From Deltaproteobacteria bacterium (GTDB lineage: Bacteria > Myxococcota > Myxococcia > Myxococcales > Anaeromyxobacteraceae): a stretch of 64,000 nt of DNA. The notes beneath the pieces are model-generated. The model was not told where the DNA came from and made no database searches. It saw only the letters and a program-made list of their open reading frames with translations. Numbering within the stretch: the stretch's first letter is position 1; each line of letters begins with the position of its first letter. The position numbers and the translations under genes were made by a program. Below, in pieces: positions 1 through 64,000 of this stretch. Location of the stretch: the NCBI GenBank assembly GCA_016214955.1, contig JACRMN010000001.1, forward strand, positions 172,501-236,500. The letters are read 5' to 3'.

Positions 1-1051
<1,051 letters not shown>

Positions 1052-1053
1052 GC

Positions 1054-1635
1054 TCACCTCTTCACCACGTAGGACTTGAGCTCCGCGCGCACCTGGAGCG
1101 AGGTCTTGCCGCCCACCACCGCGAAGGTCTCGATGCGCACCGGGCCGACACCGGGAGCGTAGGTCAGCTCCAGCACGTTCTCCGCCTCGGGGCCGGCTCG
1201 CTGCAGCGCCCGCACCCGCACGCAGCCGGTGAAGCGGCCGGCAGGCGTCTCCACCTTCTCGCCGGCAGCCACGATCTCGTAGCGCTCGGTGGAGGAGACC
1301 CCGGTCACCGACACCCAGCTCCGGCCGGCCTCGAGCGGCGCGCAGAGCAGGCGGCGGGCGCGGTCGCGCAGGCAGCTCCCCTCGATGCGGAGCTCCCCGC
1401 GGTCGCTGTCGCGGTAGTAGCCGTCGGCGCCCAGGGCCAGGATGCGCACCGTGCGCTCCGGCGCCCTGCCCTGCGGCAGCGCCGGCGAGCGGTCCACCCA
1501 GGTCCACTCGTTCCCCACCGCCAGCGGGAAGAGGTCGGCGACGGCGGCCGAGTCCGAGGTGGCCCCGGCGGGAGGCGGGGCGACGTGTCCGCAGCCCGCG
1601 GCCAGGGCCGCGGCGAGCAAGGCCAGGAGTCTCAT
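1054..1635 (-). CDS. Predicted lipoprotein, function unknown
   Basis: A 193-residue protein starting with a short hydrophobic signal and a lipobox LAAGC with the lipidated cysteine at residue 15, so it is probably anchored to the cell envelope. The mature part is beta-rich in character, with a WTWVD segment near residue 45 and two cysteines (in SCLRD and LLCAP) that could pair, plus another in TGCVRV. I do not recognise a named family. It sits between a HEAT-repeat lipoprotein gene and homoserine dehydrogenase in the same direction; the spacing suggests shared transcription but says little about function. Confidence 0.75.
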   Translation of the reverse strand: MRLLALLAAALAAGCGHVAPPPAGATSDSAAVADLFPLAVGNEWTWVDRSPALPQGRAPERTVRILALGADGYYRDSDRGELRIEGSCLRDRARRLLCAPLEAGRSWVSVTGVSSTERYEIVAAGEKVETPAGRFTGCVRVRALQRAGPEAENVLELTYAPGVGPVRIETFAVVGGKTSLQVRAELKSYVVKR

Positions 1636-1708
1636 CGGGGCGCCATCCTATCTCGCCGCCTGCCCGGGGAGAACCATCCTGCGCGCGCCGGCGCGCCCGC
1701 AGCGCGCC

Positions 1709-2608
1709 TCAGCGCCCGGCGCCGCGAGCCGCCTCGGCCTCGCGCGCCGTCAGGTCGTCGAGCGCCTGCTGCGCGGCCCCCTGGATGAACGGGTCGGGGT
1801 TGCCGGAGGCCTGGGTCAGCAGGTAGGCGCGGGCGTCGCTGCCGCCCAGGTCGCCGATGACGCGCACCAGCTGGGCCACGGCCGGCCCCTGGCGCCGCTG
1901 CGCCAGCCGCACCAGCGGCCCCACCGCCGCCGGATCGCCGATCTGGCCCAGCGCGCCGATGGCCCGCTCCACCACCTCGGGGTCGGGGTCGCCCAGCCGC
2001 TCGACGAGCGCCGGGACCGCGGCTCGATTCCTGCGATCGGCCAGGGTGCGGATGGCCACGTCGCGAACGCGGGCGTCGGGCGAGGACAGATCGAGCAGGA
2101 GCGCGGCATCGGCCTTGCGCTCGGCGGCGAGGAGCAGGTCGAAGCCGGCCATGGCCCGGGAGAGGGCCGCGGCGGCGGCGCGCGCCAGTGCCTCGCGCTG
2201 GCCGCGCTGGCCCGGGGCCACCACCGGCTCGGCGGCCCGCGCCGTCTCGCGGATGGTGCCGCCCTCGTCCCGCGGCGACAGCTCGAAGGTGAGGATCACC
2301 TGGGCGAGCGGCGGCTGGGCGGGCGCGAGGTCGGCGCGGTGGACGGCCACCCGGCCGAGCCAGCGACGGGCCTTGCCTCCCTCGGGCACCGGCGGCCCGA
2401 AGTGCGCGGAGGCGGCCACGGCGTCGACCGCGGCCCGCCGGACCTCGTCCCGCGAGAGCCCCATGGCCTCCAGCCGCTGGGCCCCCTCGGTGTCGGCCAC
2501 CACCATGCGGTCCACCGACTGCCTCTCCGGGGCCGCCTTGCAGCCCAGGAGCAGGGCCGCGAGCAGGAAGACCTGGAAGCGCGCCCCGGACCGCGGGCCC
2601 AGCGTCAT
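1709..2608 (-). CDS. HEAT-repeat lipoprotein
   Basis: A 299-residue envelope protein. The N-terminus has a hydrophobic stretch ending in LLLGC (cysteine 23), a lipobox. Residues about 175-285 form at least three HEAT-like alpha-solenoid repeats, recognisable from the pattern VPALVERLGDPDPEVVERAI and similar units, which normally serve as protein-binding scaffolds. The region between (about 40-165) is unassigned. The start ATG overlaps the stop of the upstream HARE-HTH gene in the sequence ATGA, so the two are translationally coupled. What it binds cannot be told from sequence. Confidence 0.8.
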   Translation of the reverse strand: MTLGPRSGARFQVFLLAALLLGCKAAPERQSVDRMVVADTEGAQRLEAMGLSRDEVRRAAVDAVAASAHFGPPVPEGGKARRWLGRVAVHRADLAPAQPPLAQVILTFELSPRDEGGTIRETARAAEPVVAPGQRGQREALARAAAAALSRAMAGFDLLLAAERKADAALLLDLSSPDARVRDVAIRTLADRRNRAAVPALVERLGDPDPEVVERAIGALGQIGDPAAVGPLVRLAQRRQGPAVAQLVRVIGDLGGSDARAYLLTQASGNPDPFIQGAAQQALDDLTAREAEAARGAGR

Positions 2609-4287
2609 GCGTCCGTGCCCCCGCCCCCACCCTCGCCAGCGCTCGGCGGCGGGGCCGCGGGCGCCGGCTCGGCGGACGCGGGCGCACCACCGCCCTCGGC
2701 CGGCGCTCCGCCGGGCGCTCCGCCCTGCGCACCCTCTCGGCGCTCCCCGCGGCCACGCCGGCGGCGCCGGCGGCGCCGGCGGCGACCGCCCTCGCGAGGC
2801 GCGGCGCCCGGCTCACCCGGCGCGCCTTCCGCGCGCGGGGCGCCCTCGCCGCCCTCCTCGCCGTCGTCCTCCCCATCGTCCTCGTCGCCCCGCTCGGGCT
2901 CGCCTTCCGCCCCGGCCGCGGCTGCGGCCGGGGAAGCGGGCGGCGCGTCGGGACCACCGTCGCCGGCGGCCGGATCGACCGCGGCCTCGGTGGCCTCACC
3001 GGCCCCCTCGGCCCCGACCACCACCGGCTCGGGCCTGGGCTCGCGGCGGCGCCGGTCCTCCTCCTCGCGCCGCTCGCGCTCCTCGCGGCGGGCGCGGCGG
3101 GCCGCCTCCTCCTCGCCGGCCACCTCGGCCGCCTGGCGGAAGAAGTCCTCGTCCACCTCGGGCACCACCACCGTGCGGCAGCCGACCCCGGCCTCGGTGA
3201 GCGACTCGGCCAGGGCCTCGCCGCAGATCAGGAGCACCGGGAGCTGCCCGGCGGCCGCCGCCTCGGCGCGGGTCTCACGCCCGGCTTCGCCGGCGCTGAC
3301 GACGACGCCGATCTGGGCGCCGTAGCTCTGGATGTCGCGCCGCAGCTCGGTGATGTCGCGGCGGCCGGCCTCGGCCCCGCCGCGAAGCACCCGCACGCAG
3401 TGGCGGACGTCCGCCAGACCCATGCGCCGCCGGCCGGTGATCACCACGTGCTCGCGGCCGCGCTTCGCGACCTTGAGCTCGCGCAGCCCCAGCTTCTCCA
3501 GCAGGCGCGCCGCCACCCACTCCACCGTGGCGCCGTCGCACTCGCGCATGCGGCGCCGCAGCGCCGCCAGCGCCGTGCGCCGCAGCTCCGAGGCGGTGGC
3601 CGGGCCGCGGGTCACGGCCCGCGCCAGCTCGCGCTCGCCCGGCTCCGGCTGGGCGGCAAGCGACACGGTCTCGCCCTCGATGGCGAAGAGCGGCTTGCGC
3701 CCGGCCGATTCGCGCCGGCGGTTGTCCTCGGAGAGGGCCGCGGCCAGCGCCGCCACGTCGCGCACGAAGGCGTCGGGCATGAGCAGCCGCTCGGCACCCT
3801 GGGCCGCCACCTCGGCGAGCGCCATGGGCCGGTCGGAGCCGGCCAGGATCTCGAAGGCCACCTCGGCCGGCGGCGGGAAGCGGCGGCGCTTCTCCTCGCC
3901 CTCCTCGCGGCGGCGGGGGCGCTCGCGTTCGCGCTCGCCGCGGCCCGTGCTCCGGGCCACGTCGCGCGACGGCGTGGGGTGGCGCTCGCGGCCGCGGTAG
4001 GGAAGCTCCCCCTCCGGCGGCGGCTCCAGGATTCCGTCGAGCCCGGCAGGATCCTCGTCCAGGCCCCACTCTGCGAGCGCGAAGGTACCGGCCTGCACCA
4101 CCACCACCGACCGCTCGGGGCGAGGCAGCCGGCAGTGGTTCGCCAGCTGGCCGCCCATGACGTCCTCCGGGATCTTCCCGACGTGGTCGAGCAGGTTCTC
4201 CCGGACGGCGATCTCGGCGATCTTCTTGAAGTGGAGAGGCTTCCCCTCGCGCCGCAGGACCTCGATGGCGGCTTCGGTGAAAGTCAT
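2605..4287 (-). CDS. HARE-HTH protein with degenerate restriction-endonuclease-like domain
   Basis: A 560-residue protein. Residues 1-80 match the HARE-HTH fold (TFTEAAIEVLRREGKPLHF, then KKIAEIAVRENLL), a winged helix known from HB1, ASXL proteins and restriction enzymes. A second similar module spans about 140-212. Residues about 240-370 resemble an Mrr-type nuclease fold, including IGVVVSAGEAG and a late GEALAESL, but the Q/E-x-K catalytic motif expected near HCVRVL is absent. The tail is low complexity: a charged coiled stretch, an acidic patch, then a run of ten arginines. I placed the start at the ATG at 4287, which directly precedes the HARE domain, rather than an upstream in-frame codon. 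Probably nucleic-acid binding; the partner is unknown. Confidence 0.75.
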   Translation of the reverse strand: MTFTEAAIEVLRREGKPLHFKKIAEIAVRENLLDHVGKIPEDVMGGQLANHCRLPRPERSVVVVQAGTFALAEWGLDEDPAGLDGILEPPPEGELPYRGRERHPTPSRDVARSTGRGERERERPRRREEGEEKRRRFPPPAEVAFEILAGSDRPMALAEVAAQGAERLLMPDAFVRDVAALAAALSEDNRRRESAGRKPLFAIEGETVSLAAQPEPGERELARAVTRGPATASELRRTALAALRRRMRECDGATVEWVAARLLEKLGLRELKVAKRGREHVVITGRRRMGLADVRHCVRVLRGGAEAGRRDITELRRDIQSYGAQIGVVVSAGEAGRETRAEAAAAGQLPVLLICGEALAESLTEAGVGCRTVVVPEVDEDFFRQAAEVAGEEEAARRARREERERREEEDRRRREPRPEPVVVGAEGAGEATEAAVDPAAGDGGPDAPPASPAAAAAGAEGEPERGDEDDGEDDGEEGGEGAPRAEGAPGEPGAAPREGGRRRRRRRRRRGRGERREGAQGGAPGGAPAEGGGAPASAEPAPAAPPPSAGEGGGGGTDA

Positions 4288-4331
4288 GTTTTGTCCGAAA
4301 TTCTGTTGGCCAATGGCGGCCTTGCCCGAGC

Positions 4332-4360
4332 ATCTTGGTGGCCGAGCCACCGGCTGTCAA
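4332..4360 (-). promoter_or_regulatory. Putative promoter of HARE-HTH operon with internal dyad
   Basis: On the minus strand TTGACA (4360-4355) is followed after 17 bp by CAAGAT (4337-4332). The -35 is perfect, the -10 weak. The spacer contains the dyad GGTGGC-cga-GCCACC (4337-4351, plus-strand reading), placed where a repressor could block polymerase. No regulator can be named. Confidence 0.4.
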
Positions 4361-4399
4361 CGTTGAAACCTGCCGTTTCGGGGCGCACGCTGCAGGCCC

Positions 4400-6640
4400 A
4401 TGGTGCGCATCCGGGTGGGCAGCGGCTGGCGTGAGGACCCGGCGATCCGGCTCGCCCTCACGCGCGGCGGCACGGCCGCAGCCCAGGCGGTGCGCCGCGC
4501 CACCGACGCCGTGGCCATCGAGGTGGATGGGGTGGACGTGGCCCGGGGCCGGGCCGAGGGGCCGCTACTGCCGGCCCTCACCTCCCTGGCCGACTCGCTG
4601 GCCCGGCTGGTGGCCGGGGAGCCGGTGGCCTCGGCCCACCTGCCCGAGGGGGCCGTCGAGCTGCTCCTGCGCCGCAGCGGGCCGGCGGTGCTCCTCTCGG
4701 TGGTCTCGCTGGGCCGACCCTCCCGCGTGCTCGCCCGCGACGTCTCGGTGGAGCTGGACGCCCTGCGCCAGGCGGTGGCCGAGGCCGGCGCGGAGCTGCT
4801 CGGCGACGTGGCATCCATCCTGCCCGCGCTCTCCCGCGCCGCCGCCTGCCGGGAGCTGCGGCGCGCCCTCTCGGCGCTTTCCGCGGCACGGCCGGCCCGC
4901 ACGGGCCCGCGGCCGGCGGCGGTTCCCCGCGCGCGCGTCTCGCGCGGGCGCCGCGCCGGGCCCGCCTGCCGGGTCGAGCTCAGGGACGAGGAGGCCGTGG
5001 TCGAGAGCTACCGGGGCCCGGGCGCCGACCTGGCCTCGCTGCTCGCGCCCGGGCGCGTGGTCTTCGAGTCTGGCCTGGGCGCCGAGCCTCTCGTGCTCGA
5101 GGGCCACCCCTTCCTGCTGCTGCGCGACCTCGTGGCCCTCGCCTCCCAGCTCCCCTCGGCGGTGCAGGGGGGCGAGGGCACCCTCGCCTCGTCGCTGGCC
5201 CTCGGCCCCGCCGGCAGCCTCCCCATCTCGGTGGACCTGGCGGGCGGGCGGCTCGTCGCCGGGCGGCGGCCGCCGCTGGCCATCGCACCCCTGGTGCTGG
5301 CCGAGGCGGTGCTGGCGGCGGCGATCGACTTCACCGGCGTGCTGGTGGCCCGCAACGCCTGGCAGTCCGGCAACCCCTGGGTGGCCGAGCTCCGCCTCGG
5401 CGCCGAGCGGGCCCTGGCCCACGTGCGCGAGGTGGCCGCCGGCGAGCTCACCGCGGCGCCGCGCCGCCTGCGCCACCCGCGCGCCGCGCGCCAGCCCAGC
5501 CGGCCGCTGGGGCCTGGCCGGCTGCGGCGGCTCTCCTGGGAGCGGACCTGGGAGCTGGAGGTCGGGGCGCCGGCCGGCGAGGGCCTCCTCTGGGCCGGCG
5601 ACGCGCTGGTGGTGGCGGGGGCCGAGGCGGTGGTGGCCCTCGACGAGCGGGGCGCAGAGCGCTGGCGCGGCCCCGGGGCCCGCTGGGCCGCGGCCGACGG
5701 GCGCGGCCTCCTGCTGGTGCGGGGCGCCCGGCTCTCGCAGGTAGACGCCCGCAGCGGTGGGGAGCGCTGGGCCCGGCCGGTGCCCGACCCCGACGCCCGC
5801 CTCCCCCGCCAATCGGCCCGCCTGCGCGGCGGGCTGCTGCTGCTCGCCGCCGGCGGCAGCCTGGTGGCGCTCCGCGCCGAGGACGGCGCCGAGTCGTGGC
5901 GCTTCCGGGCGCCGGGCGCGGGCGCCCTCTGGTTCGTGCCCGCCGGCCCGCTGGCCATCGCCGCCTCCGACGCCAGCTTCCTCCACGGCATCGAGGGCGG
6001 CCGCGTCGCCTGGCGGCTGCTCGCGCCCGGCCCGGCTCTGGCCGCGCCCGTGCCCTTCGGCGCCGGGCGCTGCGCCGCCGTCTGCGCCGCGCCCGTCGGC
6101 GGCGCCCTCCTGGCCTTCGACCCGTCCTCCGGGCGCCGGCTCTGGGAGGCGCCGCTCGACTTCACGCCCGCCGGGCCACCGCTCCCCTTCGCCGGGAGGC
6201 TGCTGGTGCCGGGCACGGTGGGGGGCGACCCGGTGCTGGCCGCGGTGGAGCAGGACGGCGGGCTCGCCTGGACCGAGGCGCCGCCGCTGGGGCACGGCGC
6301 GCCGGTGCTGGCAGCCAGCGGCCCGGTGGCGCTGGTCCGCGGCGGCGACGGGAGCTGCGCCGCACTCGACCGCGACGGCCAGCTCCGCTGGCACGCCGCG
6401 GCCCCGACCGGCCAGACCCCACCCGCCGGCCTGGCGCCGCACCTGGTGCGGGGCGTGGTGCTGCTGCCGGGTGATCCGCTGCGGGCCCTCGACGCCCGGA
6501 CCGGCACCCTGCTCGGGCGCGCGCCCCTGCCGCCGCCGGCCCGCCTCTGGTGCAGCGCGGAGCTGGCGCTGGCCTCGCTCGACGCCATGGGAACCGCGGC
6601 CGGGGCCCGGCTCTCGCGGCGGCTCGGGGTGCTGGACTAG
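4400..6640 (+). CDS. PQQ-like beta-propeller repeat protein
   Basis: A 746-residue protein with no signal peptide or lipobox, so it appears cytoplasmic, unusual for PQQ-like propellers. Residues about 390-740 hold repeated blades of the type ALDxxxGxxRW, for example ALDERGAERWRGP, ALRAEDGAESWRF, AFDPSSGRRLWEA and ALDRDGQLRWHA, the hallmark of BamB/quinoprotein-type propellers. No enzyme active site of an alcohol dehydrogenase is visible. The first 380 residues are unassigned and contain a basic low-complexity linker around residues 155-190. It is divergent from the HARE-HTH gene and its stop codon overlaps that of the converging phosphoesterase gene in a CTAG. Confidence 0.75.
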   Translation: MVRIRVGSGWREDPAIRLALTRGGTAAAQAVRRATDAVAIEVDGVDVARGRAEGPLLPALTSLADSLARLVAGEPVASAHLPEGAVELLLRRSGPAVLLSVVSLGRPSRVLARDVSVELDALRQAVAEAGAELLGDVASILPALSRAAACRELRRALSALSAARPARTGPRPAAVPRARVSRGRRAGPACRVELRDEEAVVESYRGPGADLASLLAPGRVVFESGLGAEPLVLEGHPFLLLRDLVALASQLPSAVQGGEGTLASSLALGPAGSLPISVDLAGGRLVAGRRPPLAIAPLVLAEAVLAAAIDFTGVLVARNAWQSGNPWVAELRLGAERALAHVREVAAGELTAAPRRLRHPRAARQPSRPLGPGRLRRLSWERTWELEVGAPAGEGLLWAGDALVVAGAEAVVALDERGAERWRGPGARWAAADGRGLLLVRGARLSQVDARSGGERWARPVPDPDARLPRQSARLRGGLLLLAAGGSLVALRAEDGAESWRFRAPGAGALWFVPAGPLAIAASDASFLHGIEGGRVAWRLLAPGPALAAPVPFGAGRCAAVCAAPVGGALLAFDPSSGRRLWEAPLDFTPAGPPLPFAGRLLVPGTVGGDPVLAAVEQDGGLAWTEAPPLGHGAPVLAASGPVALVRGGDGSCAALDRDGQLRWHAAAPTGQTPPAGLAPHLVRGVVLLPGDPLRALDARTGTLLGRAPLPPPARLWCSAELALASLDAMGTAAGARLSRRLGVLD

Positions 6641-7371
6641 ACGCCCAGGAAGAGCCGCCGGCCGAAGTTGACCGCCAGCTTGGCGTCGAAGATCCGCTGC
6701 GCCGCCGACTCGATGTCGTAGCTCACCCGGTGGTACTCCACGGCGCGAGTCTGGCTGTCGTAGGTGAGGAAGCAGGCCCGGTTGTCGTAGTCGCGCGGCT
6801 GGCCCACCGAGCCCACCGAGACGATGTAGCGGCGCTCCGGATCCAGGGCCAGCGAGGTGGCGCTCACGTCCTCCACCAGCCCGCCGCTCGACAGGGCGAA
6901 GGCCTTGCAGAGGTGGGAGTGGCCGATGAAGGTGACCTCGGGCAGGCGCTCCAGGTGAGGCAGGAGCTCGCGGGCCTGCTCCAGGGCGAAGACGTACTCG
7001 TACTCGGCCGGCAGCACCGGCGAGCCGTGGCTGAAGCCGATGTTCTCGACCTTGTGGGTGTAGGGCAGCGAGCGCAGCCACAGCTGGTTCTCGGAGGAGA
7101 CGCGGGCCGCGGTCCAGTCGAGTGCCCGGCGGGCGGCGTCGTAGTAGTAGGAGTAGTCCATGCGCCCGGCCACGGCGGCATCGTGGTTGCCGAGCAGGAC
7201 CACCTGGGCCAGCTTGCGGACCACGTCGCAGCACTCGTTGGGGCTGGCGCCGTACCCCACCACGTCGCCGAGGCAGACGACCATGTCGGGCCGGGCCTGC
7301 CGGATGGCCGCCTCGACCTCGGTGAGCGCCTCGACGTTGGCGTGGACGTCGCTGAGGATCGCAAGCCGCAT
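6637..7371 (-). CDS. Metallophosphoesterase (YfcE/diadenosine phosphatase-like)
   Basis: A 244-residue calcineurin-like phosphoesterase. All metal-site motifs are present: SDVHAN (D8, H10), GDVVGYG, GNHD, SHGSP and GHSH, in the expected order. The GDVVGYG plus GNHD pattern is typical of the small bacterial phosphodiesterase/protein phosphatase branch. The substrate cannot be deduced. The start was set at the ATG at 7371, directly before the conserved RLAILSDVHAN; an upstream in-frame codon would add a poorly conserved extension. It is the last gene of a long same-strand run after the PfkB kinase and converges on the propeller gene with a 4-bp stop overlap. Confidence 0.88.
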   Translation of the reverse strand: MRLAILSDVHANVEALTEVEAAIRQARPDMVVCLGDVVGYGASPNECCDVVRKLAQVVLLGNHDAAVAGRMDYSYYYDAARRALDWTAARVSSENQLWLRSLPYTHKVENIGFSHGSPVLPAEYEYVFALEQARELLPHLERLPEVTFIGHSHLCKAFALSSGGLVEDVSATSLALDPERRYIVSVGSVGQPRDYDNRACFLTYDSQTRAVEYHRVSYDIESAAQRIFDAKLAVNFGRRLFLGV

Positions 7372-7469
7372 CGACGACGTCCCTCCCACTGGTGCCGGGC
7401 GCGTGCCCTGGCGCGCCGGGAATCTAGTCACCGCCCGGAAGCCGGGTCAACCCGGGACCGGGCCACTCC

Positions 7470-8396
<927 letters not shown>

Positions 8397-8440
8397 GTGC
8401 ACCTCCGCGCCGCGGGTTCTCCCACGGCGCGGCGGTGCGG

Positions 8441-9558
<1,118 letters not shown>

Positions 9559-9562
<4 letters not shown>

Positions 9563-10923
9563 GCGCCTTCCTGGGCCGCCGGCTCGCGGGCCGGCTGCGG
9601 CTGCGGCGCGGCGGCGCTGCGGGCGATCTCGACGCGGGTGACCCGCCGCTCGTCGCCGGCCCGCACCGTGAAGGTCAGCCCCTCCCAGACCACCTGGGCG
9701 CCCACCTGCGGCACGCGCCCGGCGCTGGCGGTGAGGAAGCCGCCCAGCGTCTCGTAGTCTCCGTCCTCGGGGAAGCGGCGCGCGTGCTCGCGGTCCTCCG
9801 CCAGCCCCTCCACCTGGTGGTTCAGGTACTCCTCCAGGTCGTGGAGCGGGATGGAGGCCTCGGCCAGCCACTGCCCCTCCCCCACCGCCTTCACCGGCGC
9901 CGCCTCGGCATCGCCCTCGTCCTGGATCTCGCCGACGATCTCCTCGATGACGTCCTCCAGGCTGCAGATGCCGGAGGTGCCGCCGAACTCGTCCACCACC
10001 ACCGCCAGGTGGGTGCGCCGCTTCTGCATCTCCTTCAGCAGCCGCGAGATCTTCATCTGCTCGGGGACGAAGAAGGCCGGCTTGAGCCAGCGGTCGAGGG
10101 AGAGCCCCTGCACCGAGCCCTTGGCCAGCTCGGGGACGATGTCGCGCACCAGCAGGATGCCCACCACGTTGTCCACGGTGCCCTGGTACACGGGCATGCG
10201 GCTGTAGGGGTTCTGGGTGACGATGCGGACGATCTCCTCGGGCGGCAGGTCCTTGTCCACCGCCACCATCCGGGTGCGCGGGATCATGACCTCCTTCACC
10301 ACCCGATCGGCGAACTCCAGCACGCTGTTGAGCAGCTCCTCCTTGACCTCGTCGAGCACGCCCTCGCGGGTACCCATCTCGATGAGGTACTCGATCTCGG
10401 CCCCGGTCACGGCCGGCGCCGTGGGGCGCGAGCCGCCGAAGAGCCGCACCAGCCCGTCGGTGGCCTTCACCAGCCCCGAGGCCACCGGCGCCAGGAAGAA
10501 GTAGAGGAACCGCACGAACGGGATCACCAGCAGCGCGCCCTGCATGGCGTGGCGCTTGGCCAGGGTCTTGGGGAGGATCTCGCCGAAGAAGAGGATGATG
10601 ACCGTTGCCACGGCGGTGGCGGCGGCCACCGACACCGCCTCGCTCATGCCCAGGGCGCGGCCGATCTTGGCCCCCACCGAGCCGGCCAGGGCCCCGGCCC
10701 CGATGCTGACCACGTTGTTGGCCACCAGCAGCGTCGAGAGCACCCGCTCCGGGTGCTCCACCCAGATGCGCAGCATCCGGGCCCGCGCGCCGGCGCCGTC
10801 GAGCAGCTGGCGGGCGCGCGCCTCCCCCAGCGCCGTCAGGGCCGTCTCCGAGGCGGAGGTGAAGGCCGAGCCCAGAAGGAAGGCCAGCCCCAGCACGATC
10901 TCCCATGTCTCTACGGGTCCCAC
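9559..10923 (-). CDS. CNNM/CBS/CorC_HlyC-type membrane protein (hemolysin family)
   Basis: About 454 residues. Residues about 1-190 hold a DUF21/CNNM membrane domain with several hydrophobic helices, including an SETALTAL motif and GEILPKTLAKRHA typical of this family. Two CBS domains follow (about 205-330), then a CorC_HlyC domain near the C-terminus (GDYETLGGFLT). Members act in magnesium/cobalt export or tolerance; transport specificity here is not proven. I chose GTG at 10923, just before the first membrane helix; ATG at 10968 would add 15 residues. It overlaps rlmN by 4 bp. A strong hairpin separates it from ndk. Confidence 0.85.
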
Positions 10924-10988
10924 GCGGCTCCGCTCCCCCTCGGCTGCCGGCCAGCCCGGACAGCCCACGATCCTAACCAGGAAAGGCT

Positions 10989-11029
10989 GCGGCGGCTCCC
11001 CCCGGCCCGGGGCCGGGAGAAACCGCCGC
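10989..11029 (-). terminator. Terminator-like nested hairpin after ndk
   Basis: An outer stem GCGGCGG/CCGCCGC (10989-10995 with 11023-11029) encloses an inner 8-bp stem CCCGGCCC/GGGCCGGG (11001-11017). On the minus strand it is followed by a pyrimidine-rich stretch (CCTTTCCT). It lies 18 bp after the ndk stop and probably separates ndk transcription from the corC-like gene. Confidence 0.55.
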
Positions 11030-11046
11030 GATTCCAGGCCCTTGAG

Positions 11047-11490
11047 CTACCGCTTGGCCTTCCACTCGTAGGACGAGATCGCCACCTCGGGGAAGAAGTA
11101 GGCGATCTCCGTCCGGGCGTTCTCCGGGCTGTCGGAGCCGTGGACGGTGTTCTTCTCGATGTCGGTCGCGAAGTCCTTGCGGAGGGTGCCGTCGGCCGCC
11201 TTCTTGGGGTCGGTGGCGCCCATGACCTCGCGGTTCTTGGCGATGGCGCTCTCGCCCTCGAGCACCATCAGGACCACCGGGCCGCTGGTCATGAACTTCA
11301 CGAGGTCGCCGAAGAAGGGCCGGGCCCGGTGGACGGCGTAGAAGCCCTCGGCCTCGGCCTGGGAGAGCCGGGCCAGGCGGATGGCCACGGGCTTCAGGCC
11401 GGCGGTCTCGAACCGGGAGATGACCCGGCCGATGACGCCCTTCTCGACGCCGTCGGGCTTGATGATGGAAAGGGTACGCTCGATGGCCAT
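11047..11490 (-). CDS. ndk: Nucleoside diphosphate kinase
   Basis: A 147-residue enzyme that transfers the gamma phosphate of ATP to nucleoside diphosphates through a phospho-histidine. The catalytic region [12 protein letters not shown] contains the active histidine (about residue 118), and the N-terminal [12 protein letters not shown] is a family signature. Full length for the family. ATG at 11490 follows a GAGGAGAACC-type ribosome-binding site. It lies 33 bp after sucD, an arrangement seen in other Proteobacteria, and links GTP/ATP balance with succinyl-CoA synthetase. Confidence 0.97.
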
Positions 11491-11523
11491 GTCCTCGGTT
11501 CTCCTCGACGGTTGTGGTGCGCC

Positions 11524-12537
11524 CTAGCGGGCGCGGACTCGCTTGGCCGCGGGCTTCGCGGCCGGCTTCGCCTTCTTGCCGGCAGCCTTGGCGGCCGGCC
11601 CCTTGGCGGGCCCCGCCTTGGCGGCGGGCGCGGGGACGGCCACGGGCCGGCCCCGGATCTTCCTGGTGAGCACGTGCTGCATCGTGACGCCCAGGAGGTG
11701 CGGGCCATCGGCGACCGCGATGCCCGCCGCCTTCAGGGCGGCGATCTTCGACTCGGCGGTGTCGTCGCCGCCGGAGATGACGGCGCCGGCGTGGCCCATG
11801 CGCTTGCCCGCCGGGGCGGTGCGGCCGGCGATGAAGCCCACCACCGGCTTCGACATGTTCTCCTTCACGAAGGTGGCCCCCTTGGCCTCCTCGGTGCCGC
11901 CGATCTCGCCGATCATGATGACGGCGTCGGTGCCCGGGTCCTCCTCGAAGCGGGACAGGCAGTCGACGAAGTCGGTGCCGTGCACCGGATCGCCGCCGAT
12001 GCCCACCGCGGTGGACTGGCCGTAGCCCAGATCGGAGAGCTGCTTCACCGCCTCGTAGGTCAGGGTGCCGGAGCGCGAGACCACGCCGATGCGGCCGGGC
12101 CGGTGGATGTGGCCGGGCATGATGCCGATCTTGCACTCGGCCGGGGTGATGAGGCCGGGGCAGTTGGGCCCGAGGAGCCGCGTCGCCTTGCGGCCTTCGA
12201 GGAAGCGGCGGACCTTGACCATGTCGAGGATGGGGATGCCCTCGGTGATGCACACCACCAGCGGCACCTGGGCGTCGGCCGCCTCGATGATGGAGTCGGC
12301 CGCGTAGGGCGGCGGCACGAAGATCACCGACGCGTCGGCGCCGGTGGCCTTCACCGCGTCGAGCACCGTGTTGAAGATGGGCACCCGCTCCTGGAACGTG
12401 GAGCCGCCGCGGCCGGGGGTGACGCCGGCCACCACCTTGGTGCCGTAGCCCAGCATCTGGCCGGTGTGGAAGGCGCCGGCCGAGCCGGTGATGCCCTGGA
12501 CGACGACGCGGGTCTTCTTGTCGACGAAGATGCTCAC
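11524..12537 (-). CDS. sucD: Succinyl-CoA synthetase alpha subunit with Lys/Ala/Pro-rich tail
   Basis: This subunit binds CoA and carries the phospho-histidine of the TCA-cycle enzyme that makes ATP or GTP from succinyl-CoA. The N-terminal [11 protein letters not shown] is the CoA-binding loop; [10 protein letters not shown] contains the phosphorylated histidine; [10 protein letters not shown] is the family signature. The family usually ends near residue 290-300, but this protein has 337 residues because of a roughly 38-residue tail after RKIRGRP made almost only of Ala, Lys, Pro, Gly and Arg. Start GTG at 12537, with GAGGGGGATGAC upstream. It lies 10 bp after sucC, in an operon. Confidence 0.95.
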
Positions 12538-12547
12538 GTCATCCCCC

Positions 12548-13714
<1,167 letters not shown>

Positions 13715-13878
13715 GCTTTCCTCGCTGGTCCGCGCCCCCTGCCGGGCGCCGGCGCCGCGGATCCTCCGCGAAACCGGCCCAGGCGTCGAGTCACGGCCAC
13801 GGCGTCCTGTGGACCGCCAGTGAAGGGCCGGCCAGGCGCCCGAGGGCCCTGACCCGCCCGGAACACACTCCCCGGGGC

Positions 13879-14903
<1,025 letters not shown>

Positions 14904-15003
14904 GGAAGAAGGCCCCGGTCGGGATGGAACAGTCCCTGTCCATTCGCGGGGTTAGACCCACTGGGGGACCCGCCGCCCCACCCTGGGGACCCGAGGAGGC
15001 GCC

Positions 15004-15672
15004 CTACCGGCCGGCTGCGTCGAGCCAGGTTCCGAGCCGGAGTCCGGCCCGGCCAGCGGCCGCCCGGGCCTCGGGGTCGCAGAGGGCCTCCCGCTCCACC
15101 TCCCGCTCGGCGCCGAAGGAGGTCCGGGCGTGCGATGGGGTGCGCCCGGGGTGGGCCATGAGCTCGGCCACCCCCGCGGCCCCGGTGAGCGAGGCCAGGG
15201 CGGCGAGGAGCCGCTCCCGCGTCCAGCAGGGGCGCAGGGCGGCGTCGCCGAGGAAGTGGTCGCTGGTCCGGAGGCCGGCGGCCCGCAGCGCGCGCCGGGT
15301 GGCCTCGTCGATGGAGCGCACCGGCAGGCCGAGGGCGCGGGCCTCGGCGGCGAAGGCCGGCAGGGCGTCGGGCCGGACGTGGGCGTGCTTGTGGGAATCG
15401 AGGTGCGTCGGAGGAGCGCCCCGCAGCGCCCGGAAGCGCTCCACCTGGCGGCGGACCTCCACGCCGACGTCGCCGGGGGAGAGCCCCGGCGCGAGCACCA
15501 CGTGGAGGCCGACGCCGAGCGAGCGCGGAGCGTCCGCCAGCGCCCGGGCCGCGAACGCGGTGTCCACCATGGCGGTGGCGCTGGTCACCAGGCCGCCGGA
15601 GTGGGCCTCGAGGATGCCTCGGTCGATCTCGGGGTCGTAGCCGAGGTCGTCGGCGTTGACGATGAGCAGCAC
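15004..15672 (-). CDS. YdjC/ChbG-family carbohydrate deacetylase-like protein
   Basis: About 222 residues. The N-terminal [19 protein letters not shown] and later [10 protein letters not shown] and MAHPG motifs are those of the YdjC superfamily, metal-dependent deacetylases acting on sugars such as chitooligosaccharides or hopanoid precursors. The Asp pair in NADD and the two histidines of HKHAH would form the metal site. I chose GTG at 15672, right before the conserved start; no clear ribosome-binding site precedes it, and an in-frame start further upstream (15801) is possible but adds low-complexity sequence. Substrate unknown. Confidence 0.82.
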
Positions 15673-15834
15673 GGGCGCTTGGTAGCAGGAAGCGGCGGCC
15701 GGCGCGAGCCGGGGGTCGCCGGCCGGGCGCGGGTTCGGGCGACCCCGGTGCGGCGGCCACCTGCGGGCCGGAGCCCCCAAGCGCCCGTCATCCGGGACCA
15801 TTCACCGGGCGCGCTCCGTGCTCTTCCCCGGGGC

Positions 15835-16092
15835 GTGAATCCGCGCGGCGCCATCGCCGGGCTCCTGGCCCTCGCCCTCCTCCCCGCGGTCGCCGCGGCA
15901 TCGGGTTCGAGCAGCGCGCTCTCGGTGAGCGTCACCGTGGTGCGGGGCGGAGAGAAGGCTCCCGCCAAGGCGGCGCCTCGGACGCAGGCCACCGCCGGCG
16001 GGCAGGCCCCCGCCCCGGCCCCGCTCCCCCCGCCGGGCTCGCTCCGCCTCGACGCCTCGGGCGGGACGCGGAGCACCGCGGTGGCCCGGTAG
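15835..16092 (+). CDS. Possible small secreted protein
   Basis: An 85-residue frame opening with GTG. Residues 1-22 look like a signal peptide: an arginine, then GLLALALLPAVAAA with an A-x-A cleavage pattern. The mature part has a SALSVSVTVVRGG strand-like segment and a Pro/Ala-rich stretch, so it could be a short exported or wall-linked peptide. I do not recognise a family and no good ribosome-binding site is present. It lies between the divergent YdjC-like gene and the EamA gene; without it this 500-bp stretch would hold no gene. Confidence 0.45.
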   Translation: MNPRGAIAGLLALALLPAVAAASGSSSALSVSVTVVRGGEKAPAKAAPRTQATAGGQAPAPAPLPPPGSLRLDASGGTRSTAVAR

Positions 16093-16177
16093 CCCCACGC
16101 GGAACGCACCTCGGCCGATCTGCCGGGCGCCGCCCCTGCGGTAAGGTGCGGGCTCCTGCCCCTCCCCCGGAGCCGCC

Positions 16178-17041
16178 CTGGATCGCGTCGCCCCGTACCT
16201 GTTCGTATTCCTGTGGAGCACGGGCTTCATCGGCGCCCGGTACGGCCTGCCGCACGCCGAGCCGCTCACCTTCCTGCTGGTGCGCTACGCCGTCGTGCTG
16301 GTGCTGCTCCTGGGCGTGGCGCTGGCGACGCGCGCGCCGTGGCCGCAGGGCGGCCGCACCCGCCTCCACGTCGCCGTGGCCGGCCTGCTGGTGCACGCCC
16401 TCTACCTGGGCGGCGTGTTCGTTGCCATCTCGCGCGGGCTCCCCGCCGGCATCACCAGCCTGGTGGTGGGGCTCCAGCCCATCTTCACGGCGGTGGGGGC
16501 CGGCCTCCTCCTGGGCGAGCGCACCACCGCCCGCCAGTGGGCCGGCCTCCTCCTGGGCTTCGGCGGCGTGGCGCTGGTGCTCACCGGGAAGATGGGCGTC
16601 GGCCCGCCGCGGGCCCTCGGCCCCATGCTGATCCCGGCGCTCCTGGCCCTCGCCGGCATCACCCTGGGCACGCTCTACCAGAAGCGCTTCTGCCCGGCCT
16701 TCGACCTGCGCACCGGCGGCGTCATCCAGTTCGCGGCCGCGGCCGCCGCGACCCTCCCCTTCGCCCTGGCCATGGAGCAGCTCCACATCGACTGGACCGG
16801 CGACTTCCTCTTCGCCCTGGGCTGGCTGGTGCTGGTGCTCTCCCTGGGCGCCATCAGCCTGCTCAACCTGCTCATCCGCCGCGGCTCGGCAGTGAACGTG
16901 GCGCGGCTCTTCTTCCTCGTGCCGCCCTCCACCACCCTCATCGCCTGGGCGCTCTTCGGCGAGCGGCTGGCCGCCCCGGCGCTGCTGGGCATGGCGCTCG
17001 CAGCCACCGGCGTCTACCTGGCGCGGCCGGCGCGGCGCTGA
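16178..17041 (+). CDS. EamA/DMT-family transporter, probable CTG start
   Basis: An inner-membrane transporter of the drug/metabolite superfamily with about ten predicted helices in two EamA repeats. The conserved N-terminus (APYLFVFLWSTGFIGARYG) is encoded from 16181 on, but no ATG, GTG or TTG occurs in frame between the stop codon at 16142 and GTG 16280, which would remove the whole first helix. A CTG at 16178, 5 bp after CGGAG, gives a normal protein of 287 residues, so I take CTG as the start. Substrate unknown. It converges on a second EamA gene 5 bp away. Confidence 0.8.
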   Translation: MDRVAPYLFVFLWSTGFIGARYGLPHAEPLTFLLVRYAVVLVLLLGVALATRAPWPQGGRTRLHVAVAGLLVHALYLGGVFVAISRGLPAGITSLVVGLQPIFTAVGAGLLLGERTTARQWAGLLLGFGGVALVLTGKMGVGPPRALGPMLIPALLALAGITLGTLYQKRFCPAFDLRTGGVIQFAAAAAATLPFALAMEQLHIDWTGDFLFALGWLVLVLSLGAISLLNLLIRRGSAVNVARLFFLVPPSTTLIAWALFGERLAAPALLGMALAATGVYLARPARR

Positions 17042-17046
17042 TCGGG

Positions 17047-17955
17047 TCAGCGCCGCGAGCGGCTGGCGGTCATCACCACGCCGATGCCGCCCAGCACCAG
17101 CGCCGCACCTGCCAGGAAGAGCGGGTCGAGCCGCTCGCCCAGGAAGAGGGCGCCGGCGCTGACGCCGAAGAGCGGCGTCATGAAGGAGAGCACGGCCAGG
17201 TGCGAGGCCAGGTAGCGACGCAGGAGCGCGAACCAGGCCAGGTAGCTGGCGAAGGAGACCACCACGCCCTGGAAGAGCAGGCTGGCCCAGGCCACCGGCG
17301 TCATCGTCACCCGGGACGCCTGGCCCATGGCCAGGCCCGCCAGCGAGAGAAGCACGAAGCCGGTCGCGAGCTGGTACAGCAGCGTCAGCCCGGCCGGAGC
17401 CTCGGAGAGCCTGGAGCCGCGCACCACCACCGTGGTGGCGCCCCAGGCGATGCCGGCCAGGACGCCGAGCAGGTCGCCGAGCAGCATCTGGGCCCGCAGC
17501 TCGGCGCGCATCCAGCCGCCGGCGAAGGCCAGGGCGATGCCGCAGAAGGAGATGGCCACCCCGGCCCACTGGCGGCCGCTGAGCCGCTCCGAGGGCAGCC
17601 GGAGGTGGAGGCCGAGGGCCGTGAAGACCGGCGCGGTGTAGAGGAACACCGACATGTGCGAGGCGTCGGTGTAGCGGAGCCCCTCGGCCACGAAGAGGAA
17701 CTCGGCGGCGAAGAGGCCGCCGGCCAGCAGCCCGGGCAGCAGGGTGGCCCCCTGCCCGGCGAGCCGCTCGCCGCGGATCCGCAGCGTGGCGCCCACCAGT
17801 AGCGCCGAGATGCCGGAGCGCAGCGCCACCTGGAGGATGGCCGGGAGGTCCGGCGCCGCCACCTTGATCACCACCTGCTGCACACCCCACACGGCGCAGA
17901 GCACCAGCATGATCCCGCCCAGGGAGGCGTCGGCGGGGCGGCGGTTCCGCGTCAT
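17047..17955 (-). CDS. EamA/DMT-family transporter
   Basis: A 302-residue inner-membrane protein with about ten hydrophobic helices and two EamA repeats (AVWGVQQVVIKVAAP in the first, GIAWGATTVVVRGSRL opening the second). A short basic tail follows the last helix (TASRSRR). It probably exports a metabolite or amino acid; the substrate cannot be told. It is only distantly similar to the converging EamA gene, so the pair is not a recent duplication. Start ATG at 17955. Confidence 0.88.
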   Translation of the reverse strand: MTRNRRPADASLGGIMLVLCAVWGVQQVVIKVAAPDLPAILQVALRSGISALLVGATLRIRGERLAGQGATLLPGLLAGGLFAAEFLFVAEGLRYTDASHMSVFLYTAPVFTALGLHLRLPSERLSGRQWAGVAISFCGIALAFAGGWMRAELRAQMLLGDLLGVLAGIAWGATTVVVRGSRLSEAPAGLTLLYQLATGFVLLSLAGLAMGQASRVTMTPVAWASLLFQGVVVSFASYLAWFALLRRYLASHLAVLSFMTPLFGVSAGALFLGERLDPLFLAGAALVLGGIGVVMTASRSRR

Positions 17956-18009
17956 GGGCGCAATATGCGCGAGCAGGCTCCCGCGCTCCTAGCGAATTGC
18001 ACCCTGCCG

Positions 18010-18864
18010 TCAGGCCTTGATGAAGGTGCCGGCCCGGAGCTCGGCCAGGGCCTCGCGGATCTCCCCCTCGGTGTTCATGACGAAGGGGCCGTAGCGGGCG
18101 ATGGGCTCGTGGAGCGGCCGCGCCGAGAGCAGGAGGAAGCGGGCCGCGCCGCCAGCGGCCCGCGCCCGGAGGAGGTCCCCCTTTCCCAGCACCAGCAGGC
18201 GCGGCGCTTCCACCGGCCGGGCCGCCTTCCCCGGAGGCCCCACCTCCACCTGGCCCTCGAAGACGTAGAGGAGCGCGGTGTGGTCCCGCGGCACCGGCAG
18301 CTCGAAGCTGCCGCCGGCCGGGAGCGCCACGTCGAGGTACTGCGGGTCGGCCTCGATCTCGCGGACGGCGCCCGCCGTGCCCTCCATCTCGCCGGCCACC
18401 ACGCGGATCCGGGCGCCGTCGGGGCGGGTGATCTCGGGAATGCGCGCCGCCGGCACGTCCTGGTATCGCGGCCGGGACATCTTGAGGCGGGCCGGGAGAT
18501 TCACCCAGATCTGGAAGCCGTCGAGCCGCCGCGGCCCCACCCGCGGCATCTCCTCGTGGAGGATGCCGCTGCCGGCCGTCATCCACTGGATGTCGCCGGC
18601 ACCGATGGTCCCCGAGTTGCCCAGGCTGTCGCGGTGCTCGACGCTGCCGTCGAGCATGTAGGTCACGGTCTCGATGCCGCGGTGCGGGTGCATGGGGAAG
18701 CCGGCGACGTAGTCGTCCGGGTCCTCCGAGCCGAAGTGGTCGAAGAGCAGGAAGGGATCGAGGTGGTCGAGCTGCGGCGTGGCGATGCTGCGGCGCAGCC
18801 GCACCCCGGCGCCGTCGCTCACCGCCTGCGGGGTGATGGCCCTGTCGATGGCTCGCTCGGTCAT
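18010..18864 (-). CDS. Pirin-family protein
   Basis: A 284-residue bicupin. The N-terminal cupin has the metal site in PMHPHRGIETVTYML and the GSGILHEE element, giving three histidines and a glutamate as in pirins. Pirins bind iron; bacterial members include quercetin dioxygenases and regulators of pyruvate metabolism, so the role here is open. The C-terminal cupin keeps the family's RARAAGGAARFLLLSARPLHEPI pattern in part. It stands alone between the EamA gene and the pilus usher. Confidence 0.9.
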   Translation of the reverse strand: MTERAIDRAITPQAVSDGAGVRLRRSIATPQLDHLDPFLLFDHFGSEDPDDYVAGFPMHPHRGIETVTYMLDGSVEHRDSLGNSGTIGAGDIQWMTAGSGILHEEMPRVGPRRLDGFQIWVNLPARLKMSRPRYQDVPAARIPEITRPDGARIRVVAGEMEGTAGAVREIEADPQYLDVALPAGGSFELPVPRDHTALLYVFEGQVEVGPPGKAARPVEAPRLLVLGKGDLLRARAAGGAARFLLLSARPLHEPIARYGPFVMNTEGEIREALAELRAGTFIKA

Positions 18865-18929
18865 GACGGGGATCTAGCCCGCGGCCCCGCCACCCGCCAC
18901 GCCACGGGCGTGGCCCGCCGCGCGCCCTG

Positions 18930-21332
18930 CTACCCCTCGCCGCCGCCCTCCGGCGCCGCGCTGGCCTGGTGCACCGGCTCGGCCCTGCAGGCAACCGTGC
19001 CCAGGTCCACCATGGGCCCTTCCCCGGCGGCCACCTCCAGGTCGGCGCGGCACACGCCGCCGCGCCAGACCACCTCGGCGGCGTGGCGCCCCGGCGGCAG
19101 CCCGTCGAGCCAGAAGCGCCCCTCCTCCGTCACCGGCGAGGTGCGGCGCTCCCCGGCGACCGCCACGGCGATCTCTCCCAGCCCCGGCCGCTCCCGCCCG
19201 GCGCCCGGAAGCTGCAGCGTGCCCGACACCGCCGATATGCGGCGCACCGCGAAGCGCACCACCGCCCCCCCGCGGAAGGGCGGCGCAGCGAGCTCCTCCA
19301 GCCTGCCCAGGTCGTACTCCATCGGCACGTCCTCGCCGCGGATGGAGAGCCGGTTGGCCTGGTAGGGCAGGAGCGACGGGACGAAGAGGTTGCCCTGCTC
19401 GTCGGTGCGGCCGGCCTCCTGCCCCTCCAGGTAACCCCGCACGCCTGCCACGCCCGGCACCTGCAGCAGCGCGAAGCTGGAGTCGACCGGCCGGGTGACG
19501 AAGAGGCTCCCGTCGAGGAGCACCAGCGCCCCCGCCGCCCGGACCCGCCCGGCGCGGGCGCCGCCCGACTGGTCCCACTCGGCCTCGAGGAAACCGTGCC
19601 GGAGCTGGGCCTGTCCGGCGGCGGAGAGGGTCGCCGGCCCCCGCTCGGCGGTGGTGCCGCGCACCCGGTAGCCGTACCCCTCGTCCATCGGCAGCGGCCG
19701 CTGCACGCCGGCGCTGCCGGTGGCCCCGGCGCCGGCGGCGCGGCCCACCGAGCCCTCGGCGGTGGTCCGGCCGTCGAGCGACCAGGAGAGGAAGGCGCTG
19801 AGCTCGGTGGCTGGCGGCGCACCCGGGCCCCCGCCCACGCTGGCCGAGAGCAGGAGCGCCGCGCCGGCGCCGAGCGCCACCGAGGCGCGCGCCGAGACGG
19901 TGGTGGAGTCGCCGGCGTCGCGCCGCCGATCGGTGCGGAGCAGCGCCTCCAGCGTGAGGCCCCGCACCACGCTGGCCCCGGCGAAGGCCTCCAGGGAGGC
20001 CACCGGTCTGTCGGCCGCGGCGGCCAGGGAGGCGTGCGCGTAGCGGCTGCTCTGCAGCGCCACCCGCAGCCCGGCGCCCATGCCCCGGGCCAGGTAGCTC
20101 CAGCCCAGGCTGCCGGCCAGCCCGCCGCGGGCCCCGGAGCCGCTCGCGCCCAGCGCCACCTCCACCTCGCCCACCGGGAGCCCGAGCGTGGCGGCGGGGC
20201 CAGCGGAGACCAGGGCGTCCGTGGCCTCGAGGCGGAAGCCGGCGGTGATCCAGTCCTCGAGGCCGAGGCGGTGGCGGGCCAGCAGCGCCGGGCTCCCGTA
20301 GCTCCCGAGGCCGGCGCCCTGGGCCCGGCGCGCCAGGCCCAGGTGGTAGCCGTAGTCGGAGAGGCCTCCGGCGAGTAGGCCGGAGGTGTAGTAATAGCGG
20401 GCGTCCAGCTCCTGGGTGCGTCCGAAGGCGTCGCGGAGCACCGCCTGGACCAGGCCGGCGCCGGAGGTGACCGGCAGGTTGGCGAGGTCGTAGGTGCCGG
20501 GGGCGAGTCGTTCGCGCCGGACCAGCGTGCCGTTGACGTAGAGCTCCAGCGTCGAGGCCGAGGTGGCCACCGCGGTGCCGCGCGGCAGCGGCGCCCGCGG
20601 CAGGTACGGGTCGAGGGAGAACTCCCGCTGCACCGAGAGGCCGCCGAGCACCAGGGCGCCCCCCAGCGGCCCGCTGGCGGCGGTGGCATCGCCGGCGATC
20701 CAGCGGCGGAGGGCGTCGGGCTCGTCGCGGGTCAGGCTGGTGGCCGAGCGAGCCCAGGCGCCGTCGTCGAGGCGCGAGAGGCCGCCGAGGAGCAGCCAGC
20801 CCCCGGCGCTGGCCCCTGCCTCCAGGGCGCCGCCGGTGAGCCCCGGCCAGCGCTGCTCCACGGCGTAGTCGAGGAACAGGGCCGGCGCCCCGCCGCCGGC
20901 CAGCCCCTCGGGGCGCGGGGAAGCGCGCATATCGAGCGTGGTCCGGCCCAGCAGCTCCGGGCCGGCGGTGAGGCGCAGCGCCAGCTCCGCCTCGTCCACC
21001 CGGTAGGTGAGCGCGGGCGCGAGCGCGCGCAGCGAGATCCGCTCACCGCCGGAGGCCGTGGCGGGCGGCAGGTGCAGGCCGGCCCGCCGGAGCTCCTCCG
21101 GCAGGGCCAGCACGTCGCCGTCGGCGGAGAGGAGCACCAGCGCTGCGCCGCGGTGTTCGCCGTTCAGGAACAGGTCGAGGTCGGCGCGCTGCGGAGCGGG
21201 CGGCGGCCCGGGCGGCACGCTCAGGGTGCGGCCCCCGGCGGGCGCCGGGGGTCCGGCAGCCTCCTGGGCCCGCACCGCCGCCGGCAGCGCCAGCAGTAGC
21301 GCGGCCAGGAGCCGGAGCGGCTCAGGGGGCAC
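18930..21332 (-). CDS. Fimbrial outer-membrane usher (spore-coat-U type chaperone/usher system)
   Basis: An 800-residue outer-membrane pore that assembles pilus subunits delivered by the chaperone. A signal peptide (LLAALLLALPAAVRA) is followed by a long beta-barrel region, a plug-like segment and a C-terminal domain with RGEDVPMEYDLG, typical of FimD/PapC ushers. Length is near the lower end for ushers, as usual for the archaic branch that serves spore-coat-U subunits. Start GTG at 21332, overlapping the chaperone stop by 11 bp. With chaperone and subunit upstream it forms a complete three-gene pathway. Confidence 0.88.
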   Translation of the reverse strand: MPPEPLRLLAALLLALPAAVRAQEAAGPPAPAGGRTLSVPPGPPPAPQRADLDLFLNGEHRGAALVLLSADGDVLALPEELRRAGLHLPPATASGGERISLRALAPALTYRVDEAELALRLTAGPELLGRTTLDMRASPRPEGLAGGGAPALFLDYAVEQRWPGLTGGALEAGASAGGWLLLGGLSRLDDGAWARSATSLTRDEPDALRRWIAGDATAASGPLGGALVLGGLSVQREFSLDPYLPRAPLPRGTAVATSASTLELYVNGTLVRRERLAPGTYDLANLPVTSGAGLVQAVLRDAFGRTQELDARYYYTSGLLAGGLSDYGYHLGLARRAQGAGLGSYGSPALLARHRLGLEDWITAGFRLEATDALVSAGPAATLGLPVGEVEVALGASGSGARGGLAGSLGWSYLARGMGAGLRVALQSSRYAHASLAAAADRPVASLEAFAGASVVRGLTLEALLRTDRRRDAGDSTTVSARASVALGAGAALLLSASVGGGPGAPPATELSAFLSWSLDGRTTAEGSVGRAAGAGATGSAGVQRPLPMDEGYGYRVRGTTAERGPATLSAAGQAQLRHGFLEAEWDQSGGARAGRVRAAGALVLLDGSLFVTRPVDSSFALLQVPGVAGVRGYLEGQEAGRTDEQGNLFVPSLLPYQANRLSIRGEDVPMEYDLGRLEELAAPPFRGGAVVRFAVRRISAVSGTLQLPGAGRERPGLGEIAVAVAGERRTSPVTEEGRFWLDGLPPGRHAAEVVWRGGVCRADLEVAAGEGPMVDLGTVACRAEPVHQASAAPEGGGEG

Positions 21333-22083
21333 AGGCCCCCTCGGCCAGGGCCTGCTCGGCGCGGAGCGGCGGCTGGCCCTCGGCCAGCGTCACCTCCACC
21401 GCCAGGGTGCGGATCGCCGGGCACTGCTCCTGCGGCAGCGACAGCTCGTAGCGCCGCTCCCCGCCTGCCAGCACGTACCAGGCATCGAGCGGTCGCGCGA
21501 AGAGCGTATGGCCGGCCGCGCCGCGGGCGACGAGCTTCACCTCGGCCGGGCGGAGCCGGACGCTGCCGGCGTTGCGCAGCGCGAAGCGCGCCTTGCCGCC
21601 GCTGGCGCCGAGCCCCTCCAGCGCAGCCGACGACGCCGGCCGCTGCGGCGCCAGGAACACCGGCAGGCCGAGCCGCGAGAGCACGCGCACCTGCTGGCGC
21701 TCGCCCGGCTTCCCGGCCGGAGGAAGCTCCTGCAGGAAGACGCGGTAGGTCCGCTCGGCCGCGCCCGGCCGGGCGGTGGTCCCGACGCGCAGGTTGCGCT
21801 CCTCGCCCGGCGCCAGGGTCAGCAGCGGCGGGAAGACGACGATCTCGTCGGTGGGCGCCGTCTGGAGCTCGCCCTCGGGCGACTGGCTCCAGGCGGCGGT
21901 CTGCACCTCGAGCCGCACCGGCTCCCTGCCCACGTTGCGCAGGGCCACCGTGGCCCGGGGCTCGGCGCCGGAGAGGTCGATGCTCACCGGGTGGACCTGC
22001 AGGTCGGCGGCGCGCGCGCCGCTCCCCGCCCAGAGGCAGAGGAGCGGCACCAGCCGCCACGCCGGGTGAGGCGTCCGGCTCAG
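21322..22083 (-). CDS. Periplasmic pilus chaperone (PapD-like), start uncertain
   Basis: About 253 residues with two immunoglobulin-like domains (ATVALRNVGREPVRLEVQ; later RTYRVFLQELPP and a C-terminal lobe with ARFALRNAGSVRL). It would cap pilus subunits in the periplasm by donor-strand exchange and hand them to the usher. The upstream gene ends in TGA at 22082-22080. A CTG overlapping it (22083-22081) gives a normal signal peptide with positive residues, LVPLLCLW core and ARA-A cleavage; the first usual codon, GTG at 22050, gives a short signal without charge. I list the CTG start but GTG is possible. Confidence 0.78.
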   Translation of the reverse strand: MSRTPHPAWRLVPLLCLWAGSGARAADLQVHPVSIDLSGAEPRATVALRNVGREPVRLEVQTAAWSQSPEGELQTAPTDEIVVFPPLLTLAPGEERNLRVGTTARPGAAERTYRVFLQELPPAGKPGERQQVRVLSRLGLPVFLAPQRPASSAALEGLGASGGKARFALRNAGSVRLRPAEVKLVARGAAGHTLFARPLDAWYVLAGGERRYELSLPQEQCPAIRTLAVEVTLAEGQPPLRAEQALAEGACAP

Positions 22084-22571
22084 AAGTTCACCGTGGCGGT
22101 GACGGTGTCGGCGTACGCGCCAGCCGGCACGCCGGTCTGGCTGGCCGGGATGCGGCCGTAGACGGTGATGGGCTGGGCCACGCCGGTGCCGGTGCCCGCC
22201 GAGCCCTCCGCCTGGGTGTTGCCCCAGGGCGTGGTCCGGGTGGCGTCGCGGTACAGGTCGTACCCGAGGAAGGAGCCGCCCGCGCCCATGGCCCGGGCCC
22301 CCGAGGCGCCGAGGCCGGCGTTCAGGCCGGCGTCGAGCCCCACCCACCAGGCGCTGGTGCGGGTGCAGGTGACGGTGACGGTGCCGGTGGCGTCCGCCGC
22401 GGTGGCCGCCAGCGGATCGTAGTTGCCGAAGGCGATGGCGCCGGCGGCGATGCGGCAGCTGTTGGGCACGGTGGCCGTGACCTGGAACGTCGCGGTGGCG
22501 GTCTGGGCCAGCGCCGGGGCGGCGAGGCCCAGGACGGCCGCGGCCAGGGCGAGGCGAAGCATGGTCTTCAT
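22080..22571 (-). CDS. Spore-coat-U domain pilus subunit
   Basis: A 163-residue secreted subunit. The signal peptide runs from MKTMLRLALAAAVLGL to the cleavage site ALA-Q. The mature part has the SCPU pattern: CRIAAGAIAFGNYDPLA near the start, an internal TVTVTC, LGYDLYRDATRTTPWG and a C-terminal ADTVTATVNF strand that fits donor-strand assembly. AAGGAGCGACA precedes the ATG at 22571, a strong ribosome-binding site suiting an abundant protein. First gene of the subunit-chaperone-usher operon. Confidence 0.9.
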   Translation of the reverse strand: MKTMLRLALAAAVLGLAAPALAQTATATFQVTATVPNSCRIAAGAIAFGNYDPLAATAADATGTVTVTCTRTSAWWVGLDAGLNAGLGASGARAMGAGGSFLGYDLYRDATRTTPWGNTQAEGSAGTGTGVAQPITVYGRIPASQTGVPAGAYADTVTATVNF

Positions 22572-22834
22572 TGTCGCTCCTTGGGTGTTCACTGCTAGTT
22601 GATCGACGGCGAGTGGGATGCCGCGACGGTAGCCGCGGCGGACCGCTGGCGTCAAAGAACTGACGGCCCCACGACCATGGCGGTGGGGCGCTGTAACCCC
22701 GCGAGCCACCTCGCCTTCCTTGCGGGACGGGGTGGGCGCCGGCGGGGCCGGTGCGGGGAGCTGGGGCGGGGTGGGTGTCGGCGCCACACCCGCCGCGACC
22801 TTGCTTCGTCGCCGGGTGCGGCTACCATCGGTGC

Positions 22835-23269
22835 GTGCTGCTCGCCGCCCTCACCGCCGCGGCCGCCCTGGCCACGGGCCAGGCGGCCGGCGCCTGCACC
22901 GTGCGCACCGCCACCGGGGTGGCCTTCGGCACCTACGACCCCATCGGCCAGAACGCCACCCTGCCCCGCGACGCCGCCGGCCAGCTCGGCTACCGCTGCC
23001 GCCTGGTCAGGCCGCTGGTCTCGCTCTCGGCGGGAGGCGCCGGCACCTTCCTGCCGCGCCGGCTCCGCCAGGGTGCCCAGGCGCTGGGCTACAACCTCTT
23101 CCGCGACGCCGGCCGCACCGAGATCTGGGGTGACGGGACGCCGGGCACCTTCACGGTGCTGGGCCAGCGCGGCACCCGGACCCTGCCCATCTACGGGCGC
23201 ATCTTCCCGGGCCAGCCCGCGGCCGCAGGGAGCTACGCCGACACCGTGGTGGCCACCGTCAACTTCTAG
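22835..23269 (+). CDS. Second spore-coat-U domain pilus subunit, divergent
   Basis: A 144-residue SCPU protein on the opposite strand, 263 bp from the other subunit. Signal peptide LLAALTAAAALATGQAAGA, then CTVRTATGVAFGTYDPIG, LGYNLFRDAGRTEIWGDG and the C-terminal [10 protein letters not shown], closely matching the first subunit's ends. It may be a minor or tip subunit of the same pilus. I chose GTG at 22835, which gives a normal signal peptide; no clear ribosome-binding site is seen. Its stop overlaps the converging gene's stop in CTAG. Confidence 0.82.
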   Translation: MLLAALTAAAALATGQAAGACTVRTATGVAFGTYDPIGQNATLPRDAAGQLGYRCRLVRPLVSLSAGGAGTFLPRRLRQGAQALGYNLFRDAGRTEIWGDGTPGTFTVLGQRGTRTLPIYGRIFPGQPAAAGSYADTVVATVNF

Positions 23270-23939
23270 GAGCGGGGGAGCGGGGGCGGCGTCGGCGCGG
23301 GCGCGGTGAAGTCGTAGAGGGACTCCACCTTGACGTTGCGGTAGCGCTCCAGCTTCTGCGCCATCCGCGAGAGCTGCCCGAGGAAGGCCTCGGCCTCGGC
23401 CGGGGCTCCGTCGGACGCCTTCCGGCGCTTCTTCAGCTCCGCCAGGATGGTCTTGCGCACCTCGCGCGGGTGGTACACGAAGGCGCCGCTGAAGTAGAGC
23501 TTGCCGGAGTGCGGCAGCAGCCGCGCCTCCAGCAGGTCGCCCTTCTCCAGCCCGGCCATCTGCCGGCGCTCGGTGACCTCGTGGTCCTCGCCGGTCCACA
23601 GGTCCCTCAGCCGAACCCACTCGCCCGCCCTGAGCTTGCGGACCTCGAAGAGGCCGTGGACGGTGCGCCCCAGGTCGCGGAAGAGCGTGAGCTGGTCGGA
23701 GGTGTAAGCCGAGCCCTGGTCGCGCATGAAGAGGTCCAGCGTGGTGTGAGGGCTCCCCTCGGGCCGGTGGTCGTAGAGGTAGTAGTCGAGCATCCCGTTC
23801 ATCCGGGTCTCGAAGCTGCGCTCCTCCTCGTGCGGCTCACCCCAGCGGTCGAAGTAGGCGCGCCGAGCGCGCAGGAGCTCCTCCTGTCTCGCCTCGGCGG
23901 TGGCCCACGCAAGGAGCTTGTCGTGCAGCTCCTGCAGGG

Positions 23940-23943
<4 letters not shown>
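23266..23943 (-). CDS. Conserved hypothetical protein at the end of the pyr operon
   Basis: A 225-residue, highly charged protein without signal peptide or membrane segment. It opens with a helical region ([21 protein letters not shown]) and contains [18 protein letters not shown], a beta-rich middle ([20 protein letters not shown]) and a Lys/Arg-rich helix near residue 185 ([12 protein letters not shown]). I do not recognise a named family. Its ATG overlaps the carA stop (ATGA), so it is translated together with the pyrimidine genes, but that alone does not show a role in the pathway. Confidence 0.75.
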
Positions 23944-26348
<2,405 letters not shown>

Positions 26349-26356
<8 letters not shown>

Positions 26357-27326
26357 CGGCGGCTCCGCCTCCGGCGAGCAGGTAGAGGATGGCCATCCGG
26401 ACCGCCACGCCGTTCTGCACCTGGTCGAGGATGACGCTGCGCGGCCCGTCGGCCACGTCGGGCGAGAGCTCGACGCCGCGGTTGATGGGGCCGGGGTGGA
26501 GGATGCAGCACTGCGGGGTGAGCCAGTCGGCGGCCTTCCTGGCGTTGAGCCCCCAGAGGCGCGAGTACTCGCGGGTGTTGGGGATGAGCGGGTCGCCGAT
26601 GCGCTCGTGCTGGATGCGGAGCATCATCACCGCGTCGGCCCCCTCCACCGCCTTCTGCAGCGAGTAGTGGACCTCGGCGCCCAGCTTCTCGATGCCGGCC
26701 GGGATCATGGTCGGCGGGCCGCAGACCCGGACCCTGGCGCCCAGCTTGGGCAGGCAGTGCAGGCCGGAGCGGGCCACGCGGCTGTGGGAGACGTCGCCGA
26801 CGATGACCACCGTCTTGCCGGCGAAGAGCCCGAAGTCGGGCGGCGCCTCGGGCCCGGCGCCGGAGGCGCGGGTGAAGTGCTCGGCCAGGGTGAAGGCGTC
26901 GAGGAGCCCCTGGCTCGGGTGCTCATGGGCGCCGTCGCCGGCGCTGACCACCGAGCAGGCCACGCTCTCGGCCACCAGGCGGGGCGCGCCGCTGGCGGCG
27001 TGGCGGATGACCAGCACGTCGGGGCGCATGGCCTCGAGGTTGCGGGCGGTGTCCACCAGGGTCTCGCCCTTGGTCACCGAGGAGCCGGCGCTGGTCCAGT
27101 TGAGCGCGTCGGCCGAGAGGATCTTGGCCGCCGTCTCGAAGGAGCTGCGGGTGCGGGTGGAGGCCTCGAAGAAGAGGTTCACCACCGCCTTCCCGCGCAG
27201 CGTCGGCACCTTCTTCAGGGGCCGGCGCAGCACCTCCTTCATGGAGACGGCGAGCTTCAGCACCTCGAGGATCTCCTCGCGGGAGAGGTCCTCGAGCCCG
27301 ATGAGATGCCGGTGTCGTCCGATCAT
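26349..27326 (-). CDS. pyrB: Aspartate carbamoyltransferase catalytic subunit
   Basis: A 325-residue enzyme joining carbamoyl phosphate and aspartate, the committed pyrimidine step. Carbamoyl-phosphate binding residues lie in FFEASTRTRSSFE; GDGAHEHPSQGLLDA is the second signature. No regulatory pyrI gene follows, consistent with the pyrR-type operons. ATG at 27326 overlaps the pyrR stop (ATGA). Confidence 0.96.
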
Positions 27327-27880
27327 GCCTTCCTCGGCCTCGCCACCACTGCGTCCACCGCCGCGCCCCCCTCGACGAGACGGACCTGCACGTCCTCACC
27401 CTCGGCCACCTCGACCGGTGCGCCGACGAAGTCGGCGGCGATGGGCAGCTCTCTCCCGCCGCGGTCGATGAGCACGGCCAGCCACACCCGGCGGGGCCTG
27501 CCGAAGTCCACCAGTTCGTCCAGCGCCGCCCGGATGGTGCGCCCCGTGTAGAGCACGTCATCCACTAGCACGATGGTCCGACCCTGGATGGGGAAGCGGA
27601 TGTCGGTGGGCCCGACGACCGGCGCCCTGCCGCGCTCCGCCAGGTCGTCGCGGTAGAGCGCGATGTCGAGGGTGCCGAGCGGCGGCTCCTGGCCGCTGGC
27701 CCTGGCCACCTCGGCCCGCAGCCGCTCCGCCAGGTGCACGCCGCCGCGGCGCACCCCGACGATGGCCAGGTCCGAGGGCCGGGCATCCGTCCCGCGGGCC
27801 CGGGAGCCGATCTCGGCCGCCATCCGCCGCACCGCCGCCTGCACGGCGGCGGCGTCCAGCACCACCCGCTCGGCGCTCAT
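27323..27880 (-). CDS. pyrR: PyrR: pyrimidine operon regulator / uracil phosphoribosyltransferase
   Basis: A 185-residue protein of the phosphoribosyltransferase fold. The PRPP loop is IVLVDDVLYTGRTIRAALDE (about 100-119) and VGVRRGG near residue 43 contacts the nucleotide. In Gram-positives PyrR binds leader RNA and causes attenuation; in others it serves mainly as an enzyme. Here it overlaps its neighbours by 4 bp on each side, so there is no room next to it for a leader attenuator. ATG at 27880. Confidence 0.93.
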   Translation of the reverse strand: MSAERVVLDAAAVQAAVRRMAAEIGSRARGTDARPSDLAIVGVRRGGVHLAERLRAEVARASGQEPPLGTLDIALYRDDLAERGRAPVVGPTDIRFPIQGRTIVLVDDVLYTGRTIRAALDELVDFGRPRRVWLAVLIDRGGRELPIAADFVGAPVEVAEGEDVQVRLVEGGAAVDAVVARPRKA

Positions 27881-28350
27881 CGGCTCGGTCCCCAGTCCGG
27901 CAGCCCGATGTCCATCACCATGTCGACCTGCATTTCCACCTCCGACCAGCGTTCGACGATGGGGTAGTAGAGGTCGCGGCGGTACGTGAAGGCGACCCGC
28001 AGCTCCGGGGGCCGCGCGGCGGTGTCGCGCTGCCAGGTCACCTCCACCGGGTCCACCACCACCGAGGGGCGGGACTCGACGCGGCCGTCCTCCGCCAGCG
28101 TCCTGGAGGAGTCGAGCGACCGGAGCTTGGCGCACATGTCGGCAACCAGCTGCTGGTCGTTGGGGTCCTTCACCGCCCGGTTCCCGTAGTCGCGCACCAC
28201 GTGCTTCACCTCGTAGTGCACCACCCAGATTGGCGCCCAGACCACCAGCAGGTAGCCGCCGGTGACGAGCCCCACGATCAGGAACAGCGTCACCCAAGTG
28301 ATCGCCCCGCGCTCGCCGCGCCTGCTCGATCTGCGAGGGGAAGTGGACAT
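27877..28350 (-). CDS. Single-span membrane protein, unknown function
   Basis: A 157-residue protein with a basic N-terminus (SPRRSSRRGERGA), one membrane helix at about 17-38 (VTLFLIVGLVTGGYLLVVWA) and an outside domain of about 120 residues, including DPVEVTWQRD and VAFTYRRDLYYPIVERW. The pattern looks like a small DUF4845-type protein, often found next to lepB; I consider this likely but not certain. It lies 20 bp after lepB and overlaps pyrR by 4 bp, so it belongs to the lepA-lepB-pyr string. Confidence 0.75.
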   Translation of the reverse strand: MSTSPRRSSRRGERGAITWVTLFLIVGLVTGGYLLVVWAPIWVVHYEVKHVVRDYGNRAVKDPNDQQLVADMCAKLRSLDSSRTLAEDGRVESRPSVVVDPVEVTWQRDTAARPPELRVAFTYRRDLYYPIVERWSEVEMQVDMVMDIGLPDWGPSR

Positions 28351-28370
28351 CGGCGGGAGGTCTTTTATCC

Positions 28371-29183
28371 CTACTCGATCGGTTTGAAAAGCCGCTCGAT
28401 CCGCGGCGCGCCGGTCCAGCGCAGCAGCACCAGCTCCACCCGCCCCTCGACGTTGTCGAGCGGGACCTGCCAGCCCCCCGCGGAGCGGCTGTCCTGCGAC
28501 CGGTCGCGGTTGTCGCCGAGCACGAAGAGGTGGCCCGGCGGCACCGGGGCCCAGGGCCCCTCGCGGTCGTCGCTGCGCGGCTGGCGGCAGCGGAGCATCT
28601 CGTGGCGCACCACGCCTGCCCCCTCCACCGCCCTCCAGGCCTCGGACTCGGCCTCCCGCCCGGCGCCGCGCGGCGGCGGCACCGGCCCGCGGGCCAGCGT
28701 CTCCAGGAAGCGGAGGCAGGTGTCGCTCCACCAGCGGCCGCTCTGCTCGCTGCGCTCCTGGTAGCGGGCTTCCCCGCCGGCCTCGGTGGGCTGGGGAACG
28801 CCGTTGACGTGGAGGGTGCCGTCGCGCACCTCGACCACGTCGCCGGGCAGCCCCACCACCCGCTTGACGAAGTCCCGGTCCGGCTGGCGCGGGTGGCGGA
28901 AGACGATGACGTCGCCGCGGCGCACCGGGCGGGCCAGGAGCCAGGGGCCACCGAGCGGCAGCTTGAGCCCGTAGGCCCCCTTCCACACCACCACCTGGTC
29001 GCCGGCCAGCAGCGTGGGCGCCATGGAGGCCGAGGGGATGCGGAACACCTCGACCGCGAAGGTCCGCAGGAGCAGCGCCGCAGCCACGGCCACGAGCAGC
29101 GGGAGCCCGAACTCGCGCCAGGGGCCGAGCTTCCGGCGGCGGCGACGACGGGGCGGCGCCTCCGGCTCGGCCGCGTCCGGCAG
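28371..29183 (-). CDS. lepB: Signal peptidase I, probable CTG start
   Basis: A membrane-bound protease that removes signal peptides from exported proteins. The catalytic serine lies in FRIPSASMAPTLLAGD (about residue 50), the general-base lysine in FVKRVVGLPGD (about 105), and LFVLGDNRDRSQDSR is the third signature. A 70-residue insert separates the two halves, as in other Gram-negatives. The first usual codon, GTG 29093, would cut the membrane anchor in half. CTG 29183 follows GGTGGAGGA by 8 bp and gives the full basic N-terminus (RRRRRRKLGPWREFG) plus helix, total 270 residues. Lies just after lepA. Confidence 0.9.
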   Translation of the reverse strand: MPDAAEPEAPPRRRRRRKLGPWREFGLPLLVAVAAALLLRTFAVEVFRIPSASMAPTLLAGDQVVVWKGAYGLKLPLGGPWLLARPVRRGDVIVFRHPRQPDRDFVKRVVGLPGDVVEVRDGTLHVNGVPQPTEAGGEARYQERSEQSGRWWSDTCLRFLETLARGPVPPPRGAGREAESEAWRAVEGAGVVRHEMLRCRQPRSDDREGPWAPVPPGHLFVLGDNRDRSQDSRSAGGWQVPLDNVEGRVELVLLRWTGAPRIERLFKPIE

Positions 29184-29186
29184 GGC

Positions 29187-30992
29187 CTAGTCCTCCACCT
29201 TCAGCACCGCCAGGAAGGCCGACTGCGGGATCTCCACCGACCCCACCTGCTTCATCCGCTTCTTGCCCTCCTTCTGCTTCTCCAGGAGCTTGCGCTTGCG
29301 GCTGATGTCGCCGCCGTAGCACTTGGCGAGCACGTTCTTGCGGAAGGCCTTCACCGTCTCGCGGGCGATGATCTTGGCGCCGATGGCGGCCTGGATGGCC
29401 ACCTCGTACATCTGCTTGGGGATCTCCTCGCGCAGCTTCTGGCACAGCTCGCGGCCGCGGAGGTAGGCCCGCTCCCGGTGGACGATGGAGGAGAGCGCGT
29501 CGACGGGCTCGCCGTTGATGAGGATGTCGAGCTTGACGAGGTCGGCCTCCTCGTACCCCTTGAGCTCGTAGTCCAGGCTGGCGTAGCCGCGGGAGACGCT
29601 CTTCAGCTTGTCGAAGAAGTCGAAGACCACCTCGGCCAGCGGGATGTCGTAGGTGATCTGCACGCGGGTGGTGCCGATGTACTTCAGGTCCTTCTGGAGG
29701 CCGCGCCGGTCCTGGCAGAGCTTGAGGATGGCCCCCACGTCCTCGGTGCGGGCGTGGATGTGGCAGGTGAGGTGCGGCTCCTCCAGCTTGGCGATGCGCT
29801 GCACCGGCGGAAGCTTGGCCGGGTTGTCGATCTCCTGCACCTCGCCCTGGGTGTCGGTCACCCGGTAGACCACGCTGGGCGCGGTGGTGATGAGCGAGAG
29901 CTCGTACTCCCGCTCCAGCCGCTCCTGGACGATCTCCATGTGGAGCAGCCCCAGGTAGCCGCAGCGGAAGCCGAAGCCCAGCGCCTGGCTGGTCTCGGGC
30001 TCGTAGGTGAAGGCCGAGTCGTTGAGCCGCAGCTTCTCCAGGGCGTCGCGGAGCTGGTCGTAGTCCTGGGCGTCGATCGGGAAGACGCCGCTGAAGACCA
30101 TGGGCTTCACCACCTTGAAGCCCGGGAAGGGGGCGCCGCTGGGCCGGTCCACCTCGGTGATGGTGTCGCCCACCTTGGCGTCGTGGACCTCCTTCACGTT
30201 GGCGACCAGCACCCCCACCTCGCCGGCCATGAGCTGGGTCACCGGGCGCGCGAAGGGGGAGAAGACGCCCAACTCCTGGACCTCGAACTCCTTCTTGTTC
30301 GAGAAGAGCAGGATGTGCTGCTTGGGCCGCAGCGTCCCCTCGAAGATGCGGACCAGCATCACCACGCCGCGGTAGGTGTCGTACCAGCTGTCGAAGATGA
30401 TGGCCTTGAGCGGCGCGTCGGGGTCGCCCTGCGGGGGCGGCACCTTCTTCACCACCTGCTCCAGGATCTCCTCGATGCCGATCCCCTCCTTGGCGCTGCA
30501 GGGCACGGCATCGGCGGCGTCGAGGCCGATGACCTCCTCGATCTCGCGCCGGACGGCCGGCACGTCGGCGGAGGGCAGGTCGATCTTGTTGATGACCGGG
30601 ATGATCTCCAGGTCGTGATCGAGGGCCTGGTAGACGTTGGCCAGCGTCTGGGCCTCGACGCCCTGCGTGGCGTCCACCACCAGCACCGCACCCTCGCAGG
30701 CCGCCAGCGACCGGGAGACCTCGTAGGCGAAGTCCACGTGGCCGGGGGTGTCGATGAGGTTGAGGATGTAGTCCTTGCCGTCGCGGGCCCGGTAGCCCAT
30801 CCGCACGGTCTGGGCCTTGATGGTGATGCCCCGCTCCCGCTCCAGCTCCATGTTGTCGAGGAACTGGGCCTGGGCTTCACGGGCGGTGACGGTGCCCGTC
30901 TTCTCCAGCAGCCGGTCGGCCAGCGTCGACTTGCCGTGGTCGATGTGGGCAATGATCGAGAAGTTGCGGATGTGTGCGTTGGCGGCCGGCAT
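29187..30992 (-). CDS. lepA: Elongation factor 4 (LepA), ribosome-associated GTPase
   Basis: A 601-residue translational GTPase that acts on stalled or mis-translocated ribosomes at the membrane or under ionic stress. The G1 loop is [17 protein letters not shown]2/G3 are seen in [14 protein letters not shown] and [11 protein letters not shown], and G4 in NKIDLPSAD. The C-terminal LepA-specific domain ends in [21 protein letters not shown]-like sequence. It is the first gene in an unusually long coupled string reaching 23266. ATG at 30992. Confidence 0.97.
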
Positions 30993-31192
30993 GCGGGACC
31001 GGGGCTTTTATCACGCCGGGGGCGCCGGCGCTCAAGCGGCCCGGAGCGCGCGCCCCGGGGCGCAGCCTCCGCGGGCCGGCCCGCTCGTGCGGGCGCCCGG
31101 CTCCAGGCCCCCGCGTGGCTCCCCGCGGACGCCCCGGAGGGGGTTCGATATCGACCTGTCAAGCCCCTCTCCATGGTGCCGCCGAGACCCAT

Positions 31193-31221
31193 CCGACAAA
31201 CCACTGAATTCACTGTATACT
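31193..31221 (+). promoter_or_regulatory. Putative upstream nrdJ promoter
   Basis: CCGACA (31193-31198) and TATACT (31216-31221) are 17 bp apart; the -10 is strong, the -35 moderate. The first NrdR-box-like site overlaps the -10, the arrangement expected for repression. Weaker alternative to the TTGACA promoter downstream. Confidence 0.35.
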
Positions 31222-31225
31222 GTGT
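31210..31225 (+). promoter_or_regulatory. NrdR box 1 upstream of nrdJ
   Basis: TCACTGTATACTGTGT matches 13 of 16 positions of the known NrdR consensus ACACWATATATWGTGT. NrdR is the zinc/ATP-cone repressor of ribonucleotide reductase genes. It is one of two such sites, 32 bp apart start to start, the three-helical-turn spacing NrdR usually needs. Confidence 0.65.
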
Positions 31226-31241
31226 GGCGCATGACGATACA

Positions 31242-31257
31242 CCACAATAGGTTGTGT
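31242..31257 (+). promoter_or_regulatory. NrdR box 2 upstream of nrdJ
   Basis: CCACAATAGGTTGTGT matches 13 of 16 positions of the NrdR consensus and contains the dyad CACAA-TAGG-TTGTG. It ends 8 bp before the TTGACA of the nrdJ promoter, so bound NrdR could hinder polymerase. Together with box 1 it forms a correctly spaced pair. Confidence 0.65.
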
Positions 31258-31265
31258 GTGTCGCC

Positions 31266-31293
31266 TTGACATGAGATTGGCTCGGACTAGACT
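31266..31293 (+). promoter_or_regulatory. Putative main nrdJ promoter
   Basis: TTGACA (31266-31271) and TAGACT (31288-31293) with a 16-bp spacer. Transcription would begin near 31300, giving a leader of about 345 bases before the nrdJ ATG. Confidence 0.55.
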
Positions 31294-31645
31294 CCGAGCC
31301 TCGTGTTTCGGGTTGCGGGCTGGACACGAACGCTGTCTTCCGGCCCGGGCGCTTGGCGAGGACGTGGGCAACGGCGGTGGGCGGGCGGCGGGGACGGGTG
31401 ATGCCACGCGGATTGTCAGACCAGGGCAGTAGCTTCCCCGGCCTCGTTTCACGGGGGCACTAGGCGGGCAGGTCGGGACGAAGCAGTTCCCAGCACAACT
31501 TTTCGGCAGCCGAGAAACCGTCACTTTCGACTCGTACCCCCGACCCTTCAACGCGGGCCGGCCGGGGGAGTCTCGCGGCCGGAGTCGGCCGAACAACCGA
31601 GGGGCGGGCTCCGAGCGAGCCTGGGTTTTCTGGAGGAATGGCGAG

Positions 31646-34429
<2,784 letters not shown>

Positions 34430-34457
34430 TCCCGGCGGCCGGCGGCTGAAGGACGTG

Positions 34458-34486
34458 GGGCGCCCGGACCGCGAGTCCGGGCGCCC
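34458..34486 (+). terminator. Terminator after nrdJ
   Basis: A perfect 12-bp stem GGGCGCCCGGAC/GTCCGGGCGCCC with a 5-base loop, 28 bp after the nrdJ stop. The following sequence (TCCTGGTTTCC) is only moderately T-rich. Since the hairpin is symmetrical it could also stop transcription of the converging cupredoxin gene. Confidence 0.7.
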
Positions 34487-34580
34487 TCCTGGTTTCCGGG
34501 GCGCGGCGCCGGAGCACCGGACGCAGCAGGGCCAGGCCCGCGCGAGCCCGGCCCCGGGGGGAAGCGCGCGCGCTTGGGAC

Positions 34581-34913
34581 CTAGTCCTGGACCAGCAGCT
34601 TCCCGTTGCCCATGGCCATGGCGCTGCAGTGGAACTTCTCCACGCCGGCCTTCTTGGGCGTGACCGTCACCGCCACCGCCTGGTTGAGGGGCAGCTTCAG
34701 GTTCTTGACGTTCTCGTCCGGGATGTCGACGGCGGTGATGCAGGTGCGGTCGGTGGTGCGGGTGAAGACCAGCGTCACCGGCTGGCCCTTCTTGGTCTTG
34801 ACCTCGCGCGGCTCGAAGCCGGCGTCGGTGACCTTGATGTCCACCTTGCGCCCCTCTCCGGCGAGGGCCGGTGCAGCGGCGGCGAGGGCGATGGCGATGA
34901 GCAGCTTCTTCAT
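34581..34913 (-). CDS. Secreted cupredoxin-domain protein
   Basis: A 110-residue exported protein: signal peptide KKLLIAIALAAAAPALA-G, then a small cupredoxin fold. Possible copper ligands are the cysteine in DRTCITAVDIP and those in KFHCSAMAMGNG near the C-terminus; this arrangement belongs to the cupredoxin_1 group (EfeO/CopK-like copper carriers) rather than plastocyanin. It may bind or deliver periplasmic copper. I chose the ATG at 34913 because it starts the signal peptide; an upstream in-frame ATG adds 20 non-conserved residues. Confidence 0.83.
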   Translation of the reverse strand: MKKLLIAIALAAAAPALAGEGRKVDIKVTDAGFEPREVKTKKGQPVTLVFTRTTDRTCITAVDIPDENVKNLKLPLNQAVAVTVTPKKAGVEKFHCSAMAMGNGKLLVQD

Positions 34914-35009
34914 GGGCTCTTCTCCGGATGGGGTGCTGCCAGGAGAGACGGATGATAACGGACTTCTCTTCAAGGGGCACGTCCGCGGCGGCAGGAGCGC
35001 AGCCCGACC

Positions 35010-38000
35010 TCAGCGGAAGGAGTGGGCCCGGTGCTGGACCTGCGGGGCGATGTCCAGCGCGGCGACGTGGTGGACCCGGAGGTTGACCACCGCCCCGTTG
35101 CGCTCGATCCGGCCCCGCACCTGGAGGAAGCCCTCGGTGCGCAGGAGCGCCCGGTGCCGGGCGTAGACGTCCGGCATCACCACCAGGTTGGCGATCCCGG
35201 TCTCGTCCTCCAGGCTCACGAAGACGATGCCGGCGGCGGTCTCGGGCCGCTGCCGGACGATGACCATCCCCGCCACCTCGGCCATGGCGCGATCGGGGAG
35301 CCGCGCCAGCTCCCGGGCGGAGCGCACCCGGCGGCTGGCCAGCTGGGGCCGGAGCAGCGACATGGGGTGGGCCTTCTCGGAGAGGCCGGTGGCGGCGAAG
35401 TCGGCGGCCACCTCCTCCGCGGCGGTGGCCGGCGGCAGATCGGCCGGCGGCTCCGGCTGCTCGAGGCCGGCGAAGAGGTCTCCCGAGCCCCCCGGCACCA
35501 CCGCCAGCGCCCGCCACACGGCCCGGCGCCTGTCGGGGGCCAGGCTGCGGAGGGCGTCGGCCTCGGCCAGCCGCGAGAGCCAGGCGCGGGAGAGCGCGGC
35601 GCGCCGGGCCAGGTCGGCCACCGAGCGGAAGGGGCCCTGGCGCCGGGCCGCGGCCACGGCCTCCACCACTGTCCGGGGAAGCCCGCGCACCTGCGACAGC
35701 CCGAGGCGCAGCGCCGGGCGCTCGCCCTCCGCAGCCGGCACCCCTTCCCGCACCCCCTCCAGCGTGCACTCCACCGCCGAGAACTGCACGTCCACGCCCC
35801 GCACCTCGACGCCGTGGCGCCGCGCGTCCTCCACCAGCGTGTGGGGGGCGTAGAAGCCCATGGGCTGGCTGTCGAGCAGGGCGCAGGCGAAGGTCGCCGG
35901 GTGGTAGCGCTTCAGCCAGGCCGAGGCATAGACCAGGAGTGCGAAGGAGGCTGCGTGCGACTCGGGGAATCCGTAGCCCGAGAAGCCCAGCAGCTGCCGG
36001 AAGATGGCCTCGGCGTCGGCGCCGGAGATGCCGCGGCTGGCCATGCCGGCCACCAGCCTGGCCTTCATGGCCGCCATCCGCTCCTGGGAGCGCTTGTGGG
36101 TCATCACCCGGCGCAGCTCGTCGGCCTCCCCCGGGGTGAACCCGGCGGCCACCACCGCCAGCCGCATCGCCTGCTCCTGGAAGAGCGGGATCCCGAGGGT
36201 GCGCTGCAGCACCGGCGCCAGCGGCGCGTAAGGGTAGCGCACCTCCTCCAGCCCGTCGCGGCGGCGCAGGAAGGGGTGGACCATTCCGCCCTGGATGGGC
36301 CCGGGGCGGATGATGGCCACCGAGATCACCAGGTCGTAGAAGCAGCGGGGGCGGAGCCGCGGCAGCATCGACATCTGGGCCCGCGACTCGATCTGGAAGA
36401 CCCCGATGGTGTCGGCCTGGCAGCACATGTCGTAGACCGCCGGGTCCTCGGCGGGGATGGTGGCCAACGAGTCGGGGTGCGGCACCGGGGTGGGGATCGC
36501 GGGCGCGGGGCGGTGGCGCCCCAGGAGCCGGAGGCAGCGGGAGAGTGCCGTGAGCATCCCCAGCCCCAGCAGGTCCACCTTGAGGAGGCCGAGCTCGGCC
36601 ACGTCGTCCTTGTCCCACTGGACGATGGTGCGTCCTGGCATGGCCGCCGGCTCCACCGCCGCCGTCTCCACCAGAGCCCGCCGGGTGATGAGGAATCCAC
36701 CCACGTGGATGGAGAGGTGGCGCGGGAAGCCCTGTAGCTCCCGGGCGAGCCGCAGCGTCTCCTTCACCGCCAGCGAGGCGGCCAGGCCGGCCTGGGCCAG
36801 GAAATCGGCGTCCACCCCGTCGAGCCGCTCGTAGCTGCCGAGGAGCTTGGTGAGCCGGTCGAGCTGGCCGAGGGAGAGCCCCAGCGCCTTGCCCACGTCG
36901 CGCAGGGCCGAGCGGCCCCGGTAGCTGATCACCTCGCAGACCATCCCGGCGTGCTCGCGACCGTAGCGCTCGTAGACGTACTGGATCACCTCCTCGCGCC
37001 GCTCGTGCTCGAAGTCGACGTCGATGTCGGGCGGCTCGCCACGCTCCACCGAGATGAAGCGCTCGAAGAGCAGCCCCATGCGCACCGGGTCGATGGAGGT
37101 GATGCCGAGCGCGTAGCAGAGCACCGAGTTGGCGGCGCTGCCGCGCCCCTGGCAGAGGATGCCGCGGCTGCGCGCGAAGCGGACGATGTCCCAGACGGTG
37201 AGGAAGTAGCTGGCGTAGTCCAGCTCCTCCACCAGGCGGAGCTCCTTCTCGATCTGCTGCTCCACCTCCGGCGGCGGCGGCCCCTGCCAGCGCCAGCGCG
37301 CCCCCTCCCGCGTGAGGTCGCGGAGCAGCTCCATGCCGGTGCGCGGCCGGGTGCGCACCCCCGAGGGCAGCGGGTCTCCGTCGTCGTCCACCTCGTCCGG
37401 CCTGGTCGGGGTCGGGGTCGGAACCACCGCCGGCATCGTGTTTCCCAGGCTCGTCGGCCTCGCCTCCTCCGGTGAGGCCAGCACCGGCGGCAGCGGGTGC
37501 TCCCCGCGGATCTCCTCCATCCGGAAGCGGCAGGCGTCGGCGATGGCGGCCGCCGTCTCCAGCCCATCGGGGAAGTCGGCCCAGAGGAGCGCCATCTCCT
37601 CCGGTCCCTTGAGCGTGCGCTCGGCGTTGGGGAACAGCCGCCGCCCCGCCTGCGCCACCTCCGTGCCCAGGCGCACGCAGGTGAGCACGTCCTGCAGCGG
37701 CTGACGCCGTCGATCGTGGGTGTGGACGTCGTTGACCACCGCCAGCGGGATGCCGAGCCGCTTGCCCACGCTCCGCGCCGCCGCCAGCCGGGCCTCGTCT
37801 CCGGCCACGTGGTGGCGAGAGACCGCCAGCGCCGCCCGCCCCGTGAAGGCCTCCCGCAGCCGCGCCGCCGCGGCGCCGTCGGTCCCCGGGTAGAGCGCGA
37901 AGAGCCCCTGGGTGCGCTCGGCCAGGAGGTGCCACGGGAGGCTCGGCGGCTCCTCGCGCCGCAACGGCACCGCTTCCTGTGCCCCGGGCCCCTCCGGAAA

Positions 38001-38348
38001 GGAACCGCCGGCGCCGCCCCAGGGGCTGCCGCGGTGGGCCTCCGACACCAGCCGGCAGAGCCCGGCGTAGCCCTCCCGGTCCTGGGCCAGCAGGAGGAGC
38101 GGGACGTCGGCGGCCGGCCCGGGGACGAGGTCGGCCACCGAGAGCTCGACCCCCACCAGCAGCGGGAGCCCGCGCTTGCGCGCCTGGGCGTGGGCTCGCA
38201 CCACACCGTAGAGCCCGTTCCGGTCGCAGAGCGCCAGCGCCGAGAGCCCGAGGTCGGCGGCACGGTCCACCAGCTCCTCCGGGTGGCTCGCCCCCGCCAG
38301 GAAGGAGAAGTTGGACTTGCAGCGCAGCTCGGCGTAGCGCGGGGCCAT
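35010..38348 (-). CDS. dnaE2: Error-prone DNA polymerase III alpha (DnaE2)
   Basis: A 1112-residue translesion polymerase of the C family, acting with ImuA and ImuB after DNA damage. The PHP domain opens with YAELRCKSNFSFLAGASHPE; the palm carries the catalytic pair in PPDIDVDFEHERREE (about residue 441) and a further aspartate earlier in the palm; the OB-fold domain lies at about 1010-1090 (VAGMVIVRQRPETAAGIVFV). The C-terminus is short and lacks the proofreading/tau-binding tail of replicative DnaE1, typical of DnaE2. ATG at 38348, 9 bp after imuB. Last gene of the cassette. Confidence 0.95.
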   Translation of the reverse strand: MAPRYAELRCKSNFSFLAGASHPEELVDRAADLGLSALALCDRNGLYGVVRAHAQARKRGLPLLVGVELSVADLVPGPAADVPLLLLAQDREGYAGLCRLVSEAHRGSPWGGAGGSFPEGPGAQEAVPLRREEPPSLPWHLLAERTQGLFALYPGTDGAAAARLREAFTGRAALAVSRHHVAGDEARLAAARSVGKRLGIPLAVVNDVHTHDRRRQPLQDVLTCVRLGTEVAQAGRRLFPNAERTLKGPEEMALLWADFPDGLETAAAIADACRFRMEEIRGEHPLPPVLASPEEARPTSLGNTMPAVVPTPTPTRPDEVDDDGDPLPSGVRTRPRTGMELLRDLTREGARWRWQGPPPPEVEQQIEKELRLVEELDYASYFLTVWDIVRFARSRGILCQGRGSAANSVLCYALGITSIDPVRMGLLFERFISVERGEPPDIDVDFEHERREEVIQYVYERYGREHAGMVCEVISYRGRSALRDVGKALGLSLGQLDRLTKLLGSYERLDGVDADFLAQAGLAASLAVKETLRLARELQGFPRHLSIHVGGFLITRRALVETAAVEPAAMPGRTIVQWDKDDVAELGLLKVDLLGLGMLTALSRCLRLLGRHRPAPAIPTPVPHPDSLATIPAEDPAVYDMCCQADTIGVFQIESRAQMSMLPRLRPRCFYDLVISVAIIRPGPIQGGMVHPFLRRRDGLEEVRYPYAPLAPVLQRTLGIPLFQEQAMRLAVVAAGFTPGEADELRRVMTHKRSQERMAAMKARLVAGMASRGISGADAEAIFRQLLGFSGYGFPESHAASFALLVYASAWLKRYHPATFACALLDSQPMGFYAPHTLVEDARRHGVEVRGVDVQFSAVECTLEGVREGVPAAEGERPALRLGLSQVRGLPRTVVEAVAAARRQGPFRSVADLARRAALSRAWLSRLAEADALRSLAPDRRRAVWRALAVVPGGSGDLFAGLEQPEPPADLPPATAAEEVAADFAATGLSEKAHPMSLLRPQLASRRVRSARELARLPDRAMAEVAGMVIVRQRPETAAGIVFVSLEDETGIANLVVMPDVYARHRALLRTEGFLQVRGRIERNGAVVNLRVHHVAALDIAPQVQHRAHSFR

Positions 38349-38357
38349 GGCGCGTGC

Positions 38358-39989
38358 CTAGTCGAAGAACCCGTGGAGCCAGAGCCGGCCGTCGGCTCCG
38401 TCCCTGTAGATCCAGCACTCCCCCAGCCCCTCCACCACCGCACGGTGGTAGTCCCTGTCGAAGGGCTCGCTCCACCACTCGCCCGCCAGCCGCTCCGGCG
38501 GCGAGAAGGAGAGCACGCGGCAGGTCCGCCCCTGGCAGCGCACCGCCGCGATGCGCCCGCCCTCGCCCAGCGCCACCAGCGGCAGCGGGGTGGGCAGGAG
38601 GCGCGTGGGCCGACACAGCTCGGCGAGGGCCGGGCTGGCGGGGCCGGCCACGTCGGCGGTGCGCGACCGCCGGCGCGGATTCTCCCGGGCCCCGGCCGCG
38701 GGGAGCGCACCCCGGCGCCGGCCGGAGAAGGCGGCGGTGCGGTAGGCGGCCTCGGGCCGGTGGCGCTCCAGTGGCTCGGCGGTGCAGAGCGCCCCATCGC
38801 CCAGCCGGGCGGCGAGCCGCGAGAGGGCCACCTCCAGGGCCCGCAGCTCCTCGGGCCGATCGCCGAGCGAGAGCTGCTCCTGCGGTGCCGGCACCGCCTC
38901 CACCACCTCGAGCGCCAGCCCGGCCACCGGCGCCTCGAGCCGGAGGGCGAAGATCTGCTCCCGGAGCACCACCATCCAGCGGCCGGCGGCGGCGCTGGGC
39001 CGCGCCAGGGCCACGGGCAACCGCCTCTCGCCGCGCGGGTCGAGCCGCAGCGCCACCTCGAGCCGCGTCGCCCCCAGGCTCCGCCCCGCCAGGCGGGCCG
39101 CGGCCCTGTCGGCCACCCGCTTGAGCGCGAAGAGCAGGGGCTCGGCGCTCTCCACCGGGGCCTCGAGCTCGAAGCTCTCCCGCGGCAGCCGCTCGGGCTG
39201 GTAGGGGACGATCGGGCTCGGGTCCTCCCCGCGGGAGAGGCGCAGCAGCACGCCGGCAAAGAGGCCGAAGCGGTGGGCCAGGGTCTCGGGCGGCAGGCGC
39301 CCCAGGGAGCCGACGTCGGCGATCCCCAGGCCGGCGAGCCGCGCCTGCAGGTCGCCGGGGATCTCCGGGAAGGCGGTGAGCGGCAGCGAGGCCAGCGCCG
39401 CTCCCATGGCCTCCGGAGCCACGGGAGCCCCGCCGCGCCCGTGGCGGGCCAGTGCCCGCGCTGGCCCCCGGCCGCTGGCCAGCGCCGCGCGGCAGCGGTA
39501 GCCGAGCTCCGCCGCCAGCGCCGTCGCCCGCGCCAGGAGGAGCGCCTCCCCCTCCCCGGCCGCGGCGCGCGGCGGCGCCAGCAGGCCGGCCGCCGAGGCG
39601 TCGAGGAGCAGCGCGTCGGGCCCGCAGAGCTCCACCGCCGGCGCGAGCTGGAGCAGCGCCTCGGCCAGCGCCTCCAGCGCCGCCCTGTCGCCCGCCGCGT
39701 CGAGCGGCAGGAGCGCCAGCCCGGCGCAGGCCGCCTCCGCCTGGACAGCCGAGTCGCCCGGGCACACCCCCTGCTCCCGCGCCAGCGGATCGCAGGCCAC
39801 CACCCTGCCCTCGTCCACCACCGCCAGCGGCGCCGGTTCCCGCCCGGGCGCGCCGCGCGCCCGCCGCACCCGCTGCAGCGAGAAGTCCGGGAAGTGGAGC
39901 GCCAGCACGCGCGGGGCACGCGCCGCCGGGCCGGCCCGGTGCTCCGGCGCCTCCTCCCGGAAGAGCCCGGGGAGCAGCTCAGGCCCCAT
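38358..39989 (-). CDS. imuB: ImuB, catalytically inactive Y-family polymerase homologue
   Basis: A 543-residue hub protein of the mutasome. It resembles Pol IV/V in the palm (RVLALHFPDFSLQRV, then PDALLLDASAAGLL) but the metal-binding acidic set is incomplete, as in known ImuB. A possible clamp-binding motif QLSLG lies at about residue 365 (in QEQLSLGDRPEEL), and a C-terminal domain ends in GRLWLHGFFD. ImuB connects ImuA and DnaE2 to the sliding clamp. ATG at 39989 overlaps the imuA end by 11 bp. An earlier conserved start would sit about residue 25; the first 25 residues are low complexity. Confidence 0.9.
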   Translation of the reverse strand: MGPELLPGLFREEAPEHRAGPAARAPRVLALHFPDFSLQRVRRARGAPGREPAPLAVVDEGRVVACDPLAREQGVCPGDSAVQAEAACAGLALLPLDAAGDRAALEALAEALLQLAPAVELCGPDALLLDASAAGLLAPPRAAAGEGEALLLARATALAAELGYRCRAALASGRGPARALARHGRGGAPVAPEAMGAALASLPLTAFPEIPGDLQARLAGLGIADVGSLGRLPPETLAHRFGLFAGVLLRLSRGEDPSPIVPYQPERLPRESFELEAPVESAEPLLFALKRVADRAAARLAGRSLGATRLEVALRLDPRGERRLPVALARPSAAAGRWMVVLREQIFALRLEAPVAGLALEVVEAVPAPQEQLSLGDRPEELRALEVALSRLAARLGDGALCTAEPLERHRPEAAYRTAAFSGRRRGALPAAGARENPRRRSRTADVAGPASPALAELCRPTRLLPTPLPLVALGEGGRIAAVRCQGRTCRVLSFSPPERLAGEWWSEPFDRDYHRAVVEGLGECWIYRDGADGRLWLHGFFD

Positions 39990-40725
39990 GGCCCACCTCC
40001 GCGCCCCGGGCGAAGATCCGCCGGATCCGCGGCCCCTCCGGCTCGCGCCGGACCTCGAGCCGCACCGCCGCCGGGAGCCGCAGCCCGCCGGCCCCCTCGC
40101 CCTCGCGCGCCGAGAGCCACAGACCCACCGCTCCGCCCTTCTCGGCAGCGGCCACCAGCCGCCGCACCATCACCTCGGGCGGGACCGCGGCTCGACCCTC
40201 CGGGCGGACGGCGCGGAGGAGCGGCAGGTCCAGCGCCACCACCTCGAATGCTCCGCTGCCCAGCAGCACCTCGGCCGACCAGAGCACGGTGGCGATGCCC
40301 TGGGCCGTGATGCTGGCCGGCGGGCGGACGAGGAGGAACCGCGCCAGGTCCACCCCCAGCGCCGCGGCGGCCGGAGGGTACAGCTCCCCGCGGCCGTCCA
40401 CGAAGGCGGCCAGCCCGTCGCTCCGCATGCTGCGGGCCATGGTGGAGAGGCAGAGCGCCGTCTTTCCGCTCCCCGGCTCGCCCTGGATCTCGGAGAGGGC
40501 GCCGCGGGGGAATCCGCCGCCGGGCAGGAGCCCATCCACCGCCTCGATCCCGCTGGCCTCGAACGCGGTGCGGCGCGGCGGCCTGCGCTCGATGTGGCGA
40601 ATGCGCTCGCGCAGCTCCTCGATGCGCTCCCGCGATCCGGCCGGGCCCCCGGAGCCTCCGGGCGGCGCGGCCGGACTCCCCGCCGGGCTCGCGGCGGGTC
40701 CAGCGGCAGGACGATGGAGCGGCAT
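39979..40725 (-). CDS. imuA: ImuA, RecA-like subunit of the mutasome
   Basis: A 248-residue protein related to RecA/SulA. After an Ala/Pro-rich N-terminus and a charged helix (ERIEELRERIRHIERR) comes the core with GIEAVDGLLPGGGFPRG and the Walker A loop GEPGSGKTAL (about 82-91). ImuA controls the error-prone polymerase pair. ATG at 40725 is only about 9 bases from the predicted transcription start and has no ribosome-binding site, so translation may be nearly leaderless. Overlaps imuB. Confidence 0.9.
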   Translation of the reverse strand: MPLHRPAAGPAASPAGSPAAPPGGSGGPAGSRERIEELRERIRHIERRPPRRTAFEASGIEAVDGLLPGGGFPRGALSEIQGEPGSGKTALCLSTMARSMRSDGLAAFVDGRGELYPPAAAALGVDLARFLLVRPPASITAQGIATVLWSAEVLLGSGAFEVVALDLPLLRAVRPEGRAAVPPEVMVRRLVAAAEKGGAVGLWLSAREGEGAGGLRLPAAVRLEVRREPEGPRIRRIFARGAEVGHGA

Positions 40726-40732
40726 GGCACCC

Positions 40733-40762
40733 CTGAACGGATTTAACTGCTCTTTCGTTCAG
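40733..40762 (-). promoter_or_regulatory. Inverted GTTC operator, likely LexA-type SOS box, at imuA
   Basis: Two perfect 7-base half-sites, CTGAACG (40733-40739) and CGTTCAG (40756-40762), face each other across 16 bp. One covers the spacer, the other the transcription start of the imuA promoter, where a repressor would block it. From memory, a GTTCAG-ending LexA motif was described for Myxococcus xanthus; the match is my inference. imu cassettes elsewhere are SOS-controlled. Confidence 0.6.
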
Positions 40763-40769
40763 GTATCAA
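40741..40769 (-). promoter_or_regulatory. Promoter of imuA-imuB-dnaE2
   Basis: On the minus strand TTGATA (40769-40764) and TTAAAT (40746-40741) have an ideal 17-bp spacer. Predicted start near 40734, so the mRNA begins about 9 bases before the imuA ATG. Confidence 0.65.
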
Positions 40770-40896
40770 GCCGATCTGACATCGCCCCGGTAACCGGGCG
40801 CTTTCCCCTGCGCGAGCGCGCAAACACGGCCCCGCAAGAGGCGCGGGCCCGGCGGAAGGCCGCCAGGCCCGGGAAACGCCTCGGTGCGAGCCGGCC

Positions 40897-41277
40897 CTAG
40901 GCCGTCGCCGACTTCTTCTCCTGCTCGGCGATCTCGGCGCGGACCTTGTCCATGTCCAGCGCCTTGACCTGCTTGATGAGGTCCTCGAGTGCCGCCTCGG
41001 GCAGCGCGCCGGCCTGCGAGTAGAGCAGCACCTTGTCGCGCAGGATCATCAGCGTGGGGATGGAGCGGATGTCGAAGGCGCCCGCCAGCGACTGCTGCTC
41101 CTCGGTGTTCACCTTGCCGAAGGTGATGTCCGGGTGCTTCTGCGCCACCTTCTCGTAGGTCGGCCCGAACATGCGGCACGGGCCGCACCAGGGCGCCCAC
41201 CAGTCGATGAGCACGATCCCGTCCTTCTCCGCCTCGCTCTTGAAGTTCGCCTCAGTGATGTCGACCGTGGTCTTCAT
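40897..41277 (-). CDS. trxA: Thioredoxin
   Basis: A 126-residue thiol-disulfide reductant. The active site is WWAPWCGPCRMF (about residues 27-38), and the cis-proline loop is RSIPTLMIL. The last 20 residues (from KALDMDKVRAEI) form a charged helix beyond the usual thioredoxin end. It reduces ribonucleotide reductase and other proteins, though a link to the nearby nrdJ is only by function. AAGGACGAGAC precedes the ATG at 41277. Single gene. Confidence 0.93.
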   Translation of the reverse strand: MKTTVDITEANFKSEAEKDGIVLIDWWAPWCGPCRMFGPTYEKVAQKHPDITFGKVNTEEQQSLAGAFDIRSIPTLMILRDKVLLYSQAGALPEAALEDLIKQVKALDMDKVRAEIAEQEKKSATA

Positions 41278-41372
41278 GTCTCGTCCTTTCGGCGCCCGGT
41301 CGATGTCGCCGCGGCGCTCCTCACAGGCCGTCAGACCCCCGGCCCGCGAAAAGGGTTCGTCCCCCTCCCCGC

Positions 41373-41711
41373 TCACCCCTCCCGGAGGATGCCGTCGAGC
41401 CTCTGCACCAGCTGGCCCCGGGTGAGCACCTCGTCCACCCCGGCGGCCGTGGCCTGGTCCATGAGGTCGGTCTGCAGGTGGCCCAGGAAGCCGATCACGC
41501 GGGTGGCGCCCGCCTGGCGCGCCGCCGGCACGTCGGCCACCACCCCGGGCTCCCCGAGGTCGGCCAGGACAGTGCCTGGCCCCAGCGTCCGCACCGCCTC
41601 GTGAAGGGGCGTGCCCCGCGGGGCCAGGCGCACCTCGGCCCCGAGCCGCTCGGCCGCGGCGAAGATCTTGGATCGGAAGACGAGGTCGCGAACGGCGACG
41701 ATCACGGGCAT
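41373..41711 (-). CDS. Small receiver-like protein, unknown
   Basis: A 112-residue protein with an alternating beta/alpha pattern: PVIVAVRDLVFRSKIFAAAE, then AVRTLGPGTVLADLGEPGV and ATRVIGFLGHLQTDLMDQA. This resembles a CheY-like fold, but the acidic pocket of true receivers is not present (a valine/arginine-aspartate replaces the paired acidic residues). I would not call it a phospho-receiver. It lies between trxA and regA on the same strand with gaps of 95 and 50 bp. Confidence 0.65.
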   Translation of the reverse strand: MPVIVAVRDLVFRSKIFAAAERLGAEVRLAPRGTPLHEAVRTLGPGTVLADLGEPGVVADVPAARQAGATRVIGFLGHLQTDLMDQATAAGVDEVLTRGQLVQRLDGILREG

Positions 41712-41761
41712 CCCGGGACCTTAACCGGCCCCGGGAAGCCGCGCCGCGCTCCCGCGGGGGA

Positions 41762-42319
41762 TCACCGTGCAGGCGGGTACTTCTGGAGCTTGCGCTGCAG
41801 CGACCGGCGGTGGATCCCGAGCCGGCGCGCCGCCTCGGAGATGTTGCCACCGCAGTCGGAGAGCACGCGCTGGATGTGCTCCCACTCGGCCCGCGCCAGC
41901 GAGGGGGTCTCGACCGGCCCGGCTGCAGCCAGCGGCCGCTCGCCGCGCATGCGCGAGAACGCGGCCAGGATCTCGTCGGCGTCCACCGGCTTGGGCACGT
42001 ACCCCACCGCGCCGAGCTTGGTGGCCTCCACGGCGGTGGCGATGCTCCCGTAGCCGGTGAGGATCAGCACCTCGGTGGCCGGGTCGTAGACCCGCATCTC
42101 CTTGAGGAGCTCGATGCCCGAGCGGCCCGGCATCTTGAGGTCGAGCACCGCCAGCTCCGGCGAGTCCTCTCGAACCTTGACCATCGCCTCGTCGGCGTTG
42201 CCCGCCGTCCGCACGTCGTAGCCGCGCTCGCGCAGAGCGCGCGCCAGCCGCTCGCGCAGGGTCTCGTCGTCGTCCACCAGCAGGATGCTGGGTGCCGCGT
42301 GCGTCGCCACCGTCGTCAT
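41762..42319 (-). CDS. regA: Redox response regulator of the RegA/PrrA/ActR family
   Basis: A 185-residue transcription factor. The receiver has ILLVDDDETLRERLARAL (acidic pair), the phospho-aspartate in AVLDLKMPGRSG (about residue 60) and the conserved lysine in YVPKPVDADE. A short linker leads to a Fis-type helix-turn-helix (NISEAARRLGIHRRSLQRKL) nearly invariant in RegA proteins, which control energy-metabolism genes in response to redox state. ATG at 42319 overlaps the regB stop (ATGA). Confidence 0.9.
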   Translation of the reverse strand: MTTVATHAAPSILLVDDDETLRERLARALRERGYDVRTAGNADEAMVKVREDSPELAVLDLKMPGRSGIELLKEMRVYDPATEVLILTGYGSIATAVEATKLGAVGYVPKPVDADEILAAFSRMRGERPLAAAGPVETPSLARAEWEHIQRVLSDCGGNISEAARRLGIHRRSLQRKLQKYPPAR

Positions 42320-43668
42320 GACGTTCCTCCCTTGAAGCTCAGGGCTGCAGGCAACCTGAGCCGAGCCGTGGTTCCCTTCCCCGCTTCCGAGACCAGCTCC
42401 AGCTGTCCTCCGAGCTGCTCCGCCAGCGTGCGGGTGAGGAAGAGGCCCAGCCCCATGCCCTCGCCCGGCACCTTGGTGGTGAAGAAGGGCTCCCCGGCGC
42501 GGTCCAGGATCTCCTGGGGCATGCCGCCGCCGGAGTCGGCGACCTCGGCCACCACCTCGTCGCCCGACGCCGAGAGCCGCAGCTCCACCGGCATCCCCGG
42601 CGGCGAGGCCTGGATGGCATTCTTGAGCAGGCTCCGCAGCGCCCGGGCCAGGCCGCGGGCCGGTCCCTCGACCCGGTAGGCCTCCAGGTCGGACATGCCG
42701 CGGACCTTGACCCGGTCGCGACTCGGCAGACCCGAGAGGGCGCGCTCCGCCCAGCTCCCCAGCGTGATGGAGACCATGGTCTCGCCGGCGTTCTCCCCGG
42801 CGTAGGCCGACATCTGCTGCAGGATCTCCTGGCACCGGCCGAGCTGCTGCCGGATGAGCGTCAGGTCTTCCTTGGCGCCGCTCGGCGCCTCCTTCTCCAG
42901 GGCCCGCTCCAGCTCGCGGGTGACCACGGCGATGGTGGCGAGCGGCGTGGAGAGCTCGTGGGCGGCGCCGGCCGCCAGCGTCGCCAGCGAGGCCACCTTG
43001 TCCTTGCGCGCCGAGAGGCTGCGCTCGCGGGTGAGCTGCCGCTCCAGCCCGTGGAGCGCGTGGGTGACGCGGCCGACGATGTAGACGATGAAGGCAGCGG
43101 CGATGGCGAAGGCGACCCACATGCCTTCCATGTGGAGGCGCATGAGCTCCATGTGGTCGTAGTCGCTGAGCGCCCACCCGGTGCCGCGCAGGCTGTCGAG
43201 CGCGAAGAGCGAGCCGAAGAGCAGCAGGCTCGCTCCCAGGAGCATCCAGGCGTGGCGCGGAGACAGCAGCACCGCGGCCAGGGCCACGTTGACCAGGTAG
43301 AGCGTGGAGAAGGGATTGGAGTAGCTCCCCGTCACCGAGAGGATGACGGTCAGCATCGTCGAATCGACGACCATCACCCCGACCAGATGCTTCTCGAGCA
43401 CGTCGGGCGCGCGGCGCAACCAGCGATCGAGGGCCAGGTTGGCAAGCGCCTCGACGGCGAACAGCACGCCCAGCCAGACGACGTGCATGTGGATGAGGTC
43501 GAGGGAGATGACGACGAGGACTGCGCCGATCTGTCCGGCGAGCGCTCCCCAGTGCAGCCGCACCAGCCACGACATCTTGATCCGGTTGGGGTCTGCCTCC
43601 ATGGCGCGCAGCGTCGACACCTCCGGCGAGGTGTCAGGCGATGTGGACGCGCCCAGATCCGCAGGCAT
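42316..43668 (-). CDS. regB: Redox-sensing histidine kinase of the RegB/PrrB family
   Basis: A 450-residue inner-membrane kinase. Six hydrophobic segments span about residues 30-200. GSYSNPF (about 111-117) corresponds to the quinone-binding GGxxNPF of RegB, with serine for the second glycine. The H-box AAHELSTPLATIAVV holds the phosphorylated histidine (about 236); a cysteine 42 residues later (GRCQEIL) corresponds to the redox cysteine. N, G1 and G2 boxes are LLKNAIQAS, VADSGGGMPQ and GEGMGLGLFL. It senses respiratory or redox state and drives RegA. ATG at 43668 chosen; a later ATG at residue 25 is possible. Confidence 0.9.
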   Translation of the reverse strand: MPADLGASTSPDTSPEVSTLRAMEADPNRIKMSWLVRLHWGALAGQIGAVLVVISLDLIHMHVVWLGVLFAVEALANLALDRWLRRAPDVLEKHLVGVMVVDSTMLTVILSVTGSYSNPFSTLYLVNVALAAVLLSPRHAWMLLGASLLLFGSLFALDSLRGTGWALSDYDHMELMRLHMEGMWVAFAIAAAFIVYIVGRVTHALHGLERQLTRERSLSARKDKVASLATLAAGAAHELSTPLATIAVVTRELERALEKEAPSGAKEDLTLIRQQLGRCQEILQQMSAYAGENAGETMVSITLGSWAERALSGLPSRDRVKVRGMSDLEAYRVEGPARGLARALRSLLKNAIQASPPGMPVELRLSASGDEVVAEVADSGGGMPQEILDRAGEPFFTTKVPGEGMGLGLFLTRTLAEQLGGQLELVSEAGKGTTARLRLPAALSFKGGTS

Positions 43669-43795
43669 GACGATATTTTGCCACAGGGCGGCCCCGTCGG
43701 GGGCTCTTTCCAGGATGATTTGACCTGCGGCAAGGAGCCGCCACGGCAGGCCGCCTTGACGGCCGGGACCAGGGGCAAGAAGCTGCCCGATACCC

Positions 43796-44095
43796 ATGCG
43801 AGGCAAACGCCGCAGGATCGCCACGGTTCTCGCCGACGCCCTCTCCCCCCGCGGCGAGGCGCTGCGCCCGGCTGCCGCTGCCGCCTTTGCCGAGGCCGTC
43901 GGTTGGCCGCTCGCCCGGGAGGTCCAGCTGCGGGCCCTGACCCGCGACGGGCGGCTGCTGGCGGTGGCCCGCACCGAGGAGTGGGCCGCGCAGGTCCGGA
44001 CACTGGCACCTCGGATCGTGGAGCGCGTCAACGAGCGGCTCGGGCCCGGCACCGCGTCGGACGTGGACGTTCGGCAGGGCCCGCTGGAGCGCTGA
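43796..44095 (+). CDS. DUF721/DciA-like protein
   Basis: A 99-residue basic protein fitting the DUF721 family: KRRRIATVLADALSPRG, AVGWPLAREVQLRALTRDGRLL and the EWAAQVRTLAPRIVERVNERL helix. In species lacking DnaC, DciA helps load the replicative helicase DnaB; short members like this may act similarly or bind nucleic acid otherwise. It is divergent from regB, and its stop codon is directly followed by the next gene's GTG. Confidence 0.75.
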   Translation: MRGKRRRIATVLADALSPRGEALRPAAAAAFAEAVGWPLAREVQLRALTRDGRLLAVARTEEWAAQVRTLAPRIVERVNERLGPGTASDVDVRQGPLER

Positions 44096-45565
44096 GTGGC
44101 CCGCGCCGTCCTGCTTCTCGTGCTCTCGGCCCTCGCAGCTCCGGCGGGTGCCCGTGCCCCGCCGCCCGGCCTGGAGGAGGCCTGCCAGGCGGCGCTCCAG
44201 CCCCGCCTCGGCACGGCGGCGATCGATCCCGTGCTCTCGCGTGCTGCGCACGCCCTCGCGGCCCGGCCCTCCGCCGAGCCCGTCACGAGCGCCCAGCTCC
44301 GCCAGGCGCTCGACGAGGCCGGCGCGTTCGATCCCACCGCGACCGTCCTGTCGGTGAGCGCCGCCGCCGGCGACCTGCCCGCGGCCGTGGCCCGCGCCTT
44401 CCGCGAACCCGAGATCACCCACGTCGGCCTGGGCGCGGCCGACCGCGGTGGCGTCGCCCGCGCCGTGCTCCTGCTGGCCCAGCGGCAGATCACGCTCGAG
44501 CCTTTCCCCCGCAGCCTCGAGCCGGAGTCCCGGGCTGTGCTCCGCGGCGCGCTCCTCCCGCCGCTGCGCGGCCCGCAGGTCTTCACCACCGGCCCGGCGG
44601 GCAGGCCGCGCGCTGTCGCGGCCCGCGGCGACGGCGCCTTCGAGGCGTCGCTCGCCTTCGACCGGGCCGGGCGCTGGCTGGTGGAGGTGCTGGCCAGCGG
44701 CCCGCGCGGCCCGCAGGTGGTGGCCCTGCTCGCCGTCTCCGTGGGCGGGGCGCCGGTGGCGGCGCCGCCGCCGGCGCGGGGGCCGCGGGCCGAGCCGGCC
44801 GACGTCGCCGAGTCGGAGGCACAGGTGCTGGACGCGGTCAACCGGCTCCGCGCCCGTCACGGGCTACTGCCCCTGGTGCCGCGCCTCGCCCTGCGGGACG
44901 CCGCGCGGCGCCACAGCGGCGCCATGCTGGCGCAGGGCCAGGTGGCGCACCTCCTCCCCGGCGGCGCCGACGCCGGCGGTCGGCTGCGCGCCGCACGCAT
45001 CCCGTTCCGCCGCGTGCTCGAGAACCTGGCCCGCGACGCCACCGCCCTCGCCGCCCACGCCTCGCTGGAGGAGAGCCCGGCCCACCTCGCCAACCTGCTG
45101 TCCCCCGACGTCGAGCAGGTGGGCATCGGCGTGGCCCGTCACCTCTCCGGCGCGGAGCCGGTCGTCTACCTGACCGAGCTCTTCGTGCAGCCGGTGGACG
45201 ACTCGTCCGAGAGCCGGCTGCGGCCCGAGGCCCGCGTGCGCGAGGTGCTGTGGCAGGAGCGGAAGAAGCGCGGCCAGCCTCCGCTCCTCGCCGACCCCAT
45301 GCTGGACGAGCTGGCCGCGCGGGCCGCACGCGCCATGCTCCAGGCAGACGATCCGGGGCTGCAGGGGTTCGACGCCGAGGCGCTGGGCCTCCGCCGCAAG
45401 ATCGCGGCGGTCGATTCCTTCGTGGCCTCTTCGCCCGAGCTGGCCGCGCGCTCGAAGAACGTCGGCGACGCACGGCTGCGCAGGGTAGGCATTGGCGTCG
45501 CCATCGGCGACAGCCCCCGCTACGGGGCGGGACTCCTGTGGATCGCGGCCGTCTACACCGACTAG
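44096..45565 (+). CDS. Secreted CAP-domain protein
   Basis: A 489-residue exported protein: signal peptide ARAVLLLVLSALAAPAGARA, an N-terminal unassigned region of about 220 residues, then a CAP/SCP domain at about 240-365 (DAVNRLRARHGLLPLVPRLAL, HSGAMLAQGQVAHLLPG, NLLSPDVEQVGIGVAR). The histidines of HSGAML and AHL fit the CAP cavity, seen in bacterial CAP proteins. A third part of about 120 residues follows. Function unknown; such proteins often act at the wall or in protease-like or lipid-binding roles. GTG at 44096 immediately follows the DUF721 stop. Confidence 0.82.
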   Translation: MARAVLLLVLSALAAPAGARAPPPGLEEACQAALQPRLGTAAIDPVLSRAAHALAARPSAEPVTSAQLRQALDEAGAFDPTATVLSVSAAAGDLPAAVARAFREPEITHVGLGAADRGGVARAVLLLAQRQITLEPFPRSLEPESRAVLRGALLPPLRGPQVFTTGPAGRPRAVAARGDGAFEASLAFDRAGRWLVEVLASGPRGPQVVALLAVSVGGAPVAAPPPARGPRAEPADVAESEAQVLDAVNRLRARHGLLPLVPRLALRDAARRHSGAMLAQGQVAHLLPGGADAGGRLRAARIPFRRVLENLARDATALAAHASLEESPAHLANLLSPDVEQVGIGVARHLSGAEPVVYLTELFVQPVDDSSESRLRPEARVREVLWQERKKRGQPPLLADPMLDELAARAARAMLQADDPGLQGFDAEALGLRRKIAAVDSFVASSPELAARSKNVGDARLRRVGIGVAIGDSPRYGAGLLWIAAVYTD

Positions 45566-45579
45566 GCCGGCCCGCCGCG

Positions 45580-45807
45580 CTAGGCGAGGCGACGCTGGGT
45601 CGCGTAGCTCTCGAGCCCGACGCCGGTCTCGCCCGGCTGCATCGCCATGAGCTGGCAGCGGACGCAGGTCCAGCTGTTCCAGCCGCGCTTGACGGCCTCG
45701 TCGAGGCAGCCGTCGTAGAAGGAGCAGAACAGGTTGCGGTGGCCCTCGACCCCGCGGTCGGGATTGATCGGAGTCGTCAACTCGGTGGGGCTCGGCTTGC
45801 TGAGCAC
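45580..45807 (-). CDS. Small Cys-rich protein
   Basis: A 75-residue protein with four cysteines in NLFCSFYDGCLDEAVKRGW followed by WTCVRCQLMA: C-x6-C and C-x2-C, which could bind zinc or an iron-sulfur cluster. No membrane segment. The pattern looks like a known small deltaproteobacterial protein group, but I cannot name it. GTG at 45807 has GAGGAGGGTAGC directly upstream and is preferred over TTG at 45825. It converges on the CAP gene with 14 bp between. Confidence 0.7.
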   Translation of the reverse strand: MLSKPSPTELTTPINPDRGVEGHRNLFCSFYDGCLDEAVKRGWNSWTCVRCQLMAMQPGETGVGLESYATQRRLA

Positions 45808-46055
45808 GCTACCCTCCTCGGGCAAGTGACTACTGAACCTCTCCCTGCGGAGCGCATTCCCCGGCGAATGGGGCGGCGCTCCCCCCTCGGAAACCGCGCT
45901 CGCCAGGCTCCCAGCTGCGACCCGGAGACGAGAGCGTGGCGACCGGAGTGCTCGCGATGCGCGGCCTATATGCGCCTCGCGTCATGGTTAGTCAAGCGCC
46001 GTCCCTCGTACATGGTACTTCGTCCGAAAAGTCAACAATTACATATGTTATTACA

Positions 46056-47939
46056 ATGAGTTATAGGCGCACAAATTACGCCATCCGAGCGGTTTCTTGC
46101 GCTGGAATCGCCCTGATTTCCTTCACTGCAAGAGCGTCTCCGACACCGTACTCGGAGTGGATCGACGCGCTCTCCACATCACTCGTGGTGCGGAACACCA
46201 ACCCCTCCGCTGCCGCCCTGCAGGCCCGCCGAGCCCTGGCTTCCCTCCCCGCCGGCGAGGCCGGGGGGCGAGCCCGCGCCTCCCTCGGCCTGGCGCTCCG
46301 CGCCCTGGGCGATGAGGCGGAGGCAGCCCGCGAGCTCGAGGCGGCGGCGCTGGTCGTGGGCGGCGACCTGCGCCGCGCGCTGCTCGGCGAGGCCGGGTCC
46401 GGCAGGGCCGGCCTGGTGCCCGCGCCTCCTCCTGCGTCGGCCGCCGTCGATCCCGTGGCCGCCGCCGAGCCCCTCGTCGCCGCGGCCCGCCACCGCGAGG
46501 CCCTGGCCGCGCTCGCCGCGGCAGACGCCGCCGCGCTGCCACCGCTCCGGCGCGCCCGGGCCGGCGCCCTGCGGGCCCTCGCCCTGCTCGGCCTGGGCCA
46601 GCGCCCCGACGCCGCGGCGGAGGCGCGCAAGGTGCTGGCGATCCGGAGCGACGCCGGCACGCGGGATGCCGCCGAGCTGGTGCTGGCCCGCGTCGCCGCG
46701 CGCGACGGCCGCCACGCCGAGGCCATCGCGCACTACCGGCGCATCGCCGCCCGCCGCGGGCCGGTTCCCGGCCTCGCCGAGCAAGCCCAGCGCGACCTGC
46801 GCGACGACGCCTCCTTCCTGGCCGCCTGGCTCCCCTACGACGCCGGCCGCTTCGCCGAGGCCAGCCGCAGCCTCACGGCGTGGCTCGGCGCCCACCCCGG
46901 CTCCCGCCGCGCCGACGACGCCCGGTGGTTCGCCGCCTGGAGCTACGTCCGCATGGGCAACCGCGACAAGGCCCGGGAGGCGCTCGGTCGACTCACCTCC
47001 GGAACCCACGCGCCCGCGGCCCTTTACTGGCAGGCCCGGCTCGTCGATGGCCCGGCGGCTCAGGGTCGGCTCCTGCGCCGGGCGCGCGCTGCGGGCGGGC
47101 CCGAGAGCTGGTACGGCCAGCTGGCGGCGTCGCGCCTCGCCGCCCTGGGACTTCCCGTCGAGCCCTGGCGGGTCGCACCCGGGAACCCGCCCGGTGACGG
47201 GCCCGGCCCCGGCGCGGCGGGGGCGCGCCTGGGGCGCGCCGCGGCACTGCTGGGAGCCGGGCTCGACGTGGCGGGGCGCGCGGCGCTGGCCGAGGCGGCG
47301 CGCTCGCCGGGCGGGAGCGCGGCCCGCGTGGCCCAGCTCGCCGAGGCGCTGGGGAACGCCGAGCTGGCGGCGCGCATGGCCCGGGACCACCTGGCGGTGA
47401 CCCGCCGCTCGCTGGCCTGGGGCCACCCTCGCGCCTTCGGCGAGCCGCTGCAGCTCGTGGCCGCCGCCGCCGGCGTCGACCCGTTCCTGCTGCTGGCGGT
47501 GGCCCGGCGAGAGTCGGGCTTCCGCGCCGAGGTGCGAAGCGCCGCCGGCGCCGAAGGACCATTCCAGCTTCTCCCGGCCACCGAGGAGCGGCTCGCCGCG
47601 CTGGCGGGCCTGGCGCGGCCCGGCCACCTCTCCGAGCCCTCCCGGGCCGTGGCCTCGGCTGGTCTGTACCTCGGCCTCCTCACCGACCGGTTCGCGCACC
47701 CGGCCGCGGCCGTCGCCGCCTACAACGCCGGACCCGCCGCGGCGGCAACCTGGGGCCGCGGGCTGGCGGGCCTGCCCCTCGACGAGTGGGTCGAGGACCT
47801 GCCCTTCCGGGAGACCCGCCGATACGTGAAGGCGGTGCTCGCCGACGCCGGGGTGTACCGCTGGCTCTACGAAGGGGGGGACCTGCGCATCGACGGCCTG
47901 GTGCTCGTGCCGGCGCCCGGCGCCGGCGCCGCCTTCTAG
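46056..47939 (+). CDS. Soluble lytic murein transglycosylase (Slt-like)
   Basis: A 627-residue exported enzyme that cleaves peptidoglycan with 1,6-anhydro product. A signal peptide (about 1-28, YAIRAVSCAGIALISFTARA) is followed by a 440-residue alpha-solenoid of TPR-like repeats, and a C-terminal SLT domain at about 474-575 with the catalytic glutamate in RRESGFRAEV (about 485), GPFQLLPAT and VAAYNAGPAAAATW. The architecture is that of Slt70. The start is the ATG at 46056, inside a strongly AT-rich stretch; no ribosome-binding site is visible. Its stop overlaps that of rnd in CTAG. Confidence 0.88.
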   Translation: MSYRRTNYAIRAVSCAGIALISFTARASPTPYSEWIDALSTSLVVRNTNPSAAALQARRALASLPAGEAGGRARASLGLALRALGDEAEAARELEAAALVVGGDLRRALLGEAGSGRAGLVPAPPPASAAVDPVAAAEPLVAAARHREALAALAAADAAALPPLRRARAGALRALALLGLGQRPDAAAEARKVLAIRSDAGTRDAAELVLARVAARDGRHAEAIAHYRRIAARRGPVPGLAEQAQRDLRDDASFLAAWLPYDAGRFAEASRSLTAWLGAHPGSRRADDARWFAAWSYVRMGNRDKAREALGRLTSGTHAPAALYWQARLVDGPAAQGRLLRRARAAGGPESWYGQLAASRLAALGLPVEPWRVAPGNPPGDGPGPGAAGARLGRAAALLGAGLDVAGRAALAEAARSPGGSAARVAQLAEALGNAELAARMARDHLAVTRRSLAWGHPRAFGEPLQLVAAAAGVDPFLLLAVARRESGFRAEVRSAAGAEGPFQLLPATEERLAALAGLARPGHLSEPSRAVASAGLYLGLLTDRFAHPAAAVAAYNAGPAAAATWGRGLAGLPLDEWVEDLPFRETRRYVKAVLADAGVYRWLYEGGDLRIDGLVLVPAPGAGAAF

Positions 47940-48811
47940 CGGCCGCCCTGCTCGGCGGCCCTCAGCGCCGCCTCGATGAGGCCGCCGAGCCGCCGCTGCA
48001 GCACCGCCGTCACCCCCGGGACCCGGGCCAGCTCGTCCGGTGTCCGCGGGCGCCGGCGGGCGATCTCCACCATGGTGGGCTCGGCCAGGACCTTGAACGG
48101 CGGGCGGTCCACCTCGCTGGCCCGCTGCTCGCGGGCCACCCACAGCGCACGCAGGATGGCCCGGCTGGCCGGCTCCAGCGCGCGCGCCGCCTTGATGCGC
48201 CGCCAGCCCTCCGGGTCGAACACCCGGGGGCGCGGCTCGACGGCGGCGATCTTGTCGAACTCCTTGCGGGCCTCGTCGAGGAGGCCTCGCTCCTGGAGCT
48301 CGGAGTGGAGCCGGTCGTAGATGGGGAGCAGGAAGTGGGTATCGAGCGAGGCGTAGTGGAGCTGGGCGTCGCTGAGCGGGCGCTGGCCCCAGTCGGAGCG
48401 CTGGAACTCCTTGGAGAGCCGGGCCCCGAACTGCGAGGCCACCAGGTCGGTGAGCCCGAGCCCGGCGCGCCCCAGCCGCCGCGCCGCCGCCATGGTGTCG
48501 AAGATGCGCGGCAGGGACCATCCCCACTCGCGCTTCAGGCAGCGCACGTCGTAGTCGGCGCCGTGAAGCACCACCTCGCGCCCCTCGGCCAGGATGGGCC
48601 CGAGCGGCGCGGGACTCACCGCCAGCGGGTCGAGGATGAAGTCCTGGTCGCGGGTCGAGAGTTGCAGCAGGCAGACCCGCTCGCGGTAGGCGTGGAAGCT
48701 GTTGGACTCGGTGTCGAGGGCGACGAGCGGGGCCCCCCGCACCGCCTCGAGCAGGTGCTCGAGCGCGGCCGGATCGGCCACCAGTCGGGGCGCATGCGGT
48801 GGCAGGCTCAC
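47936..48811 (-). CDS. rnd: Ribonuclease D
   Basis: A 291-residue 3'-5' exoribonuclease of the DEDD family, involved in maturation of tRNA and small RNAs. Catalytic residues: VALDTESNSF (D33, E35), the second aspartate in HGADYDVRC, and the Tyr/Asp pair in LHYASLDTHFLLP (DEDDy type). An HRDC-like region lies near the C-terminus (PRTPDELARVPGVTAVLQ). It is shorter than E. coli RNase D, which has two HRDC domains. ATG at 48811. Confidence 0.92.
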   Translation of the reverse strand: MSLPPHAPRLVADPAALEHLLEAVRGAPLVALDTESNSFHAYRERVCLLQLSTRDQDFILDPLAVSPAPLGPILAEGREVVLHGADYDVRCLKREWGWSLPRIFDTMAAARRLGRAGLGLTDLVASQFGARLSKEFQRSDWGQRPLSDAQLHYASLDTHFLLPIYDRLHSELQERGLLDEARKEFDKIAAVEPRPRVFDPEGWRRIKAARALEPASRAILRALWVAREQRASEVDRPPFKVLAEPTMVEIARRRPRTPDELARVPGVTAVLQRRLGGLIEAALRAAEQGGR

Positions 48812-48905
48812 CCCCCTAGCCTAGCCCGGAGCGGCCAGCGCCGCCGCTATCTGGCCGGGCGGCGACCTTGTGCCACCGCCGGCCGCGCGGCTACGCTAGG
48901 TCGGC

Positions 48906-49373
48906 ATGTCGACCGGCACGGACCTCAAGGCGCTCGTCCCGAAGGCACCGGCCACGCTCCGCCAGCGCGCCGCAAGGTGGGCCGAGGACTTCCGCCGCGC
49001 CGACCGGTTCTTCAAGATGCGGCTGGCGGTGGTCGGCACCTGGGTCCTCCTCTCGGTCATCACCCTCTACGGCGCCTGCCCTTCCTCCGGCCCCACCAAC
49101 TCGCTCGGCGCCGACGTGCAGGTGCTGCGCGAATCGCTGGTGGGCGGGCAACAGCTCCTGGTGCGCAACGAGTCGAGCCAGATCTGGACCGACGTCGTGC
49201 TGACCCTCGACGAGGGCTGGACCTACGAGCACCGCACCATGAGACCCCACGATCAGCTGGTGCTCTCGATGAGCCACTTCCGCAAGGGCGAGCAGACGGC
49301 ACCCCGTGACTTCAAGCCGCGCACCCTGTCCATCGTCTGCGGCCAGGGGCGTTACGCGGTGGACCTTCGCTAG
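48906..49373 (+). CDS. Single-span membrane protein, unknown function
   Basis: A 155-residue protein with a basic cytoplasmic N-terminus of about 40 residues, one hydrophobic segment (MRLAVVGTWVLLSVITLYGA, about 38-57) and an outer domain with a beta-sandwich-like pattern (QQLLVRNESSQIWTDVVLTL, then TLSIVCGQGRYAVDL). Two cysteines, in GACPSS and IVCGQG, could form a disulfide. No family recognised. Stands between the divergent rnd and the receiver gene. Confidence 0.7.
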   Translation: MSTGTDLKALVPKAPATLRQRAARWAEDFRRADRFFKMRLAVVGTWVLLSVITLYGACPSSGPTNSLGADVQVLRESLVGGQQLLVRNESSQIWTDVVLTLDEGWTYEHRTMRPHDQLVLSMSHFRKGEQTAPRDFKPRTLSIVCGQGRYAVDLR

Positions 49374-49459
49374 CCCGCCCCGGGCGGGCGACCGCTCGCC
49401 GGAAACGCCTCCGGGCGCCCCCCTTGCGAACGGCGGCCAGAGCGTGCTCCGATCCCTCC

Positions 49460-49825
49460 ATGGCCGCGCGCCGCGTGCTGCTGGTCGACGACGATCCGGA
49501 GATCTGCCACTTCCTGGCCATGCTCCTCGAGATCGAGGGCTACCAGCCGATCACCGCCGGCGGCGCCCAGGAGGCGCTCGACGCCTGCGCGGCCTCCGCC
49601 CCCGAGGCCATCCTGGTGGACATCGCCATGCCCGAGGTGGACGGCCTGGAGCTCTGCACGATGCTGCGTCGTCAGGGAGTCCGCTGCCCCATCCTCGTCA
49701 TCTCGGCCCGGCCCGGGCACGAGCTGACCCGCAAGGCCATCGAGGCCGGCGCCGACGAGTTCATCCGCAAGCCCTTCGACAACGCCGACCTGCTGGCCCG
49801 GCTGCGCTCGCGCCTGCCCGCCTAG
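49460..49825 (+). CDS. Single-domain response regulator
   Basis: A 121-residue CheY-like receiver without output domain. RVLLVDDDPEICHFLAMLLE gives the acidic pair, AILVDIAMPEVDG the phospho-aspartate (about residue 54) and FIRKPFDNADLL the lysine, all intact. It may relay phosphate or act through protein contacts; no kinase is beside it. I set the start at the ATG at 49460 rather than an earlier codon because the fold begins there. Its stop overlaps the converging export gene in CTAG. Confidence 0.88.
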   Translation: MAARRVLLVDDDPEICHFLAMLLEIEGYQPITAGGAQEALDACAASAPEAILVDIAMPEVDGLELCTMLRRQGVRCPILVISARPGHELTRKAIEAGADEFIRKPFDNADLLARLRSRLPA

Positions 49826-50304
49826 CACCCCTCCCCCGGCCTCCGGCCGTCGCGGGCCGGAGAGGAGTCCGCCGCCGAGCGCAGGATCTCGGGGACCTGC
49901 TCCCGGCTGTACGACCCCTTCCCTCGCCGCACCCATGCCCGCAGTCGGTCGTCGTCGACCAGGGCCTCGCGCCGCCTGCCCCGCTCCCGCTGTCCGGCCT
50001 CGTCCCGGCTCGCCAGGAGGCGCCGCAGCCCCTCGGCCGCGGCGCGGCTCGCCCGCACCCGGGCGCGCGCCTCCTCCACCCGTCGCGCCTGGCGTGCCAG
50101 CTCCTCGCGGGCCCAGGCCCGTCTCTCTGCCGCGAGGCCCAGGGCGGAAGCCTCCGCGGCACGACCGGGCCGGACCCCCTCCGCGGGGAAGCGCAGGCAG
50201 CGCGCCTCGGCCAGGCGGGCCAGGCTGGTTTCCAGCGCGCGCGCCTCCCGCTGCTCGGCCCGCTCCCGCAGCTCTCGCAGCCAGTCCAGGGCGCCTCGTC
50301 TCAT
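49822..50304 (-). CDS. Type III export stalk protein (FliJ/SctO-like)
   Basis: A 160-residue protein that is almost entirely predicted coiled coil (RRGALDWLRELRERAEQRE through LGLAAERRAWAREELARQ), the hallmark of FliJ/YscO stalk proteins, which insert into the export ATPase ring and resemble the F1 gamma subunit. Identity is by shape and position: it follows the ATPase gene with an ATGA overlap, as fliJ follows fliI. Sequence identity to named members is low, so the call is inferential. Confidence 0.72.
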   Translation of the reverse strand: MRRGALDWLRELRERAEQREARALETSLARLAEARCLRFPAEGVRPGRAAEASALGLAAERRAWAREELARQARRVEEARARVRASRAAAEGLRRLLASRDEAGQRERGRRREALVDDDRLRAWVRRGKGSYSREQVPEILRSAADSSPARDGRRPGEGC

Positions 50305-51611
50305 CGCGCCAGCTCCTCCAGCGCGCGGACCGTCTCCGCCAGGTCGGCGCGCTCGTCGCTCCCCTGTCGCAGGAAGGCCTCCACGGCACCGATGCGCTCC
50401 ACGGCCGCGTCGGCCTCCCGGTCTGCACCGGGCACATGGGCGCCGAGCGCCAGCAGGTCGCGCACCCGCTCCCAGGCGTCGAGCAGGCCCCGCACCCGCG
50501 CCGCGGCAGCTCGGTGGCGCGGGCCTGCCACCTCCCCCATGAGCCGGGAGAGCGACCGCAGGGGATCGATGGCCGGGAAGTGGCCCTGGGCAGCGCGTCG
50601 CGGATCCAGGACCAGGTGGCCGTCCAGGATCCCGCGCAGCTCGTCGGCGATCGGCTCCTCGTGATCGCCGCCGGCGACCAGCACGGTGTATAGCGCGGTG
50701 ACCCGACCCCGTTCCCGCGGCCCGGCTCGCTCCAGCAGCCGGGGCAGGAGCGCGAAGACGCTGGGCGGGTAGCCTTGACGCACCGGCGGTTCTCCGGCTG
50801 CCAGCCCCACGTCGCGCTGGGCGCGGGCGCAGCGGGTCAGGCTGTCGAGGAGCAGCAGCACCTGGCGGCCGTGCACCACCGCGTGCCACTCGGCCAGCGC
50901 GGTCGCCACCAGGGCCGCCCGCAGGCGCAGCAGCGCCGGCTCGTCGCTGGTGGCCGCCACCACCGTGCAGCGGGCCAGCCCCTCCCGCCCCAGGCCGCGC
51001 TCCACGAACTCCCGCACCTCGCGGCTGCGCTCGCCGACGAGCCCCACCACCACCGCGTCGGCACGCGTCTGCCGGGCCAGCTGCCCCAGCAGCATCGACT
51101 TGCCGGTGCCGGGACCGGCGAAGATCCCGACGCGCTGCCCGGCTCCCAGGGCCAGGAGCCCGTCCACGGCCCGCACCCCCGTCTCCAGGATCGCGCCGGT
51201 GCGCCCGCGCTGGAGGGGCCCCGGGGCCGCCCGCTCCAGCGGCCACGGCTCGAGTCCCCGGAGCGGAGGCCCGCCGTCGATGGGCCGGCCCATCGCATCG
51301 AGGACCCGCCCCGCCAGCGCCTGCCCCACGCCCACCGCGGGGCGGCGGCCGGTGGTGCGGACCAGCGAGCCGGAGGCGATGCCCGGGGTCTCTCCGCAGG
51401 GGAGCAGGACGATCTCCCGACCGCGAAACGCCACCACCTCGGCAGGCAGCCACCGTCCCCCGCCGATCTCCAGCTCCACCTCGTCGCCGATCCGGGCCAC
51501 TCCCAGGGTGGCCCGGACCGAGCAGCCCGTCACCTCCAGCACGCGCCCCCGGGCCTCCAGCGGATCCAGGGCCTCCAGCCGCCGCTGCGCGACCGCGACC
51601 GCTCTTGTCAC
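50301..51611 (-). CDS. Type III secretion/flagellar export ATPase (FliI/SctN)
   Basis: A 436-residue ATPase that forms a hexamer at the export gate and unfolds substrates. Walker A is GPGTGKSML (about 168-176), and LLLLDSLTRCARAQRDVGLA, PSVFALLPRLLERAGPRERG and a C-terminal domain follow, diagnostic of the FliI/YscN family. Length fits. Flagellar versus virulence type cannot be decided safely from sequence alone. GTG at 51611 overlaps the upstream gene's TGA (GTGA). Confidence 0.92.
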   Translation of the reverse strand: MTRAVAVAQRRLEALDPLEARGRVLEVTGCSVRATLGVARIGDEVELEIGGGRWLPAEVVAFRGREIVLLPCGETPGIASGSLVRTTGRRPAVGVGQALAGRVLDAMGRPIDGGPPLRGLEPWPLERAAPGPLQRGRTGAILETGVRAVDGLLALGAGQRVGIFAGPGTGKSMLLGQLARQTRADAVVVGLVGERSREVREFVERGLGREGLARCTVVAATSDEPALLRLRAALVATALAEWHAVVHGRQVLLLLDSLTRCARAQRDVGLAAGEPPVRQGYPPSVFALLPRLLERAGPRERGRVTALYTVLVAGGDHEEPIADELRGILDGHLVLDPRRAAQGHFPAIDPLRSLSRLMGEVAGPRHRAAAARVRGLLDAWERVRDLLALGAHVPGADREADAAVERIGAVEAFLRQGSDERADLAETVRALEELAR

Positions 51612-52171
51612 CCGGCCTCCAGGAGGCCACGCCCCAGCCGCTCCAGCTGGCGCTCCACGCGGGCGTCGACCTCGCCGGCCTCGGTCTCCAGGAGCACTCC
51701 GCCCTTGCCCACCGAGGGGTCACCCTGGACGGCGATGGAGCCGCCACCGGTGGGCCCGAGCTCGCCGGCGATGCCGGCAAGGCTGGCCTCGTCCGTGGGG
51801 TGGCAGCGCAGCACCAGCCGCTGGCAGGCGCCCGCCTGCCGAAGCGCGCGGAGGGCTGACTCGCGAGCCGCCCTCGGGTCCTCCACCGCCAGCGCCAGCA
51901 CCCGGCCTGCGATCGCAAGGGCCAGCCCCACCACCTCCTCCTCCACCTCGGCCCGGAGCCGCGCCCCCTCACGGAGCCCCTGCTCCTCGCGGGCCGCCTG
52001 CGCGGCCTGGGCTGCCGCCTGGGCCTCGGCGCGGGCAGACGCCCGGACCTCCTCGGCGTCGGCCCGGGCCTCGTCGAGGATGGCCTCGGCCTGGCGCCGG
52101 GCCTGGCGCAGGAGATCATCGGGCACCTCGCCAGCCCCGCACGCCGTGTCGCGCTTCAGGATCCGCCCCAC
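51608..52171 (-). CDS. Type III export stator protein (FliH/SctL-like)
   Basis: A 187-residue protein: a basic N-terminus (GRILKRDTACG), a long Ala/Glu/Arg coiled coil (about 20-85) like the peripheral stalk b subunit, and a C-terminal globular part with VGLALAIAGRVLALAVEDPR and GGVLLETEAGEVDARVERQL. The last element is characteristic of FliH/HrpE/YscL. It regulates the ATPase next to it. GTG at 52171. It is the first gene of the module; no further secretion gene lies upstream. Confidence 0.85.
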   Translation of the reverse strand: MGRILKRDTACGAGEVPDDLLRQARRQAEAILDEARADAEEVRASARAEAQAAAQAAQAAREEQGLREGARLRAEVEEEVVGLALAIAGRVLALAVEDPRAARESALRALRQAGACQRLVLRCHPTDEASLAGIAGELGPTGGGSIAVQGDPSVGKGGVLLETEAGEVDARVERQLERLGRGLLEAG

Positions 52172-52288
52172 TCGGCCCGGCTCTGCGGGATCCGGACCAG
52201 CGCCGGCCTCCCCGTTTCGCGGGGATGCGGCCCCGGCACCGTCCCCGGCCCGGTCCCCGGTGCGCCGGACGTCCGGCGGGACAAAGCA

Positions 52289-52324
52289 ACGGGGCCCGCC
52301 GGCAGCCTCGCCGGCGGACCCCGT
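52289..52324 (-). terminator. Terminator after the sigma factor gene
   Basis: A stem of about 15 bp with one mismatch, GGGGCCCGCCGGC (52291-52303) against GCCGGCGGACCCC (52310-52322), extended by two pairs, 6-base loop. On the minus strand it is followed by TTGCTTTG. It lies 20 bp after the sigma stop and separates that gene from the export module, which therefore needs its own promoter in the 117 bp between. Confidence 0.65.
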
Positions 52325-52344
52325 GGCACCGAAACATCGCTGGC

Positions 52345-53073
52345 CTAGGCCGCGTCCCGCTCCACCGGCTCGAGGTAGCGGTTCAGGAACTGCTTGGTCT
52401 TGAGCTCGACCTGGCGGACGCGCTCGCGCGACACGCCCCAGCGCTTGCCGATCTCCTCCAGCGTCCGAGGGGCATCCTGCTGCAGCCGGCTGTGCACGAT
52501 GTCCCAGCCCAGCTCACCGATGCGCTTGCGAACCTTGATGAGCGCGTCGCGGACCTCGCGGTCGCCCTCGCCCCCCAGGTACAGATCCTCGGGGCCGGGC
52601 CCCTCGTCCTCGATGCGCTCGAGGTGGGTGGCGTCCCCCTCCTCGTCGATCGAGCTGTCGAGCGACAGGTCGGGCTGGGCCACGGTGCCGCTCTGGGGCC
52701 GGACCGTGCTGCGAGCCTCCTTGAGGTACTTGCCCACGTAGGCGCGGATCCACCACACCGCGTAAGTCGAGAAGCGGGTGCCGGCGTGCGGGTCGAACTT
52801 CTCCACCGCCCGCATCAGGCCCACGTTGCCCTCCTGGATGAGGTCGTCGAGCCGGACGGTGCCGCGCCGCTGCTTTCGGGCGATGGCCACCACGAAGGCC
52901 AGGTTGTGCCGCACCAGCTTCTGCTTGGCCTGCACCTCGCCCTTCTGGGCGCGCAGCGCCAGGGCGTGCTCGTCGTCGCGGGAGAGCGGGGGGTAGTCGC
53001 GGACCGCCCGGAGGTACGGAGCGAGCTCGTCGAACTCCCTGCTGCCACCGCGCTGCGAAGTCGTCGTCCTCAT
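52345..53073 (-). CDS. Alternative sigma factor of the RpoH/SigC type
   Basis: A 242-residue sigma-70 family factor. Region 2 is intact (LDDLIQEGNVGLMRAVEKFD, FSTYAVWWIRAYV), and region 4 has the helix-turn-helix TLEEIGKRWGVSRERVRQVE. It lacks region 1.1. The RpoH box seen in E. coli sigma-32 (QRKLFFNLR) is not present; the corresponding stretch is KYLKEARSTVRPQSG. It therefore resembles the myxobacterial SigB/SigC group, which act in stress or development. AGAGGTGG precedes the ATG at 53073. Confidence 0.88.
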   Translation of the reverse strand: MRTTTSQRGGSREFDELAPYLRAVRDYPPLSRDDEHALALRAQKGEVQAKQKLVRHNLAFVVAIARKQRRGTVRLDDLIQEGNVGLMRAVEKFDPHAGTRFSTYAVWWIRAYVGKYLKEARSTVRPQSGTVAQPDLSLDSSIDEEGDATHLERIEDEGPGPEDLYLGGEGDREVRDALIKVRKRIGELGWDIVHSRLQQDAPRTLEEIGKRWGVSRERVRQVELKTKQFLNRYLEPVERDAA

Positions 53074-53108
53074 CGTTCCACCTCTGTCCTTCTGATGCCT
53101 CTCGCCCT

Positions 53109-53118
53109 GTAACGTTAC
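53109..53118. repeat. Perfect palindrome at the sigma gene start of transcription
   Basis: GTAACGTTAC, a perfect 10-bp palindrome, covers the predicted transcription start of the sigma gene, a usual position for a repressor or auto-regulatory operator. No regulator can be named. Confidence 0.35.
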
Positions 53119-53121
53119 GTC

Positions 53122-53150
53122 AGATTATTAATGTGGACTGAAAAAGTCAA
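53122..53150 (-). promoter_or_regulatory. Promoter of the sigma factor gene
   Basis: On the minus strand TTGACT (53150-53145) and TAATCT (53127-53122), 17-bp spacer, in an AT-rich stretch standing out from the GC-rich surroundings. Predicted start near 53115, leader about 42 bases. Confidence 0.6.
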
Positions 53151-53361
53151 TATAAGACGTGAGAGGCGTGATTCCAAGAGGTTAGCTTTGGACTCCTCCA
53201 TGCGCTGATAGGGAGAGAACGGATTGCTGCGGTGAGTTATGCCCGAACGACCCACTTCGGGAAGTGCCCGGCAAGGCCGCCCTGGCGGCCCCGGCGCCCA
53301 ACCCACGGATTTCAGCGCTCTTTCGGCGCAGGCACGGGGCGGCTGAGACCCAGAAGGCACA
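53151..53361. other. Intergenic region between sigma gene promoter and rpoC terminator
   Basis: About 210 bp without a gene. It is mixed in composition near 53151-53230 (e.g. AGAGAACGGATTGCTGCGG), then GC-rich with a CGCC/GGCG-rich stretch around 53275-53300. I see no open frame with a ribosome-binding site, no tRNA and no strong hairpin. Confidence 0.5.
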
Positions 53362-53388
53362 GGGGCCCTCTCCTGCGGAGAGGGCCCC
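53362..53388 (-). terminator. Terminator of the rpoBC operon
   Basis: A perfect 11-bp stem GGGGCCCTCTC/GAGAGGGCCCC with 5-base loop CTGCG, 34 bp after the rpoC stop. On the minus strand it is followed by TGTGCCTTCT, only weakly T-rich. Confidence 0.7.
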
Positions 53389-53422
53389 CGGGAAGCCTGC
53401 GCCCGGCGCCGTGGCCGAAACC

Positions 53423-57607
<4,185 letters not shown>

Positions 57608-57649
57608 GGTCTTCCTCTGTTCTCGAAAAGGGGTACCGATACCGGTGCG

Positions 57650-61909
<4,260 letters not shown>

Positions 61910-62126
61910 CGCGAAAGGTCCTCTCGCCCCTTAGAGGGCACCCACCTCAGAAAGCCGAAAGCCGGCGGCCGTCTCCGGCTCGCCGTCTCCGCTGCCGGCA
62001 CGTTGCCGGCTCTTCCTATCGACGGGGTGGCGGCCTTACATAACCGCGCCGCCGCTCCGTCGCCTGCGGCATCGAAACCCCCGGATCCGGGCCGGGATCT
62101 CCCCCGCCCCGGATCCGGGAAAGCGA
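61910..62126 (-). other. rplL-rpoB intergenic region with duplicated palindrome and hairpins
   Basis: The palindrome CCCGGATCCGGG occurs twice (62080-62091 and 62108-62119); each copy is self-complementary, and both can pair into a 12-bp stem with a 16-base loop, 7 bp after the rplL stop. A further hairpin GCCGGCA-cgt-TGCCGGC lies at 61994-62010. In E. coli the same interval holds an attenuator and an RNase III site that lower rpoB expression against the ribosomal genes; a similar role here is inferred. Confidence 0.55.
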
Positions 62127-62504
62127 CTACTTGATCTCCACCTTGGCGCCGGCGGCCTCGAGCTTCTTCTTGATCTCCTCGGCCTCCGTCTTGGCGACGC
62201 CGCCCTTGACCTCCTTGGGGGCGCCCTCGACCAGGTCCTTGGCCTCCTTCAGGCCCAGGCCGGTCACCGCGCGAACTTCCTTGATGACGTTGATCTTGTT
62301 GGCACCGGCGTCGGCGAGGACGACGGAGAACTCCGTCTTCTCCTCGGCCGGAGCCGCGGCGGCGGCGCCGCCACCGGCGGCCACCATCACCGGGGCGGCG
62401 GCAGCGGAGACGCCCCACTTCTCCTCGAGCTTCTTCACGAGCTCGGCGGCCTCCATGACGGTGAGGCCGGAAAGCTGGTCGATGATCGCGTTCAGGTCAG
62501 CCAT
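62127..62504 (-). CDS. rplL: 50S ribosomal protein L7/L12
   Basis: A 125-residue stalk protein present in several copies per ribosome, which recruits translation factors. The N-terminal dimer domain ([20 protein letters not shown]), the Ala/Gly-rich hinge and the C-terminal factor-binding domain ([20 protein letters not shown]) are all present. ATG at 62504, 84 bp after rplJ. Confidence 0.98.
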
Positions 62505-62588
62505 GACTTTTCTGTGCTCCGTTTTCGAGTGTTCTGTTCGTCCATGCCCGGCAGGCCTTCCGGCTCGCGGGCGGGTTCACGTACCGTT

Positions 62589-63113
62589 CTAGGCCTGCTT
62601 CGCCAGCTGGTCCTTGCGTGCGCCGATCACCTGGGCGAGCTGCTGCCCCGGCGCCGCCAGCATGCGCGCCAGCTTGATGGCGGGCTGGTTCAGCACGCCC
62701 GCGATCCTGGACCGCAGCTCGGGGAGGCCGGGCATCTTGGCCAGGGCCTGGATGCCCTTGGCGTCGATGACCTTCCCCTCCACCACCGCGGTGCGGATGC
62801 TGAAGTTCTCCCGGTCCTTCGCGAACTCCGAGACGATCTTCGCCGGCACCACCACGTCGTCGTACGACATGATGAGCGCCGTCGGACCCGTGAACTTCTC
62901 CGCCAGTGCCTCCAGCGACGTGCCCTTGGCGGCACGAATGGCCAGGGTGTTCTTGACGATGCGGTACTCCACCTTGGCCTCGCGGCACTTCCTGCGAAGC
63001 TCCGTCACCGTGGCGACATCGAGCCCCTTGGGCTCCGCCAGGATGGCGGTCTTGGCCTTGGCCATCTTGGCGTGTAGCCCTTCGATGACCGCTTCCTTCT
63101 CCGTCCGGTTCAA
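62589..63113 (-). CDS. rplJ: 50S ribosomal protein L10
   Basis: A 174-residue protein that anchors the L7/L12 dimers to the ribosome. N-terminal RNA-binding domain (NRTEKEAVIEGLHAKMAKAK, VATVTELRRKCREAKVEYR) and a C-terminal helix (ARMLAAPGQQLAQVIGARKD) that binds L12. The complex represses its own operon through leader RNA in many bacteria. ATG at 63113, with GAAAGGTGGTGAG upstream. Confidence 0.97.
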   Translation of the reverse strand: MNRTEKEAVIEGLHAKMAKAKTAILAEPKGLDVATVTELRRKCREAKVEYRIVKNTLAIRAAKGTSLEALAEKFTGPTALIMSYDDVVVPAKIVSEFAKDRENFSIRTAVVEGKVIDAKGIQALAKMPGLPELRSRIAGVLNQPAIKLARMLAAPGQQLAQVIGARKDQLAKQA

Positions 63114-63365
63114 GTTCTCTCACCACCTTTCCGACCGACGCGCCTTGCGCGGCGGCGTGCTGTGGGCCCTCGAACCGGACTTCGGTACGTGGCCCCCTGG
63201 CCAAGCAGGGGACGCTGACGACGTTCCCGTCTCGGCGGGTCGGGCCCTGCTGCGCCCGCTTGGCCGCCCTCCCCTACGACCTCTCGCACCCGGGGAAGGC
63301 GGGCCCGCTGTCTTGGACCAGGACGAACCGGTGGCGAGCCGCCACCGGAGCCCTATCTCCTCTGG
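63114..63365 (-). ncRNA. Probable L10 leader region
   Basis: 252 bp between rplA and rplJ on the transcribed strand, rich in hairpins. A perfect 9-bp stem CCGGTGGCG/CGCCACCGG (63328-63348) lies 17 bp after the rplA stop and may limit read-through. The rest has the position and length of the autoregulatory L10 leader known in many bacteria, but I could not assign its kink-turn motif by eye. Confidence 0.45.

Positions 63366-64000
<635 letters not shown>

Follow-up and report, generated by a model that had tools for sequence, protein, structure and literature searches.

The signal peptidase I gene (lepB) behind lepA in the window, the 64,000-nucleotide stretch of DNA analysed here, very probably starts at CTG 29183 as a spare copy under weak selection, and would yield an ordinary signal peptidase I at a low level. 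An earlier note had placed the start at this CTG beside the lepA stop codon. The placement is supported by the lepB starts of the orthologues, the homology of the upstream residues, the hydropathy of the membrane anchor and the spacing of the Shine-Dalgarno (SD) sequence.

The lepA-lepB junction and the N-terminus of LepB

The window genome (5.3 Mb in 30 contigs) is the sole assembly for its species, and the C-terminal 132 residues of its LepA share 98% identity with those of the other genomes of the genus. Past the lepA TAG, the sequence reads GCC CTG CCG GAC and continues into an intact LepB in the same frame as lepA, with 3 nt separating the TAG and the CTG (Table 1). The frame contains no ATG, GTG or TTG between the lepA stop and GTG 29093, confirming the earlier description of a frame free of canonical starts back to the stop codon of lepA. 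Apart from CTG 29183, the near-cognate codons that precede GTG 29093 are limited to AAG and CTG 29099, the latter already inside the anchor. A frameshift or indel with a start in another frame was rejected, since inspection by eye found no ATG, GTG or TTG in any frame from the lepA stop to GTG 29093.

Table 1. Coordinates of features at the lepA-lepB locus
Feature	Position	Strand	Remarks
lepA (elongation factor 4)	29187..30992	-	601 aa; ATG 30992; stop TAG 29189-29187
SD-like GGTGGAGGA	29191..29199	-	within the last lepA codons (K-V-E-D); 7 nt before CTG
CTG, proposed lepB start codon	29181..29183	-	offset +6 from the lepA stop; matches GTG in G006 and the starts of 22 further junctions of the order
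N-terminal stretch missing with a GTG 29093 start	29094..29180	-	basic segment, WREF motif, first part of the membrane anchor
GTG, first canonical in-frame start	29091..29093	-	gives a truncated anchor, without usable SD
lepB, signal peptidase I	28371..29183	-	270 aa from CTG; stop TAG 28373-28371; identified by Pfam, TIGR02227 and motifs
Promoter-like TTTTCA-N17-TAAAAG	28362..28390	-	over the last lepB codons; identified by conservation

LepB matches Pfam Peptidase_S26 over the whole domain (1.3e-43, 149.3 bits, cut-off 22.9) and NCBIfam TIGR02227 with 133.4 bits (cut-off 47), and the motifs with the catalytic Ser (SASM) and Lys (FVKRVVG) and box E (GDNRDRSQDSR) are all intact. Most LepB proteins of the family (L004-L014) have an extra N-terminal segment of 60-70 residues, probably helical and cytosolic, which is missing from the LepB proteins of the window, G006 and G011.

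The protein from CTG 29183 would open with MPDAAEPEAPPR..., and its N-terminal anchor and the preceding basic residues are complete, whereas both are incomplete from GTG 29093. The segment LGPWREFGLPLL, residues 19-30 of LepB, lies upstream of GTG 29093, and a start at this GTG reduces the anchor to VAVAAALLLRTF... with the loss of RRRRRRKLGPWREFGLPLL. An HMM built on 13 family orthologues, with the window excluded, gave 328.5 bits for the protein from the CTG vs. 319.5 bits from GTG 29093, a gain of 9 bits for the upstream residues. When the 30 N-terminal residues were shuffled 500 times, the score reached 328.5 bits just twice. The 19-residue anchor has a hydropathy of 2.19 from the CTG, compared with 1.84-2.47 in the orthologues and 1.67 in the truncated form. 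The 12 codons that immediately precede GTG 29093 showed no third-position excess in a comparison with distant relatives (80, 83 and 81 changes by codon position), although they are few. The HMM and the hydropathy confirm that the basic segment and half of the anchor lie upstream of GTG 29093, as noted earlier, and they support the view that these residues are homologous to those of the orthologues and would be translated.

The SD-like sequence was evaluated against the anti-SD core; a search of the 30-contig assembly for the exact pattern of the 16S 3' end found no match. The core duplex energy is -9.3 kcal/mol for CTG 29183 vs. -2.5 kcal/mol for GTG 29093, where a gap of 17 nt makes the pairing useless. 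These energies bear out the earlier note's claim that the CTG has the best ribosome-binding site nearby, with the spacing corrected from 8 to 7 nt. A true start at GTG 29093 with a short anchor is highly improbable. No canonical codon comes earlier in the frame, and a standard gene caller would be expected to choose it; however, it would leave LepB with half an anchor, no basic segment and no SD at a usable distance, and homology to the orthologues, whose starts lie 6-10 nt past lepA, extends upstream of it. The SD is present in 6 of the 8 family genomes without lepB, where it persists because it is built from the last codons of LepA, and it appears to be largely a by-product of these codons. 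The predicted mRNA folding at the lepB start is no better than that of shuffles (z 0.81), and thus no structural switch is claimed.

lepB starts in related genomes

A total of 117 lepA ends were collected from the window's order and parsed by script, and 103 of them have a recognisable lepB. At 95 of these junctions, an in-frame canonical lepB start (ATG 57, GTG 36, TTG 2) is located -1 to +13 nt from the lepA stop, with +6 as the commonest offset (23 of 95). The lepB start is further off or unplaceable at six junctions. The window and G021 have no near canonical start; the next one lies inside the conserved protein in both, and both have an in-frame CTG at the junction, at +6 and +5, respectively. 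An in-frame CTG at +3 to +15 occurs at only 1 of the 87 other junctions, so that its presence at both of these exceeds chance expectation. As CTG represents about 5.5% of the in-frame codons following lepA, one CTG within range is by itself not improbable. Within the family, G006 has a GTG at exactly +6. A scan of the genome contigs for related loci gave only two distant matches. This comparison with related genomes, which the earlier note had suggested, supports CTG 29183 as the start through the orthologue offsets and the upstream homology.

In G021, the GTG start of G022 reads GTC, and a CTG lies two codons upstream. Comparison of the two genomes over the codons from this CTG to the next GTG (+149) showed 4, 7 and 17 changes by codon position, a third-position bias indicating that translation must begin upstream of GTG +149. 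G021 seems to start lepB independently with the CTG (+5). However, the start could be the GTC instead, which is conceivable because one GTC start has been verified in Caulobacter (PMC4117421).

The apparently independent case in G021 bears on whether the window's CTG stands in place of a true GTG (or ATG) through faulty sequencing or assembly, which is very unlikely. The window genome is a single genome in 30 contigs with the 16S end not found in the assembly, and G006 carries GTG at the same position, but a substitution at exactly that base is unlikely a priori and the frame shows no other damage. Read-through of the lepA TAG into a LepA-LepB fusion, which the earlier note had named as a result that would speak against a CTG start, is barely conceivable. 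The TAG is in frame with lepB in the window, G006 and G022; however, most family members carry lepB in a different frame from lepA, and G006 and G022 have a GTG at +6 and +9, respectively. We know of no purpose for such a fusion.

The lepA stop codons of the family (L033-L055) are TAG in 14 of the 15 genomes with lepB and TGA in all 8 without it. A link between the stop codon and lepB was considered and rejected, as lepB also follows TGA outside the family and TAG occurs without lepB. The pattern fails across the order and is therefore left out of the evidence.

Probable redundancy of the lepA-linked copy and its loss in relatives

The window genome contains a second complete signal peptidase I gene (G000:C27:160658) with a GTG start. 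The lepA-linked lepB is absent in 8 of the 23 family genomes (G001, G002, G007, G010, G012, G014, G015 and G017), all of which show a match to the second signal peptidase I. G001 and G002 are both of the other genomes of the window's genus, and their remnants comprise a few bases resembling the lepB start and ~30 nt of its end. The catalytic Lys is replaced by Arg, and DSR by DGR, in the lepA-linked copies of G006 (L016) and G011 (L015), which are probably inactive or repurposed. The lepB of G023 (L017/L051) lacks the segment with the catalytic Ser, a gap that may reflect decay or an assembly fault. The lepA-linked copy is intact in 12 of the 23 genomes; in the other 11 it is absent or damaged. 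The lepA tree places the window genome in a clade of genera 1, 5 and 6, where it alone keeps an intact lepB, and with the weakest start. Its LepB has a distance of 0.485 to the genus-3 copies vs. about 0.417 for G003 and G008, whereas the lepA distances for the same comparison are similar (0.144 vs. 0.129-0.134).

The second complete enzyme, the eight genomes that lack lepB and keep the other copy, and the three damaged copies speak, on comparative grounds, against the earlier description of lepB as an essential gene. The losses and damage in close relatives make it look dispensable rather than an essential throttled gene, and the lepA-linked lepB is probably a non-essential spare.

The end of lepB is retained where the gene is deleted. 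The tail (CTTTTCAAA ... TAnAA) is kept in G001, G010, G014 and G017, with one change in G002, and this conservation in lepB-deleted genomes suggests that positions 28362-28390 may act as a promoter driving the next gene together with the pyrR-pyrB-pyrC-carA-like genes downstream. A consensus scan found no strict sigma-70 match at this position. A small conserved single-anchor protein (GAITWVTLFL...) is encoded between lepB and the pyrR-like gene (27880-28350, minus strand), with no match in Pfam or NCBIfam.

The earlier note proposed that the weak CTG is adaptive, keeping LepB scarce and linking it to the synthesis of LepA, which is possible but doubtful. The 12 catalytically intact family copies start with GTG (9), CTG (2) or TTG (1) and none with ATG, compared with ATG at 56 of the 83 near lepB starts outside the family. 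However, GTG starts are common in GC-rich genomes. The two apparently independent CTG cases and the precedent of a plasmid CTG start tuned with a strong SD (PMC11983097) also favour adaptation. Against it, lepB is lost or damaged in nearly half of the family genomes, LepA codons largely determine the SD, and the genomes compared are non-independent samples. The claim of a deliberate lowering of translation is unsupported, since the SD is set mostly by LepA codons and relaxed selection also yields a weak start. Drift in a redundant gene explains the weak start equally well or better. A stronger version, in which the family junction repeatedly evolves CUG as a selected dosage device that grades the second signal peptidase down with LepA translation, rather than as decay, is unlikely.

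Proposed initiation and comparable systems

In the proposed mechanism, GGTGGAGGA at the end of lepA would position ribosomes so that the initiator tRNA reads CTG 29183 as Met, and ribosomes finishing lepA translation at the TAG, 3 nt before the CTG, would perhaps contribute to initiation. The product would be an ordinary 270-aa signal peptidase I at a low level. The general job could be covered by the other signal peptidase I that the genome encodes, so that selection on the lepB start would be weak, and the CTG would have replaced a GTG/ATG-type junction start in a clade losing the lepA-linked copy. Initiation at the CTG, the low level, the coupling and the relaxed selection are what we infer from the sequence. 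Coupling of lepB to lepA translation is plausible, as the spacing of -1 to +13 nt is kept across the order.

Published measurements agree with a weak start of this kind. In E. coli, expression from CUG is about 0.86% of that from AUG, and CUG accounts for 0.024% of annotated bacterial starts (PMC11497404). Reconstructed switches from GUG to CUG are about 2 in 10,000 (PMC5622118), and reinitiation is effective only across very short distances, with the stop and start overlapping or a few nucleotides apart (PMC10666635). Low lepB output is accordingly expected.

The closest comparison is the rep gene of the FIB plasmid, in which a CTG start with GGAGG had been overlooked for a misannotated downstream GTG; N-terminal analysis and a CTG-to-CTC mutation established the start, and the CTG with a strong SD was proven to tune expression (PMC11983097). 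Similarly, lepB has a CTG with a well-spaced GGAGG, a tempting downstream GTG (14 codons away in rep, 30 in lepB) and low expected expression. However, the lepB CTG is identified by comparison alone, and the gene is chromosomal and dispensable-looking. In Caulobacter crescentus, CTG accounts for 0.7% of the starts mapped by ribosome profiling (PMC4117421). The lepB start resembles these in its GC-rich bacterial chromosome and near-cognate first-position mismatch, although it is inferred by comparison rather than from profiling. As in the lepA-lepB pairs of the order, lepB is directly behind lepA with its start a few nucleotides from the stop, but those pairs use ATG, GTG or TTG, whereas the window and G021 have CTG and the window genome encodes another signal peptidase I as well. 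E. coli also has lepB directly behind lepA. On comparative grounds, the window lepB is probably a new example of the rare but established CTG starts.

Standard gene callers consider only ATG, GTG and TTG starts, and LepB is thus expected to be annotated 30 codons late with its membrane anchor cut. That the same junction yielded two CTG cases indicates that alignment of orthologues can reveal such starts. The family, in the course of losing one signal peptidase I, would offer a natural series from a normal start through a weak start and a dead enzyme to deletion.
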